56,736 nucleotides of DNA, taken from assembly GCA_018267055.1 (NCBI GenBank), contig JAFDZF010000136.1, positions 1 through 56,736 of the forward strand, read 5' to 3'. The notes under the pieces are model-generated. The model worked only from the letters and a program-made list of their open reading frames with translations. It was not told the DNA's origin and searched no databases. Both the position numbers and the translations under genes were made by a program. The stretch comes from Bacteroidota bacterium (GTDB lineage Bacteria > Bacteroidota > Bacteroidia > Flavobacteriales_F > PHOS-HE28). Below, in pieces: positions 1 to 56,736 of the stretch (positions within the stretch are counted from its first letter, which is position 1; the number at the start of each line of letters is the position of its first letter).

Positions 1-716
1 ACTTCCTGGAACCGGCCGTCCTGCAGGGCGATGCCCTTCCGCCCGTCCGCGATGGTGAGGCCGGACCAGAGCGCGAAGTCGTTCAGCGAAGCGGGGCCAC
101 GGCTGCTGAAGTAGCGGCGGACCAGTTCGGCGAGCGCTTCCTCGCGGTGCGGAACCGGTGCCTTCGGCACGCGCTCTTCCAGCAGGGCATAGGTGAACTG
201 TTTGCCCTTGCGCGGCCCGCTGCAGATCACGCCCTCCAGCTCGGCATGCATCAGCAGGTGGACGAGCCGCATCCCGCCGGTGTCGAAGCGTGCGCGCTTC
301 AGGGCGTCGGCCAGTTCGAAGCGGTCGAGGTGCAGGCCGCCTTCCAGCGCCCGGGCCAATACCTCGTCCGCGCGACGGAGGGTGCGCTCCTCCAGCCCCA
401 GCTTGCGGTACATGGTGCCGATGGCCTGCTGCACGCGCGGACCGGTGAGCAGCAGCAGCCAGCGGATGTCCTCCGGGGCCACGAAATGCCAGGTGGGGCG
501 GCAGAGGTGCGTGCGCAGGATACGCCCGGCGTCGAACGCGGCCTCCACCGCCGCATCGTCCGCGCCGCACCGCTGGCCCAGGGCCCACTTGGCGCCGTAA
601 TAGTCCTGGGCCTGCACGGCGCCGAACCAGCGCACCACGGCCTCCGGCCCTTCGAGCGGGGCCCCGATCAAACGCTGCTGCGCCAGCCGGCGCGCGACGA
701 TCTCGTCGGCGGTCAT
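1..716 (-). CDS. AlkZ-like winged-helix DNA glycosylase (HTH_42), 3' end outside window
   Basis: About 238 N-terminal residues are visible; the ATG lies at 716 and the gene runs off the left edge. The protein opens with a helical segment, then V-Q-A-Q-D at residues 34-38, which fits the QxQ catalytic motif (here Q35 and Q37) of the AlkZ/HTH_42 family. An arginine-rich stretch ending T-W-H-F follows near residue 75. Family knowledge: AlkZ-type glycosylases remove bulky or cross-linked alkylated bases with tandem winged-helix domains. It lies 27 bp downstream of the GlsB-type gene on the same strand and is divergent from an MGMT gene, so alkylation repair is a sensible role. Members are about 350-400 residues, so roughly a third is missing here. 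Substrate is unknown. Confidence 0.82.
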   Translation of the reverse strand, partial: MTADEIVARRLAQQRLIGAPLEGPEAVVRWFGAVQAQDYYGAKWALGQRCGADDAAVEAAFDAGRILRTHLCRPTWHFVAPEDIRWLLLLTGPRVQQAIGTMYRKLGLEERTLRRADEVLARALEGGLHLDRFELADALKRARFDTGGMRLVHLLMHAELEGVICSGPRKGKQFTYALLEERVPKAPVPHREEALAELVRRYFSSRGPASLNDFALWSGLTIADGRKGIALQDGRFQE

Positions 717-743
717 GGATGCCCACGAAGATCGTCCCCGATC

Positions 744-986
744 CTATTCCTTGACCAACCGCGACACGATCAGCAAGGCGACCGCGCCGATGGCGGAACT
801 GATGGCCGTGCCCGTCCAGGTGCCGCTGAGGCCGAGATGCGTCACCCCCAGGAGCCATCCGCCAACGAAGCCGCCGACGATGCCCAGCAGGATGTCCAAG
901 AGCAGGCGGAAGCCCTTCTCCCGCGCGATAAGGCCGGCCAGCCAGCCGGCGACGGCACCGATAAGGACACTGCCAAGGATATACAT
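744..986 (-). CDS. GlsB/YeaQ/YmgE-family small stress membrane protein
   Basis: About 80 residues with three hydrophobic helices and the glycine-rich pattern of the transglycosylase-associated (GlsB/YeaQ/YmgE) family, such as G-A-V-A-G-W-L-A-G and G-I-V-G-G-F-V-G-G. The start is chosen at ATG 986, which gives M-Y-I-L-G and the usual family length of 80-84; ATG 998 would add four residues. No Shine-Dalgarno is visible for either. Family members are stress-induced inner-membrane proteins of unclear molecular role. It precedes the AlkZ-like gene on the same strand, probably in one transcript, and faces the MGMT gene across a 69-bp divergent promoter region. Confidence 0.85.
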   Translation of the reverse strand: MYILGSVLIGAVAGWLAGLIAREKGFRLLLDILLGIVGGFVGGWLLGVTHLGLSGTWTGTAISSAIGAVALLIVSRLVKE

Positions 987-1055
987 GGTGGGATGCATGT
1001 CATGATCGGACGTCGGCCGGCGCATCGGTCACAGCCACCGCGTTATGTTGGTACC

Positions 1056-1553
1056 GTGGATGCGTCCTGGGCCCGGTACACATGCATGCCCTCCCCCGTG
1101 GGCGAACTGCTCCTGACGGCGGACGGCACAGGGGCGTTGACGCGGGTGTTCTTCCCGCCATATACGGTACCGCCCGATGCGGTGCGCGACGATGCCGCGC
1201 TCACGGAGGCCCACCGGCAGCTGGACGCCTACTTCAGCGGAACGCTCACTGTGTTCGACCTGCCGCTCGCCCCGTCCGGCACCGGCTTCCAGCGGGCGGT
1301 GTGGCGGGCCCTGTCGGACATCCCCTACGGCGCCACCATCAGCTATGGCGAGCTGGCGCGGCGCATCGGGCAGCCCGACGCGGCCCGGGCCGTGGGGCTC
1401 GCCAACGGCCAGAACCCCATCGCCATCATCGTGCCCTGCCACCGCGTGATCGGGGCGTCGGGCACGCTCACCGGCTACGGGGGCGGGCTCGCGCGCAAGC
1501 ATTGGCTCCTCACGCACGAGCGCCGCCTGCGGGAACCGGAGCTGTTCACCTGA
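1056..1553 (+). CDS. Methylated-DNA--[protein]-cysteine S-methyltransferase (first copy)
   Basis: A 165-residue MGMT. The acceptor motif I-V-P-C-H-R-V-I-G carries the cysteine at residue 128, preceded by A-R-A-V-G-L-A-N-G-Q-N-P and followed by G-Y-G-G-G-L and a W-L-L-x-H-E end, all standard. It transfers O6-alkyl groups from guanine to its own cysteine, so it is used once. The GTG at 1056 is chosen because it places the S-P-V-G-E-L strand about 14 residues from the N-terminus, as in relatives; ATG 1086 would cut into that strand and upstream ATGs add unrelated sequence. It is divergent from the GlsB/AlkZ pair. A second, more diverged MGMT lies at 33846. Confidence 0.93.
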   Translation: MDASWARYTCMPSPVGELLLTADGTGALTRVFFPPYTVPPDAVRDDAALTEAHRQLDAYFSGTLTVFDLPLAPSGTGFQRAVWRALSDIPYGATISYGELARRIGQPDAARAVGLANGQNPIAIIVPCHRVIGASGTLTGYGGGLARKHWLLTHERRLREPELFT

Positions 1554-1582
1554 ACGACGACCTTTGCGGGGACATCTCCCCC

Positions 1583-1921
1583 ATGATCCACTGGCTCGCC
1601 GGCACCGCCCCCGCCCCTCCCTATTTCGCGGTCATCTTCAGCTCGACCAAGCGCACGCCGCGCGATGGCTATGCGGAAATGGACGCGGCCACCATCCAGG
1701 CCGTGGAACAGGTGCCGGGCTACCTGGGCCATCAGTCGGTGAGCAGCGGGGAGGACACCCTCTTCATCTCCTACTGGAAGGACGAGGCGGCCATCGCCGC
1801 CTGGCGGGAGGACCAGCTGCACCGCACGGCCATGCAGGCCGGCCGCGAACGGTGGTACGAGCGGTACGACATCCAGACCTGCGAGGTGCGTGCGGCCCGG
1901 GCGCATCGCCACCCGGCGTGA
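1583..1921 (+). CDS. Antibiotic biosynthesis monooxygenase (ABM) domain protein
   Basis: A 112-residue single-domain protein. The core pattern Y-F-A-V-I-F-S-S, V-P-G-Y-L-G-H-Q-S and F-I-S-Y-W-K-D-E-A-A-I-A-A-W-R is that of ABM/YgiN-like ferredoxin-fold monomers, which form dimers and act as cofactor-free oxygenases, heme-degrading enzymes or simply small-molecule binders. The H-x-x-A-M-x-x-G-R-x-x-W-Y end is also usual. The start at ATG 1583 leaves a 29-bp gap after MGMT. The specific reaction cannot be named from the sequence. Confidence 0.85.
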   Translation: MIHWLAGTAPAPPYFAVIFSSTKRTPRDGYAEMDAATIQAVEQVPGYLGHQSVSSGEDTLFISYWKDEAAIAAWREDQLHRTAMQAGRERWYERYDIQTCEVRAARAHRHPA

Positions 1922-1956
1922 TCCCCCACCTTTGCCCCGCATCCGACACCTTGCGC

Positions 1957-2730
1957 ATGAGCGACGGCTACGTGAAGACCTCCGTGGAAGGCGGCATCGC
2001 CACCATCACCTTCCACCACCCCAAGAGCAACAGCCTGCCCGGCCACGTGCTGCGGTCCATGGCCCAGGCCATCACCGACGCGGGCCGCGACACCGGCGTG
2101 CGGGCGATCGTGCTGCGCAGCGATGGCTACAAGGCCTTCTGCGCCGGTGCGTCCTTCGATGAGCTGCTGGCCATCGATACGGAGGAGAAGGGCCGCATCT
2201 TCTTCAGCGGGTTCGCGGGCGTGATCAATGCCATCCGCACCGCCCCCGTCCTGGTCATCGGCCGCATCCACAGCCACACGGTGGGCGGCGGCGTAGGGCT
2301 CGCCTGCGCCGTGGACATCGCCTATGCGCATGAAGGCGCCTCGGCCCGCCTGAGCGAGCTGGCCATCGGCATCGGCCCCTTCGTGGTGGGCCCGGCGGTG
2401 GAGCGCAAGGTGGGCGCCGGCACCTTCGGCCTGCTCACCGCCACGCCCGCCACCCGCCGCAGCGCCGCCTGGTGCGAGCAGCGCGGCCTGTACGCCGAAG
2501 TGCTCCCCACCATCGAGGCCCTCGACGCCCGGGTCGACGCGCACGCGAAGGAGCTGACCACCTACAGCCCCGAGGCCATGGCCGAGCTGAAGCGCGTGAT
2601 GTGGCGAGGGACCGAGGATTGGGATACCCTGCTCGCCGAGCGCGCCGTGATGAGCGGCCGCCTCGTACTCTCCGATTTCACGGCCCGGGCCATCGCAAAG
2701 TTCAAGCAGGAGGCCGCCCGGAAAGGGTGA
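1957..2730 (+). CDS. Enoyl-CoA hydratase/isomerase family protein
   Basis: A 257-residue crotonase-fold protein. The acyl-CoA binding and oxyanion-hole segments are visible: F-C-A-G-A-S-F-D near residue 64 and H-T-V-G-G-G-V-G-L-A-C near residue 107. A glutamate in L-S-E-L-A-I-G-I-G-P sits where hydratases carry a catalytic acid. The rest resembles Bacteroidota hydratases of branched-chain or fatty acid degradation, possibly methylglutaconyl-CoA hydratase; substrate is not resolved. A CACCTTTG promoter-like element ends 22 bp before ATG 1957. It is distinct from PaaG at 30345. Confidence 0.88.
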   Translation: MSDGYVKTSVEGGIATITFHHPKSNSLPGHVLRSMAQAITDAGRDTGVRAIVLRSDGYKAFCAGASFDELLAIDTEEKGRIFFSGFAGVINAIRTAPVLVIGRIHSHTVGGGVGLACAVDIAYAHEGASARLSELAIGIGPFVVGPAVERKVGAGTFGLLTATPATRRSAAWCEQRGLYAEVLPTIEALDARVDAHAKELTTYSPEAMAELKRVMWRGTEDWDTLLAERAVMSGRLVLSDFTARAIAKFKQEAARKG

Positions 2731-2814
2731 GCGCCGGGAAGCGCCCGAGGAACCTTCCGTGCTGCCGATCCGTAGGAACGCCCGCCCGGGGACCGCTTTC
2801 CCGGGTCCGTTCCA

Positions 2815-4281
2815 TTGAAGGGCCTCACCTCCACCACATCGCGCAAGGTGCTGCTGCTGCTGTACGGCACGCTGCTCGTGGTCGGCGCCACGCTGATCGC
2901 CTGGGTGCACAGCGGGCAGCAGCGGATGCTGCAGCAGGAGGCCTGGTCGCGCCTCGGCGGGGTCACCGGCACCCTGGCCGCGCAGGTGGACGGCGGTCGG
3001 GTGACCCGCCTGCTCGATACCTACGACTCGCGCGGCATGATCATCAAGAACACGCAGGACGCCTGGTACTATGTGCTGCACGAAGCGCTCCGCAAGAGCG
3101 CGGCGGCCGCCGCGCTGGAGCAGCCCCTGCGCATCCTCGCCTACGACGCCCGCAAGGCCGAGCTCCAGGTGGTGGCCACCTCCGCGGAACGCCCCGAGCT
3201 GCGTGAGCCCTACCAGGCTCCTGGCACCCGGGCCATCATCGCGTACCTCGGCGGTGGATCATCGGAGGCGCGGCGCGCCGTGTTCGGCCCGCAGGTGGCC
3301 GCCTTCGATGCGGTCCACGACGCGCAAGGGCAGGTGGTGGGCGTGGTCATCGCGGAGCATCCGCTGGGCGACCTCATCGCCATCGCGCGGGGACGGCTGT
3401 GGCGCAACATCGGCCTGGCCGCCCTGGTGTTCCTCGTCATCGGCTTCTTCCTCTTCCGCTCGGTGGGCCGCATGGTCCAGCGCGAGGAGGACGCGCGCAG
3501 CACCTGGCAGCGGCTGCATGCGGGCGTCACCGACAGCATCGCCTACGCCGGCAAGATCCAGGGCGCGCTCATCCCGCCGCCGGAGCGCTTCCGCGAGCAG
3601 TTCGCGGACTACTTCCTGCTGAACCGGCCGAAGGACGTGGTGAGCGGCGATTTCCACTGGTACCACCGCATCAGCGACCATGCGTGCTTCGTGGCCACCG
3701 CCGATTGCACCGGCCACGGCCTGCCCGGCGCCATGATGGCGGCCATCGGCTGCTCCCTGCTCAACGAGCTGGTGACGCAGCAGCCCCACCTCGATCCCGC
3801 GGAGCTGCTGGGCCTGCTCAACGAGCGCATGGTGCAGGCACTGAACCAGAACGGCCAGCGCAAGGGCGCGGGCGACGGCATGGACGTGGCGCTGTGCCGC
3901 ATCGACCGCAACGAGCGCGAGATCCTCTTCGCCGGTGCGTTCCGCCCGCTCTACTGGATGCACGAGGGCCAGCTCACCGTGATCAACGGCGACCGCCGCC
4001 CCATCGGCGGCTCACAGCACGACCCGCACCGCAAGTTCTCCGTGCACCGCATCGCCTACCACGGCGGCGACCGCATCTACCTCTTCAGCGACGGCTACGT
4101 GGACCAGTTCGGCGGGCCCGGCCGCCGCAAATTCATGACCAAGCGGTTCAACGAGCTCCTCCTCGCCCACCAGCACATGCCCATGGCCCTGCAGGCCGAT
4201 GTGCTGGAACGCGCCTTCCTCGACTGGAAGGGTGCGAACGATCAGGTGGACGACGTGTGCGTGCTCGGGCTCGCGGTCTGA
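2815..4281 (+). CDS. Membrane-anchored SpoIIE/RsbU-type PP2C serine phosphatase
   Basis: 488 residues. A first membrane helix lies at about 11-30, an extracytoplasmic sensor-like region follows, and a second helix lies near 200-222. A PP2C-like SpoIIE domain fills the C-terminus. Metal-binding motifs are present: V-V-S-G-D-F-H, A-T-A-D-C-T-G-H-G-L-P-G-A and L-F-S-D-G-Y-V-D-Q. Such proteins dephosphorylate anti-sigma-factor antagonists or regulators in response to envelope signals. The frame opens with TTG at 2815 (M-K-G-L-T-S), because no suitable in-frame ATG precedes the first helix. No partner anti-sigma or antagonist gene is nearby, so the target is unknown. Confidence 0.88.
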   Translation: MKGLTSTTSRKVLLLLYGTLLVVGATLIAWVHSGQQRMLQQEAWSRLGGVTGTLAAQVDGGRVTRLLDTYDSRGMIIKNTQDAWYYVLHEALRKSAAAAALEQPLRILAYDARKAELQVVATSAERPELREPYQAPGTRAIIAYLGGGSSEARRAVFGPQVAAFDAVHDAQGQVVGVVIAEHPLGDLIAIARGRLWRNIGLAALVFLVIGFFLFRSVGRMVQREEDARSTWQRLHAGVTDSIAYAGKIQGALIPPPERFREQFADYFLLNRPKDVVSGDFHWYHRISDHACFVATADCTGHGLPGAMMAAIGCSLLNELVTQQPHLDPAELLGLLNERMVQALNQNGQRKGAGDGMDVALCRIDRNEREILFAGAFRPLYWMHEGQLTVINGDRRPIGGSQHDPHRKFSVHRIAYHGGDRIYLFSDGYVDQFGGPGRRKFMTKRFNELLLAHQHMPMALQADVLERAFLDWKGANDQVDDVCVLGLAV

Positions 4282-4379
4282 ACCCGCGCGACATCCGTCC
4301 GGGAGGCCCATGCGGGCACGCATGCTTGGGCACGCATCACGGCCGGGCGCACGAGGGCCCCGCAAACGCCCGCTGCCGC

Positions 4380-4387
4380 TATATTTG
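4380..4387 (+). promoter_or_regulatory. -7 promoter element, TATATTTG
   Basis: An exact match to the Bacteroidota TAnnTTTG -7 consensus, 38 bp before the DUF349 gene start, in a 144-bp intergenic gap. Confidence 0.75.
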
Positions 4388-4425
4388 ATCGCGCGGCCCC
4401 ACCAGAACGGCCGCCATTGGTCCGA

Positions 4426-6183
4426 ATGGCAACGAAGAGCGAGTTGATCGCACGCATGGAAGGGCTCCTCCAGCAGGGCGATGTGGAACAGGCGTCGGAG
4501 ACCGTGGAGGGCCTGAAGGAGGCGTATGAGGCGATCGTGGCGGCCACCCAGCAGGCGGCCGCCGACCAGCGCGCACCCGAAAGCGCCGAGGGCGAGGCCG
4601 CTGCCGCGGAACCCGCCGCCGAGGTGGCCGTCCAGCCCATCGAGTCCGCTCCCCTGCTCGACGAGGACGACAAGAAGTTCAAGCAGCTGCTCGACGCCTT
4701 CAACACGAAGGTGAACGACATCCGCCGCAAGCGGCAGAAGGAGGAGGCCGACAACCTGGCCGCCAAGCAGGCGATCATGGAGGAGCTGAAGGCCCTCATC
4801 GCCAACGAGGAGAACATCGGCAACGCCTTCCAGCGCTTCACCGAGCTGGGCGAGAAGTGGCGCACCATCGGGCCCGTGCCCCAGCAGGCCTACCGCGACC
4901 TGCAGCGCGACTACAGCCACCTGCGCGACGAGTTCTTCTACCACATCCGCATCTACAAGGAGCTGCGCGACCATGACCTGAAGAAGAACACCGCCCTCAA
5001 GCAGGCGCTCATCGCCGACATGGAGGCCGTGCAGAAGGTGGAGAGCGTGCGCGAGGCCGAGGCCCTGGTGAAGGAGTACCAGGAGAAATGGCACCAGATC
5101 GGTCCCGTGGTGAAGGAGGACTGGGAGATCGTGCGCGACGGCTTCTGGAACGCCACGCGCGTGGTGTACGACCGCATCAACGAGTACTACAAGGCGCGCC
5201 GCGCGGAGCACGAGACCAACCTCGCCTCCAAGCAGGCCCTGGTGGACAAGGTGAACGCCATCGTGGCCCAGGCCGAGAACATCGGTGCCAAGGAGTGGAA
5301 GACCCTCACCGACCAGGTGCTCGAGCTGCAGACCGCGTGGAAGAGCATCGGCTTCGCCACCAAGAAGGACAACGAACGCATCTGGAAGGAGTTCCGCAAC
5401 GCCTGCAACGCCTTCTTCGACCGGAAGAACGCCTTCTTCACCGTGCTGAAGGACCAGTTCAAGGCCGTGCGCGAGAAGAAGGAAGCCCTGCTGGCGCAAG
5501 CCGTGGCCCTGAAGGACAGCACCGAATGGCGCAACACGGCCGACAAGCTGAAGCAGCTGCAAGCCCAGTGGAAGGAGGCCGGCAGCGCGGGCCCGCGCGA
5601 TGAGCACCGCCTGTGGAACAAGTTCCGCGAGGCCTGCGACGCGTTCTTCCAGGCGCGCCACGCCACCTTCGAGAAGCTCGACGCCGAACAGGCCGAGAAC
5701 GCCAAGGCCAAGGAGACCCTCATCGCCGAGATCGAGGCCTTCGCCCTCACCGGCGACCGCAACGCCGACATGGAGACCCTCCGCTCCTTCACCCAGCGCT
5801 GGATGAACAGCGGCCGCGTGTCGCCCAAGCAGTACGACGCCTTCAGCGAGCGCTACCGCGCCGCGCTGGACAAGCAGTACGGACAGCTGAAGATGAACGA
5901 GGAGGAGCGCCGCCGCATGGTGTTCCAGGGCCGCGTGGAGGACATCAAGGCCAGCCCCGACGGCCGCTTCCAGCTGGAGAAGGAAGGCCGCTTCATCAAG
6001 CGCAAGATCGAGGAGCTGGAGAACGAGATGCGCCAGATGGAGCGCAACATGGGCATGTTCAACTTCAAGAGCGCCAGCGGCGAGGCCATGAAGCGCGACA
6101 TGGAGAAGAAGATCGAGCGGGCCCGGCAGGACGTCGACCGCCTCCGCGCCCAGCACAGGCAACTGATGCAGGAGCTGAAGTAG
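4426..6183 (+). CDS. DUF349 repeat protein
   Basis: 585 residues, highly charged and helical. After an acidic, alanine-rich N-terminal region there are five DUF349 units, recognised by a W-x-x-x-G motif at about residues 145, 222, 304, 382 and 459 (for example K-W-R-T-I-G-P-V and A-W-K-S-I-G-F-A). A long coiled coil ends the protein. DUF349 proteins are common in Bacteroidota and Actinomycetota; their molecular function is not settled. ATG 4426 (M-A-T-K-S-E-L) is preferred over a TTG nine bases upstream. A perfect TATATTTG promoter element precedes it. Confidence 0.9.
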   Translation: MATKSELIARMEGLLQQGDVEQASETVEGLKEAYEAIVAATQQAAADQRAPESAEGEAAAAEPAAEVAVQPIESAPLLDEDDKKFKQLLDAFNTKVNDIRRKRQKEEADNLAAKQAIMEELKALIANEENIGNAFQRFTELGEKWRTIGPVPQQAYRDLQRDYSHLRDEFFYHIRIYKELRDHDLKKNTALKQALIADMEAVQKVESVREAEALVKEYQEKWHQIGPVVKEDWEIVRDGFWNATRVVYDRINEYYKARRAEHETNLASKQALVDKVNAIVAQAENIGAKEWKTLTDQVLELQTAWKSIGFATKKDNERIWKEFRNACNAFFDRKNAFFTVLKDQFKAVREKKEALLAQAVALKDSTEWRNTADKLKQLQAQWKEAGSAGPRDEHRLWNKFREACDAFFQARHATFEKLDAEQAENAKAKETLIAEIEAFALTGDRNADMETLRSFTQRWMNSGRVSPKQYDAFSERYRAALDKQYGQLKMNEEERRRMVFQGRVEDIKASPDGRFQLEKEGRFIKRKIEELENEMRQMERNMGMFNFKSASGEAMKRDMEKKIERARQDVDRLRAQHRQLMQELK

Positions 6184-6190
6184 GCCGGCC

Positions 6191-6628
6191 GTGAGCGACC
6201 CGCAGGCGTTCCCCGTCGCCATCGACATCCCCGTCGCCTGGGGTGAGCAGGACCTCTTCGGCCACGTGAACAACGTGGTGTACTTCCGCTACTTCGAGAG
6301 CGTGCGCATGCATTTCCTCGAACGCATCGGCGTGCTCCGCTCCCACGCCGGGCATGGCATCGGCGTCATCCTCGCCAGCACGGCCTGCGATTTCAAGAAG
6401 CCGGTGGTCTGGCCCCAGCGCCTGCACGTGGCCACGGGGGCATCGCGCATCGGCAACACCAGCTTCGTGCTGGACTACCGCATCACCGACGAACAGGAGG
6501 CCGTGGTGGCCACCGGCAGCAGCGTGCAGGTGATGTACGATTACCGCCGGGCCGAAAAGGTGCGCGTGCCGGAGGAGGTGCGCGCAGCGATCGTGGCGCT
6601 GCAAGGTGCTACATTCAACACGCCATGA
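6191..6628 (+). CDS. 4HBT-type acyl-CoA thioesterase
   Basis: 145-residue hot-dog-fold protein starting with GTG, seven bases after the DUF349 stop. The 4-hydroxybenzoyl-CoA thioesterase signature is clear: W-G-E-Q-D-L-F-G-H-V-N-N-V-V-Y-F-R-Y-F-E, with the catalytic aspartate at residue 21. It should hydrolyse acyl-CoA thioesters; the acyl group cannot be named. The stop overlaps the next start (ATGA at 6625), implying translational coupling. Confidence 0.9.
   Translation: MSDPQAFPVAIDIPVAWGEQDLFGHVNNVVYFRYFESVRMHFLERIGVLRSHAGHGIGVILASTACDFKKPVVWPQRLHVATGASRIGNTSFVLDYRITDEQEAVVATGSSVQVMYDYRRAEKVRVPEEVRAAIVALQGATFNTP
6610..6617 (+). promoter_or_regulatory. -7-like promoter element, TACATTCA
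   Basis: Lies within the end of the thioesterase gene and stops 7 bp before ATG 6625; it may give the DUF6265 gene its own short-leader transcript. Confidence 0.4.
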
Positions 6629-7152
6629 GGCCGTTCCGACCCCTGCTCCTCCTGCTGGCGGGCGCCGCCTGCGGCTCTCCGGCGCCCACCGATCCCGCCC
6701 CGGCGCCCCGGCCCGCTCCCGCACCGGCCGCCGCCGTGGAGCCCTGGACCAAGTACACCGCCCTCCTGGGCGACTGGGTGGACTCCACGTCCGACCCGCG
6801 CTTCCGCGCCTATGAGCATTGGCGGGCCATCGACGACAGCACCATGAACGGCAACGGCTACGTGCTCGCCGGCAAGGACACCGTGTTCGTGGAGGACCTG
6901 AAGCTGGCCCGCACGCAGGGGCAGGTGGTCTATTCCGCGCGCATCGACACCCGGAACGCCAGCGACTGGGTGCCCTTCGCCGCCCTCCCCGGCGGGCCGG
7001 ACTCGCTCATGTTCGAGAACCCCGGCCACGATTTCCCCCAGTGCATCCTGTACGTGCGCGATGCGATGGGCCGCCTGACCGTGCGCGCCACCGGCGTGGA
7101 GAGCGGCCGGGAACGTGCGGAGACCTTCGTCTACACCCGCCGCGGCCTGTGA
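6625..7152 (+). CDS. DUF6265-type secreted lipoprotein
   Basis: 175 residues. It starts with a basic then hydrophobic signal ending A-G-A-A-C, so Cys16 may be lipidated. A proline/alanine-rich linker follows. The mature domain has L-G-D-W-V-D, H-W-R-A-I-D-D-S-T-M-N-G, V-E-D-L-K-L and F-E-N-P-G-H-D-F-P-Q, the beta-barrel pattern of DUF6265 proteins, which have no proven function. Its start overlaps the thioesterase stop by four bases. Confidence 0.82.
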   Translation: MRPFRPLLLLLAGAACGSPAPTDPAPAPRPAPAPAAAVEPWTKYTALLGDWVDSTSDPRFRAYEHWRAIDDSTMNGNGYVLAGKDTVFVEDLKLARTQGQVVYSARIDTRNASDWVPFAALPGGPDSLMFENPGHDFPQCILYVRDAMGRLTVRATGVESGRERAETFVYTRRGL

Positions 7153-7158
7153 CCCGGC

Positions 7159-7170
7159 GTCGATCGACCG
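7159..7170. repeat. 12-bp direct repeat GTCGATCGACCG, left of mscL
   Basis: Identical to 7591-7602 on the other side of mscL. Contains the 10-bp palindrome GTCGATCGAC. Confidence 0.6.
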
Positions 7171-7200
7171 TCCAAAACCAACACCAAAACCATCAGGACC

Positions 7201-7578
7201 ATGGGCATGCTGAAGGAGTTCAAGGAATTCGCGTTGAAAGGCAACGTCATCGATCTGGCGGTCGCCGTGGTCATTGGCGCGGCATTCAATGGCATCGTGA
7301 AATCGCTCGTGGACGACATCATCACCCCGGCGATCCTGACACCCGCACTGAAAGCCGCCAACCTGAGCGATCTGGCGCAATTGACGATCCCCGGTACGGC
7401 CATCAAGTATGGCAACTTCCTCTCGCAGTGCATCTCCTTCCTCATTGTCGCGTTCGCCCTCTTCTTGGTGATCAAGGGGATCAATGCGACCAAGAAGAAG
7501 GAACCCGCTCCCGCCCCGGCCGGCCCCAGCAATGAGGAGAAGCTCCTGATGGAGATCCGCGACGCGCTGCGGAAGTGA
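7201..7578 (+). CDS. mscL: Large-conductance mechanosensitive channel MscL
   Basis: 125 residues, typical for MscL. The amphipathic N-terminus (M-L-K-E-F-K-E-F-A-L-K-G-N-V-I-D-L-A-V) leads into TM1 with the G-A-A-F-N-G-I-V pore segment. TM2 (Q-C-I-S-F-L-I-V-A-F-A-L-F-L-V) and a charged C-terminal helix (E-E-K-L-L-M-E-I-R-D) follow. It opens under membrane tension to release solutes on osmotic downshock. The leader just before ATG is A/C-rich and unstructured, without Shine-Dalgarno. The gene looks less GC-rich than its neighbours and is bracketed by a 12-bp repeat, see findings. Confidence 0.95.
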   Translation: MGMLKEFKEFALKGNVIDLAVAVVIGAAFNGIVKSLVDDIITPAILTPALKAANLSDLAQLTIPGTAIKYGNFLSQCISFLIVAFALFLVIKGINATKKKEPAPAPAGPSNEEKLLMEIRDALRK

Positions 7579-7684
7579 TCCGTTCGATCGGTCGATCGAC
7601 CGATCGCGTGCTTGTTATCGGATAGTCCGATCGGCTTTGGGGCTGATCGGCCCATTCCTTCATTGACCGATCGGCATCGATCGG
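7579..7684. terminator. Possible bidirectional terminator between convergent mscL and ABC ATPase gene
   Basis: Stacked inverted repeats fill the convergent gap. No long T-run follows, so this is inferred from position and structure only. Confidence 0.4.
7585..7606. repeat. 22-bp perfect palindrome in a GATCG cluster after mscL
   Basis: CGATCG, GTCGATCGAC and CGATCG joined form a perfect 22-bp palindrome, seven bases past the mscL stop. The region to 7684 holds seven GATCG words and at least one further hairpin (about 7634-7657, CCGATCGGC pairing with GCTGATCGG, one mismatch). It separates two convergent genes. Confidence 0.8.
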
Positions 7685-8455
7685 CTAGGGCAGGAAGCGG
7701 TGCGTGCCGCTGGCCCGGTCGAAACGGATGCCGCTCCCGGCGAAGGCCTGTTCCAGGGCCCCGCTTGCGATGGCCTCGTCCGGCGTACCGGACCAGGGCC
7801 GTTCCAGGCGGCGCATCAGCACGATGCGGTCGCAGAGGTCCAGCGCCAGTTGCACGTCGTGCGTGCTGAAGAGCACCGCCTTCGCGTCCTCCCGCACCAC
7901 GGTGCGCAGCAGGCGCACGATCCGCACGCGGTTCGGCAGGTCCAGGTGCGCGGTGGGCTCGTCGAGCAGCACCACGGGCGTGGCCTGCACCAGGGCGCGG
8001 GCCACCATCACCTGCTGGCATTCGCCGTCGCTCAGGTCGCGGAGGGCCCGCGTGCGCAGGGCCGTGGTACCGGTCCGTTCCATCACAGCGTCCACCACGG
8101 CGCGGTCGGCGGCGGACAGCCGGCCCCAGGGCCCCGTCCATGGCTGGCGGCCCAGGGCCACCAGGGCGTCCACGGTGAGCAACCCGGTATCGGGGCGGCC
8201 GGTGAGCACGATGCTCACCAAGCGTGCCCGGTCCCGGGCGGAACGCGTGGCGAGGTCGGCTCCCTGCACCGTCACACGGCCCGCCAGCGGTGCATGCAGC
8301 CCGGCCAGGGTGCGCAGCAAGGTGCTCTTGCCGATCCCGTTCACGCCGAGCAGGGCCACCAGCTCGCCTGTCCGCACCTGCAGATCGATGCCCGCGCACA
8401 CCGCCTGGTGGCCGTGGCCGATGGTCAGGTCCTCGGTATGCAGCATCGCGCTCAT
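7685..8455 (-). CDS. FecE/BtuD-type ABC transporter ATPase (iron-siderophore, heme or cobalamin uptake)
   Basis: 256 residues. Walker A G-V-N-G-I-G-K-S-T at 37-45, signature L-S-D-G-E at 141-145, Walker B V-V-L-L-D-E-P at 161-167 and switch His189 are present. The usual Q-loop glutamine appears replaced in S-I-V-L-T-G-R-P, which I recall as common in Bacteroidota members. The start overlaps the permease stop by four bases (ATGA at 8452-8455), so both are co-translated. It should power the adjacent FecCD-type permease. No binding protein or TonB receptor is in the window, so the ligand is unknown. Confidence 0.93.
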   Translation of the reverse strand: MSAMLHTEDLTIGHGHQAVCAGIDLQVRTGELVALLGVNGIGKSTLLRTLAGLHAPLAGRVTVQGADLATRSARDRARLVSIVLTGRPDTGLLTVDALVALGRQPWTGPWGRLSAADRAVVDAVMERTGTTALRTRALRDLSDGECQQVMVARALVQATPVVLLDEPTAHLDLPNRVRIVRLLRTVVREDAKAVLFSTHDVQLALDLCDRIVLMRRLERPWSGTPDEAIASGALEQAFAGSGIRFDRASGTHRFLP

Positions 8456-9474
8456 GCGGTGGATGAACGCGCCCAGCGACGGCCGCTCAGCAGCACCCAC
8501 AGCACCACCGGGGCGCCCAGCAGCGAGGTCACCGCGTTCAGGGGAAGGGCCGCGGCGTATCCCGGTGCGCGCACCACCAGGTCGCAACCGATGGCCAGCA
8601 CCGCGCCCAGCAGCATGGACACCGGCATCAGCACGCCGTGCGCATTGGTGCGGACCAGCGCGCGGGCGATGTGCGGCGTGGCCAGGCCGAGGAAGGAGAC
8701 CGGACCGCAGAAGGCCGTGATGGTGCCCGCCAGCACGCCCGTGGTCCAGATGGCGAGGCGCCGCGTGCGCAGCACGTGCACGCCCAGGCTCTGCGCATAG
8801 GTCTCGCCCAGCAGCAGCGCGTCCAGCGGCTTGATGAGCACATGGGCCACCACCAGGCCCGCGATCACGGGCACCACCAGCCAGGGCAGGCGCGGCAGGT
8901 CCATGCCGGCGAAGCTGCCCATGCCCCAGAGCACATAGCCCTTGAGCGACTGGGCGAGGCTCGCGGTCTGCAGCACGCTGATCACCGCCGAGCAGAGATA
9001 GCCCACCATCAGCCCGATGATGAGCAGGGTGATGCCGTCGCCCACGCGGCGGTCGGCCAGCACGATGAGCACCAGCACCCCCAGGGCGCCCGCAAGGGCG
9101 GCCACGATGGACAAGGCCTCCCGGGGGATCGGCGCCACGAAGAGCGTCGGGGGCAGCAGCAGCACGAGGGCCACACCCAGGCTGGCGCCGCTGCTGATGC
9201 CCAGCACCGACGGCCCCGCCAGCGGGTTCCGGAAGATCGTCTGCATCACCAGCCCGCTCGCGGCCAACCCGGCCCCGGCGACACCGGCGGTGAGCACCTC
9301 CGGCAGCCGCACCTGCCGCACGATGGTGGTGACGTCCGCGTCCGTGGACGTGCCGATGAGCGCGCGCCACACCTCCGCGAACGGGATGGGCACCGGGCCG
9401 ATGGCCAGCCCCAGCAGCGCGCAGGCGACGCTCATCGCGCCCAACGCCACGATCCAGCCCAGGCTACGCCGCAT
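8452..9474 (-). CDS. FecCD/BtuC-family ABC transporter permease
   Basis: 340 residues with about nine to ten membrane helices. Typical FecCD landmarks are R-L-P-E-V-L-T-A-G-V-A-G-A-G-L-A, N-P-L-A-G-P-S-V-L-G-I-S-S-G-A-S and F-C-G-P-V-S-F-L-G-L-A-T-P-H-I-A-R. It forms the channel for iron chelates, heme or cobalamin. ATG 9474 (M-R-R-S-L-G-W) begins directly at the first helix; a longer frame to 9537 adds unrelated residues. It lies 55 bp downstream of the small membrane protein genes, so it may share their transcript. Confidence 0.93.
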   Translation of the reverse strand: MRRSLGWIVALGAMSVACALLGLAIGPVPIPFAEVWRALIGTSTDADVTTIVRQVRLPEVLTAGVAGAGLAASGLVMQTIFRNPLAGPSVLGISSGASLGVALVLLLPPTLFVAPIPREALSIVAALAGALGVLVLIVLADRRVGDGITLLIIGLMVGYLCSAVISVLQTASLAQSLKGYVLWGMGSFAGMDLPRLPWLVVPVIAGLVVAHVLIKPLDALLLGETYAQSLGVHVLRTRRLAIWTTGVLAGTITAFCGPVSFLGLATPHIARALVRTNAHGVLMPVSMLLGAVLAIGCDLVVRAPGYAAALPLNAVTSLLGAPVVLWVLLSGRRWARSSTA

Positions 9475-9529
9475 GCGGCAAACATAGCGGTGGGCCGTCG
9501 GTCGGCAGGGACAGGGCGTGGCCTGGCCT

Positions 9530-9814
9530 CTATGCACCGGCGAGCCCCGCTCCTCCCCAGCACAGGCCGAACCCGACCACCAGCACCAGCAAGGCCGCCA
9601 GCAAGTGGCTCCTTCCGGGCCGCGGCCGCTTGGCGATGAAATGGACCAGCGCGGCCAGCAGCAGACCGAGCGTGTGGGCCCCTACCAGGACCATCATCAC
9701 CAGCAGGATGCCCATGGCCGCGCCCTCCGCATCGTCCGCGTGGAAGATCAGGAACGTGACCACCGCATAGGCCAGCAGCACGAGCAGGTGGTTGCGCAGG
9801 ACCCGGGTGTCCAT
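9530..9814 (-). CDS. Small multi-helix membrane protein, tandem paralogue B
   Basis: 94 residues, three predicted membrane helices, no recognised family. It looks homologous to the preceding 93-residue protein: both share an L-L-x-x-L-x-Y N-terminal helix, a G-x-L-L-V-x-x-x-V-L middle helix and G-R-x-x-L-L-A-x-L-L-V-x-x-x-G-x-G-L-C near the C-terminus. Its ATG overlaps the stop of the upstream gene (TGATG at 9812-9816), so it is translationally coupled to the radical SAM operon. I infer an accessory membrane role; no catalytic residues are evident. Confidence 0.8.
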   Translation of the reverse strand: MDTRVLRNHLLVLLAYAVVTFLIFHADDAEGAAMGILLVMMVLVGAHTLGLLLAALVHFIAKRPRPGRSHLLAALLVLVVGFGLCWGGAGLAGA

Positions 9815-10095
9815 CAGTGCAGGTCGAGGTGCATCAGGCCGTTGAAGAAGCAGAGCCCGTGACCGATGATCGCCACGAGGAGCGACGCCAGCAGCAAGGT
9901 GCGTCCATTGTTCACGGCCGTTCGCCGGAACAGGCCCGCGAGGCCCAGGACGAACAGGACCAGGATGTGGACCAGCAGGACGCCCCATTGCACCCCGATC
10001 AGGTCCCCGCCGACCCAGCGGCCCAGGAGGAGGAACAGCACGGAGTACCCGAGCATGATCAGCAGGTTGGAGAGGAGGATGCCGGGATGCTTCAT
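9814..10095 (-). CDS. Small multi-helix membrane protein, tandem paralogue A
   Basis: 93 residues with three predicted membrane helices, ending with two histidines in M-H-L-D-L-H. No named family recognised. It overlaps the radical SAM stop by four bases (ATGA at 10092-10095) and the next paralogue by one base. The pair probably arose by tandem duplication. Position directly after an Lgt-like protein and a lipid-type radical SAM enzyme suggests a membrane partner of that chemistry, which is inference only. Confidence 0.8.
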   Translation of the reverse strand: MKHPGILLSNLLIMLGYSVLFLLLGRWVGGDLIGVQWGVLLVHILVLFVLGLAGLFRRTAVNNGRTLLLASLLVAIIGHGLCFFNGLMHLDLH

Positions 10096-11495
10096 GCGGT
10101 CGTCCTGCTGCGAAGGCGCTCCAGCCGCTCGCGCTGCTCGGCGTCTCGATAGAACAGGTTCATCGTTTCGAAGGGGATGATCTTGTCGGTGGCTGCGTCC
10201 ACGATGTGCACACAGCTGCGCTTGATGGCCCGCACGTCGAAGTCGTAGGCATCGATGAACCGCATGATGATGATGCGGAACAGGTTGTCGTACTTCAGTT
10301 CCGGGGCATCGATGTCCGGCAGGCAGCACATGATGCTGTGCAGGGTCTCCGCGGCCTTGTCGCTCGGGGTGCCCGTGCTGAACAGCCGGACCATGTGGGC
10401 CTTCAAGCGCTCATCCTGCTCGTAGACGATGGTGTTGCGGCTGTTGTTCAGCAGGTCGTCGGGGTCGATCATCCGGGTGAGCGGGAAGACCTCGCCGTTC
10501 AGCTTGAGCGCATACCCCATGGCCAATGCGTCGGGGTTGCAAGGCACCGGCACGATGTCCTCCGGGGTGAACAGGCCGCTCTGCTCGATGATGCGCTGGC
10601 GCACTTCCGTGAGGGTGATGCGGCCCTTCGCCGGATCGAGGTCGTCCGTGCGTCCCGCCACCTGCACGGGTTGGAAGGTGACGCCGCGTACGCAGCGCTG
10701 TTGCAGCGCATGATCGATGATGGCGCCGATCTCGTCATCGTTCACCCCCTGCTCCAGGGTGACCACGAGGGTGGTGCTCAGGTTGAACTCGTTGAGGTGG
10801 TCGATGGCCTTCCGCCGTATGTCGGACAGGTCCTCGCCGCGCAGCTTCCGCAGCACCTCCGGCTTGAACGAATCGAACTGGAGGTAGATCTCGAAGTCCG
10901 GCATGTACCCGGCCAGCCGCTCCACGAAGGCCCGGTCCTTGGCGATGCGGATGCCGTTGGTGTTCACCATCAGGTGGCGCACGGGCTTGCGCTTCGCCAT
11001 GTCGAGGATCGCGAAGAACTCCGGGTGCACCGTGGGTTCGCCGCCGCTCAGCTGGACCACGTCCGGCCGGCCTTCATTGGCCACGATCACATCGAACAGG
11101 TGCTCGATCTCCTCCAACGTGCGGTGGCGGCCGTGCTTGGGGCTACTGCTCGCATAGCAGATCGGGCAGGTGAGGTTGCACCGGTCGGTCACCTCGATCA
11201 GCGTGAGGCAGCTGTGCTGCTCATGGTCGGGGCAAAGCCCGCAGTCGTAAGGGCAACCATAGTGGGTCCGCGTGTTGAACTTCAGCGGCACCTCGCCGGG
11301 CTTCAGGTAGTGCCGGCAGCGCTTGTAGTACTCGATGTCCGTGGCGATGAGCACGGTCTGGCGGCCATGTTCGGGGCAGTGCTTCAGCATGTACACCTTC
11401 CCCTCCTGGAACACGATCTTGGCGTCCACCCGGCGCAGGCAGGTACTGCACAGGCTCTGCGTGAAGTCGTAATAGATGTACGGGCGTTCAGCCAT
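10092..11495 (-). CDS. Radical SAM enzyme, MJ0619/tetraether synthase (Tes)-like
   Basis: 467 residues. Seen: an N-terminal cysteine module (C16-x2-C19, C40, C60); a C-P-Y-D-C-G-L-C motif (C81, C85, C88); the radical SAM CX3CX2C motif C106-N-L-T-C110-P-I-C113; G-G-E-P at 151-154; later cysteines in M-C-C-L-P and R-S-C-V-H. This multi-cluster layout is that of the MJ0619 (class D methylase-like) family, whose archaeal members include tetraether synthase, which joins lipid tails by C-C bonds. It overlaps the Lgt-like gene by eight bases and the small membrane protein gene by four. I infer action on a lipid or other membrane substrate; other unknown C-C bond or methylation chemistry remains possible. 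Confidence 0.85.
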   Translation of the reverse strand: MAERPYIYYDFTQSLCSTCLRRVDAKIVFQEGKVYMLKHCPEHGRQTVLIATDIEYYKRCRHYLKPGEVPLKFNTRTHYGCPYDCGLCPDHEQHSCLTLIEVTDRCNLTCPICYASSSPKHGRHRTLEEIEHLFDVIVANEGRPDVVQLSGGEPTVHPEFFAILDMAKRKPVRHLMVNTNGIRIAKDRAFVERLAGYMPDFEIYLQFDSFKPEVLRKLRGEDLSDIRRKAIDHLNEFNLSTTLVVTLEQGVNDDEIGAIIDHALQQRCVRGVTFQPVQVAGRTDDLDPAKGRITLTEVRQRIIEQSGLFTPEDIVPVPCNPDALAMGYALKLNGEVFPLTRMIDPDDLLNNSRNTIVYEQDERLKAHMVRLFSTGTPSDKAAETLHSIMCCLPDIDAPELKYDNLFRIIIMRFIDAYDFDVRAIKRSCVHIVDAATDKIIPFETMNLFYRDAEQRERLERLRSRTTA

Positions 11496-12249
11496 GGGCG
11501 GGTCCGGTGTCCGTGGAGGATGCGAGCGGCGCGGGTCGGGCCAGCAGGGACCTCGGCCGCGTCCACACCCTGTAATAATAGAGCAGGCCGAGCAGGGCCG
11601 CCCACTGGATGGAGGAAAGCCCTCCCAGCACGGCGGGCGCCGGCTTGATGCGTTCAACGGCCAGCCGGAAGGCGAGGTACAGCACCATGAAGACCTGGAA
11701 ACGCGCACCCGGCTTGAGGGACCATCGGCGCTCGATCCCCACCAGGAGGGACCAGATGAGCCCGAGGACAAGGATCTCATAGAGGTTCGTCGGGTGGCGG
11801 CGGACCCCATCGCCCAGGTCGATGCCCCACGGCGCTTCCGTGGGCGTTCCGTAAGTATTGTCCTCCAGCCCGGCGAACAGGCACCCCACGCGCCCGATCA
11901 TCATGCCGAGGAGGAGCGGGAAAGTGAACAGGTCGCCACTGCTCGTCCGTACGCCGATCAGGGCCTTGGTCAGCTCCACGCCCGCGAGCCCACCGAGCAG
12001 TCCGCCCACGATGGTGCGGTTGTTCAAGGCCAGGAAGACCGCCCTCAGGTCCCAGGCCAGCCGGGAGGGCTCCTCCAGCGCACCGAGGAGGCGCGAGCCC
12101 ATCAGCGCACCGGCCGCCGCACCGATGATGATCCAGGTACGGCCCACCTCATCGATGGGATCGCCTTGCCGGCCGCGCAGGTAGGCATAGTACCGGTAGC
12201 CCACGATGAAGGCGAGCACCTCCAGGACGATGTGCAGCAGATGATGCAT
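11488..12249 (-). CDS. Lgt-like (prolipoprotein diacylglyceryl transferase fold) membrane protein
   Basis: 253 residues, about seven membrane helices. Lgt landmarks are visible: G-R-V-G-C-L-F-A-G (119-127), R-H-P-T-N-L-Y-E (150-157) and a C-terminal G-A-R-F-Q-V-F with F-R-L-A-V-E-R. However, the segment matching the essential H-G-G of E. coli Lgt (His103) reads V81-G-G, and the usual G-N-F-x-N after the G-R is G-C-L-F-A. It is therefore probably not the housekeeping lipoprotein enzyme. First gene of the operon with the Tes-like radical SAM protein; a phospholipid-handling role is inferred. Confidence 0.85.
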   Translation of the reverse strand: MHHLLHIVLEVLAFIVGYRYYAYLRGRQGDPIDEVGRTWIIIGAAAGALMGSRLLGALEEPSRLAWDLRAVFLALNNRTIVGGLLGGLAGVELTKALIGVRTSSGDLFTFPLLLGMMIGRVGCLFAGLEDNTYGTPTEAPWGIDLGDGVRRHPTNLYEILVLGLIWSLLVGIERRWSLKPGARFQVFMVLYLAFRLAVERIKPAPAVLGGLSSIQWAALLGLLYYYRVWTRPRSLLARPAPLASSTDTGPAHG

Positions 12250-12335
12250 CCGGGGGGCGAGTTAGTGAATGTCCCCCAGCAACGTTGCCGACCCATGACG
12301 CGGGCAGCGGCGCTTCGAGGCATCTTCGCACCGCC

Positions 12336-12626
12336 ATGCCCCACCCCTCCCCCATCATCCGCCGGTTCCGCGCCATCGCCATCGCGGAAGGCATCAGCTT
12401 CCTGGTGCTGCTGTTCATCGCGATGCCGCTGAAGTACCAGGCCGGCATGCCGCTCCCGGTGAAGTACACCGGCTGGGCGCACGGCATCCTCTTCATCGCC
12501 TACATCGTGGCGGCGGTGCCCCTCTTCACCAGGCTGAAATGGGCCACCGAGCGGATCTACGGCGTCACGTTCGCCGCGCTGCTGCCCTTCGGCACCTTCG
12601 TGCTGGAGCGGAAGTGGCTGCGTTGA
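12336..12626 (+). CDS. DUF3817 membrane protein
   Basis: 96 residues with three helices. It carries the DUF3817 pattern: F-R-x-I-A-I-A-E-G-I-S-F-L near the start, M-P-L-K-Y, W-A-H-G-I-L-F-I-A-Y and P-F-G-T-F-V-L-E-R-K at the end. ATG 12336 is chosen because it starts ten residues before the conserved region. Function of the family is unknown. It is divergent from the Lgt-like gene across 86 bp. Confidence 0.88.
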   Translation: MPHPSPIIRRFRAIAIAEGISFLVLLFIAMPLKYQAGMPLPVKYTGWAHGILFIAYIVAAVPLFTRLKWATERIYGVTFAALLPFGTFVLERKWLR

Positions 12627-12664
12627 TCTTCCTGTGGCCGCGCGTTGAAGGCTAAACTGGAGGC

Positions 12665-13561
12665 CTACTGGGCGATCCAATCCACCCCCTTGCGCAACCA
12701 GGCCAGGGTCTCCGCCTCCCATGAACCCGGCTCCGGCCGATGGTCGTAGCGCCAGCGAGCGTCCGCCGGCAGGCTCATGAGGATGCTTTCGGTGCGGCCG
12801 CCGGTCTCCAGGCCGAAGCGCGTGCCGCGGTCGTAGGCCAGGTTGAACTCGACGTAGCGCCCGCGGCGCAGCAGCTGCCAATCGCGCTCCCGCTGGCCGA
12901 AGGGCTGGGCGCGGCCGGGCGATGCCGCCTCTTCGTAGAGCGCCGGGAAGGCCTCGCCCAGGGCCACCGTGAAGGCGAACAGGTCCTCCGCCGGATGTTC
13001 GGCCGACGGCGAGATGCGGTCGAAGAAGATGCCACCGATGCCGCGCGTCTCCTGGCGGTGCGGCAGGAAGAAGTAATCGTCGGCCCAGCGGGCATAGGGC
13101 GCATAGCACTGCGGGTCGTGGCGGTCGCACACGGCCTTCAGCCCCCGGTGGAAGCGCCGGGCCATGTCGATGTCCACGTACACCGGCGTGAGGTCGATGC
13201 CGCCCCCGAACCACGAGGGGCCGCCGGGCACCTCGAAATAGCGCACGTTCATGTGGATGGTGGGCACCCAGGGGCTGTGCGCATGCAGCACGATGCTGAC
13301 GCCCGTGGCGTAGAAGGCCTCACCGGCGATGCCGAGCGCCTTGGCCGCCGCAGGGGCGAGCGGGCCATGCACCTCGCTGAAGTTCACCCCGCCCTTCTCG
13401 ATGAGCGCACCTTCGGTGATGGTGCGGGTACGTCCCCCACCGCCTTCGGGACGCTCCCAAGGGTCCTCCTGGAACCGGGCCATCCCATCGAGGGCTTCCA
13501 GCCGCATGCAGATGGTGTCCTGCAGGGCACGGTACCGCGCAGCGATGGCCTCGCGCTCCAT
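12665..13561 (-). CDS. hemF: Oxygen-dependent coproporphyrinogen III oxidase
   Basis: 298 residues, normal for HemF. Conserved blocks include G-G-V-N-F-S-E-V-H-G, H-M-N-V-R-Y-F-E, W-F-G-G-G-I-D-L-T-P-V-Y and R-G-R-Y-V-E-F-N-L-A-Y-D-R-G-T. It oxidatively decarboxylates two propionates of coproporphyrinogen III to make protoporphyrinogen IX with O2, implying aerobic heme synthesis. It lies two bases after the LysM gene stop, as last gene of the guaA operon. Confidence 0.97.
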   Translation of the reverse strand: MEREAIAARYRALQDTICMRLEALDGMARFQEDPWERPEGGGGRTRTITEGALIEKGGVNFSEVHGPLAPAAAKALGIAGEAFYATGVSIVLHAHSPWVPTIHMNVRYFEVPGGPSWFGGGIDLTPVYVDIDMARRFHRGLKAVCDRHDPQCYAPYARWADDYFFLPHRQETRGIGGIFFDRISPSAEHPAEDLFAFTVALGEAFPALYEEAASPGRAQPFGQRERDWQLLRRGRYVEFNLAYDRGTRFGLETGGRTESILMSLPADARWRYDHRPEPGSWEAETLAWLRKGVDWIAQ

Positions 13562-13563
13562 GG

Positions 13564-15321
13564 TCAGCGTGCGGGATGGATGCCCATGCCCTCGTATTCC
13601 AGCATCACCGCGTTCTCGTTGCGGTAGCCGTTCTCGGGACCGGCCTTGAAGAAGCGGAAGGCCATGTGCAGCGGGCGCGCGTGCACATCGGCGAAATGCG
13701 CGGGGAACCCGGCACCGAACTGCATCAGGGCCGAGAGGTAGTAGAACGTGACGTCGTAGCCGAGGAAGGCATAGTCGCCCGGTTCGTTCTGGAAGCGGTC
13801 GCGATAGGTGGCGATGAAGGTGTTCACGGCCGGGTCGTCATAGTCCACGAAGCTGCTGGCCGGCACGTGCGTGTTCAGCTTCACCAGGTCCGACACCTCC
13901 AGGTTGCTCATCGTCATCCAGCTGTTGAGGCCGAAGACGGTGATGCGCTGCTTCGCGGCGGAAGCGGCCAGCTTGGTCACCAGGGTGGTCACGAACTCCA
14001 CGTCCTCGCTGGGCACCACCACGATGTTCGGCCGGGTGGTGCTGAGCCGCGCGATCACGTCGGACACGTCGCGCTTGCCGGGCCGGGCCACCAGCACGGT
14101 GTCGCGCACGCGGCCGGCCTGGCCCCCGAGGGCCTCCTGCAGCTGGCGGAAGACCTGGTCCTGTAGCTCGCGCTCGCTGGCGATCTCCGGGCGGCAGAGG
14201 ATGATGTTGTCGCGCCCGTGGTGGTAGGCCACGTAGCGGGCCAGCTGCTGCAGCTGGTCGGGGCGGCCGCTCAGCACCTTGCTCACGGTGGGATTGCCCA
14301 GCAGCACCTTGTTGCTCTGCGGCACGGGGCAGACGATGTGCGCGCCGTTGGCCACCCGCACCAGGTCCTCGATGGCGCCCCGGTGGAACGGGCCGATGTA
14401 GAGGTCCAGCCCCCGCAAGGCGTCGTTCTTCAGCACGGGGTCCCACTTCGCGGCGTTGTCGCCGGTATCGAACACCTGCACGTCGGCCCGGAGCCCGAGC
14501 TTCTTCAGTGAATCCATGGCCACCAGGGCGCCCGCGTAGAACTGCACCGCGGCATCGGTCACCGACGCGTAACGGCCGTTGTCGGCGTGCGCGCTGGTGT
14601 CCTTCACCGTGGCGCTGAAGGGCAGCAGCAGGGCCACCTTGTAGCCTGCGCCCGCAGGGGCCGCCACCGGTGCCGGTTCCTCCACGGGCGTTGCGGCCAC
14701 GGCCTCCGGGATGCGCACGTACATGCCCACCTTCAAGCCTTCGGGCAGGCCGCCGTTGGCCGCCTGGATCGCCTCGGGCGTCACGCCGTACTGCTTGCCG
14801 AGCGCATAGAGCGTTTCCCCCGGCATCACCAGGTGCGAGCGCGTGCGGTCGTCGGCCGCGGGCTGCACGGCGCTCGGCGGCACGGCCGTGCTCTTGGCCA
14901 CGGGGATCACGATGGCCATGCCTTCCTTGAGGCCGGCGCCGAGGTCGGGGTTGCGCAGCAGCAGGTCCTGCTGGTCCACCCCGTACCGCTTCGCGATGCC
15001 GAAGAGCGTCTCTTTCTTCGCCGCGGTGTGCACCAGCTCCCCGTTGCGCAGGGCGGGCGCGGTCTTGAGCTCCTTCTTCACCTGTGCGCTCTGCGGGATC
15101 AGCAGCACCTGGCCGATGCTCAGCCCCTGTTCGGCACCCGGGTTGGCCTTGGTGATGGCGTCGATGGGCACCGCGTAGTGCTTGCTGATGGCGAAGAGGG
15201 TCTGCCCCTGCGCCACGGTGTGGGCGAAGTACTTCCGGCCCTCCACCGTGCGCACCTCCTGGGCGCGGACGGAAGCGGCGGCCAGCAGGGCCAAGCCGGC
15301 GATCACGAGCAGGCGCTTCAT
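13564..15321 (-). CDS. LysM-repeat protein with periplasmic-binding (Peripla_BP) domain
   Basis: 585 residues. A cleavable signal (L-A-A-A-S-V-R-A-Q) is followed by three LysM repeats, each with an (H)-x-V/A...E/Q-T-L-F/Y-x-I/L motif, at about residues 33-75, 95-140 and 165-210. After a proline/alanine linker, a type I periplasmic-binding fold starts at Y-K-V-A-L-L-L-P-F. It probably binds peptidoglycan and a soluble ligand or muropeptide; it may be structural. ATG 15321 overlaps the guaA stop by four bases, and ATG 15327 is an alternative. The coupling to guaA is familiar from Bacteroidota genomes. Confidence 0.9.
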
Positions 15322-16853
15322 TCCCATTCGATGGTGGCGGGCGGTTTGCTGCTGATGTCGTACACCACGCGGTTGACGCCCTTCACCCGGTTGATGATAG
15401 CGTTCGAGATCCGTGCCAGGACCTCGTAAGGCAGGTGGCACCAGTCCGCGGTCATGCCGTCGGTGCTGGTGACGGCCCGCAGGGCGACGGCGTTCTCATA
15501 GGTGCGCTCATCGCCCATCACCCCCACGCTGCGCACGGGCAGCAGGATGGCCCCGGCCTGCCACACCTGGTCGTACAGGCCGGCGGCGCGCAGCTCCCCG
15601 ATCCAGATGGCGTCCACCTCCTGGAGCAGGGCCACCTTCTCGGGGGTCACCTCACCGAGGATGCGGATGCCCAGCCCGGGGCCCGGGAACGGATGGCGGC
15701 CGAGCAGGGCGGGGTCCAGGCCCAGCTCCTTGCCCACGCGCCGCACCTCGTCCTTGAACAGCAGCCGCAGCGGCTCCACCACCCGCAGCTTCATCCGCTC
15801 GGGCAGGCCGCCCACGTTGTGGTGGCTCTTGATGGTGACGCTGGGCCCGTTGACGCTCACGCTTTCGATGACGTCCGGATAGATGGTGCCCTGGCCCAGC
15901 CATTTCACGTTCGAGATGCGGTGCGCCTCCACGTCGAACACCTCGATGAAGGTGCGGCCGATGGCCTTGCGCTTGGCTTCGGGGTCCTCCAGGCCCTTCA
16001 GCGCCGCATAGAAGCGGTCGCGGGCGTCGATGCCGGCGATGTTGAGGCCCATGTGCCGGTAGCTCTCCAGCACCTGGGCGAACTCGTCCTTCCGCAGCAG
16101 CCCGTTGTCCACGAAGATGCAGTGGAGGCGGTCGCCGATGGCCCGTTGGAGCAGGATGGCCGCCACCGAGCTGTCCACGCCGCCGCTGAGGGCCAGCACC
16201 ACGTGGTCCTGCCCGAGCTGCTTGCGCAGGCCTTCCACGGTGCTCTCCACGAAGGAGGCCGGGGTCCAGTCCGCCGCGCAGCCGCAGATGCCCAGCACGA
16301 AGTTCTTCAGCAGGTGCAGGCCATCCGTGGTGTGGTACACCTCGGGGTGGAACTGCACCGCGTAGGTGGGCTCCCCCTCGAGCTGGTAGGCGGCCACCGG
16401 CACTGCATGCGTGCTGGCCACCACCTGCATGGCGCCGGCGGGGGCGGTGATGCTGTCGCCATGGCTCATCCAGACCTGGGTGCCGGGGTGGATGCCCGCG
16501 AACAGGGGGCCGGGGATGTGGATGTTGTCCAGGTAGGCCCGGCCGTACTCCCGCACGGTGCTCTTCACCACTTCCCCACCGGCCCGCTTGGCCAGCAGCT
16601 GGGCGCCGTAGCAGACGGCCAGCACGGGCACCCGGCCCTGGAAGCCGGAGATGTCGGTGTCCGGCGCTCCGGGATCGTACACGGAGAAGGGGCTGCCGCT
16701 GAGGATGATCCCCTTGATGGCGGGGTCGGCCGCGAGCTCCGCGGCCTTGCTGAAGGGGTGGATCTCGCAGTAGACGTTCAATTCCCGCACGCGGCGGGCG
16801 ATCAGTTGGGTGTACTGGGAACCGTGGTCAAGGATGAGGATCTGATCGGGCAA
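15318..16853 (-). CDS. guaA: GMP synthase (glutamine-hydrolysing)
   Basis: 511 residues. An N-terminal class I amidotransferase (nucleophile C82 in A-V-C-Y-G-A, His in Q-F-H-P-E) is followed by the ATP pyrophosphatase domain (L-S-G-G-V-D-S-S) and the dimerisation domain ending K-P-P-A-T-I-E-W-E. It converts XMP to GMP. A TTG at 16853 is chosen as start: it gives the normal N-terminus P-D-Q-I-L-I-L-D and family length, whereas ATG 16904 lies upstream of a perfect TACATTTG promoter element (16877-16884) and could not be on that transcript. First gene of guaA-LysM-hemF. Confidence 0.97.
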
Positions 16854-16876
16854 GGGGCGGAGGCTTCGGTGGGTGG

Positions 16877-16884
16877 CAAATGTA
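16877..16884 (-). promoter_or_regulatory. -7 promoter element of guaA, TACATTTG
   Basis: Exact TAnnTTTG match on the minus strand, 23 bp before the TTG start. It decides the guaA start codon. Confidence 0.78.
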
Positions 16885-17079
16885 TCCGCTTGGCCCGTGG
16901 TCATCGCGACCGCCTGACGGACCGGGGGTTGAGGGCAGTGACCGGGCGCCGGCGGCAGCGTCCCAAGGCGGACCGGGGCCACCTTCGGGCCGGCCGGACG
17001 TCCATCCAAGCAAAAAGCCGGTACACCATTCGCATGACCCGAACGTCAACCCGGTATATCCTTTCCGCGTAGATCGGAC

Positions 17080-17087
17080 GATCTTTG
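17080..17087 (+). promoter_or_regulatory. -7-like promoter element, GATCTTTG
   Basis: One mismatch to TAnnTTTG; ends 17 bp before the ATG of the secreted T9SS protein at 17105. Confidence 0.55.
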
Positions 17088-17104
17088 TAGCTCGCACCTC
17101 CCGG

Positions 17105-19678
17105 ATGCCTACCCGCCCGTTCCACCTTGTGCGCCGCATGGCGCTCAGTGCCATCCTCCTCGGGGCGGCCTGGGGGCAGGCCGCCTGGGGCCAGACGATC
17201 CTGACCACGGGGGACATCGCCATCGTGGGAGTAAGCGCCTGTCCGGGCGTGAACGACGACCAGGTGAGCTTCTTCTGTTTCAAGGACATCACCACCGGCA
17301 CCACGATCGACCTGACGGACAATGGCTATGAGCGAGGGACCACCTGTAGCCCGGCACAGGCCGCAGGCACGTTCGGCAACTCGGAGGGCACGGTGCGCAT
17401 GACCCGGACCGGCGGGTTGATCCCCGCAGGGCAGGTGATCACCTTCTCAATGAACAACACGACGACCGTGACCGCAACGGCCCCGGACGCGAATTGGACC
17501 TGCACGATCCTTCACCCGGGCGGCTTCTCGATCGAATTGAACAATAATGGCGATCAGCTCATTTTCATGCAGGGAGGCACGTGGTCGCCAGGCACCACCA
17601 CGCCCACGCCATTGCACAATGCCACCTACACCGGCGGGCGTTATCTGGCGGCCATCAGCACGAACAGCGCCGCCCCCTGGACGGCGGCCTGCGCCTCCCC
17701 TCCCGGCCCCCGGCAATCCAATCCGCCGCCAGGCGTCGGCTGCCTGGCGCTGCGCGTGAACACCGCCACGGCCTGGGACAAGTACATCGGCCCCATCACC
17801 ACGACGACCCAGGGAGGATGGCTATTGCGCGTCAGCGATCCGACGAACTGGCAATCGTATGCCAGCTGTGCCACATACGGCAGCGCCGGGCAGAACTGGC
17901 TGCTGGCCCCGACCCTGCCCATCACGACCTCCACGCCGACCAATGGCCTCTGGACCGGTGCCAAGGGCACGGACTGGTTCAACATCTGCAACTGGGACGA
18001 TTTCCAGGTACCCACCGCGGCCACCAATGCGCTGATCAACCAGACCTCGGTATCCGATTGCGTCGTCGGCACCTCACCGGTCAGCAGCGCCACCACCGCG
18101 GTGTGCAGCTCCTTGACGATCCGCTCCAACGGCACGGCCCGGAACCTCACCGTGGACAACGGCAAGATCCTCACCGTAGGCGGCACCACGCTGGTGCAGC
18201 GCCTCAATGCCGGAAGTCCATGCGGCCTCTCCGTGCAGAACAGCAGCACCTTCGTCACCGGCAACCTCACTCTTGCCGGCTCCACCCCCGGCTCGGCGGA
18301 GGCGTTCTTCAGCAACACCGCCGCGCTGAACGTGGTGACGGTGAACGGTCACCTCCGCATCGAGGACGGCGGCCGGCTCGCCCTCACCAACGGCACGTTG
18401 CGCGTGAACGGCGATTTCACCAACCTGAACAGCGAGGCGCGTTTCGAGGACAACAACTCCACGGTGGTCTTCGGCGGATCCGGCACGCAGAGCATCACCA
18501 CCTCGGGCTTCGAGGAGTACTTCCACGTGCTGCGCGTGAACAAGCCGGCGAACGACCTCACGCTGAACAACGGCATCCGCATCCGGGCCAACCTGGACCT
18601 GCTGAGCGGCCGCATCTTCGAGAACAGCAGCCTGCTGGTGATGGACGCAACGGCCACGGCCACCAATACCAGCGACAATAGCTTCGTGCACGGGGCCGTG
18701 CAGAAGTACGGCACCACCGACTTCACCTTCCCCATCGGGAAGGGCCTCAAGTTCCGCCCGTCCCGGCTCACGATGATCGCAGGCACGGCCACGGACGCCT
18801 TCACGTCGGAATACTTCGCGGCCAGCCCGCAGACCACCTTCGGCAACGCCAAGGAGCCCACGCTCCACCACATCAGCGACTGCGAATACTGGACGATCTC
18901 CCGCTCCGCGGGCAGCGCGAACGCCTACGTGACGCTTTCGTGGGATACGCCGGCCAGCTGCGGGGTGACCTCGAACGCCACCCTGTCCGAACTGCGCATC
19001 GCGCGCTGGGACGGCAGCCTCTGGCTGGACCGCGGCGAAGGCGACTACAGCGGCAACTTCATCTCCGGCACGCTGATCACATCGGCGCTGCAGACGGCCT
19101 TCAGCCCGTGGACGCTCGCCTCCATCACGGTGAACAATCCGCTGCCCATCCAGCTGCTCGGCTTCACCGCCACGCCGGAGGGGACCCGCGTGCGCCTGCG
19201 GTGGACCACCGCCTCGGAGACCGACAACGCCTTCTTCACCGTGGAGCGCAGCGCCGACGGCACGACCTTCGTCCCGGTGCTGCACCAGGACGGCGCGGGC
19301 ACCAGCCAGGGCATGCTCCAGTACGAGGGCCTGGATGAAGCACCGCTACCGGGGCTCAGCTATTACCGCCTGCGCCAGACCGACGTGGACGGCGCCTCCA
19401 CCGTGAGCGACGCCGTGCCGGTGTACTTCGGCAACGATGCGGGCGCCCCGCTCATCGTGCTCTATGCGGGCGATGGCCCGTACGCGATGCACGGCTTCGC
19501 CACCGGCAGCACGCTGGACGTGATCGACCCCACCGGCCGCCTCCTGCGCCGGGAGCGCATCACCAACTCGGGCCTCTCCCCGCTCCCGGTGGACGGCCTG
19601 ACGCCGGGCGCCTATATCGTGCGCATCACGGACGGGGTACGCCAGCAAAGCACGCGTTTCGTGCTGCCGATCCACTAA
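17105..19678 (+). CDS. Large secreted protein with T9SS type A sorting domain
   Basis: 857 residues. A signal peptide ends near Q-A-A-W-G-Q-T. The N-terminal module (G-D-I-A-I-V-G, C-F-K-D-I-T-T-G-T-T-I-D-L-T-D-N-G) resembles lamin-tail-like domains of Bacteroidota exoproteins. A middle region of short beta repeats (L-T-V-D-N-G-K-I-L-T-V-G-G) suggests a right-handed beta helix. Near 690 the sequence P-L-P-I-Q-L-L-G-F-T-A starts a fibronectin-like domain, and the last 80 residues form a T9SS C-terminal sorting domain. It should be exported by T9SS and surface-attached or released; no enzymatic motif is seen. ATG 17138 is an alternative start. Confidence 0.88.
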   Translation: MPTRPFHLVRRMALSAILLGAAWGQAAWGQTILTTGDIAIVGVSACPGVNDDQVSFFCFKDITTGTTIDLTDNGYERGTTCSPAQAAGTFGNSEGTVRMTRTGGLIPAGQVITFSMNNTTTVTATAPDANWTCTILHPGGFSIELNNNGDQLIFMQGGTWSPGTTTPTPLHNATYTGGRYLAAISTNSAAPWTAACASPPGPRQSNPPPGVGCLALRVNTATAWDKYIGPITTTTQGGWLLRVSDPTNWQSYASCATYGSAGQNWLLAPTLPITTSTPTNGLWTGAKGTDWFNICNWDDFQVPTAATNALINQTSVSDCVVGTSPVSSATTAVCSSLTIRSNGTARNLTVDNGKILTVGGTTLVQRLNAGSPCGLSVQNSSTFVTGNLTLAGSTPGSAEAFFSNTAALNVVTVNGHLRIEDGGRLALTNGTLRVNGDFTNLNSEARFEDNNSTVVFGGSGTQSITTSGFEEYFHVLRVNKPANDLTLNNGIRIRANLDLLSGRIFENSSLLVMDATATATNTSDNSFVHGAVQKYGTTDFTFPIGKGLKFRPSRLTMIAGTATDAFTSEYFAASPQTTFGNAKEPTLHHISDCEYWTISRSAGSANAYVTLSWDTPASCGVTSNATLSELRIARWDGSLWLDRGEGDYSGNFISGTLITSALQTAFSPWTLASITVNNPLPIQLLGFTATPEGTRVRLRWTTASETDNAFFTVERSADGTTFVPVLHQDGAGTSQGMLQYEGLDEAPLPGLSYYRLRQTDVDGASTVSDAVPVYFGNDAGAPLIVLYAGDGPYAMHGFATGSTLDVIDPTGRLLRRERITNSGLSPLPVDGLTPGAYIVRITDGVRQQSTRFVLPIH

Positions 19679-21273
19679 GGGCAGGGACCGATCGCCCCGG
19701 GCAGGATGCTGAAGCGCGCGTCCAGCGGGTCCAGCTCCGCGAGCAGGCGGTCGAAGAAGGCCGGGCCTTCGCTCACGTAGAACGGCAGGAAATTGTCGCG
19801 CCGCTCCTGCAGGGTGCCACCGGGGAACAGGTGCGCATGCACCGAGCGCAGCCGCTGCAACAGGTCCTCCTGCTCGCGCTTCGCCGCGCGGGTGAACTTG
19901 CGCTCCAGGGCCTCCAGGCCGTTCAAGGCCCGCCGGGCATCGGCGCGCGCAGCGCCTTCCAGCGTGGGGTCCGCCGCCCTGGCACGGGCCGCCAGCCCTT
20001 CATAGAGGCGGGCCACCTCTTCCCGCTCCGCCTGCAGCGATGTACGGAACGACGCGTGCGATGCGGCCACCTGGGCCTCCAGGTCGGCCAATGGCCGGAA
20101 AAGGTCGGCCGGCGCCAGGCCCAGTTCCTCCGTGCGGCGACGGTCCTTCGGGTCCATGAAGGCAGCGGAAGTGCGCAGCATGAGCACCGGCATGGGCACC
20201 TGGAACGCCTGGAAGAGCCAGCGCAATTGGAACCAATAGGCCAGCTCGCCCCCCCCGCCCACGTAGGCGATGTTCGGCAGGATGGTCTCCTGGTAGAGCG
20301 GCCGCATCAGCACGTTGGGCGAGAACCGCTCGGGGTGCGCCTCCAGCTCGGCGAGCAGCCCGTCCAGGGTGAACGACGGGCCGCCGTCCATCACCTGGTA
20401 CCGGTCCTCGTGCAGGACGATGCGGCTGCGGTGCCCCGGGCGCAGGTGGAAGAGGTTGATGTCACGCGCGTGGGCCTGCGTGTCGTAGTGCGCTTCCAGC
20501 TTCGCATTGGCATAGCCCACGGTGCGGAGGGCCACCTGGTTCAATAGCTCCTCACGCATCAGCGGGGCGAACACGCGCTTCAGGGCGGGATCGTCACCGT
20601 CGATCACCACCACGCCGAAGCGCCCGAAGAGCGCCTCCACGAACAGGCGGGTGGCCTGGGCGAGCGTATGCTCCGGCCGGTAGCAGCGATGGAGCAGTGC
20701 GCGCGCCTCATCGGCCCGGGAACCCAGGCCGAGCAGCGCATCCACTTCGCGGAGCACGTCGTCGATGCCCGTCAGGGGCATCCGCCCCACGGGACCGCCG
20801 GCCGCTCCCGGCCAGGTGATCTTGCGGCCGCAGACCCAGGCGTGGTCGATCTCCGGCCGGTCGTGGTCCTCGGTGGCCATCCAGAACACGGGCACCACCG
20901 GGCGTTCCAGCGTGGACAGCTCGCGCGCGAGACGCACCACGTTGAGGACCTTGAACGGGACATAGAGCGGCCCGGTGAACAGGCAGAGCTGATGGCCCGT
21001 GGTGACGGTGCAGGTGCCCGGCCGCCGCAAGGCCTCCAGGTTGGCCCGCACGCTCGGGTCGATCGGGAGGCCTTCGTACTGCCGCTCCAAGGCGGCTGCC
21101 AGGAGCGTCCGCGTGGCGGGATCGAAGGTGCGTGCCGCCAGCGCCGCATCGAGCCCCGCGCGGTCGGGCGTCCAGGGATGGAACTCCCGCAAGGCGGGGG
21201 CGCCATCGAGGTAGTCCGTAAGCAAGGAGGAGAACCGCCCGGTGGTGCGGTAGGGAACAGCCAGCCGCTGCAT
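19675..21273 (-). CDS. bshC: Bacillithiol biosynthesis cysteine-adding enzyme BshC
   Basis: 532 residues, family length. BshC features include the R-P-G-T-C-T-V-T-T-G-H-Q nucleotide-fold segment, F-W-M-A-T-E-D-H-D, N-I-A-Y-V-G-G-G-G-E-L-A-Y-W and a C-terminal coiled coil ending L-F-P-G-G-T-L-Q-E-R. It adds cysteine to glucosaminyl-malate in bacillithiol synthesis. Its stop overlaps the convergent T9SS gene stop by four bases. A TAACTTCG element ends six bases before the ATG, implying a nearly leaderless mRNA. Confidence 0.95.
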   Translation of the reverse strand: MQRLAVPYRTTGRFSSLLTDYLDGAPALREFHPWTPDRAGLDAALAARTFDPATRTLLAAALERQYEGLPIDPSVRANLEALRRPGTCTVTTGHQLCLFTGPLYVPFKVLNVVRLARELSTLERPVVPVFWMATEDHDRPEIDHAWVCGRKITWPGAAGGPVGRMPLTGIDDVLREVDALLGLGSRADEARALLHRCYRPEHTLAQATRLFVEALFGRFGVVVIDGDDPALKRVFAPLMREELLNQVALRTVGYANAKLEAHYDTQAHARDINLFHLRPGHRSRIVLHEDRYQVMDGGPSFTLDGLLAELEAHPERFSPNVLMRPLYQETILPNIAYVGGGGELAYWFQLRWLFQAFQVPMPVLMLRTSAAFMDPKDRRRTEELGLAPADLFRPLADLEAQVAASHASFRTSLQAEREEVARLYEGLAARARAADPTLEGAARADARRALNGLEALERKFTRAAKREQEDLLQRLRSVHAHLFPGGTLQERRDNFLPFYVSEGPAFFDRLLAELDPLDARFSILPGAIGPCP

Positions 21274-21279
21274 GGGCCG

Positions 21280-21287
21280 CGAAGTTA
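21280..21287 (-). promoter_or_regulatory. -7-like promoter element of bshC, TAACTTCG
   Basis: TAnnTTCG form of the consensus on the minus strand, six bases before the bshC ATG. Confidence 0.6.
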
Positions 21288-21304
21288 CCGGGTATGGCGC
21301 TCCT

Positions 21305-21312
21305 TACTTTCA
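21305..21312 (+). promoter_or_regulatory. -7-like promoter element, TACTTTCA
   Basis: Ends 22 bp before ATG 21335 of the PNGase F-related gene; same form as at 37201. Confidence 0.5.
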
Positions 21313-21334
21313 CCGCCTATCCTATTCCTACCCG

Positions 21335-24300
21335 ATGCGTTCGCTGATCCTCGGCCTCCTACTCGCTTCCTCCCTTTCCGGTATCGCACAGGACACCATC
21401 ACCGTGAGCACCCTCACGTTCGACAGCATCACCACCCGCCGCGGCACCTGGACCTTCCCCGATGCCGGCCACCACTTCCGCAAAGTGCTGATGCTCCACA
21501 CCCTGAAGTGCGATGCGGCCACCACGCAGGACCAGTACGATTGCGGCGAATGGGACTACCTCACCTACCACTTCATCCACGAGCACACCGGGGAGATGGA
21601 CAGCCTGGAGCTGACGCATCCCTTCTACCGGATCAACACCACCGCACCCGACAGCACGGCCCTGATGGCCCTGCCGCTCCATGATCGGCACCAGCGCTAC
21701 AGCCCCATCCGCGTGGTGGATGCCGAGCTGGGCGAGACCGACCACCTGCTGGGGGCCGGTGACGCGATGGACGCCTTTACCCTCGACGCGGGCAGCGGGG
21801 CGGCCCGCACGCAGTTCCTCCTCTCCGCGGGTGAGCTGGACGCCGCGTCGGTCACGCGCATCGATGCCCTCCGCCTGCTGGTGACGGCCCCTGGAGCCTC
21901 CATCGGCCGGCTGGTGGTGCGCCTGAAGAACACCACCGCCACCGCCCTCACCGGCCTGGACGATGCCGGCCTCACCACCGTGTTCGACCATGCGGTGGAG
22001 CTGGGCATGGGCGTGAACACGCTGACCCTGCTGCAGCCGTTCGAATGGGCGGGCGCAGGCCACGACATCCTGGTGGACATCGCCGTGGACGGCGCGACCG
22101 GCGCGGCACCGGTGCTTTCGGGCACCGCGGTCCAGGCGGCCACGGCCGTGCGCGCCGGGCGTGAAGGCCACTTGCACATCCGCGATGGCCAGGTGGCGGT
22201 GGATCCAGCGGCCTTCACCGCCCTCAACGACCAGGTGACGATCCTTTTCCGGGCCTATGGCGACGCTTCCCTGCCGCAACAGACATCGGTGCTGGAAGGG
22301 GTGAACGCACAGGGCCAGCGGGTGCTCAACATCCACCTGCCCTGGAGCGACGGCCGCATCTACTGGGACGCCGGCAACAGTGGCGGTGCCTACGACCGCA
22401 TCGACAAGGCCGCCACCACCGCGGAACAGGAAGGGCAGTGGAACCACTGGGCCTTCGTGAAGAACACCGGCACGGGACAGATGAAGATCTACCGCAACGG
22501 CGTGCTCTGGCACAGCGGCACGGGCAAGACGAAGCCCATGGCGGGGATCGTGCGGTTCGTCATCGGGTCGGCCGCCAACGGCGGGATCCCCTACCCCGGT
22601 GCCATCGACGACGTGAACGTGTTCGCCACGGAGCTCGACCAGCCGACGATCCAGGCCTGGATGGACCGCGCGATCGATGCCACGCACCCGCAGTATGCCG
22701 CCCTGCTCTATGGGCTTCCCTTCGATGAGGCGGCCACGAGCTTCACCCCCACGAACGTGGCGGCGAACGGGGCCGGGGCCTGGCAGCTCGGCCGCATCGC
22801 GCACGTGATGACCCCGGCGGCCCAGCTCCGCCATGCCCGCCCGGTGACGGTCCGCCCCGACCTGGTGCTGGTGGCCGGCGACTACGAGAGCCACCTCGAC
22901 TCGGCCTTGGTGAGCGAGCCCGTGATCCACGAAGGCGTGGCCCTGGAGACCTTCCAGGTATCGGGCAACACGGTGGTGCCGTTGGACACGCTCTACGGCT
23001 GGGAAGGCGGCCGGGAAGTGACGTACGGTCCCGACGGCGCCGCGGTGGATTCCACACTGACGACGGGCGCCTACCTACAGAACGGCGGCCTGTCCTACTT
23101 CGGCGCCCCCTTCGAGGAGGTGATCGACCACGAGATCGGCCGGTACATCACGCCGTACGGCATCGGGCTCAGCCTCGGGGCCAACGGCTTCACCTGGGCC
23201 TACGACGTCACGGACTACGCCTACCTGCTGCACGACAGCGTGGAACTGAGCGCCGGCAACCAGCAGGAGCTGATCGACCTGCGCTTCCTGATGATCGAGG
23301 GTACGCCTCCGCGCGAAGTGGTGAACGTGCAGCGTCCCTGGGGGCCCATGGCGAGCTACAGCTATGCCGCGCTTTCCGACAACACCGCCCTGCCGCCGGT
23401 GACCGTGCCGCTTTCACCGGAGGCCGCGCAATGGGTGATGCGCGCCCGCCTCACCGGCCACGGGCACGAGAGCAACACCGGCAACTACCCGCACTGCTGC
23501 GAGTGGAAGGACAACACGCATTCCCTGTACGTCGATGGCCAGCAGGCCGGATCGTGGCACATCTGGCAGACGAACGACTGCGCCCTGAACCCCGTGTACC
23601 CGCAGGGCGGCACCTGGCTGGGCAGCCGCGAAGGCTGGTGCCCGGGCGACCGGGTGAAGGACCACGACGTGGACCTGACGCCCTTCGTCAGCGGCAGCCA
23701 GGCCGAAGTGGACTACCGCATCACCCCCGTACCGGCGAACAACCTGGGCATGGGCAACGGCAACTACGTGGTGAACATGGACCTCTTCGAGTTCAGCGCG
23801 CCCACCCATGACCTGGACGCGGAGATCGACGACGTGAAGCGCCCCTCGGACAGCGGCTACCGCTCGCGCGAGAACCCGATCTGCAAGGACCCGGTGGTGA
23901 CCCTGCGCAATGCGGGCGCCCAGGACCTCACCAGCGTCACCTTCACCTACGGCGTGAGCGGCGGCACGCCGCAGACCTATGCCTGGACGGGCCTGCTGAA
24001 GCACATGGAGCGCACCGACGTGACCCTCCCCATCTCCGGCGACCTCTTCTGGACCGGTGATGACGCGCACCGCTTCCTCGTGGTCGCGAGCGCCCCGAAC
24101 GGCGGCGTGGACCAGTACGCGGACAACGATGCGTACACCACGCACTTCGAGCCGCCGGTGATGCAGACGGGGCATTTCATCGTGCAGTACAAGACCAACA
24201 ACCGCCCCGGCGAGAACACCATGCGGATCCTCGACATCCAGGGGAACGTGGTGCGGGAGCGCACGGACCACGCGGCCAACACGACCTACCGGGATACCCT

Positions 24301-24757
24301 GGACCTGGCCCCCGGCTGCTACACCCTGGAGGTGATGGACAGCGGCAACGACGGCCTCTCGTACTGGGCCGATCCCGATGCGGGTTCGGGCTACTTCCGC
24401 TTCCGCACGATCGGCGGCACCACGCTGAAGAACTTCGAGCCCGAGTTCGGACGCAGCATCCACTATGCGTTCAGCACCTCCAGCAGCACGGGCATCGACG
24501 AAGTGACGGCCACCTTCGGCCTCACCGCGGCGCCGAACCCTTCGGACGGGCGCTTCAGCCTGCATGCCGCGGGCGTGGAAGGGCCGCTGGACCTCACCGT
24601 GCTGGACGCCTCGGGGCGGCTGGTGCGCACGCTGCGGGTGAACGCGCATGGCGACGCGCCCATCCTGCTCGACCTGAGCGGCGAGGCCGACGGGCTGTAC
24701 CTCGTGCGGCTGAGCGGCGAGGGGCGCACCGGCGGCCTGCGCGTGGTGAAACGCTAG
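21335..24757 (+). CDS. PNGase F-related secreted protein with LamG domain and T9SS sorting domain
   Basis: 1140 residues. Signal peptide L-A-S-S-L-S-G-I-A-Q. The N-terminal module has C-G-E-W-D-Y-L-T-Y as in Bacteroidota peptide-N-glycosidase F-related proteins. A LamG-like insert lies at about 270-465 (N-H-W-A-F-V-K, K-I-Y-R-N-G, I-D-D-V-N-V-F). The PNGase F C-terminal-like barrel follows near 640-800, with G-H-G, Y-V-D-G and N-P-V-Y-P-Q-G-G-T-W. A second beta module contains C-Y-T-L-E-V-M-D-S-G-N-D-G-L, and a T9SS sorting domain closes it. It may deglycosylate N-glycoproteins or merely bind glycans; catalytic residues were not aligned. ATG 21335 starts the signal peptide. Confidence 0.85.
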   Translation: MRSLILGLLLASSLSGIAQDTITVSTLTFDSITTRRGTWTFPDAGHHFRKVLMLHTLKCDAATTQDQYDCGEWDYLTYHFIHEHTGEMDSLELTHPFYRINTTAPDSTALMALPLHDRHQRYSPIRVVDAELGETDHLLGAGDAMDAFTLDAGSGAARTQFLLSAGELDAASVTRIDALRLLVTAPGASIGRLVVRLKNTTATALTGLDDAGLTTVFDHAVELGMGVNTLTLLQPFEWAGAGHDILVDIAVDGATGAAPVLSGTAVQAATAVRAGREGHLHIRDGQVAVDPAAFTALNDQVTILFRAYGDASLPQQTSVLEGVNAQGQRVLNIHLPWSDGRIYWDAGNSGGAYDRIDKAATTAEQEGQWNHWAFVKNTGTGQMKIYRNGVLWHSGTGKTKPMAGIVRFVIGSAANGGIPYPGAIDDVNVFATELDQPTIQAWMDRAIDATHPQYAALLYGLPFDEAATSFTPTNVAANGAGAWQLGRIAHVMTPAAQLRHARPVTVRPDLVLVAGDYESHLDSALVSEPVIHEGVALETFQVSGNTVVPLDTLYGWEGGREVTYGPDGAAVDSTLTTGAYLQNGGLSYFGAPFEEVIDHEIGRYITPYGIGLSLGANGFTWAYDVTDYAYLLHDSVELSAGNQQELIDLRFLMIEGTPPREVVNVQRPWGPMASYSYAALSDNTALPPVTVPLSPEAAQWVMRARLTGHGHESNTGNYPHCCEWKDNTHSLYVDGQQAGSWHIWQTNDCALNPVYPQGGTWLGSREGWCPGDRVKDHDVDLTPFVSGSQAEVDYRITPVPANNLGMGNGNYVVNMDLFEFSAPTHDLDAEIDDVKRPSDSGYRSRENPICKDPVVTLRNAGAQDLTSVTFTYGVSGGTPQTYAWTGLLKHMERTDVTLPISGDLFWTGDDAHRFLVVASAPNGGVDQYADNDAYTTHFEPPVMQTGHFIVQYKTNNRPGENTMRILDIQGNVVRERTDHAANTTYRDTLDLAPGCYTLEVMDSGNDGLSYWADPDAGSGYFRFRTIGGTTLKNFEPEFGRSIHYAFSTSSSTGIDEVTATFGLTAAPNPSDGRFSLHAAGVEGPLDLTVLDASGRLVRTLRVNAHGDAPILLDLSGEADGLYLVRLSGEGRTGGLRVVKR

Positions 24758-24892
24758 CTACCTTGCGGGACGCATCCACCGGGCATGGAACAGCTTCACC
24801 CCGTTGAAGGCCTTCCGCCCCCTCCTGCGCTTCGTTCCCCGACCGTGACCGGCTGCCCCGCCTGACGTCGAAGCACACAAACCCATCCTCCC

Positions 24893-26470
24893 ATGCCCAT
24901 CCGAATGGTGCCCGATGAGGGCCAGGACGACCAACGTTCCGGACCGCGCCCCGAGCGGCCCGGTGGCGGCGGCAACATCGGCGGCGGCCTCGGCAGCCTG
25001 CTGCCCCTGCTGCTCGGCTTCCTCATCAAGCGGCCCAAGCTGCTGCTGGTGCTGGCCGTGCTCTTCGGCCTGTACTACTTCCTCGGCCGCGGGTGCTCGG
25101 GCAACAGCAGTGGCGGTGGCGGCCTCACCGATGTGGTGAACGGCCTGCTCACTTCGCGCGGCGCCAACTTCGACCCCAAGCTCTACGACCAGGCCGAGGT
25201 GTACGAGCCGCTCGCGGACAACGTGAAGGCGCCGCTGCCCGAGCGCGTCACCCTGGAGCAGTTCGCCCCGCGCCGCCTGAACCAGGGCCAGCAGGGCTCG
25301 TGCGTGGCCTGGGCCAGCGCCTATGCCGCGCGCACCATCGTGCAGGCGCAGGCCACCAAGCAGGACCCGAACGGCACGGCCTTCAGCCCCAGCTTCCTCT
25401 ACAACCAGATCAAGCTGGGCAATGACTGCCAGGGCGCCTACATCTACAAGGCGATGGAGACCATGCTCGCCGGCGGCGTGCTGCCCCTGAGCAAGTTCAG
25501 CTACACCGATGAGAACTGCCAGAAGCAGCCCACGAGCGAGGACCGCCAGCAGGCGCAGCAGTTCCGCATCAAGGGCTTCCAGCGGCTCACGCTCAACGGC
25601 GACGACCAGCGCACCGACATGCTCGCCATGAAGCAGCACCTCAGCCAGGGCTCGCCCGTGGTGATCGGCATGATGGTGGGCGGCACCTTCATGCAGGAGA
25701 TGGAGGGCCAGGACCTGTGGACGCCCACGCAGAGCGACTACCGCATGCCGGGCTTCGGCGGCCACGCCATGTGCGTGATCGGCTACGACGACTACAAGGC
25801 CGGCGGCGCCTTCCAGATCATGAACAGCTGGGGGCCGGACTGGGGCAGGAACGGCATCGCCTGGGTGCGCTACAGCGACTTCGACTTCTTCGGCAAGGAA
25901 GCCTATGCGGTGTACCCGCAGGGCGAAGGCGTGGACGTGAAGCCCGCGCAGTTCGACATCCGCTTCGGGCTGGTGACGAACGATACCAAGCAGCACATCG
26001 CGCTGAAGCGCAAGGGCGGCCGCGTCTTCCGCACGGTGCAGCCCATCGCGAAAGGCACCAAGTTCAAGATCGAGGTGACCAACAATGCCGAATGCTACAC
26101 CTACCTCTTCGGGCAGGAGACCGACGGCAGTCCCTACGTGCTCTTCCCCTACACGCCGAAGCACTCGCCCTACTGCGGCATCACCGGCACGCGCGTGTTC
26201 CCCAAGGACCACAGCCTGATGGCCGACGACGTGGGCACGATGGACGTGATGGCGATCCTGGTGACCAACCAGCCCTTCGACTACCCGAAGATCAATGAGC
26301 TACTGAAGGGCAACAACGCCCAGGGCCTGGATGCGAAGCTGGCCGCGGTGATCGGCGATGAGCTCACCGGCGCCGACACGCCCGCCTACACCGAGGGCGA
26401 GACCTTCGGGGCCTCCTGCCCGGCGCAGCGCAACGCGCTGGCCATCGTGCTGGAGATCGACAAGCACTGA
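24893..26470 (+). CDS. Membrane-anchored papain-like (C1) cysteine peptidase
   Basis: 525 residues. A glycine-rich N-terminus and a hydrophobic stretch at about 33-65 anchor it. The C1 peptidase domain has Q-G-Q-Q-G-S-C137-V-A-W, the active His291 in G-F-G-G-H-A-M-C-V-I-G-Y and Asn311 in M-N-S-W-G-P-D-W-G. The last 180 residues form a beta domain like DUF4384 (F-K-I-E-V-T-N-N-A, Y-V-L-F-P-Y). All catalytic residues are intact. Substrate unknown. A possible hairpin terminator follows. Confidence 0.9.
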   Translation: MPIRMVPDEGQDDQRSGPRPERPGGGGNIGGGLGSLLPLLLGFLIKRPKLLLVLAVLFGLYYFLGRGCSGNSSGGGGLTDVVNGLLTSRGANFDPKLYDQAEVYEPLADNVKAPLPERVTLEQFAPRRLNQGQQGSCVAWASAYAARTIVQAQATKQDPNGTAFSPSFLYNQIKLGNDCQGAYIYKAMETMLAGGVLPLSKFSYTDENCQKQPTSEDRQQAQQFRIKGFQRLTLNGDDQRTDMLAMKQHLSQGSPVVIGMMVGGTFMQEMEGQDLWTPTQSDYRMPGFGGHAMCVIGYDDYKAGGAFQIMNSWGPDWGRNGIAWVRYSDFDFFGKEAYAVYPQGEGVDVKPAQFDIRFGLVTNDTKQHIALKRKGGRVFRTVQPIAKGTKFKIEVTNNAECYTYLFGQETDGSPYVLFPYTPKHSPYCGITGTRVFPKDHSLMADDVGTMDVMAILVTNQPFDYPKINELLKGNNAQGLDAKLAAVIGDELTGADTPAYTEGETFGASCPAQRNALAIVLEIDKH

Positions 26471-26491
26471 AACGCATCCTCCCTTCCCAGC

Positions 26492-26515
26492 GGAGCCGGG
26501 CCCAGGTCCGGCTCC
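26492..26515 (+). terminator. Hairpin after the C1 peptidase gene
   Basis: GGAGCCGG and CCGGCTCC form a perfect 8-bp stem with an 8-base loop, 22 bp after the stop. No T-run follows, so strength is uncertain. Confidence 0.35.
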
Positions 26516-26614
26516 ACTGCGTTCGGGCGGCGCGCCGGGCATCCCCGCCGGCCCCGGCCACGTCTTTGTGACCGGGCCTGCCCGCCCGCGATGGACATGG
26601 CGGGCGATCGTCCC

Positions 26615-26622
26615 GACCTTTG
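26615..26622 (+). promoter_or_regulatory. -7-like promoter element, GACCTTTG
   Basis: Eleven bases before ATG 26634. The same octamer recurs before the rhodanese gene. Confidence 0.5.
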
Positions 26623-26633
26623 CACGTTCCCCG

Positions 26634-28868
26634 ATGCCTGCTCCACGATCCCCGCTCCTCGCCGGTGGGCTTTGCGCAATGGCCCTTTCGCTTCAGGCCC
26701 AGGTCCCGCAACAGGTGATCCCGCTCACCGCCAGCGTGCAGGCCACGCCGGCGCGCATCACCCTCCACTGGCCGCTACAGGCCGATGCCCCCTTCATCCA
26801 CGTCTACCGCCAGGCCCTGGGCGAAGGCACCTGGCATCCCGTGGCCCAGCTGGCGGGCACCAGCACGTCCTACAGCGACCTCGACGTGGCGGTGGGTGAC
26901 GCCTGGGACTACCTCGTCACCAGCACCGACCTCTTCCCCATCGTGGCCACGGCCTGCGCCGTACCGGGCACCTTCGTCACGTTCAACATCTACGACGTCT
27001 CCGAGGACGGCCTCTGCTGCATCTACGCCGATGGCAGCTGGCGCATCGACGGCTGCGGCGGCCTGGTGGCCTCCGGCGCCACCTATGGCGCGCAGGACCA
27101 GGCCTACTTCCAGGTCTGCGGCACGGGCGACTGCACCCCGCTGACCATCACCGTGACCCCGGACGAGTTCGCGCCGGACATCTTCTGGGAGCTGGTGGAC
27201 GGCAATGGCGGCACGCTGGCCTCGGGCGGCAATTACACCGACCGCCGCTTCGGGCGCATCTATGCCGGGATCGAGGCACCGGCCGAGGACCAGTCCGGAT
27301 CCATCCTGGTGCTGGTGGCCGAGCCGCTGGCCCAGCCGCTCGGCCTGGAGCTCGACCGCCTGCGGAACGACCTCTTCCTGGAAGGCTGGAACGCCATCGT
27401 GACCACCGTGCCCGGCGGATCGTCGGTGCCCGACGTGAAAGCCCTGGTGACGTCCACCGCGGCCGCCACACCCGACCTGAAGGCGCTGCTCCTGGTGGGC
27501 CACCTGCCCGTGCCCTACTCCGGCGTGATCGCCCCCGACGGCCACATCCCCGACCACCTCGGCGCCTGGCCGGCGGACCTCTTCTATGCGGACCTCGACG
27601 GCAGTTGGACGGACAACACCGTGGACATCACCGACATCGCCCTGCCGGTGCGCAACCAGAACGAGCCCGGGGACGGCAAGTACGACCAGAGCGCTCTGCC
27701 GAGCGACGTGGACCTGATGCTGGGCCGCATCGACCTCTCATCGCTCCCGGCCTTCGCGCAGAGCGAGGTGGAGCTCACCCGCGCCTACCTCGACCGCGAC
27801 CACGCGTTCCGCACCGCGCAGCTCACCTTCGAGCAGCGGGCCCTGGTGGACGAGAACTTCCCCGAGTACGACCACGAATCGGCGATCTACCGCAGCTGCA
27901 CCCCGATGTTCGGCCCGGACAACGTGACGCCCGGGGACCTGCTGACCGAGCTGGGCAGCGGCTCCTGGATGTGGGCCGTGGGCGCCGGGCCCGGAAGCCC
28001 CACCAGCGCGAACGGCGTGGGCACCACCGCCCAGCTGACCGCGACGACCCTCCACGGGGCCTTCGCCCACCTGTTCGGCAGCTACTTCGGCGATTGGGAC
28101 TTCCCGGACAACTTCCTCCGTGCGGGCGTGGCGGCCGGCTTCCTCGGCACCGTGTGGGGCCAGCAGGAACTGATGTTCCACCACATGGCGCTCGGCCTGC
28201 CGATCGGCGACGCGGTGCGGCGCTCGCAGAACGCCTCGTACGGCACCAATGCGCGCCGCGGCCGCCTGGTGAACATCGACCTGATGGGCGATCCCACGCT
28301 CACGATGTACCCCGTGGCTTCCGTGCCCGCGGTATCGGCCGACAGCGTGGCCGAGGGCGTGCAAGTGGCCTGGGACGCGGCCCCGGCCGCCGCACTGGGC
28401 TATCACGTGTACCGCCGTCCGGCGGGCGCGGGCGCTTTCCAGCGCATCACCGACGCGCCGGTGGCGGGCCTCGGCCTCCTCGATGCCGCACCGTTGGTGG
28501 GCGAGGCGGAATACCTGGTGCGCCCGCTCGACCTCATCACCACGGCCAGCGGCAACTTCCAACGCCTGGGACGCGGCGCCATCGCCGAAGTGTCCTTCCA
28601 CCTGGGCATCGCCGATGCCGGCGGGAACGCGGCGCTCCAGGTCTTCCCCGTGCCCGCTCCCGGCAGCTTCACCATACGGCCGCTCACCAATGCGCCCATC
28701 CGCTCCGTGGAGCTGCTGGACGCCAGCGGCCGTGCCCTGCCATTGACCGTATCGCCGGGGACCGCCGGGGACCGCACGGTGACCACTTCCGCACGCACCG
28801 GCCATTATCAATTGCGCGTGACCACCACCAACGGTGTGTACCGGCGGGGGGTCGTGATCGTCCAGTGA
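26634..28868 (+). CDS. Secreted gingipain (C25)-fold-like protein, probably non-catalytic, with T9SS sorting domain
   Basis: 744 residues. Signal peptide (A-M-A-L-S-L-Q-A-Q). A small C-rich beta module (D-G-L-C-C-I-Y-A-D-G-S-W; F-W-E-L-V-D-G-N-G-G) is followed by a Rossmann-like region resembling peptidase family C25: L-L-L-V-G-H-L-P-V-P, P-A-D-L-F-Y-A-D-L-D-G-S-W, and L-M-G-D-P-T-L-T-M-Y at the end. The histidine site reads G450-A-G-P-G-S and the cysteine site G482-S-Y-F-G, so both catalytic residues seem lost. A fibronectin-like domain and a T9SS sorting domain complete it. C25 assignment is from pattern only. Confidence 0.75.
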   Translation: MPAPRSPLLAGGLCAMALSLQAQVPQQVIPLTASVQATPARITLHWPLQADAPFIHVYRQALGEGTWHPVAQLAGTSTSYSDLDVAVGDAWDYLVTSTDLFPIVATACAVPGTFVTFNIYDVSEDGLCCIYADGSWRIDGCGGLVASGATYGAQDQAYFQVCGTGDCTPLTITVTPDEFAPDIFWELVDGNGGTLASGGNYTDRRFGRIYAGIEAPAEDQSGSILVLVAEPLAQPLGLELDRLRNDLFLEGWNAIVTTVPGGSSVPDVKALVTSTAAATPDLKALLLVGHLPVPYSGVIAPDGHIPDHLGAWPADLFYADLDGSWTDNTVDITDIALPVRNQNEPGDGKYDQSALPSDVDLMLGRIDLSSLPAFAQSEVELTRAYLDRDHAFRTAQLTFEQRALVDENFPEYDHESAIYRSCTPMFGPDNVTPGDLLTELGSGSWMWAVGAGPGSPTSANGVGTTAQLTATTLHGAFAHLFGSYFGDWDFPDNFLRAGVAAGFLGTVWGQQELMFHHMALGLPIGDAVRRSQNASYGTNARRGRLVNIDLMGDPTLTMYPVASVPAVSADSVAEGVQVAWDAAPAAALGYHVYRRPAGAGAFQRITDAPVAGLGLLDAAPLVGEAEYLVRPLDLITTASGNFQRLGRGAIAEVSFHLGIADAGGNAALQVFPVPAPGSFTIRPLTNAPIRSVELLDASGRALPLTVSPGTAGDRTVTTSARTGHYQLRVTTTNGVYRRGVVIVQ

Positions 28869-28882
28869 GCGGTCCGGCTGCC

Positions 28883-28890
28883 GACCTTTG
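28883..28890 (+). promoter_or_regulatory. -7-like promoter element, GACCTTTG
   Basis: Four bases before the rhodanese ATG at 28895; suggests leaderless transcription. Confidence 0.5.
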
Positions 28891-28894
28891 TTCC

Positions 28895-29281
28895 ATGCGA
28901 ACGTTCCTCAGCTCCGCCGCGGCCCTGCTCCTGGCAGGCGGCCTCGCCTGCGCCCAGGCCCCCACGGGCCATCTGGACCCGCAAGCCTTCCAGGCCGCGG
29001 TGGCGAAGGGCGATGCCCGCCTGATCGACGTGCGCACACCTGAGGAATATGGCCGGGGCCACCTGGACGGCGCCGCCAACATCGACTGGAACAACGACGA
29101 CCTGCTCGCCGCCGTAAAGGACGTGGACAAGGGCACGCCGCTCCTCCTCTATTGCGCCGCCGGCGGCCGCAGCGAGGAAGCGATGCACGCGCTCACCAAG
29201 GCCGGCTTCACCCAGGTGCACGACCTGGAAGGCGGCATCCATGCCTGGCGCGCCAACGGCCTGCCGGTCTCCCTGAAATGA
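28895..29281 (+). CDS. Exported rhodanese-domain protein
   Basis: 128 residues: an N-terminal export signal (L-L-A-G-G-L-A-C-A-Q-A), then one rhodanese domain with L-I-D-V-R-T-P-E-E-Y, the active loop C87-A-A-G-G-R-S, and L-E-G-G-I-H-A-W. It can carry sulfane sulfur in the periplasm, but the acceptor is unknown. The stop overlaps the endonuclease start by four bases (ATGA at 29278). Confidence 0.92.
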   Translation: MRTFLSSAAALLLAGGLACAQAPTGHLDPQAFQAAVAKGDARLIDVRTPEEYGRGHLDGAANIDWNNDDLLAAVKDVDKGTPLLLYCAAGGRSEEAMHALTKAGFTQVHDLEGGIHAWRANGLPVSLK

Positions 29282-30318
29282 CCTCCATCATGCACCGGAC
29301 GCTCGCCCTCTGCTGGGGCGCCCTCGCAGGCGCCGTCGCCTTCGCCCAGCCGCCCCCCGGCTATTACGATCCCGCCGAAGGCCTTTCAGGCCCTGCCCTC
29401 CGCACGGCCCTGCGCACCATCATCGACGACCACCTGGTGATCGGCTACAACTCGCTGTGGACCGCCTTCCAGAGCACCGATGACAAGCCCAACGGCAAGG
29501 TGTGGGACATGTACAGCGACGTGCCCGGCGCGCCGCCGTACGAGTTCACCTTCGGCAGCGACCAGTGCGGCACGTACAGCGGTGAGGGCGATTGCTACAA
29601 CCGTGAGCACAGCTTCCCAAAAAGCTGGTTCAACGACCAGCCGCCGATGAACTCCGACCTGTTCCACATCTACCCCACCGACGGGTACGTGAACAACGAG
29701 CGGGGCGACCTGCCCTACGGGAAGGTGGGCAGCCCGGACTGGACCAGCCAGAACGGTTCGAAACGGGGACTGTGCGTGGCGCCGGGCTACAGCGGCACCG
29801 TGTTCGAGCCGATCGACGCGTACAAGGGCGACTTTGCGCGCAGCTACTTCTACATGCTCACGCGTTATCAGACACAGATCGCCTCGTGGAGCAGCCCCAT
29901 GCTGCAGGGCAGCGACCTGGCGCCCTGGGCACGCACCCTGCTGCTGCAATGGAACGATGCCGATCCGGTGAGCCCGAAGGAGACCGACCGCAACAACGCG
30001 GTGTACGTGTTCCAGCACAACCGGAACCCCTTCATCGACCGGCCCGAATGGGTGCATGCGATCTGGGACCCCAACGCCGGCGTACAGGAGGCCGATGCCA
30101 CCACCGCCCGCCTCTGGACGGATGCGCAGGGCCTGCACCTGTCGCGCCCCACGGCCATGGCCGGCACCGTGCGCATCCTGGACCTCACCGGCCGCACGCT
30201 GCTGGAACGCGCCATCACCGGCGTAAGCGTGGACCTGCCCTTCGATGCGCCGCACGGGGCCTACATCGCGGACGTGGTGCTGCCCGAAGGGCGGCGCGCG
30301 CAGCGCTTCGTGTGGTAG
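29278..30318 (+). CDS. Endonuclease I family nuclease with T9SS sorting domain
   Basis: 346 residues. Signal peptide ending A-F-A-Q, then the EndA/NucM fold with the catalytic C-Y-N-R-E-H-S-F-P-K-S-W and S-D-L-F-H-I-Y-P-T-D. A linker and a T9SS C-terminal domain (V-R-I-L-D-L-T-G-R-T-L-L) end it. It should be an extracellular non-specific DNase/RNase, useful for nutrient DNA or biofilm turnover. ATG 29278 overlaps the rhodanese stop; ATG 29290 is an alternative. Confidence 0.92.
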   Translation: MTSIMHRTLALCWGALAGAVAFAQPPPGYYDPAEGLSGPALRTALRTIIDDHLVIGYNSLWTAFQSTDDKPNGKVWDMYSDVPGAPPYEFTFGSDQCGTYSGEGDCYNREHSFPKSWFNDQPPMNSDLFHIYPTDGYVNNERGDLPYGKVGSPDWTSQNGSKRGLCVAPGYSGTVFEPIDAYKGDFARSYFYMLTRYQTQIASWSSPMLQGSDLAPWARTLLLQWNDADPVSPKETDRNNAVYVFQHNRNPFIDRPEWVHAIWDPNAGVQEADATTARLWTDAQGLHLSRPTAMAGTVRILDLTGRTLLERAITGVSVDLPFDAPHGAYIADVVLPEGRRAQRFVW

Positions 30319-30331
30319 GCGGTGAACGTGC

Positions 30332-30339
30332 GATCTTCG
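30332..30339 (+). promoter_or_regulatory. -7-like promoter element, GATCTTCG
   Basis: Five bases before the paaG ATG. Confidence 0.45.
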
Positions 30340-30344
30340 CCGGC

Positions 30345-31124
30345 ATGAGCCCTACCCGGATCCGTTACGCCATCGCCGACGGCGTGGCCACCCTCACCTT
30401 CGCGCGCCCCGACAAGCTGAACAGCTTCGACCCGGAGATGGCGCAGGAGACGATCCACGCGCTGGACGCCGCGAAGGACGATGACGCCGTGCGCGCGATC
30501 GTGCTCACGGGCGAGGGCCGCGCCTTCAGCGCCGGGCAGGACCTGGCCTCGGCCACCGCTCCCGGCGTGCGGATCGAGGACCTGGTGGAGCGGCAGTACA
30601 ACGCCATCGTCCGCCGCATCCGGCAGATGCCCAAGCCGGTGATCGCGGCCGTGAACGGCGTGGCCGCCGGCGCGGGCGCGAACATCGCCTACGCCTGCGA
30701 CCTGGCCTTCGCCGCCGAGGGCGCCGTCTTCATCCAGAGCTTCATCCAGATCGGGCTCATCCCCGACAGCGGCGGCACGCACACCATCCCCCGGCTCGTG
30801 GGCATGCAGCGCGCCTTCGGCCACATGGTCCTCGCCGACAAGCTGCCCGCGGCCAAGGCCGCCGAGCTGGGGCTGATCTGGAAGGCCGTGCCCGATGCCG
30901 CCCTGCTCGACGAGGTGATGGCCGTGGCGAAGAAGCTCGCCACCATGCCCACCCGGGGCATCGCCCTTACGAAGCAGGCGCTCGAGCGCGGCTGGACGAA
31001 CTCCCTGGAGGAGCAGTTGCGCGTGGAAGGCGAGCTGCAGGCCATCGCCGGCGCCACCGCGGACTCGAAGGAGGGCGTGAACGCGTTCCTGGAGAAGCGC
31101 AAGCCGGTGTTCACCGGCCGGTAA
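30345..31124 (+). CDS. paaG: PaaG-type 1,2-epoxyphenylacetyl-CoA isomerase
   Basis: 259-residue crotonase-fold protein. Features of PaaG include F-S-A-G-Q-D-L-A, V-A-A-G-A-G-A-N-I-A-Y-A-C-D and the catalytic aspartate in L-I-P-D-S-G-G-T-H. In aerobic phenylacetate degradation PaaG turns the ring epoxide into an oxepin-CoA. It precedes paaH and is linked by context to paaI and paaJ. The epoxidase genes paaABCDE, paaK and paaZ are not in the window. Confidence 0.88.
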   Translation: MSPTRIRYAIADGVATLTFARPDKLNSFDPEMAQETIHALDAAKDDDAVRAIVLTGEGRAFSAGQDLASATAPGVRIEDLVERQYNAIVRRIRQMPKPVIAAVNGVAAGAGANIAYACDLAFAAEGAVFIQSFIQIGLIPDSGGTHTIPRLVGMQRAFGHMVLADKLPAAKAAELGLIWKAVPDAALLDEVMAVAKKLATMPTRGIALTKQALERGWTNSLEEQLRVEGELQAIAGATADSKEGVNAFLEKRKPVFTGR

Positions 31125-31135
31125 GGACCACCCGA

Positions 31136-31151
31136 TCCCGCTCTGCAGCGG
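31136..31151 (+). repeat. Short inverted repeat between paaG and paaH
   Basis: CCCGCT and AGCGGG separated by four bases. Weak hairpin, no T-run; possibly incidental. Confidence 0.3.
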
Positions 31152-31175
31152 GGACAGCCCCTTGACCGAAAGCTC

Positions 31176-31183
31176 CATCTTCG
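31176..31183 (+). promoter_or_regulatory. -7-like promoter element, CATCTTCG
   Basis: Four bases before the paaH ATG. Confidence 0.45.
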
Positions 31184-31187
31184 CACC

Positions 31188-32351
31188 ATGGAGATGAGCG
31201 TAGGCGTGATCGGCGCCGGCACCATGGGGGCCGGCATCGCGCAAGTGGCGGCCCAGGCGGGGCATGGCACATGGCTGTACGACCGCCGGCCGGGGGCCGT
31301 GGAGCAGGCGCTCAGCGCCCTGCGGCGGACACTGGACAAGCTGGTGGAGAAAGGCCGGATGACGGCCGAGACCGCCCGCGACCTGCATGCACGGGTGAAG
31401 CCGGCCGCCGACCTTCAGGCGCTCGCCGGCTGCGGCCTCGTGATCGAAGCGGTGATCGAGGACCTGGGCGTGAAGAAGGACCTCTTCGCCGAGCTGGAGC
31501 GCATCATGGCGCCCGAAGCCGTGCTGGCCACCAACACCTCCTCCCTGTCCGTCACCGCCATCGCGGCCGCATGCACGCGGCCGGAACGCGTCATCGGCCT
31601 GCACTTCTTCAACCCCGCACCGCTGCTGCCTCTGGTGGAGGTGGTGCCCGGCCTGGCGACGGACCCGCGGCTGCCCGCCGCCCTGTCCGCACGCATGCAG
31701 GCCTGGGGCAAGGCGCCGGTGATCTGCAAGGACACGCCCGGCTTCATCGTGAACCGCGTGGCACGGCCCTTCTACGGGGAAAGCATCCGGATCTTCGAGG
31801 AAGGCATCGCGGACATGGCCGGCATCGACCAGGCCCTGCGCACCGTGGGCGGCTTCCGCATGGGCCCATTCGAGCTGATGGACCTCATCGGCAACGACAT
31901 CAACTTCACCGTGACGCGCACGGTGTGGGAAGCCTTCTTCTTCGACCCGCGGTACAAGCCCAGCCTCACGCAGCAGCGCCAGGTGGAGAGCGGCCGGCTG
32001 GGCCGCAAGACCGGGCAGGGTTACTACAGCTATGCGGAAGGCGCCACCGTGCCCGACCCCTTCGTGGAGCCGGCCCTGGCCGAGCGCATCGTGGAGCGGG
32101 TGCTCGCCCTGCTGATCAACGAGGCGGCCGACGCGCTCTTCTGGGGCGTGGCCTCCGCGGCCGACATCGACCGGGCGATGACCAAGGGCGTCAACTACCC
32201 CAAGGGCCTGCTCACCTGGGCCGATGAGCGCGGCGCGGCGCACTGGCTGGACGTGCTGGAGGAGCTGCAGCACCGGTACGCCGAGGACCGCTACCGCCCC
32301 TCGCCCCTGCTCCGGGAACGGGCCGCGAGCGGACAGCCCCTGTCCGCCTGA
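31188..32351 (+). CDS. paaH: 3-hydroxyacyl-CoA dehydrogenase (PaaH-type, NAD-dependent)
   Basis: 387 residues. NAD-binding G-A-G-T-M-G-A-G-I-A at about 10-19, N-T-S-S-L-S-V-T, G-L-H-F-F-N-P-A-P and the C-terminal dimerisation helices with G-R-K-T-G-Q-G-Y-Y are present. It has a second partial C-terminal HCDH unit, as in PaaH, though it is shorter than the approximately 475-residue E. coli form. It oxidises 3-hydroxyadipyl-CoA to 3-oxoadipyl-CoA, feeding PaaJ. Start is ATG 31188, with ATG 31194 (M-S-V-G-V-I-G) just inside. Confidence 0.87.
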   Translation: MEMSVGVIGAGTMGAGIAQVAAQAGHGTWLYDRRPGAVEQALSALRRTLDKLVEKGRMTAETARDLHARVKPAADLQALAGCGLVIEAVIEDLGVKKDLFAELERIMAPEAVLATNTSSLSVTAIAAACTRPERVIGLHFFNPAPLLPLVEVVPGLATDPRLPAALSARMQAWGKAPVICKDTPGFIVNRVARPFYGESIRIFEEGIADMAGIDQALRTVGGFRMGPFELMDLIGNDINFTVTRTVWEAFFFDPRYKPSLTQQRQVESGRLGRKTGQGYYSYAEGATVPDPFVEPALAERIVERVLALLINEAADALFWGVASAADIDRAMTKGVNYPKGLLTWADERGAAHWLDVLEELQHRYAEDRYRPSPLLRERAASGQPLSA

Positions 32352-32430
32352 GGCCCCCTGGAAAATAGTTTCCATGGAAACATTCTTTTTCCTTTCCTTT
32401 GCGCCCGAAACGAACCATCCGATCCAAAAA

Positions 32431-33075
32431 ATGAAACCCTTCTTCGCGCTCACCGCAGCGGCGGCCCTGATGACGCTCGCCTCCTGCGGCGGCGGCAATG
32501 GCCATGACGGCAATGCCGTGGACTCCACCAAGGTGGACACCATGGCCAAGGAAACGACCTACACGGTCGACACGGCCACCAGCACGGTGGGCTGGGCCGG
32601 CACCATGGTGGGGGTCAAGACCCACACCGGCACGCTGAAGTTCACCAGCGGCCGCTTCACCACGAAGGGCAATGCCCTGGTCTCCGGTGAGTTCGTCGTG
32701 AACATGAAGAGCTACATGATGACCGACACCAACTACGCCGCCGACGGTTCCAAGCAGGGCACCCGCGCCATGCTCATGGGCCACCTGATGTCGCCGGACT
32801 TCTTCGCCGTGGACAGCTTCCCCACCGCCCAGTTCAAGGTGACCTCGGTGAACGGCAGCAGCGCCACCGGTGACCTCACCGTGCGCGGCCGCACCAACCA
32901 GGAGACCGCGACCGACCTCGTGATCACGCCCAATGCCGACGGCACCGTGAAGGCCACCGGCAAGCTGGTGTTCGACCGCCAGAAGTACGGCGTGGCCTGG
33001 AAGGCGACCATGAGGGACATGGTCCTCTCCAACGACATCGTGCTGCAGATCGACCTGACGGCGAAAGGCCAGTAA
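32431..33075 (+). CDS. YceI-family lipoprotein
   Basis: 214 residues. A lipobox L-A-S-C places the lipidated Cys at 19. The YceI fold is shown by T-S-T-V-G-W-A-G, L-K-F-T-S-G-R-F, H-L-M-S-P-D-F-F and the K-V-T-S-V...G-D-L-T-V-R-G strand. YceI proteins bind isoprenoid-like or amphiphilic ligands in the periplasm. The ATG at 32431 follows an A-rich leader typical of Bacteroidota. A strong terminator follows. Confidence 0.93.
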   Translation: MKPFFALTAAAALMTLASCGGGNGHDGNAVDSTKVDTMAKETTYTVDTATSTVGWAGTMVGVKTHTGTLKFTSGRFTTKGNALVSGEFVVNMKSYMMTDTNYAADGSKQGTRAMLMGHLMSPDFFAVDSFPTAQFKVTSVNGSSATGDLTVRGRTNQETATDLVITPNADGTVKATGKLVFDRQKYGVAWKATMRDMVLSNDIVLQIDLTAKGQ

Positions 33076-33090
33076 GGCCCTTCCCATCGC

Positions 33091-33125
33091 AAGCGAAAGG
33101 CGGCCGAGGCCGCCTTTCGCTTTTT
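33091..33125 (+). terminator. Strong Rho-independent terminator after the YceI gene
   Basis: A 15-bp perfect stem (GCGAAAGGCGGCC side) with a two-base spacer, followed by five T residues at 33121-33125. It lies 15 bp after the YceI stop, and its AA...TT ends let it work in both directions for the convergent DUF2461 gene. Confidence 0.88.
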
Positions 33126-33147
33126 CCATCGGGCCCGCAGGCCGCGC

Positions 33148-33813
33148 TCACTTGCGCCTGCCCAGCAGGAACGCGTTCATCGGCCGCATGGCCTTGTAGT
33201 GGTCGATCAGCAGGTCCGCCAGCTTGGGATCGGTGACGGTCTTCGCCGGCAGCTCGGCGGCGTAGTACAGCTGCTTGTTGAACAGCAGCGGCTCCTTCGC
33301 GGCGGCCTCCTTGAACTCGGCCGGGATGATCTTGTTGCGGTCGCCGCGGATGGCACCGAAGTGCTTCACGAAGGCCTTGTCCTCGCGCAGCGCCTTGAAC
33401 TTCTTCAGGTCGCCGGCGATGCGCTCGCGCAGTTCCAGGAGGCCCTCCTTGTCCGGCTGGTAGGCCCCGCCATAGAAGCCCACCGACTCGGGCCCCAGCT
33501 CGAAGTAGATGCCCGCCGCCGCATGGTCCTTGCGCCCGGCGGCCGAGACCAGCGCGGAGCGGTTGAGCTTGTATGGGGCCTTGTCGTTGCTGAAGCGCAC
33601 GTCGCGATTGATGCGGAAGATGGCGTCCTTCGGCTCGATGCGGACCTCCGGGTCCAGCTTCGCCACCCGCTCGATCACCTCGGCGACGAAGGCTTCGAAC
33701 GGCTGCTTCACCACGGTCCCATAGCGCTTCTTGTTCGCATCGAACCATTCCTTGTTGTTGTTGGCGGCCAGCTCCTTGAAGAAGCGGTTGTACTCGGGGG
33801 TGAACCAAGCCAT
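33148..33813 (-). CDS. DUF2461 protein (TIGR02453 family)
   Basis: 221 residues. Matches DUF2461 through N-N-N-K-E-W-F-D-A-N, F-R-I-N-R-D-V-R-F-S-N-D-K-A-P-Y-K and G-F-Y-G-G-A-Y-Q-P. Family function is unknown. Convergent with YceI and divergent from the second MGMT gene with a 32-bp shared promoter region. Confidence 0.9.
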   Translation of the reverse strand: MAWFTPEYNRFFKELAANNNKEWFDANKKRYGTVVKQPFEAFVAEVIERVAKLDPEVRIEPKDAIFRINRDVRFSNDKAPYKLNRSALVSAAGRKDHAAAGIYFELGPESVGFYGGAYQPDKEGLLELRERIAGDLKKFKALREDKAFVKHFGAIRGDRNKIIPAEFKEAAAKEPLLFNKQLYYAAELPAKTVTDPKLADLLIDHYKAMRPMNAFLLGRRK

Positions 33814-33845
33814 CGGGATGCCTAATTTGTCCCAAGTTAGACGCC

Positions 33846-34352
33846 ATGGCCAAACGCCCCGCCTCCGTGCCCGAACTGTTCGGACCCATGTACGTGGCCT
33901 CCCTCGAAAGTCCCATCGGCAAGGTGTACGTGGAATGCGATGGGGAGCGCATCACCCGGGTGTCGTTCCGGAACCCGGGCCGTGGCCGCGGCGGCAAGGC
34001 CCCGAAGGCCCTGAAGGAAGCCGTGATCCAGCTGGAGGCCTACTTCGCCGGCCGCCGCCGGAAGTTCGACCTGCCGCTCTATGAAGTGGGATCGGCCTAC
34101 CGCCGCAACCTTTGGGAACGCCTGAAGAAGGTGCCCTTCGGCAAGGCCCTCACCTACGAACAGCTGGCGGACAGTGTGGGCGGGAACGCCCGTTCGGCCG
34201 GCTCGGCCTGCGGCGACAATACCCTGCTGCTGGTGGTGCCCTGCCACCGCGTGCTGGGCAAGAACGGCCTGCTCACCGGCTACGCGGGCGAGCTCTGGCG
34301 CAAGAAGTGGCTGCTCGAGCACGAAGGCGTGCTGCCGAAGGAAGCCGCTTGA
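33846..34352 (+). CDS. MGMT/Ogt-family protein (second, diverged copy)
   Basis: 168 residues with the acceptor motif V-V-P-C133-H-R-V-L-G, so the reactive cysteine is intact. The upstream stretch reads A-R-S-A-G-S-A-C-G-D-N-T instead of the usual A-R-A-V-G-x-A-N...N-P, and a basic G-R-G-R-G-G-K loop replaces part of the N-terminal domain. It may be an O6-alkylguanine transferase with altered substrate range. Leader contains CTAATTTG at 33822-33829. Confidence 0.88.
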   Translation: MAKRPASVPELFGPMYVASLESPIGKVYVECDGERITRVSFRNPGRGRGGKAPKALKEAVIQLEAYFAGRRRKFDLPLYEVGSAYRRNLWERLKKVPFGKALTYEQLADSVGGNARSAGSACGDNTLLLVVPCHRVLGKNGLLTGYAGELWRKKWLLEHEGVLPKEAA

Positions 34353-34419
34353 CCGGGTGCGGTGACGACCCCACGGCCCCGCCGCAGGCAGGCGCACCGG
34401 AACATGCGAGGCCCCTGGC

Positions 34420-35454
34420 CTATCCCCGGTCCAGCTCCAGGCGGAGCGTGATGTGCTTCCACAGGACCTCGCCCATGGTGCCGCAGGCCAGCAGGTCGTC
34501 GTTCCCGTGGAACGCCGCCAGGTCGGTGCGCAGCCGGTGCACGTGCTCCGGGGTGGAGATCTCGTCGTCGCGCATCACCGCGAGCAGCTGGTCCAGCTGG
34601 TCCTTGGACAGCAGGTAACGCTTCCGCAGCAGCGCGCGCTCCTCGTTGCGGTACTGCTCGGCGGTCTCGTGCGAGATGTGGCGCTGCGCGAACTGCACGA
34701 ACGACAGGTTGTCCTTGTAGAACTGCGGCAGGTAGATGCGGCCGCGGCCCTCATAGCACTGCTGGTCGAAGTCGATGGAGCGCAGACGGTACTGCACCTG
34801 GTCGAAGTCCTGGGTGACCACCACCACGAAGTTGTAGGCCCGCATGTCGCCGAGCAGCCGCACGAAGCAGCGCTCGTTGAACTTCACGAACTCCTTCGAC
34901 AGCCGCACCTCGTTCAGGTTCGTCCCGAAGGTCTCGGGGTGCCGGATGAAGTCGTCGCCCGGCACGCCGATGATGTGTTCCTCCACCAGCGTGCCGCCAT
35001 CGTGGATGAAGTTGATCTTGTTCGGGGAGAGCAGGTGCTCCAGCTCCAGCCCATAGACCCGCGACGCGTCGGCCTTCTTGATGTAGTAATAGTCGTGGTT
35101 GTCGTTGATCTGGTTGAGGATCTTGATGCGGAACGGCTGCGAGTTGCCGTAGCTGCAGAAGTCGATGCTCGCCACCTTCAGGTGCCCGATGTGCCGCCCG
35201 TCGGCCACCAGCTCCTGGTAGAGGTCCACCAGGCGTTCGTGCACCTCGTCCAGCTCCCCGGGCCGGTAGATTACCGAGTTCCACAGCGTTCCCCGGCCGT
35301 GGGCGTCCAGCTGCGGCATCAGCCCATCGTAGCGCATCAGCTCGCCGTAGCCGATCGGCAGCCGCATGTTGCGCGCGTGCTGCGCCAGGTAGTCCTCCAG
35401 CGCCGGCCGCACGGGGAACATCGGCTTCTTCAGGCGGATCTCGTTGAAGTCCAT
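34420..35454 (-). CDS. Conserved Bacteroidota protein of unknown function
   Basis: 344 residues, soluble, no signal peptide or membrane helix. I do not recognise the family. It is rich in aromatic and acidic residues with segments such as D-F-C-S-Y-G-N-S-Q-P-F-R, N-D-N-H-D-Y-Y-Y-I-K and S-I-D-F-D-Q-Q, and ends in a helical region. ATG 35454 is chosen because TACTTTGC sits 8 bp upstream; a longer open frame to 35775 is antisense to paaI. It is divergent from paaI. Confidence 0.75.
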   Translation of the reverse strand: MDFNEIRLKKPMFPVRPALEDYLAQHARNMRLPIGYGELMRYDGLMPQLDAHGRGTLWNSVIYRPGELDEVHERLVDLYQELVADGRHIGHLKVASIDFCSYGNSQPFRIKILNQINDNHDYYYIKKADASRVYGLELEHLLSPNKINFIHDGGTLVEEHIIGVPGDDFIRHPETFGTNLNEVRLSKEFVKFNERCFVRLLGDMRAYNFVVVVTQDFDQVQYRLRSIDFDQQCYEGRGRIYLPQFYKDNLSFVQFAQRHISHETAEQYRNEERALLRKRYLLSKDQLDQLLAVMRDDEISTPEHVHRLRTDLAAFHGNDDLLACGTMGEVLWKHITLRLELDRG

Positions 35455-35462
35455 CGGGTGAT

Positions 35463-35470
35463 GCAAAGTA
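35463..35470 (-). promoter_or_regulatory. -7-like promoter element, TACTTTGC
   Basis: Minus strand, eight bases before ATG 35454; forms a divergent pair with 35502-35509. Confidence 0.55.
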
Positions 35471-35501
35471 GATCGGGCGGCCCATGGGCGGATCCTCCCC
35501 C

Positions 35502-35509
35502 TACCTTCG
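35502..35509 (+). promoter_or_regulatory. -7-like promoter element of paaI, TACCTTCG
   Basis: TAnnTTCG match, eight bases before the paaI ATG. Confidence 0.6.
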
Positions 35510-35517
35510 CGCCTCGC

Positions 35518-35958
35518 ATGTCCGCGCAGGACCTCGCCACCCGCGTCGTCGCCCGCATGTACGACAACGACCCCTTCAGCCGCTGGCTGGGGATCGAGCG
35601 CGTGCACGTGGGCCCTGGTACCTGCACCCTGCGCATGACGGTGTCGCCCACGATGCTCAACGGCTTCGGCATCGCCCATGGCGGCATCAGCTATTCGCTG
35701 GCCGACAGCTGCCTGGCCTTCGCCTCCAACGCGCACGGCGTGCAGGCGGTGAGCGTGGAGACCTCCATCGCGCATACCCGCCCGGTGAAGCCCGGCGACG
35801 TGCTCACCGCCACGGCCACCGAGCTCGAGCGCAGCACCCGCTTCGGCCGGTACGACGTGCGGGTGACCGACGCGGACGGCCGCACCGTGGCCCTGTTCCG
35901 TGGCACGGTCTTCCGCACCGGCACGCCCTGGTTCCCCGACGAGCCGATGAACCCTTGA
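35518..35958 (+). CDS. paaI: PaaI hydroxyphenylacetyl-CoA thioesterase
   Basis: 146 residues, hot-dog fold, with I-A-H-G-G-I-S-Y-S-L-A-D-S (H-G-G at 54-56 and Asp63) and V-S-V-E-T-S-I-A-H-T-R-P as in PaaI. It hydrolyses ring-hydroxylated phenylacetyl-CoA as a salvage step in phenylacetate degradation. It lies eight bases before paaJ, in one transcript. Confidence 0.9.
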   Translation: MSAQDLATRVVARMYDNDPFSRWLGIERVHVGPGTCTLRMTVSPTMLNGFGIAHGGISYSLADSCLAFASNAHGVQAVSVETSIAHTRPVKPGDVLTATATELERSTRFGRYDVRVTDADGRTVALFRGTVFRTGTPWFPDEPMNP

Positions 35959-35966
35959 GCACTTCC

Positions 35967-37172
<1,206 letters not shown>

Positions 37173-37200
37173 CCGGCACGGCCGTCGTTCCCGCGGTCCC

Positions 37201-37208
37201 TACTTTCA
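37201..37208 (+). promoter_or_regulatory. -7-like promoter element, TACTTTCA
   Basis: Ends 24 bp before ATG 37233. Confidence 0.5.
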
Positions 37209-37232
37209 CGCTCCCATACATCGCCACCACGG

Positions 37233-38837
37233 ATGCACACTTCCCTCCTTCTCCGCACCACCCTCGGCACGCTCGCCCTGCTCGGCACCTCGCTCCTGCC
37301 CGCCCAGGAAAGCAAGGTGCGCTCCAAGGTGAAGGCCGACCTGAGCGGCAAGCCGGACGAAGGCATCGGTATCGCCAAGATGGTCCGCGGCGACGGCGGC
37401 AGCATCGTGGTGCTGAAGACCAAGGGCGGACGGACGGTCCTCGGCGGCGTGCCCCAGCCCCAGCTCGACTGGTCGCTGCATGCGATCAACAGCGAGTCCA
37501 TGCTGCCGATCAAGTCGGACAAGCCGAAGATCGTGTGGGGTGAAGGGCCCGTGGCGCTGGAGACCATCGAGACCTTCGGCCGCCAGTTCCGCCTGATCGC
37601 CACCAAGCCCGACCCGGAGAACAACAAGCTCCTGGTGCTCCAGCAGGTGCTCAGCCCGCGCAGCCTCACCGGCAAGGCCGCCCAGAAGCTGGTGGAGATC
37701 CCCTATGACCGCCTGGGCAAGGGGCCCGAATACTTCGTGGCCGACATGCCCGTGGGCTTCACCACCACCCTCTCCACCGACAGCACCAAGCTGCTCCTGG
37801 GCCTCACCCCCGCCAGTACCACGCGCTCCGCGGGCTGCCCCGTGTTCGCCCAGGTGTTCGACAAGCAGATGAAGCCGCTCTGGTCCAATACCCTCACCAC
37901 CGACGCCGGCGCCCGGCGCATCGACATCGTGGGCACCCGGGTGGACCCGGCCGGCGCCGTGTGGTACCTCATCCGCAACGTGAGCAACCCCGACCCGAAG
38001 CTGCGCGAGGAGCTCGGCTACAGCTTCAGCCTCTACCGCCTGGACAGCGCGGGCCAGCAAGCGGCGCTGCTCGACTTCGGCAAGAAGGAGTTCGCCCAGG
38101 AGGCCGCCTTCGACATCCTGGCCGACGGCACCATCGTGTGCGCCGGTGTCTACTCCACCCCGGAGGCCAACCGCAACGAGTCGGTGGGCGTGTTCCGCAC
38201 CACGCTGGACGTGAAGGAGATGAAGTGGGCGGCCCCCACCAAGGTGCCCTATGAGAAACAGCTGGTGAAGAAGGAAGAGCGCCTGCAGAACAACATGCAC
38301 CTGGACCGCATCTGGCCCAAGAAGGACGGCTCGCTCTACGTGGTGACCCAGAAGGCCGGTCTCGAGACGCACCTGGTCAGCGACCTCAGCGGCAAGAAGG
38401 TGGAGCGCACCGAATGGGTGGGCGGCCCCTTCCACATCATGGAGCTGGACCCCGCCGGCGGGACCAAGTGGTACAAGCGCGTGGACCGCGACATGGGCCA
38501 CGACAACGGCGGGCCGGGCCGCATCATCTCCGTCTGCTACGACGACGTGCTCTTCCTCCTCTTCAACGACGTGGAGGGTAACTTCGAGAAGCGGAAGTCC
38601 AAACTGCCGGTGGACCAGGTGACCAATGCCAAGGATGCCGTGATGCTCGAGTTCAAGCCCGACGGCGCGGACAAGGGCAAGGTGGTGCTGAAGGAAGGCT
38701 ACAAGCAGGGCTATTTCGACGCCTCGGGCGTTTGGTACATGGGGAACGGCCTGGTGGGGACGATCGGCTCGCCCGGGTTCGGCAAGGACAAGACCTTCCC
38801 CGTGCTGGTCGAAATGAGCAAGGACACGAAAAAGTAA
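37233..38837 (+). CDS. Secreted protein of unknown function, possible beta-propeller
   Basis: 534 residues with a signal peptide ending L-L-P-A-Q. No T9SS domain or membrane helix is visible. Repeated beta-strand blocks with D-G-T/S turns (D-I-L-A-D-G-T-I-V-C-A-G, P-K-K-D-G-S-L-Y-V-V-T) resemble a propeller. I do not recognise a named family. It has its own promoter-like element and stands apart from paaJ by 60 bp. Confidence 0.8.
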   Translation: MHTSLLLRTTLGTLALLGTSLLPAQESKVRSKVKADLSGKPDEGIGIAKMVRGDGGSIVVLKTKGGRTVLGGVPQPQLDWSLHAINSESMLPIKSDKPKIVWGEGPVALETIETFGRQFRLIATKPDPENNKLLVLQQVLSPRSLTGKAAQKLVEIPYDRLGKGPEYFVADMPVGFTTTLSTDSTKLLLGLTPASTTRSAGCPVFAQVFDKQMKPLWSNTLTTDAGARRIDIVGTRVDPAGAVWYLIRNVSNPDPKLREELGYSFSLYRLDSAGQQAALLDFGKKEFAQEAAFDILADGTIVCAGVYSTPEANRNESVGVFRTTLDVKEMKWAAPTKVPYEKQLVKKEERLQNNMHLDRIWPKKDGSLYVVTQKAGLETHLVSDLSGKKVERTEWVGGPFHIMELDPAGGTKWYKRVDRDMGHDNGGPGRIISVCYDDVLFLLFNDVEGNFEKRKSKLPVDQVTNAKDAVMLEFKPDGADKGKVVLKEGYKQGYFDASGVWYMGNGLVGTIGSPGFGKDKTFPVLVEMSKDTKK

Positions 38838-38867
38838 CATGCATATTCGCAGCCTCATCCGATCGTC

Positions 38868-39479
38868 ATGCTAGCTCCCGAGCAGATCAACCTCTACATC
38901 GCCGAGCGTCCCGAGTGGCAGCGCAGGCAACTGGTCCGCCTCCGCCAGCTCATCCATTCGGTGGACGAGGACATCGAAGAGACCTGGCGCTGGAACGCCC
39001 CGCATTTCGACTACAACGACAGCGTGATGCTGGGGCTCGGGGCCTTCAAGACCTTCGTGAGCGTGTGGTTCCATAAAGGGTCCCTGATCAAGGACCCGAA
39101 GAAGCTCTTCGAGGAGGTGACCGAGGAGAAGGGCAACCGGGTGTACAAGATCGCGGAGGGCGAGGCCATCAACGAGGCGGCCTTCACGGACCTGGTGAAG
39201 AAGGCCATCGCCCTGAACGCCAAGGGCACCAAGCTCTCCGACGCCCGGCCCGAGAAGAAGGCGTTGGCGGTGCCGGCCGAGCTGGAGAGCGTGCTGAAGA
39301 AGGACCCCACCGCCTGGGCCAACTGGCAGGCCTTCCCCTATTCGCACAAGAAGGAGTACGCCGAGTGGGTGGCGGACGGGAAGAAGGAGGAGACCCGCAA
39401 GCGCCGCATCGCGCAGGCCCTGGAGATGATCCGCGAGGGCATGGGCAAGGAGGACAAGTACCGCGTGAAAGGCACGTAG
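38868..39479 (+). CDS. DUF1801 + YdeI/OmpD-associated domain protein
   Basis: 203 residues. Residues 1-110 carry the DUF1801 fold (Q-L-I-H-S-V-D-E-D-I-E-E-T-W-R-W-N-A-P-H-F), with V-S-V-W-F-H-K-G. The C-terminal A-L-A-V-P-A-E-L...W-x-x-F-P-Y-S-H-K-K-E-Y-A-E-W is a YdeI/OmpD-associated motif. Related proteins are linked to stress or peptide resistance but lack a defined activity. Starts 30 bp after the secreted protein gene. Confidence 0.88.
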   Translation: MLAPEQINLYIAERPEWQRRQLVRLRQLIHSVDEDIEETWRWNAPHFDYNDSVMLGLGAFKTFVSVWFHKGSLIKDPKKLFEEVTEEKGNRVYKIAEGEAINEAAFTDLVKKAIALNAKGTKLSDARPEKKALAVPAELESVLKKDPTAWANWQAFPYSHKKEYAEWVADGKKEETRKRRIAQALEMIREGMGKEDKYRVKGT

Positions 39480-39539
39480 GGAACGCCCCGGCTTAACACA
39501 TTTTCACCGCACGGTCCGGCCTGCGCGGCCGCGTCCGGA

Positions 39540-39547
39540 TATATTCG
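39540..39547 (+). promoter_or_regulatory. -7-like promoter element of gldA, TATATTCG
   Basis: TAnnTTCG match, 11 bases before the gldA ATG. Confidence 0.6.
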
Positions 39548-39558
39548 TCGGGTTCCCC

Positions 39559-40488
39559 ATGGACATCCGCATCGCGCAGCTGACGAAGCGCTACGGCACG
39601 CAGACCGCCGTGGACGACGTGAGCTTCGCCGTGAGCGCGGGCGAGGTGCTCGGCTTCCTGGGCCCCAATGGCGCGGGCAAGACCACCACGATGAAGATGG
39701 TGTGCGGCCTGGTGGCCCCCGATCACGGCCGCGTGCTCGTGGGCGGCACCGACGTGGCCGAGGACCCGGCGGCCGTGCGCCGCATGATCGGCTACCTGCC
39801 CGAGAGCAATCCGCTCTACGACGACATGCCCGTGCTGGACTTCCTGCGCTTCGCCGCGCGCCTCCAGGGCGTGGAGAAGGACCTGGTGGACCAGCGCCTC
39901 CGCGACATGGTGGAGGTCTGCGGCCTGGGCGACGAGAAGCACAAGCGCATCGGCGAGCTGAGCAAAGGCTACCGCCAGCGGACGGGCCTGGCCCAGGCCA
40001 TGGTGCACGATCCCCAGGTGCTCATCCTCGACGAGCCCACCACCGGCCTCGACCCGAACCAGATCGTCGAGATCCGCGCGCTCATCAAGGAGCTGGGCCA
40101 GGCGAAGACGGTGATCTTCAGCACGCACATCCTGCCCGAAGTGGAGGCCGTGTGCGACCGCATCCTCATCATCAACAAAGGCCGCATCGTGGCCGACGGC
40201 TCCCCCTCCACCCTGCGCGCCCAGGCGCACGGCGAGGCGGTGCTGCTCGCCGGCATCGAGGACGGTGCGCCCGATGACGTGCTGGCCGCCCTGCGCGCCC
40301 TGCCCGGCGTGACCGACATCACCCCGGTGCCCGGTGCCGAGGGCCGCTACGAGCTGCGCATGCGGACGGACGGCCCGCCCGGGCGCCCGGTCTTCGCGCT
40401 CTGCGTCCGGCGCGGCTGGACGCTGACCGAGCTGCGCACCGTGGAGACCCGGCTGGAGGATGTCTTCCGCGACCTCACCCTGAACTGA
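39559..40488 (+). CDS. gldA: GldA-type ABC transporter ATPase
   Basis: 309 residues. Walker A G-P-N-G-A-G-K-T at 35-42, signature L-S-K-G-Y-R-Q-R, Walker B V-L-I-L-D-E-P and switch F-S-T-H-I-L are intact, with the GldA-type accessory C-terminal region of about 80 residues. Followed by gldF, gldG and DUF4340 genes, the standard arrangement. GldAFG is linked to gliding and surface-protein traffic in flavobacteria, but its substrate is unproven; here it could simply support envelope processes. Confidence 0.9.
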   Translation: MDIRIAQLTKRYGTQTAVDDVSFAVSAGEVLGFLGPNGAGKTTTMKMVCGLVAPDHGRVLVGGTDVAEDPAAVRRMIGYLPESNPLYDDMPVLDFLRFAARLQGVEKDLVDQRLRDMVEVCGLGDEKHKRIGELSKGYRQRTGLAQAMVHDPQVLILDEPTTGLDPNQIVEIRALIKELGQAKTVIFSTHILPEVEAVCDRILIINKGRIVADGSPSTLRAQAHGEAVLLAGIEDGAPDDVLAALRALPGVTDITPVPGAEGRYELRMRTDGPPGRPVFALCVRRGWTLTELRTVETRLEDVFRDLTLN

Positions 40489-40501
40489 CCGGCGAAGGCC
40501 C

Positions 40502-41230
40502 ATGCGCAGCATCGTCCTCATCGCCCGCAAGGAGCTCGCCTCCTTCTTCGACTCGCTGATGGCCTACCTCATCCTGGCCACCTTCCTCGGCGTCAGCGGC
40601 TTCTTCACCTGGTGGTTCGGCACCGACGTGTTCCTCCGCGGCATCGCCGACCTGAGCACCTTCTTCAGCGTGGCCTACTGGACGCTCTTCTTCTTCCTGC
40701 CCGCGCTCACCATGCGCACCCTGGCCGAGGAGCGCCGCACCGGCACGCTGGACCTGCTGCTCACCAAGGCGGTCACCGAGCGGCAGGTGGTGGTGGCGAA
40801 GTTCCTCGCCTGCCTCGCCCTCATCGCCCTGGCGCTGCTGTGCACGCTGCCCTATTACCTCACGGTGGCCGCCATCGGCCCGGTGGACCATGGCGCCGTG
40901 CTCTGCGGCTACCTGGCGCTGCTGTGCATGAGCGCCGCCTACATCGCCCTGGGCATCCTGGCGAGCAGCCTCACCAGCAACCAGATCGTGGCCTTCGTGG
41001 GCGGGCTGGCCCTGATCGCCCTGTTCCACCTGGTGTTCTCCGTGGTGGCGGCCAGCTCCACCGGGCTGCTCGGCGAGACGCTGCAGTTCCTCAGCACCGA
41101 GGCGCACTTCGACAGCATGAGCCGCGGCGTGCTGGACAGCCGCGACGTGGTCTATTTCGCCAGCCTCTGCGTGGGCGGGCTCGCCCTGGCGGCGATGACC
41201 CTGGCCCGCCGCATCCACCAGGGACGATGA
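40502..41230 (+). CDS. gldF: GldF-type ABC permease
   Basis: 242 residues with six membrane helices and the ABC2-type pattern: A-R-K-E-L-A-S-F-F, T-M-R-T-L-A-E-E-R-R-T-G-T-L-D-L-L-L-T-K-A-V and L-G-I-L-A-S-S-L-T-S-N-Q. It follows gldA by 13 bp and overlaps gldG by four bases (ATGA). Confidence 0.92.
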   Translation: MRSIVLIARKELASFFDSLMAYLILATFLGVSGFFTWWFGTDVFLRGIADLSTFFSVAYWTLFFFLPALTMRTLAEERRTGTLDLLLTKAVTERQVVVAKFLACLALIALALLCTLPYYLTVAAIGPVDHGAVLCGYLALLCMSAAYIALGILASSLTSNQIVAFVGGLALIALFHLVFSVVAASSTGLLGETLQFLSTEAHFDSMSRGVLDSRDVVYFASLCVGGLALAAMTLARRIHQGR

Positions 41231-42744
41231 GCACACGGGCCGCCTTCCTCCGCAACGTGCTACTGCTCCTGGCGGCGCTGGTGCTCGTGAACCTGCTCGC
41301 ACAGCGCTTCCGCACCCGGATCGACCTCACCGGCGACGCCCGCTACACCCTGGCCCCGGCCACGCTGGACCTCCTGAAGAAGCTGCCCGAGACGGTGACG
41401 GTGACCGCCTACTTCACGGAGCGGATGCCGCCCGACCTGGCCCGCACGCGGCAGGACTTCCAGGACCTGCTGGTGGAGTACGCCGCGCGCTCCAACGGCC
41501 AAGTGGTGTTCGAGTTCATCGATCCCAACAGCGCGGACTCCATCGCCGCGAAGGCCCGCGCCGAGGGCGTGCGCCTGCTGATCTCCGAGACGCGGGAGAA
41601 GGACAAGCGCGAGAACCTGAAGGTGTACATGGGCGCCGTGGTGCGCATGGGCGACCGCAAGGCCGTGATCCCGGCGGTGCCGCAGGAAGGCGCGCTGGAA
41701 TGGGTGCTCTCCTCGGCCATCCAGCGGGCGAGCATCACGCGGAAGCCCGTCATCGGCGTGGTGCAGGGGCACCACGAACCGCCGGTGCAGATGCTCGACC
41801 AGCTGGTGGGCCAGCTGAACGAGCTCTACGACGTGGAGCCGATGGCGATCTACGACACCTTCCCCATCAACGCACGGTTCAACACGCTGCTGCTGATCGA
41901 CCCGAAGGACACCATCCCGCCCCTGCAGCTGCAGCGGCTCCTGGAGTTCATGGGCCGGGGCAACGGGCTGGTGCTCGCCTACGGCGCGGTGGACGTGGAC
42001 CTGAGCAGCTCGCCGGTGGCCGACCTCCGCCGCACGGACCTGGAGCCCTGGCTGCGGCAGCTGGGGGTGCGCATCGAGCCGCGCATCGTGGCCGACGCCA
42101 AGTGCGGGCAGGTGCAGGTGATGCAGAGCGGGCTGCCCTTCCCCGTGCCGGTGGCCTTCCCCTACTTCCCGCTGATCGACCACTTCGGCGACCATCCCGT
42201 GGCCAGCGGCCTCGACCTCGCGATGTTCCAGTTCGCCGCCCCCCTGGCCTTCGTCGGCGATACGAGCATCCGGTACGCCCCCCTGCTGATGAGCAGCGGC
42301 AAGAGCGCCCTGCTGGCCCCGCCGGCCGTGGTGGACATCCGCAAGGCCTGGAGCGATGCGGACTTCCCCGACGGGCCGCAGGTGCTGGGGGCCGCGCTGG
42401 AAGGCACCTTCGCCCCGCCGCAGCGCTCGCGCGCGGTGGTCTTCACCAACGGCACCTTCTGCAACAGCTTCGCCAACGGCCAGCCGGTGCAGCTTCCCCA
42501 AGGCAACGTGGACCTGATGGTGAACGCGGTGGACTGGGTGTCGCACAACACCGGCCTGCTCGAGCTGCGCGGCAAGGAGGTGAGCTACCGGCCCATCGCG
42601 GACGTGGGCGATGCGCGGCGGGCATTGCTGAAATGGATGAACCTGCTGCTGCCGGTCGCCCTCGTGATCGGCTACGGCCTGCTGCGCGCCCAGTGGCGCC
42701 GGCGACAACGCATGCGCCGCATGCGCCCCGGCCATGTCCGGTAA
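41227..42744 (+). CDS. gldG: GldG-type substrate-binding-like membrane protein
   Basis: 505 residues. An N-terminal helix is followed by a long extracytoplasmic domain (I-D-L-T-G-D-A-R-Y-T-L; V-I-G-V-V-Q-G-H-H-E-P-P) and a single C-terminal helix (L-L-P-V-A-L-V-I-G-Y-G-L-L) with a basic tail. This fits the GldG/ABC_transp_aux family. Start ATG 41227 overlaps gldF by four bases. Confidence 0.92.
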   Translation: MSTRAAFLRNVLLLLAALVLVNLLAQRFRTRIDLTGDARYTLAPATLDLLKKLPETVTVTAYFTERMPPDLARTRQDFQDLLVEYAARSNGQVVFEFIDPNSADSIAAKARAEGVRLLISETREKDKRENLKVYMGAVVRMGDRKAVIPAVPQEGALEWVLSSAIQRASITRKPVIGVVQGHHEPPVQMLDQLVGQLNELYDVEPMAIYDTFPINARFNTLLLIDPKDTIPPLQLQRLLEFMGRGNGLVLAYGAVDVDLSSSPVADLRRTDLEPWLRQLGVRIEPRIVADAKCGQVQVMQSGLPFPVPVAFPYFPLIDHFGDHPVASGLDLAMFQFAAPLAFVGDTSIRYAPLLMSSGKSALLAPPAVVDIRKAWSDADFPDGPQVLGAALEGTFAPPQRSRAVVFTNGTFCNSFANGQPVQLPQGNVDLMVNAVDWVSHNTGLLELRGKEVSYRPIADVGDARRALLKWMNLLLPVALVIGYGLLRAQWRRRQRMRRMRPGHVR

Positions 42745-43699
42745 GGCGCGCACCTGGTGGGCCGTGGCGGGCGTGGCCGTGCTCGCGGGGATCTGGTGGG
42801 CCAGCGGCGGCCTCTCGCCCCGGACGCAGCAACGCACTTTCCGCGAGCGGATCATGCGCGTGGACACCGGCGCGCTCTCGTCCTTCCTCATCCGCCCCGC
42901 CCCACGGCGCGGGCACCCCGAGATGCGCTTCGAGCGCGACGGCGGGCACTGGACCCTCCGGAGCGCCGGCTTCCACACCCCCGCCGACCAACGCCGGATG
43001 GACGAGCTGCTCGCCCTGATCAGCGACGTGCGCACCCTCCGCGTGATCGGGCGGCTCACCGATGTGAAGGCCGCCTATGGCCTGACCGACAGCACCGCCG
43101 ACCACCTGGTGCTGGACACGCCCGAAGGCCGCATGGACCTGGCGGTGGGCGTGATGAGCAGCGGCGACGAGCCCGCCACCGCCGTACATGCCTCCGGTGA
43201 CGAGGCGGTGTACGCCGTGCCCGGCATGCTGGGCCTCTACACCAGCCGGTCCTACATCGATTGGATCCCCAAGCCCATGGTCAACGGCGACCCCGCGCGC
43301 TGGAAGCGGGTCACCTTCGTGTTCCCCAACGACCAGGGCTACAGCCTGGAACGCCACGGCGCGGCCTGGACCCTCAACGGCCTGCCGACCGACAGCCTCA
43401 AGGTGGCGCGTTACCTGCGCAACCTCTCGCGCTACAGCGGTTCCGCCCTCACGGACCCGGCGGACACGCTGAAGGCGGTGCTGGTGTACAACCTCGTGGT
43501 GGAGGACAGCACGCGCGCGGCCCCGATCATGCTCCGCATCTTCCAGGCCGGCGATCGCCTGATCGCCCGCAGCACCCTGGCACCGCCGGAGATCGTGATG
43601 CCCTTCGACCCGCAGGTGGAGATCCCCCGCCTCTTCCGCCCGCCGTCCGCGTTCCTGCCCGACGGCCAGCCGCCCGTGATGCCGGCTGTCAACAGGTGA
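42734..43699 (+). CDS. DUF4340 membrane-anchored protein
   Basis: 321 residues. One N-terminal helix (W-W-A-V-A-G-V-A-V-L-A-G-I-W-W-A) and a periplasmic region made of DUF4340 beta-alpha repeats (G-L-T-D-S-T-A-D-H-L-V, Y-A-V-P-G-M, F-V-F-P-N-D-Q-G-Y-S-L). DUF4340 proteins commonly follow GldG-type genes and are thought to act with that transporter. It overlaps the gldG stop by 11 bases. Confidence 0.9.
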   Translation: MSGKARTWWAVAGVAVLAGIWWASGGLSPRTQQRTFRERIMRVDTGALSSFLIRPAPRRGHPEMRFERDGGHWTLRSAGFHTPADQRRMDELLALISDVRTLRVIGRLTDVKAAYGLTDSTADHLVLDTPEGRMDLAVGVMSSGDEPATAVHASGDEAVYAVPGMLGLYTSRSYIDWIPKPMVNGDPARWKRVTFVFPNDQGYSLERHGAAWTLNGLPTDSLKVARYLRNLSRYSGSALTDPADTLKAVLVYNLVVEDSTRAAPIMLRIFQAGDRLIARSTLAPPEIVMPFDPQVEIPRLFRPPSAFLPDGQPPVMPAVNR

Positions 43700-43748
43700 T
43701 CGTGGGAGGCCACGGTGCTTCGCGCATGGGACCACCGCCCGCCGGCAG

Positions 43749-43756
43749 CACATTTG
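43749..43756 (+). promoter_or_regulatory. -7-like promoter element of the amidoligase operon, CACATTTG
   Basis: One mismatch to TAnnTTTG, four bases before the GTG start at 43761, implying a leaderless operon mRNA. Confidence 0.55.
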
Positions 43757-43760
43757 TGCC

Positions 43761-44477
43761 GTGTCCCTGCACACCATCCGCATCGAGGCCCAGCCCGACG
43801 ACGACACCTGCGGCCCCACCGCCCTGCACGCCGTGTACGACCACTTCGGCGAGGACCTGTCGTTGCAGCGGGTCATCCAGGAAGTGCACCACCTGGAGGA
43901 CGGCGGCACCCTGGCCGTGTTCCTTGGGCTGCACGCCCTGAAGCAGGGTTACCACGCGCGGATCCACAGCTACAACCTGCGCGTCTTCGACCCCACCTGG
44001 GACACCCTGCCGCCGGACCTGCTGCGCAAGAAGCTGATCGCCCAGACCCGCTTGAAGGAGGGCAAGAAGCTGCACGCTGCCTGCCTCGCCTACTCGCGCT
44101 TCCTGAAGATGGGCGGCGAGCTGCGCTTCGACGATCCCACCCCCGCCCTGCTGCAGCGCTACTTCGACGCCGACCTGCCCGTGCTCGCCGGGCTCAGCGC
44201 CACCTACCTCTACAAGAGCAAGCGGGAGCTCACCGGCAGCAACGGCCAGAGCGTCCTGGACGACCTGCGCGGCAAGCCCATGGGCCACTTCGTGGTGCTC
44301 TGCGGCATGGAGGGCAAGCAGGTGCGCGTGGCCGACCCCTACCAGGACAATCCGCTCAGCGAGGGCCGTTTCTACAACGTGCACATCGGCCGCCTGATCA
44401 ACAGCATCCTCCTCGGCATCGTCACCTACGACGCCAACCTGCTCATCCTCTCCCCCCGGGAACTGCCGCAGCCATGA
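43761..44477 (+). CDS. C39-like papain-fold peptidase of the amidoligase operon
   Basis: 238 residues starting with GTG. Catalytic residues fit a C39-type fold: C17 in D-D-D-T-C-G-P-T-A-L, H186 in M-G-H-F-V-V-L and D202 in V-A-D-P-Y. No signal peptide, ABC or membrane segment, so it is cytoplasmic and not a bacteriocin exporter. It opens the operon with two amidoligases and a formylglutamate-type hydrolase. It may cut or mature an amide-linked peptide made by them. A 100-bp gap separates it from the ligase. Confidence 0.88.
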   Translation: MSLHTIRIEAQPDDDTCGPTALHAVYDHFGEDLSLQRVIQEVHHLEDGGTLAVFLGLHALKQGYHARIHSYNLRVFDPTWDTLPPDLLRKKLIAQTRLKEGKKLHAACLAYSRFLKMGGELRFDDPTPALLQRYFDADLPVLAGLSATYLYKSKRELTGSNGQSVLDDLRGKPMGHFVVLCGMEGKQVRVADPYQDNPLSEGRFYNVHIGRLINSILLGIVTYDANLLILSPRELPQP

Positions 44478-44577
44478 ACCGAACTTCGTTCCCCGTTGTC
44501 CATCATCCGTCGCCGGGCCATGCGTGCGGCGCACGTGGACAGCGGACAACGAACGACCAACGACCGACAACGAAGCG

Positions 44578-46083
44578 ATGAAGAAGATCATCGTGGTGCG
44601 CGACCCCAAGGAGTTCAACCTCGGCTTGAAGGGCGTGGAGGTGGTGTCCAGCAAGGACTACCTCACCGACCCGCGCTTCGCCCAGCTCACCCACACACGC
44701 ATCTTCAACCTGTCGCGCAGCTATGCCTACCAGAGCCGCGGCTACTACGTGAGCCTGCTCGCCGAGGCCCGCGGGCAGAAGGTGATCCCCAGCGCCAAGA
44801 CCCTCCTCGACCTGAAGAACCCCAGCCTGGTGAAGGTGCTGGGGCGTGACCTGGACGAAGTGGTGCAGCAGAGCCTGGGCGAGAAGAACAAGCACGAGTT
44901 CATCTTCAGCGTGTACTTCGGCCGTAATGTGAACCGCAAGTACGACAAGCTGGCGCACGAGCTCTACAAGGCCTTCCAGGCGCCGCTGATCCGGGCCCGG
45001 TTCGTGAAGGGCGAGAAGTGGGAGCTCCGTTCGGTGCGGGCCATCCCCTACAACGACATCCCCGAGGAGCACCTGCCCTTCCTGAAGAAGTACGCCGCGG
45101 ACTATTTCGCCAAGAAGCGCTACGACAAGGCGCGGGAGGACCGCAGCGCCTACGACCTGGCCATCCTGGTGAACCCGGCGGACAAGGCGGCCCCCTCGAA
45201 CAAGCGCGCCATCGTGAAGTTCCGCCAGGCCGCGGAGGACCTGGGCTTCGCCGTGGACATCATCGGCCCGGACGACATCGACCGCATCGGCGAGTACGAC
45301 GCGCTGTTCATCCGCGAGAACACGCACGTGAACGACCACACCTACCGCATCTCGCGCAAGGCGCAGCAGGAAGGGCTGGCCGTGATGGACGCCCCCGATG
45401 CGATCCTGAAGTGCAACAACAAGGTGTACCTCGCCGAGGTGATGGAGGCGCACGGCATCCCCACGCCCCGCACGATGATCGTGCACAGCGAGAACCGCGA
45501 CGAGGTGGCCAAGCGCTTCGGCCTGCCGGTGGTGCTGAAACTGCCCGACAGCACCTTCAGCATCGGCGTGATGAAGGCCAAGACGCCCGAGGACCTGGAG
45601 CAGAAGCTGGACGACATCCTCCGCGAGAGCGACCTGGCGATCGCCCAGGAGTACATGCCCAGCGATTACGACTGGCGCATCGGCGTGCTCGACGGCGAGC
45701 CCCTCTATGCCTGCAAGTACTTCATGGCGCGGGGCCACTGGCAGATCTACAACTGGGACAGCGGCACCAAGAAGGACGAGAGCGGCGACTTCGCCACGAT
45801 GCACGTGCACGAGTGCGCCCGGCCCATCATCGATGTGGCGGTGAAGGCCGTGCACGCCATGGTGGGCACCGAGGGCCTCTTCGGCGTGGACGTGAAGGAA
45901 GTGGACGGCAAGCCCTACGTGATCGAGGTGAACGAGTGCCCCAACATCGACCACGGCGTGGAGGACCTGGCCCTGGGCGACGCCATCTACCGCCGCATCA
46001 TCGGGTCCCTGAAGAACGGCATCGAACGCCGGATCGGCATACGAACATCCGCGCCCGCCGCAGGCGGCACGCACGCACAATGA
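44578..46083 (+). CDS. RimK-like ATP-grasp ligase with N-terminal RLAN domain
   Basis: 501 residues. Residues about 1-210 match the RimK-like N-terminal (RLAN) domain. The ATP-grasp domain covers about 290-480, with L-K-L-P-D-S-T-F-S-I-G-V, A-Q-E-Y-M-P-S-D-Y-D-W-R-I-G-V and the metal-binding V-I-E-V-N-E-C-P-N-I-D. It should join a carboxylate to an amine through an acyl phosphate. Start ATG 44578 is preceded by an A/C-rich leader with repeated ACGACCA-like words, so an upstream ATG at 44524 is unlikely. Its stop overlaps the GCS2 start. Confidence 0.92.
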   Translation: MKKIIVVRDPKEFNLGLKGVEVVSSKDYLTDPRFAQLTHTRIFNLSRSYAYQSRGYYVSLLAEARGQKVIPSAKTLLDLKNPSLVKVLGRDLDEVVQQSLGEKNKHEFIFSVYFGRNVNRKYDKLAHELYKAFQAPLIRARFVKGEKWELRSVRAIPYNDIPEEHLPFLKKYAADYFAKKRYDKAREDRSAYDLAILVNPADKAAPSNKRAIVKFRQAAEDLGFAVDIIGPDDIDRIGEYDALFIRENTHVNDHTYRISRKAQQEGLAVMDAPDAILKCNNKVYLAEVMEAHGIPTPRTMIVHSENRDEVAKRFGLPVVLKLPDSTFSIGVMKAKTPEDLEQKLDDILRESDLAIAQEYMPSDYDWRIGVLDGEPLYACKYFMARGHWQIYNWDSGTKKDESGDFATMHVHECARPIIDVAVKAVHAMVGTEGLFGVDVKEVDGKPYVIEVNECPNIDHGVEDLALGDAIYRRIIGSLKNGIERRIGIRTSAPAAGGTHAQ

Positions 46084-47312
46084 GCACCCGCAAAGCCTTC
46101 AGCCTCTTCGAGGTCACCGGCATCGAGCTGGAATACATGGTGGTGGACCGCGACACGCTGCGCGCCAGCCCCACGGTGGACGAGCTGTTCAAGGACGTCA
46201 CCGGCGCCATCGTCAGCGACGTGGAACGCGGCGACGTGGAATGGAGCAACGAGCTGGTGAGCCACGTGGTGGAGCTGAAGACGGCGAGGCCCGCCGAGCA
46301 CATCGCCGCGTTCGAGCGGAAGTTCGCCGACGAGGTGCGGGCGATCAACGCCGCGCTGGCGAAACGCGGCCGGATGCTCCTGCCCACGGCCGCCCATCCC
46401 TTCTTCGACCCCTTCACCGAGACGGTGATCTGGCCCCACGAGCACAATGAGGTGTACGCGCTGTACAACCGCATCTTCGACTGCCGCGGCCACGGCTGGA
46501 GCAACCTCCAGAGCACCCACCTCAACCTGCCCTTCGCCAACGACCAGGAGTTCGGCCGGCTGCACAGCGCCATCCGCATGGTGCTGCCGATCATCCCGGC
46601 GCTGAGCGCCAGCTCCCCCATCCTCGACGGGAAGCCCACCGGCCTGATGGACTCCCGCATGGAGGCCTACCTGCACCACCAGGAGCGGCTGCCCCAGCTC
46701 ATGGGATCGCTGATCCCCGAGGCCGTGTTCACCCAGGAGGACTACTACCGCACGGTGTTCGACCCCATCGGCCGCGCGCTGGCCCCCTTCGATACCGGGC
46801 ACGTGATGGACCACCACTTCGCCAATTCGCGCGGGGCCATCGCCCGCTTCGACCGCGGCGCCATCGAGATCCGCGTGGTGGACGTCCAGGAATGCCCGGG
46901 CGCCGACCTGGCCATCGCCGAGATGATCGTGGCCGCCCTGAAGGCCATGGTGGAGGGCCGCTGGGTGAGCAACTACCTGCAGCGCGCCTGGCACGAGAGC
47001 GACCTGCTCGCCCTCTTCAAGGACGTGATCAAGGATGCCGGGCAGGCCACCATCGCCAACAAGGACTTCCTCATCATGTTCGGGCTGATGCGGGAAAAGG
47101 CCACGGCCCAGGAGCTCTGGCAGCACCTCTTCACCGAGCTGCAGGACGAGCTGAGCCCCGGCGCACGGGAGCGCATCGCCCACATCCTCACCCACGGCTG
47201 CCTGGCCCGGCGCATCCTGAAGCACGCGGGCCCCGACCCGAGCGCGGCGTCCATCACCGCCGTCTATCGCGAGCTCGCCGCCTGCCTGAACGACGACCGC
47301 ATGCTGGCATGA
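46080..47312 (+). CDS. GCS2-like carboxylate-amine ligase
   Basis: 410 residues of the glutamate-cysteine ligase 2 (glutamine-synthetase-like) fold: G-I-E-L-E-Y-M near residue 16, E-L-V-S-H-V-V-E-L-K-T, H-P-F-F-D-P, S-T-H-L-N-L-P-F-A and I-E-I-R-V-V-D-V-Q-E-C-P. It could form a gamma-glutamyl or similar amide bond. True glutathione synthesis is doubtful because a bacillithiol gene is present and the partner is an RLAN-type RimK rather than GshB. ATGA overlaps link it to genes on both sides. Confidence 0.9.
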   Translation: MSTRKAFSLFEVTGIELEYMVVDRDTLRASPTVDELFKDVTGAIVSDVERGDVEWSNELVSHVVELKTARPAEHIAAFERKFADEVRAINAALAKRGRMLLPTAAHPFFDPFTETVIWPHEHNEVYALYNRIFDCRGHGWSNLQSTHLNLPFANDQEFGRLHSAIRMVLPIIPALSASSPILDGKPTGLMDSRMEAYLHHQERLPQLMGSLIPEAVFTQEDYYRTVFDPIGRALAPFDTGHVMDHHFANSRGAIARFDRGAIEIRVVDVQECPGADLAIAEMIVAALKAMVEGRWVSNYLQRAWHESDLLALFKDVIKDAGQATIANKDFLIMFGLMREKATAQELWQHLFTELQDELSPGARERIAHILTHGCLARRILKHAGPDPSAASITAVYRELAACLNDDRMLA

Positions 47313-47995
47313 CGCAGCGGCTCTTCCTCAGCTGCGAGCACGGCGGCAACGACGTGCCCGCCCCTTTCCGGCCGTTCTTCCGGGGCGCCGCCGCGGTCCT
47401 GGCCTCGCATCGCGGGCTCGACCTGGGCGCGCTGGACCTCTTCACCCACCTGCGGCCGCTGGCCGATGCCTCGTACAGCACCATCCTCTCGCGCCTCTGC
47501 ATCGAGATGAACCGCTCCGAAGGCCACCGGCAGCTCTTCTCCGTTTACACCAAGGCCCTGCCCCCACCGCTCAAGCAGGTGCTGCTGGCGCATTACCACG
47601 CGTACCGCGATCCGGTGATCGCCGACGTGTCCGCCTGCTTGCGCGCGAAGGAACAGGTGCTGCACCTGAGCGTGCATTCCTTCACCCCGGTGCTGGACGG
47701 CATCGAACGTCCCCTGGACATCGGCCTGCTGTACGATCCCGCCCGGCCCGGTGAAAAAGCCTTCTGCGCGGCCTGGGACCGCGAGATCCGTCGGCGTGCA
47801 CCGGGCCTCCGCGTGCGCATGAACCGGCCCTACAAGGGGACCGCCGACGGCTTCACCACCGCCCTGCGCCAGCGGTTCCCCAAGGGCTATGCGGGCATCG
47901 AGCTGGAAGTGAACCAGCGGTTCGCCGCCAAAGGCCGCATGCACGCGGACATCAAGGCCGTGCTGTCGGCGTCGCTACAGGCAGCGCTGGGGTAA
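47309..47995 (+). CDS. N-formylglutamate amidohydrolase-like hydrolase
   Basis: 228 residues. FGase motifs are present: L-S-C-E-H-G-G-N-D-V-P, S-R-L-C-I-E-M-N-R-S, L-S-V-H-S-F-T-P and G-I-E-L-E-V-N-Q-R. It is shorter than histidine-pathway enzymes and no hut genes are near. It probably hydrolyses an N-acyl or amide bond on the product of the upstream ligases. Starts inside the GCS2 stop (ATGA at 47309). Confidence 0.9.
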   Translation: MTQRLFLSCEHGGNDVPAPFRPFFRGAAAVLASHRGLDLGALDLFTHLRPLADASYSTILSRLCIEMNRSEGHRQLFSVYTKALPPPLKQVLLAHYHAYRDPVIADVSACLRAKEQVLHLSVHSFTPVLDGIERPLDIGLLYDPARPGEKAFCAAWDREIRRRAPGLRVRMNRPYKGTADGFTTALRQRFPKGYAGIELEVNQRFAAKGRMHADIKAVLSASLQAALG

Positions 47996-48050
47996 GCGGG
48001 AGGCCCTTCGGATCGGGTTCCGCTGGCTCGTGGTCTTCCGCGTGGGCCGG

Positions 48051-48812
48051 TCACAGGTCCACCACCAGCCCATCATAGGCGAGCTGCACGTTCGGCGGGA
48101 GCTCCACCTCCGCGTGCAGGCCCATCCAATGGCTGATGTGGGTGAAGTAGGCGCGCGTGGGTCGCAGCTCCTCCACCAGCGCCAGCGCTTCGTCCAGGTT
48201 GAGGTGGGCGATGTGCTCCTTGCGGCGCAGCGCGTTCAGCACCAGCACCTCGCTGCCCCGGATCTTCTCCCGCTCGGCCGGCGGGATGGTCTTGGCGTCG
48301 GTGATGTAGGTGAGGCCGCCGATGCGGAACCCGCGCACGGGCAGGTGCAGGTGCCGAACTTCCACGGGCGTGACCGATACCGGTCCCACGTGGAACGACG
48401 ACCGCTCGATGGTGTGCAGCGCGAACTCGGGGATGCCGGGATACCGGTGCTCGGCGAAGGCGTATTCATACACCCGGCGCACGGCCTGCAGCGTGGGCGC
48501 GTCGGCGTAGATGTCCACCGACTTCGGCGGCTCGTGGGCGAAGCTGATGGCGCGCAGGTCGTCCATGCCCGCGATATGGTCCATGTGCTCGTGGGTGAGC
48601 AGCACGGCGTCCAGGTCGTCCACCCCGGCGCGCAGGAGCTGTTGCCGCAGGTCCGGCCCGGCATCGATGAGCAAGCGGTGGCCGTCGACCTCCACCAGCG
48701 CCGACGAGCGCAAACGCTTGTCCCGCGGGTCATCGCTGCTGCAGACGACGCAGCGGCAGCCGATGACGGGAACGCCCTGGCTGGTGCCCGTGCCGAGGAA
48801 GGTGAGGCGCAT
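48051..48812 (-). CDS. MBL-fold metal-dependent hydrolase (PhnP-like)
   Basis: 253 residues. Metal motif T-H-E-H-M-D-H at 73-79, early G-T-G-T-S-Q-G-V-P with a C-R-C-x-x-C zinc-type cluster, and a late T-H-I-S-H histidine. These fit PhnP-like phosphodiesterases or related MBL hydrolases. Exact substrate is unknown; no phn genes are near. Convergent with the amidoligase operon across 55 bp, and 51 bp downstream of the TPR gene. Confidence 0.92.
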   Translation of the reverse strand: MRLTFLGTGTSQGVPVIGCRCVVCSSDDPRDKRLRSSALVEVDGHRLLIDAGPDLRQQLLRAGVDDLDAVLLTHEHMDHIAGMDDLRAISFAHEPPKSVDIYADAPTLQAVRRVYEYAFAEHRYPGIPEFALHTIERSSFHVGPVSVTPVEVRHLHLPVRGFRIGGLTYITDAKTIPPAEREKIRGSEVLVLNALRRKEHIAHLNLDEALALVEELRPTRAYFTHISHWMGLHAEVELPPNVQLAYDGLVVDL

Positions 48813-48863
48813 CGTCCGGAGGAATGCGGCGTGAAGCTATTCCATGCGCCCTTGCGGGCCTGG

Positions 48864-49928
48864 CTACTTCTTCCTGTGCTCCCGCATCTTGATCCGCACG
48901 CCCTTGGCCTGCAAGCGGTCCAGGGCCTCGGCGGCCAGGAGGTGCGAGGGCGCGAGGTGCAAGGTCATCTGGTAGTTGGCCGCCGCGCTGTCGAGCTCGT
49001 TCATCCGCTCCATCACCACGCCGCGGTTGTACCAGGCATCGAAGTAGGCGGGCTCCAAGTGGATGGCCTGGCTGAAGTCGCGGCTGGCACCGGGCAGGTC
49101 GCCCAGGTGCTCCAGGCGCACCCAGCCGCTGTTGTACCAGGCCAGCGCGTTCATGCTGTCGATCTCGGCCACGTGGCGGTACGCATCCAGCGCCAGGCTG
49201 TCGAAGCCGTTCTCCTGGTAGTACATCCCCTTGTTGTACCAGGCCTCCACGCTGCGGGGGCGCAGCGACAGTGCCGTGCCGTAGTACTGCTCCGCCAGCG
49301 GATCGTGGCGGGCCGCGCTCAGCTTGCCCAGCAGGATGTAGGCGGAATAGTCCTGGGCGTCCTGCTCCACGGCCGTGCGGAAGCTGCTCAGCGCCAGGTT
49401 GGTGTCGCCCGTCTCCATGTGGATCCAGCCTTTCAGGTAGTAGCCGCGCGGGGTCACCGGGTCCTTGCGCAGGGCGTCGTTCACCAGGGTGAGGCTCTCC
49501 TTGTACTTGCGCAGCACCAGCTTGATCTCGGCCCGCTTCAGCAGCGCCTGCGTGTCCTCCGGGTCGAGCGCGGACGCCTTCTCGAACCGGGCCAGGGCCT
49601 TCTCCACCTGCATGGTGCGGTAGTAGAGGTCGCCGAGCATCAGCTGGTTCGTCACGTTGGAGCTGTCCAACGACACCGCCCGCTCCATGTCGCGCACGCC
49701 CTGCTTCAGGCTGTCGATGGAGACATAGAGCTGCGAGCGCTGGCGGTAGAGCACGGCCTGGCCGGGGTCGTCCACGATGCGCTGGTCGAGCGCGCGGATG
49801 GCCAGGGTCACGCTGTCCGGCGTGGACGGGATGCGGCCGTCGGTGACCGCATGGGGGGCCTGCTGCGTTCCGCAAGCGGCGAGGAAGGCCATCGCCGCAC
49901 CGATCAAGCTGCTCGTTCGTACACCCAT
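48864..49928 (-). CDS. TPR-repeat lipoprotein
   Basis: 354 residues. Lipobox F-L-A-A-C puts the lipidated Cys at 19. About eight TPR units follow, with L-Y-Y-x-x-M, A-x-A-x-F-x-K-A and W-Y-N-x-G motifs. It likely scaffolds envelope protein interactions. ATG 49928 is preferred: the longer TTG frame would read through a 5'-end hairpin and lacks a signal. TACTTTGG precedes it by about 35 bp, so it is probably transcribed apart from recA. Confidence 0.9.
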   Translation of the reverse strand: MGVRTSSLIGAAMAFLAACGTQQAPHAVTDGRIPSTPDSVTLAIRALDQRIVDDPGQAVLYRQRSQLYVSIDSLKQGVRDMERAVSLDSSNVTNQLMLGDLYYRTMQVEKALARFEKASALDPEDTQALLKRAEIKLVLRKYKESLTLVNDALRKDPVTPRGYYLKGWIHMETGDTNLALSSFRTAVEQDAQDYSAYILLGKLSAARHDPLAEQYYGTALSLRPRSVEAWYNKGMYYQENGFDSLALDAYRHVAEIDSMNALAWYNSGWVRLEHLGDLPGASRDFSQAIHLEPAYFDAWYNRGVVMERMNELDSAAANYQMTLHLAPSHLLAAEALDRLQAKGVRIKMREHRKK

Positions 49929-49935
49929 CAAAAGC

Positions 49936-49965
49936 GGATCCCCGCGCTCCAGTTCGCGGGGATCC
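49936..49965 (-). promoter_or_regulatory. 5'-leader hairpin before the TPR lipoprotein gene
   Basis: GGATCCCCGCG and CGCGGGGATCC form a perfect 11-bp stem with an 8-base loop, ending seven bases before the ATG and beginning at the -7 element, so it would sit at the very 5' end of the mRNA. Confidence 0.65.
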
Positions 49966-49971
49966 AAAGTA
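49964..49971 (-). promoter_or_regulatory. -7-like promoter element, TACTTTGG
   Basis: Minus strand, directly before the leader hairpin of the TPR gene. Confidence 0.5.
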
Positions 49972-49988
49972 AACCCTTCACAACGAGC

Positions 49989-50022
49989 CCGCCTCGGCCT
50001 TAATGGGCGAAGGCCGGGCGGT
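49989..50022 (-). terminator. Hairpin after recA
   Basis: CCGCCCGGCCTT pairs with AAGGCCGAGGCGG with one bulge and an 8-base loop, starting three bases after the recA stop. No clear T-run, so strength is uncertain. Confidence 0.4.
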
Positions 50023-50024
50023 AC

Positions 50025-51041
50025 TTAAGCAACGGGTTGTTCCGCTTTGGCCACGGCGGCCTTGATCTTCTTTTCGAGCTCCTCGCAGAGCTCGGTGTTG
50101 TCCTCCAGCAGCTGGCGCACGGCGTCGCGGCCCTGGCCCAGCTTATTGTCCTCGTAGGCGAACCAGCTGCCGCTCTTCTTGATCACGCCCATCTCCACGC
50201 CCATGTCGATGATCTCGCCGGTCTTGCTGACGCCCTTGCCGAACAGGATGTCGAACTCGGTCTTCTTGAAGGGCGGCGCCACCTTGTTCTTCACCACTTT
50301 CACCTTGGTGCGGTTGCCCACCACGTTCTCCCCGTCCTTGATCTGGTTGGTGCGGCGGATGTCGAGGCGCACGCTGGCATAGAACTTCAGCGCATTGCCA
50401 CCGGTGGTGGTCTCGGGGTTGCCGAACATCACGCCGATCTTCTCCCGCAGCTGGTTGATGAAGATGCAGCAGCAGCCGGTCTTGCTGATGGTGCCCGTGA
50501 GCTTGCGCAGGGCCTTGCTCATCAGGCGCGCCTGCATGCCCACCGCGCTGTCGCCCATCTCCCCTTCGATCTCCGCGCGGGGCGTGAGCGCCGCCACGCT
50601 GTCCACCACCAGCAGGTCGATGGCGCCGGAACGGATCAGGTTGTCCGCGATCTCCAACGCCTGCTCCCCGTTGTCGGGCTGGCTGATCAGCAGGTTCTCC
50701 GTGTCCACGCCCAGGGCCTCCGCATAGAAGCGGTCGAAGGCGTGCTCGGCGTCCACGATGGCGGCGATGCCGCCCTTCTTCTGCACCTCGGCGATGGCAT
50801 GGATGGCCAGGGTGGTCTTGCCGGAGGATTCCGGCCCGTAGATCTCCACCACGCGCCCTTTCGGATAGCCCCCCACGCCCAGCGCAAGGTCCAGGCCGAT
50901 GGATCCCGTGGGGATCACCTCCACCTGCTCCACGGCATCGTCGCCCATCCGCATGATGGCCCCCTTGCCGAAGGTCTTCTCCATCTTGTCCATCGTCAGC
51001 TGAAGCGCCTTCAGCTTCTCCTTGTTGATCTCCGTTGCCAT
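50025..51041 (-). CDS. recA: Recombinase RecA
   Basis: 338 residues with Walker A G-P-E-S-S-G-K-T at 69-76, [10 protein letters not shown] Walker [10 protein letters not shown] and the L2-loop segment [12 protein letters not shown]. It forms filaments on single-stranded DNA for recombination and damage response. The leader on the minus strand carries two copies of ACGACCACAACA directly before ATG, without Shine-Dalgarno or obvious LexA box. Confidence 0.98.
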
Positions 51042-51051
51042 GGTCTTATGC

Positions 51052-51082
51052 TGTTGTGGTCGTTCCTTGTTGTTGTGGTCGT
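51052..51082 (-). repeat. Direct repeat ACGACCACAACA in the recA leader
   Basis: Two exact 12-base copies (51052-51063 and 51071-51082), seven bases apart, upstream of recA. Similar A/C-rich words precede the 89-residue gene and the RimK-like gene. Confidence 0.6.
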
Positions 51083-51083
51083 C

Positions 51084-51353
51084 CTATGCCTCGCATCCCG
51101 CCGCCGCCCGCCGCCGTTGGGTCGCCGCGATGAGGTCGAGGGCGATCGCCTCGGCCAGCTCGCTCGATTCCTGGAACAGCTTCTCCCGCTCGTCCTGATA
51201 GGCGGTGCCGCTCAAGGCGGACAGCACCCGCGCCAGGGCGAGCTGGTTGCTGACGGTGACCGCCGAAAGCCGGACGATCTCCGCCATGACCGATTCCAGG
51301 TCGAACGCCTCTGCGGCAACATCCGACGCAGCTGGGGAGGAAGAGGAGGCCAT
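51084..51353 (-). CDS. Small protein of unknown function upstream of recA
   Basis: 89 residues, mostly helical, with a serine/alanine-rich start and an R-R-R-A-A-A end. No domain recognised. Its stop is 42 bp before the recA start on the same strand, so they may be co-transcribed. It has an A/C-rich leader like that of recA, which supports expression. A CTTATTTG promoter-like word lies at about 51413-51420. Confidence 0.5.
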   Translation of the reverse strand: MASSSSPAASDVAAEAFDLESVMAEIVRLSAVTVSNQLALARVLSALSGTAYQDEREKLFQESSELAEAIALDLIAATQRRRAAAGCEA

Positions 51354-51693
51354 CCGGGTCGTTGTTGGTCGTTCGGGACGTCTGACGTTTTTTTCATCAG
51401 ATCATCGACGGACAAATAAGCACCGCGCCACGGGCTGCGCAAATTTCCCGGCCGAAAGTTTTGAACAGGTCCCCTCTCCCGGGCCCGGATGAGCGACGGC
51501 GCGGCCGACCGGCCAATGAAAGACCGTCCGCCCGCCCGATCATCGACGAATCATCATTTTCCTTCGATGAACACTTGACAGCCGCTGACGGACCCCTCTA
51601 TGTTCGCGTCACTCTTTTCAACGATCGCTCTTCGGATGGCCTTTGAACTGCTTGTCCGCCTGACCAACGAGCAAGCACGAACGCGATCGAAAC
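51354..51693. other. 340-bp gene-free region between two divergent transcripts
   Basis: Less GC-rich than average, especially 51538-51610. It holds a T-run near 51388-51394, a repeated GATCATCGACG word (51400-51410 and 51538-51548) and promoter-like words on both strands. Open frames here (for example 51461-51646) lack coding character. No RNA gene was identified. Confidence 0.5.
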
Positions 51694-51810
51694 ATGAGAA
51701 CCGGAGCCTCCTCCACCAAGTCCCCGGCACGCTCCGCCCGGCCCTTGGACCACGAACTGATCGGCCTGGCGCTCCTCCTGGCCCTCATCGTGGGAGGCTC
51801 CCTGTTGTGA
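51694..51810 (+). CDS. Putative 38-residue single-helix membrane peptide
   Basis: ATG 51694 to TGA 51810. A basic, serine-rich N-terminus (K-S-P-A-R-S-A-R-P-L-D) is followed by one hydrophobic helix (L-I-G-L-A-L-L-L-A-L-I-V-G-G) ending near the C-terminus. It stands 41 bp before the giant adhesin gene. Too short for homology by eye, so real expression is uncertain. Confidence 0.45.
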   Translation: MRTGASSTKSPARSARPLDHELIGLALLLALIVGGSLL

Positions 51811-51851
51811 ACGAACCCCCAAGGCCTCCCGGCCCGCACAACCCGATAGCC

Positions 51852-54800
51852 ATGCGAACCTGTACGATGTCCTTTTCCCCGCTCCTCCGGCAGCGGATCG
51901 CCACCGCGGTCCTGGCCGTGGCGCTGCTGACGGCCCTGGCCGCCCGCGCCCTGGCCCAACAGGCCGTGCCGACGGTGCCCAACGCCTTCGCGCTGACCCC
52001 GCACGCGGCGGACCACGACGGCGTGGACGCGCTGCTGCACTCGTTCGACAAGCGGATCGACTTCACGGAGAACCGCGGCCAGTTCGGTCCCGGGGTGCTG
52101 TACCGGGCGGACTTCCCGCTGGGCCAAGCGGTGGCCACCCCCACCGGCATGGTGATCAGCACCTTCGACCCCGCCTCGGTGGACGCCCGCGCGGAGGAAG
52201 GCGAGCGCCTGGAGAAGGACCTGCAGGACGGCAAGCCCTTCCGCCCGATGAGCGCCCGGCTCAAGGGCCATGCCTGGGCGATGGACTTCGTGAACAGCGC
52301 GCCCGGCATGCGGGTGAGCGCCCGCAAGCCGCACGGCGACCCGCGCAACTACTTCGGCGCCACGGCCGCGCGCAGCGCCGCCAACGTGCGCAGCTATCAG
52401 GAGGTGTGGTACGAGAACGTGTACGACCGCGTGGACGTGCGCTACTACCCCGCCGAGGACGGCACGCTGGAGTATGACGTGGTGTGCAAGCCCGGCAGCG
52501 ACCCGGGCGCCATCGCGATCCGCTTCACCGGCATCGGGCGCATGGAGCTGAACGCCAAGGGGGGCCTGGTGCTGCACACGAGCGTGGGCGACGTGGAGCT
52601 GCCCGCACCGGTGGTGTACCAGCGCATCGGCGGCCGCCAACGCAACGTGGATGCACGCTATGAGCTGCGCGGCAACGTGCTGCGGTTCCGGCTGGGGGCC
52701 TATGACCGTGAGCAGCCCCTGGTGATCGACCCCATCGCGCTGCGCTGGGCCACCTGGGTGAACACGAACTCCACCGGCGACAACCACGGCCACTGCATCT
52801 GGGTGGATCCGAGCGACGGCGCCATCTACGTGGTGGCCCGCGTGGTGGGCACCACCGACCAGATCACGCCCGGCGCCTTCGACAACACCGCCAACGGCAA
52901 CCTGGAGATGATCGTGGGCAAGTACACCGAGCCCGCCAGCATCGGCCAGGCAGGCACCCGCGTGTGGCAGACCTACATCGGCGGCAGCGGCGATGACAAC
53001 CCGTACGCCATGGAGCAGGGCCCCGACGGCAACCTCTACATCACCGGCTACACCAGCAGCACGAACTACCCCCTGCTCGGCGGCAGCGCCTTCTCGGGCA
53101 GCAGCTACGACCAGCGCGCGCAGGCCTCGAACAACATCTTCATCACCAAGATCAACACCGCCGGCAACTCGATCAAGAGCGCGGTGGTCGGCGGCAACGG
53201 CGACGACGGCTCCTTCGACGTCCGCATCGACAACGCGGGCGACCTGGTGGTGTGCGGCAACACGCGCAGCACCAACCTGGCCACGCTCTACAGCGGCAGC
53301 GGCGCCAGCAACACCAACAACGGCGATGTGGACGTGGTGGTGTTCAAGCTGAACGCCGACCTGAGCGCCCTCTCCTGGATGAAGAACTACGGCGGCTCGG
53401 GCACCGACCAGGCCACCATCATGCTCCAGAACAACACCACGGGCGACATCTTCGTGGGCGGCTACACCACCTCGACGAACTTCCCCACGGTGAGCCCGCG
53501 CCAATCCACGCGCGGCGGCAGCCAGGCCGGCTTCCTGCAGCGCCTCACGGGCACCGGCACCGTCAGCTGGTCGTCGTACTTCCAGTCCGCCAACAGCCAG
53601 AGCGCCTCCATCCTCTGCATGGAGTTCAACACGGCGAAGGACCAGATCTATTTCGGCGGCGTCACCAGCGGCCTGGCGGCGAGCAACGTATCGGCCTCGG
53701 GCGCCTATGACAATACCCAGAACGGCAGCAACGACTTCTACGTGTGCCGCATGGGCATCGACCAGACGTTCGTGAAGAGCACCTACCTCGGCGGCACGAA
53801 CAACGAGGTGAACATGATGGGCCTGAACACCGACCAGAACAACGACGTGTACGTGTTCGGCTATACGAACAGCACCAACTTCCCGGTGACGGCCACGCCC
53901 AACACCGCGCTGCAGTCCACCAACCAGGGCAGCAACGACAAGACCTTCACGAAGCTGAGCGCCGACCTGAGCTCCCTGCTCTTCAGCACTTACTACGGCG
54001 GCACGCAGGACGATTACGACCCCGTGGGCGAGCGCGGCATCAAGTTCAGCAACTGCCGCATCTACACCATCGTGACCTCGCGCTCGACCAACCTGCCCCT
54101 GACGCAGGGCGCGCTGAACACCACGAAGAACAGCGGCACCGGCACCTACGAGCCCGGCCTGGTGGTGTGGGCCAACCCGCCCGACCTGCTGGGCAACACC
54201 ATCACCGGCAACCAGAGCGTGTGCGCCGGCTCCGTGCCGGGCGACATCACGGGCTCGGTGCCCGCCTATGTGCTGCCCACCATCAGCCGCAACAACGCCA
54301 ACTCATCCTATCCGGCCATCGGCTCCGCGACCTCCTACCAGTGGCAGATCAGCACCGACAGCCTCACCTGGAGCGACATCCCCGGCGCCACCGCGCAGAA
54401 CCTCTCCGGCTCCCTCATCGGCACGGTGAACGCGAAGACCTACGTGCGCCGGGTGATCGGCGGTGATGCCTGCATCCTGGCCGGCGCCGCCGACCAGGTG
54501 GTGACGGTGAAGCTGATCGGTGTGACGGCCCAGGTCCAGCAGGTCTCCTGCAACGGCTTCGGCGACGGCACCATCACCGCGATCTGCGACGGCGTGGCCC
54601 CCTTCTCCTACGCCTGGAGCAACGGCCAGACTACCCAGACGGCCACGGGCCTGGCGCCCGGTGACCACACCGTGACAGTGACCGACCACAACGGCTGCAC
54701 GGCCACGGGCACCTTCACGATGACCCAGCCGGCCGTCCTCGGCGGCACCACCGGCACCACCCCGGCCACCTGCGGCAATGCCAACGGCACCGCCAGCGTG

Positions 54801-56736
54801 AGCGTGAGCGGCGGCACCACGCCCTACACCTACCTGTGGAGCGAGGGCAGCACCACGGCCGCGATAAGCGACCTGGCCGGCGGCAGCTACTCGGTGACCG
54901 TGACCGATGGGCACGGCTGCATCCTGCAGCGGAACGCCGCCGTGGACGCCACCACCGTGCCGAACGTGAGCGCGGGCGCCGATGCGGCGATCACCTGCGC
55001 CACGGGCCCCTCCATCCAGCTGAACGGATCGTCGAGCACGCCCGGTGTGAGCTACAGCTGGTCGGCGAGCAACGGCGGCAACATCGTCTCCGGCGCGGGC
55101 AGCGCCACCCCCACCGTGAACGCGGCCGGCACCTACACGCTGACCGTGACCAATACGCAGACCGGCTGCTCCGCGAACGACGCCATGGTGGTGACGCTGG
55201 ACCTGGGCGCGCCGAACGCCTCCGCCTTGGCAGGCGGTACGCTGACCTGCGCCGTGACCAGCGTGATGCTCAATGGCGGCAGCACCACCCCGAACGCCAC
55301 CTTCGCCTGGACCGGACCCAACGGCTTCACCAGCAGCGAGGAGGACCCGATGGTGAGCGCCCCCGGCACCTACGTCCTGACGGTGACCGCAGCGAACGGC
55401 TGCACCAACACGGCCAATGCCCAAGTGGGCCAGAACATCGCCGTGCCGAACGCCAGCGCACAGGGCGGCACCGTGACCTGCGCCGCGCCCAGCGTGATGC
55501 TCAATGGCGGCAGCACCACGCCGAACGTCACATTCGCCTGGACCGGACCCAATGGCTTCACCAGCAGCGACGAGGACCCGACGGCAAGCGCCCCCGGCAC
55601 CTACGTCCTGACGGTGACCGCGCCGAACGGCTGTACCAACACGGCCTCCGCCATGGTGGTGGAAGATATCGTGACCATCGAAGCTTCGGCCCAAGGCGGT
55701 ACCCTCACCTGTGCGATGCCGACGGTGACCCTGCACGGCAGCAGCTCGGTGGCCGGTGTGACCTACGCCTGGACCGGTCCGAACGGGTTCACGAGCAATG
55801 ACCAGGACCCCGTGGTCAACACGGCAGGCCAGTACGACCTGACCGTGACCGCGGAGAACGGCTGCATGGGCACCGCCTCCGCCCAAGTGCAGCTGGACCG
55901 TGCCACGCCGAACGCCAACGCCAGCGGTGACGTGATCACCTGCAGCACGCCGATGGTGATGCTGGACGGCGGCAGCACCACGCCGAACGTCACTTTCGCC
56001 TGGACCGGCCCCAATGGCTTCACCAGCAACGACGAGGATCCCCTGGTCGGGGAAGCCGGGTCGTACCTCCTGACGGTGACCGCCGCGAACGGCTGCTCCA
56101 ACACGGCCTCCGCCACGGTGACGCTCGATACCGAAGCTCCGGGTGCACAAGCCACCGGCGGTACCCTCACCTGCAGCACCACCAGCGTGATGCTCATGGG
56201 CAGCGGCAACGGCGACTACGCCTGGACCGGACCCAACGGCTTCACCAGCAACGACCAGAACCCTGTGGTGACCGCAGCCGGTACCTACACCCTGGTGGTC
56301 ACCGGCCAGAACGGCTGCTCCAGCCAGGCCGCCGCCCAAGTGGCACTCGACAACGAGGTGCCCGGCGCGCATGCCACCGGCGGTACCCTCACCTGCAGCA
56401 GCACCAGCGTGATGCTCATGGGCAGCGGCAACGGCGACTTCGCCTGGACTGGGCCCAACGGCTTCACCAGCAACGACCAGAACCCCGTGGTGGCCGCGGC
56501 CGGCACCTATGCCCTCATCGTGACCGGTGACAACGGCTGCTCCAGCCAGGCTTCCGCTCAAGTAGCCCTCGACAATGAAGCTCCGGGTGCACAAGCCACC
56601 GGCGGCACCCTCACCTGCAACACCACCAGCGTGATGCTCATGGGTTCCGGCAACGGCGACTTCGCCTGGGCCGGTCGCACCGGCTTCGCTAGCAACGACC
56701 AGAACCCCGTGGTGACCGTGGCCGGTACCTATACCC
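51852..56736 (+). CDS. Giant secreted adhesin-like repeat protein (DUF7948, SBBP, SprB and Ig-like repeats), 3' end outside window
   Basis: 1628 residues are visible with no stop before the right edge. Signal peptide ending R-A-L-A-Q-Q. Residues about 65-300 resemble the DUF7948 domain (D-F-T-E-N-R-G-Q-F; P-L-V-I-D-P). SBBP-type propeller repeats follow to about 780 (Y-I-G-G-S-G-D-D, Y-L-G-G-T-N-N-E). Two SprB repeats (V-T-V-T-D-x-x-G-C) lie at about 895-1040. From 1128 on, Ig/PKD-like units repeat in tandem. It should be exported by T9SS and act in adhesion or gliding, by analogy with SprB; the sorting domain would lie beyond the window. Confidence 0.88.
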   Translation, partial: MRTCTMSFSPLLRQRIATAVLAVALLTALAARALAQQAVPTVPNAFALTPHAADHDGVDALLHSFDKRIDFTENRGQFGPGVLYRADFPLGQAVATPTGMVISTFDPASVDARAEEGERLEKDLQDGKPFRPMSARLKGHAWAMDFVNSAPGMRVSARKPHGDPRNYFGATAARSAANVRSYQEVWYENVYDRVDVRYYPAEDGTLEYDVVCKPGSDPGAIAIRFTGIGRMELNAKGGLVLHTSVGDVELPAPVVYQRIGGRQRNVDARYELRGNVLRFRLGAYDREQPLVIDPIALRWATWVNTNSTGDNHGHCIWVDPSDGAIYVVARVVGTTDQITPGAFDNTANGNLEMIVGKYTEPASIGQAGTRVWQTYIGGSGDDNPYAMEQGPDGNLYITGYTSSTNYPLLGGSAFSGSSYDQRAQASNNIFITKINTAGNSIKSAVVGGNGDDGSFDVRIDNAGDLVVCGNTRSTNLATLYSGSGASNTNNGDVDVVVFKLNADLSALSWMKNYGGSGTDQATIMLQNNTTGDIFVGGYTTSTNFPTVSPRQSTRGGSQAGFLQRLTGTGTVSWSSYFQSANSQSASILCMEFNTAKDQIYFGGVTSGLAASNVSASGAYDNTQNGSNDFYVCRMGIDQTFVKSTYLGGTNNEVNMMGLNTDQNNDVYVFGYTNSTNFPVTATPNTALQSTNQGSNDKTFTKLSADLSSLLFSTYYGGTQDDYDPVGERGIKFSNCRIYTIVTSRSTNLPLTQGALNTTKNSGTGTYEPGLVVWANPPDLLGNTITGNQSVCAGSVPGDITGSVPAYVLPTISRNNANSSYPAIGSATSYQWQISTDSLTWSDIPGATAQNLSGSLIGTVNAKTYVRRVIGGDACILAGAADQVVTVKLIGVTAQVQQVSCNGFGDGTITAICDGVAPFSYAWSNGQTTQTATGLAPGDHTVTVTDHNGCTATGTFTMTQPAVLGGTTGTTPATCGNANGTASVSVSGGTTPYTYLWSEGSTTAAISDLAGGSYSVTVTDGHGCILQRNAAVDATTVPNVSAGADAAITCATGPSIQLNGSSSTPGVSYSWSASNGGNIVSGAGSATPTVNAAGTYTLTVTNTQTGCSANDAMVVTLDLGAPNASALAGGTLTCAVTSVMLNGGSTTPNATFAWTGPNGFTSSEEDPMVSAPGTYVLTVTAANGCTNTANAQVGQNIAVPNASAQGGTVTCAAPSVMLNGGSTTPNVTFAWTGPNGFTSSDEDPTASAPGTYVLTVTAPNGCTNTASAMVVEDIVTIEASAQGGTLTCAMPTVTLHGSSSVAGVTYAWTGPNGFTSNDQDPVVNTAGQYDLTVTAENGCMGTASAQVQLDRATPNANASGDVITCSTPMVMLDGGSTTPNVTFAWTGPNGFTSNDEDPLVGEAGSYLLTVTAANGCSNTASATVTLDTEAPGAQATGGTLTCSTTSVMLMGSGNGDYAWTGPNGFTSNDQNPVVTAAGTYTLVVTGQNGCSSQAAAQVALDNEVPGAHATGGTLTCSSTSVMLMGSGNGDFAWTGPNGFTSNDQNPVVAAAGTYALIVTGDNGCSSQASAQVALDNEAPGAQATGGTLTCNTTSVMLMGSGNGDFAWAGRTGFASNDQNPVVTVAGTYT
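55233..56736 (+). repeat. Tandem Ig/PKD-like repeat array inside the adhesin gene
   Basis: Units start at 55233, 55464, 55695, 55926 (231 bp each), then 56157, 56379 and 56601 (222 bp each). Each carries A-W-T-G-P-N-G-F-T-S. The shorter units lack three residues after V-M-L-x-G. The seventh is cut by the edge and is the most diverged at 56665-56700. Confidence 0.9.

Follow-up and report, generated by a model that had tools for sequence, protein, structure and literature searches.

What would be made, or taken apart, by a papain-fold enzyme, two different amide-forming ligases and an amidohydrolase whose genes stand in one row? The question is raised by a locus in the window, by which we mean the whole 56,736-nucleotide stretch of Bacteroidota DNA analysed here. 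An earlier note on this DNA, made from the sequence alone, had placed a C39 / RLAN-RimK / GCS2 / FGase gene set at 43761-47995, and this four-gene observation is confirmed, with all domains scoring above their Pfam cut-offs (Table 1). The ATGA linkage that the note described for the last three genes is located at 46080, where the RLAN stop overlaps the GCS2 start, and at 47309, where the GCS2 stop overlaps the FGase start; the spacing between the C39 and RLAN genes is 100 bp, wider than in most relatives. The note had also reported no precursor peptide gene, and no such open reading frame was found within the cluster in the window. Upstream of the operon lies a gliding-type run consisting of an ABC transporter ATPase, GldF, a GldG-like protein and DUF4340.

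Table 1. Genes of the four-gene operon and its immediate flanks in the window
Feature	Position	Strand	Remarks
C39-like peptidase gene	43761-44477	+	GTG start, 238 aa
RLAN-ATP-grasp ligase gene	44578-46083	+	501 aa
GCS2 ligase gene	46080-47312	+	410 aa
FGase-type amidohydrolase gene	47309-47995	+	228 aa
MBL-fold hydrolase	48051-48812	-	next gene downstream, convergent to the operon
DUF4340 gene	adjoins the operon upstream		end of the GldA/GldF/GldG-like run

The RLAN domain occurs in 35 of the 296 Bacteroidota genomes searched. At the 30 loci of our Bacteroidota sample, which were drawn by the RLAN domain only, GCS2 is present at 23, C39 at 20-21 and FGase at 15, and the operon loci keep the gene order of the window. 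No other neighbour family is common to more than 5 of the same 30 loci, and since the partners stand at 23, 20 and 15 of them, the gene association is far beyond chance. In a wider scan, 84,980 species genomes were compared with the RLAN alignment and the best 80 loci were kept, a selection in which operon-type RLAN is over-represented. These best 80 loci span Bacteroidota, Fibrobacterota, Ignavibacteriota, Balneolota, Planctomycetota, Pseudomonadota, Thermodesulfobacteriota, Spirochaetota, Omnitrophota, Acidobacteriota, Nitrospirota and others, and Pontibacter, Polaribacter, Winogradskyella and Thiobacillus are cultivated genera with the operon. All four genes are found at 30 of the best 80 loci, RLAN-GCS2-FGase without C39 at 27, C39-RLAN-GCS2 at 14 and RLAN-GCS2 only at 5, some of the loci lying near contig ends. 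The genes are tightly packed, with gaps of at most 20 bp in 78/84 RLAN-GCS2 pairs, 47/50 C39-RLAN pairs and 61/64 GCS2-FGase pairs. When neighbours were clustered over the 30 and the 80 loci, no further partner family emerged beyond those of syntenic relatives; since neighbours are otherwise not conserved, nothing that would serve as a transporter, a regulator, a precursor or a fixed target is part of the set. The pairwise distances of the four proteins also correlate (r 0.59-0.88, with 0/500 permutations as high), although the comparison includes related rows and two duplicate loci and is supportive only. The earlier note had made its reading depend beforehand on conservation of the gene set, and on that check the set held up.

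The four genes are not kept equally. Within the window's genus, RLAN is present in 16 of 18 genomes and was not found in the other two (G711 and G712, 99-100% complete). In these relatives C39, RLAN and GCS2 mostly share 70-82% identity with the window's proteins (57-66% in one divergent member), FGase shares 47-58% and is missing in some members, and the flanking DUF4340 shares 29-50%. The Flavobacteriaceae carry the operon as RLAN-GCS2-FGase with no C39 adjoining, and a genome-wide search of two of their genomes (99-100% complete) found no C39 homologue. RLAN-GCS2 is hence a near-constant core, with C39 upstream and FGase downstream as usual partners that are each lost in places. The earlier note had counted C39 as part of the set, which holds in that it is the usual upstream partner, but the Flavobacteriaceae show that it is not essential. 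From these losses and the identities within the genus, we read RLAN and GCS2 as the likely synthetic step, with C39 and FGase supplying processing or recycling steps.

The domain assignments give the core its predicted chemistry. In the window's RLAN-ATP-grasp protein, the RLAN domain at about residues 26-170 (PF14401, 155.3 bits, cut-off 25, 1.2e-45) is followed at about 190-486 by an ATP-grasp domain like those of LysX, ArgX and RimK, and Pfam recognises a RimK domain at 36.6 bits (cut-off 21). The ATP/Mg residues K282, K321, D438, E450 and N452 are present in 94/94 copies. In a fold search with the AF2 model (pLDDT 85.3), the listed matches, all of which concern the ATP-grasp domain and not the RLAN domain, were led by LysX (Z 27.7, 2.2 Å over 265 residues), ArgX (Z 27.5) and RimK (Z 26.5), with D-Ala-D-Ala ligases (Z about 23) and glutathione synthetase (Z 22.2) weaker. 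Such a fold likeness does not by itself establish the modelled enzyme's substrate. Among family models, the protein falls below threshold for RimK (TIGR00768, 67.9 bits vs a cut-off of 143.4) and LysX (TIGR02144, 60.7 vs 275.6), and its ATP-grasp part is far below the NCBIfam cut-off for glutathione synthase. The second ligase matches GCS2 (PF04107) at 94.8 bits (cut-off 21, 7.6e-27), with residues E16, E18 and E58 unchanged in 92 copies, gaps aside; its best score against the NCBIfam glutamate-cysteine ligase/YbdK models is 56.7 bits vs a cut-off of 176.4. It is the sole GCS2 match in the window's genome. Across the sampled operon genomes, scores for the operon GCS2 lie at about 60-104 bits, and 13 of the 24 carry a separate canonical GCS2 (>=190 bits). 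Judged by its sequence, the operon GCS2 is a divergent branch of the carboxylate-amine ligases, with that activity predicted.

The flanking enzymes both belong to families that cut amides. The C39-like protein matches PF03412 Peptidase_C39 (26.9 bits, cut-off 22) and PF13529 Peptidase_C39_2 (27 bits, cut-off 24) in Pfam; phytochelatin synthase PF05023 is not among its Pfam matches, and an NCBIfam search gave none. It has the triad C17-H176-D192 and the oxyanion residue Q11 of the papain fold (clan CA), and in the alignment the triad is unchanged in 54-56 copies, gaps aside. Its AF2 model (pLDDT 91.7) has three best fold matches that are effectively tied: the C39 peptidase domain of PCAT1 (Z 18.4), the pseudomurein endoisopeptidase PeiR (Z 17.8) and the phytochelatin synthase Alr0975, including its glutathione acyl-enzyme (Z 17.5, 157 residues, 13% identity). 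The model thus points to a cysteine peptidase or transferase. The protein is probably cytosolic, because the catalytic Cys is residue 17 and leaves no space for a cleavable signal peptide; it stands alone at 238 aa, and neither an ABC exporter nor a double-glycine leader is found in the conserved set. The last gene's product matches the N-formylglutamate amidohydrolase family (FGase, PF05013) at 61.2 bits (cut-off 28.9, 2.1e-16) and had no match in NCBIfam, so none to HutG, the N-formylglutamate deformylase of histidine degradation. Its nearest solved structure is 2odf (Atu2144, 5.7e-35), and the candidate metal-site residues E10, H11, H119 and H123 are found in 70/70 copies, gaps aside. Kinship of FGase with DUF2817, which adjoins some RLAN genes of the GNAT type described below, was considered in a profile comparison that returned 2.2% probability, and we make no claim for it.

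RLAN ligases also occur in a second kind of system. In other Bacteroidota, RLAN proteins of ~660 aa combine GNAT, RLAN and ATP-grasp domains in one chain and lack the operon partners; in one genome RLAN is adjoined by a fusion of GNAT with the papain-like DUF3335. In the Pseudomonadota, 72 of 398 genomes searched have RLAN, and 60 loci comprise 58 with a GNAT (mostly as GNAT-DUF3335), one C39-RLAN-GCS2-FGase operon, one with neither and none with both. Together, the Bacteroidota and Pseudomonadota samples give 90 RLAN loci with GNAT only at 65, GCS2 only at 24, both at 0 and neither at 1, a count from two RLAN-drawn samples from which four GNAT-sized Bacteroidota matches and some Pseudomonadota matches were left out. 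In the wider scan, GNAT-like open reading frames lie within 4.5 kb of the GCS2 loci L109 and L115; they are weak partial matches outside the operon and were taken as unrelated. A tree of 141 RLAN proteins (row L031 left out) has two large groups, one of the GNAT type and one of the GCS2 type, and one more GNAT-fused clade sits inside the latter; going by the well-supported branches, GNAT and GCS2 must have changed places at least twice. Because the independent events are few (two forced changes, not 90), mutual exclusion of GNAT and GCS2 is a good hypothesis short of proof. The papain-like partners of the two systems are homologous by profile comparison, in which the operon C39 aligns with the DUF3335 profile at 96.9% probability (hhalign, E 1.7e-10) with its Cys and His in register.

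The GNATs found in GCS2's place are RimI-like. On the simplest reading, GNAT and GCS2 do equivalent jobs as alternative amine caps, in that each converts an amine to an amide; the two systems would then have the ligase in common and usually a papain-fold partner as well. This can be carried further, tentatively, to a single widespread RLAN-ATP-grasp pathway with interchangeable caps, N-acetyl from GNAT or N-gamma-glutamyl from GCS2, that would define a new class of capped peptides or protein ends; it would use GNAT in most RLAN-bearing Pseudomonadota and GCS2 in Bacteroidota and many other phyla. We regard this joint reading as possible yet somewhat doubtful. If the alternation holds, a gamma-glutamyl-capped product is predicted in one group and an N-acetyl-capped product in the other.

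Our preferred answer to the opening question, to which we give a probability of roughly 0.45, is a cytosolic pathway, complete within the operon, by which a short non-ribosomal peptide with a gamma-glutamyl (or similar carboxyl) cap is both made and recycled. From the chemistry of its family, GCS2 would use ATP to activate glutamate at its side-chain carboxyl, which it would then link to a small acceptor through the acceptor's amine. The RLAN-ATP-grasp ligase would turn a carboxyl of the GCS2 product into an acyl phosphate and add a further amino acid, probably a glutamate-like one because its nearest folds are LysX, ArgX and RimK, and the two ligase steps could come in either order. The C39-like enzyme, as its fold and triad suggest, may cleave or transfer the peptide through an acyl-cysteine in the manner of C39 peptidases and phytochelatin synthase, and FGase would hydrolyse the acyl-glutamate amide and return the building blocks. 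Since entire lineages lack C39 or FGase, their two steps would not both be obligatory. In the GNAT-type sister systems the first step would be N-acetylation instead of gamma-glutamylation, because there a RimI-like GNAT replaces GCS2. The earlier note had predicted synthesis of an acidic peptide or protein tag, with matching trimming or recycling enzymes. This is supported in part: a conserved operon of two ligases and two amide-cutting enzymes with no precursor fits the making and recycling of a short peptide-like product, while an acidic product, a tag as opposed to a metabolite, and action of C39 and FGase on it stand as predictions. If the capped-peptide pathway exists, about 8% of the Bacteroidota species sampled (24/296) have it, and it is scattered over many other phyla.

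Several other readings draw on the same evidence. GCS2 enzymes can differ in the carboxyl and the amine that they use, which counts against the capped peptide, and since LysX, ArgX and RimK use protein acceptors, the fold ranking speaks as strongly for a protein target as for a small molecule. The main rival is therefore protein tagging, in which the RLAN-ATP-grasp ligase and GCS2 would add amino acids to a protein terminus or side chain and C39 and FGase would trim them. The nearest folds act on protein carboxyl ends, the RimI family to which the substituting GNATs are similar acetylates protein N-termini, and an isopeptidase of papain fold, PeiR, is among the best C39 matches. A ligase working with a protease that trims its product has a precedent in RimB, which removes from RpsF the glutamates that RimK has added (PMC12239564). 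Against tagging, the operon is not linked to any gene dedicated to a target or tag, and GCS2 relatives of known activity use free amino acids. The distribution is patchy both in the phylum (35/296 genomes with RLAN) and in the genus (absent from 2/18), so any protein target must tolerate both states. We consider tagging a serious but rather unlikely explanation. A further rival, in which the C39-like enzyme transfers acyl or peptide groups as BtrH and CtaG do, so that three bond-forming enzymes and one hydrolase make a secondary metabolite, is improbable. CtaG and AziU3 are among the Foldseek matches and BtrH lies near the C39 families (PMC10318531), but the best fold matches are peptidases and phytochelatin synthase, the set contains neither an acyl carrier protein nor a transporter or resistance gene, and the Flavobacteriaceae keep the other genes without C39.

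GCS2 and an ATP-grasp enzyme are also the pair that makes glutathione, and the fit of the C39 model to Alr0975 with its glutathione acyl-enzyme would suit a thiol pathway in which GCS2 forms gamma-Glu-Cys or an analogue, the ATP-grasp ligase adds a third residue and C39 acts like phytochelatin synthase. Such a glutathione-like thiol is disfavoured, and we think it unlikely, because the bacillithiol gene product BshC is present in 291/296 genomes of the phylum, including 24/24 operon genomes sampled, because a canonical GCS2 coexists in 13/24 of the latter, and because glutathione synthetase (Z 22.2) is a poorer fold match than LysX (27.7), ArgX or RimK; the GNAT-type RLAN loci, moreover, have no adjoining GCS2. 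The same top fold matches would allow the LysX/ArgX reaction itself, with glutamate or aminoadipate transferred to the LysW carrier for lysine or arginine synthesis. LysW was not found in the window's genome (G000) or in 11/12 operon genomes searched, so the operon is not a LysX pathway, and this reading, which the LysX model score (60.7 vs 275.6) also opposes, is rejected for the window's genome. A graspetide-type RiPP, with the ATP-grasp ligase cyclising a ribosomal precursor and the adjoining C39-type peptidase cutting the leader, is just as implausible. No precursor or conserved small open reading frame was found in the cluster or in any relative examined, where the C39 and RLAN genes mostly abut or overlap and so leave no space for one, and the gene set has no ABC transporter; lacking a precursor peptide, the operon is not a graspetide cluster.

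The capped-peptide pathway that we prefer can be set beside systems that share parts of it. RimK-RimB, which polyglutamylates ribosomal protein S6 in Pseudomonas, likewise joins a RimK-fold glutamate-type ligase to a peptidase, but the operon has an extra RLAN domain and GCS2, and cysteine-type and amidohydrolase enzymes instead of RimB's retropepsin. LysX and ArgX are the nearest folds of its ATP-grasp part, yet they belong to a LysW-dependent pathway that has neither RLAN nor the three partners, and the window's genome lacks LysW. GshA/GshB with phytochelatin synthase offers the same count of one GCS2, one ATP-grasp and one papain-fold enzyme; the operon differs in its divergent GCS2, its RimK/LysX-type ATP-grasp and its coexistence with bacillithiol genes. 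In the synthesis of the osmolyte N-acetylglutaminylglutamine amide (NAGGN), an acylated dipeptide is produced by a fusion of GNAT and ATP-grasp domains, which recalls the GNAT-RLAN-ATP-grasp fusions among the RLAN relatives; to our knowledge that pathway has no RLAN and no GCS2, which sets it apart. The C39 domains of bacteriocin exporters have the fold and the Cys-His-Asp triad in common with the operon enzyme, and differ by their exporter and leader, which the operon lacks.

The closest relatives are other RLAN neighbourhoods. GCS2 is named among the neighbours in the Pfam RLAN entry, and Iyer et al. 2009 reportedly described RLAN/RimK neighbourhoods that include a fusion of GNAT with a papain-like domain (DUF3335). 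That work is cited in PMC4431377 and PMC12239564, and the GNAT-DUF3335 fusion is mentioned in PMC10318531. Our literature search, which did not cover Iyer et al. 2009 itself, found no description of the operon, its function or its product, and the alternation of GNAT with GCS2 is, to the extent that we could check, an added observation. The operon is best filed with the RLAN neighbourhoods already known in kind. With the RLAN/GNAT-papain neighbourhoods it shares the RLAN-ATP-grasp family and a homologous papain-like partner; it differs from them in having GCS2 in place of GNAT, usually an FGase and tightly spaced codirectional genes, and its RLAN forms a separate main clade in the tree.

Apart from three Pseudomonadota genomes with two RLAN genes apiece (G363, G367 and G451), every RLAN-bearing genome in our samples carries a single RLAN gene. 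One locus (L083) places RLAN-GCS2 on a contig labelled Candidatus Uhrbacteria; its RLAN clusters with Imperialibacter (support 99), and its occurrence under the Uhrbacteria label reflects either a binning error or transfer. At a second locus (L126), in a Lysobacteraceae MAG, C39-RLAN and FGase are present with GCS2 undetectable between them, which is possibly a degraded operon.

Features flanking the C39 peptidase gene in the window
Feature	Coordinates	Strand	Remark
ABC-transporter ATPase, GldF-like permease, GldG-like protein, DUF4340 run	39559-43699	same as operon	immediately upstream
C39/RLAN spacer	44478-44577		low-complexity repeat AACGACCAACGACC

In the window, C39 starts 61 bp past the end of DUF4340, and the same upstream arrangement recurs within the genus (L244, L247, L249, L250 and L251). 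The C39-RLAN spacer is nearly nil in most relatives, against 100 bp in the window.

In Pseudomonadota, some GNAT-type loci have a DUF2817 gene near RLAN, mostly convergent (L193, L195, L197, L199-L202, L205, L209, L212, L220 and L225), and a DUF155 gene, too, frequently lies close by.

Two genomes of the window's genus, G711 (100% complete) and G712 (99% complete, assembled as one contig), lack RLAN entirely, and they offer natural comparisons, with versus without RLAN, inside the genus.
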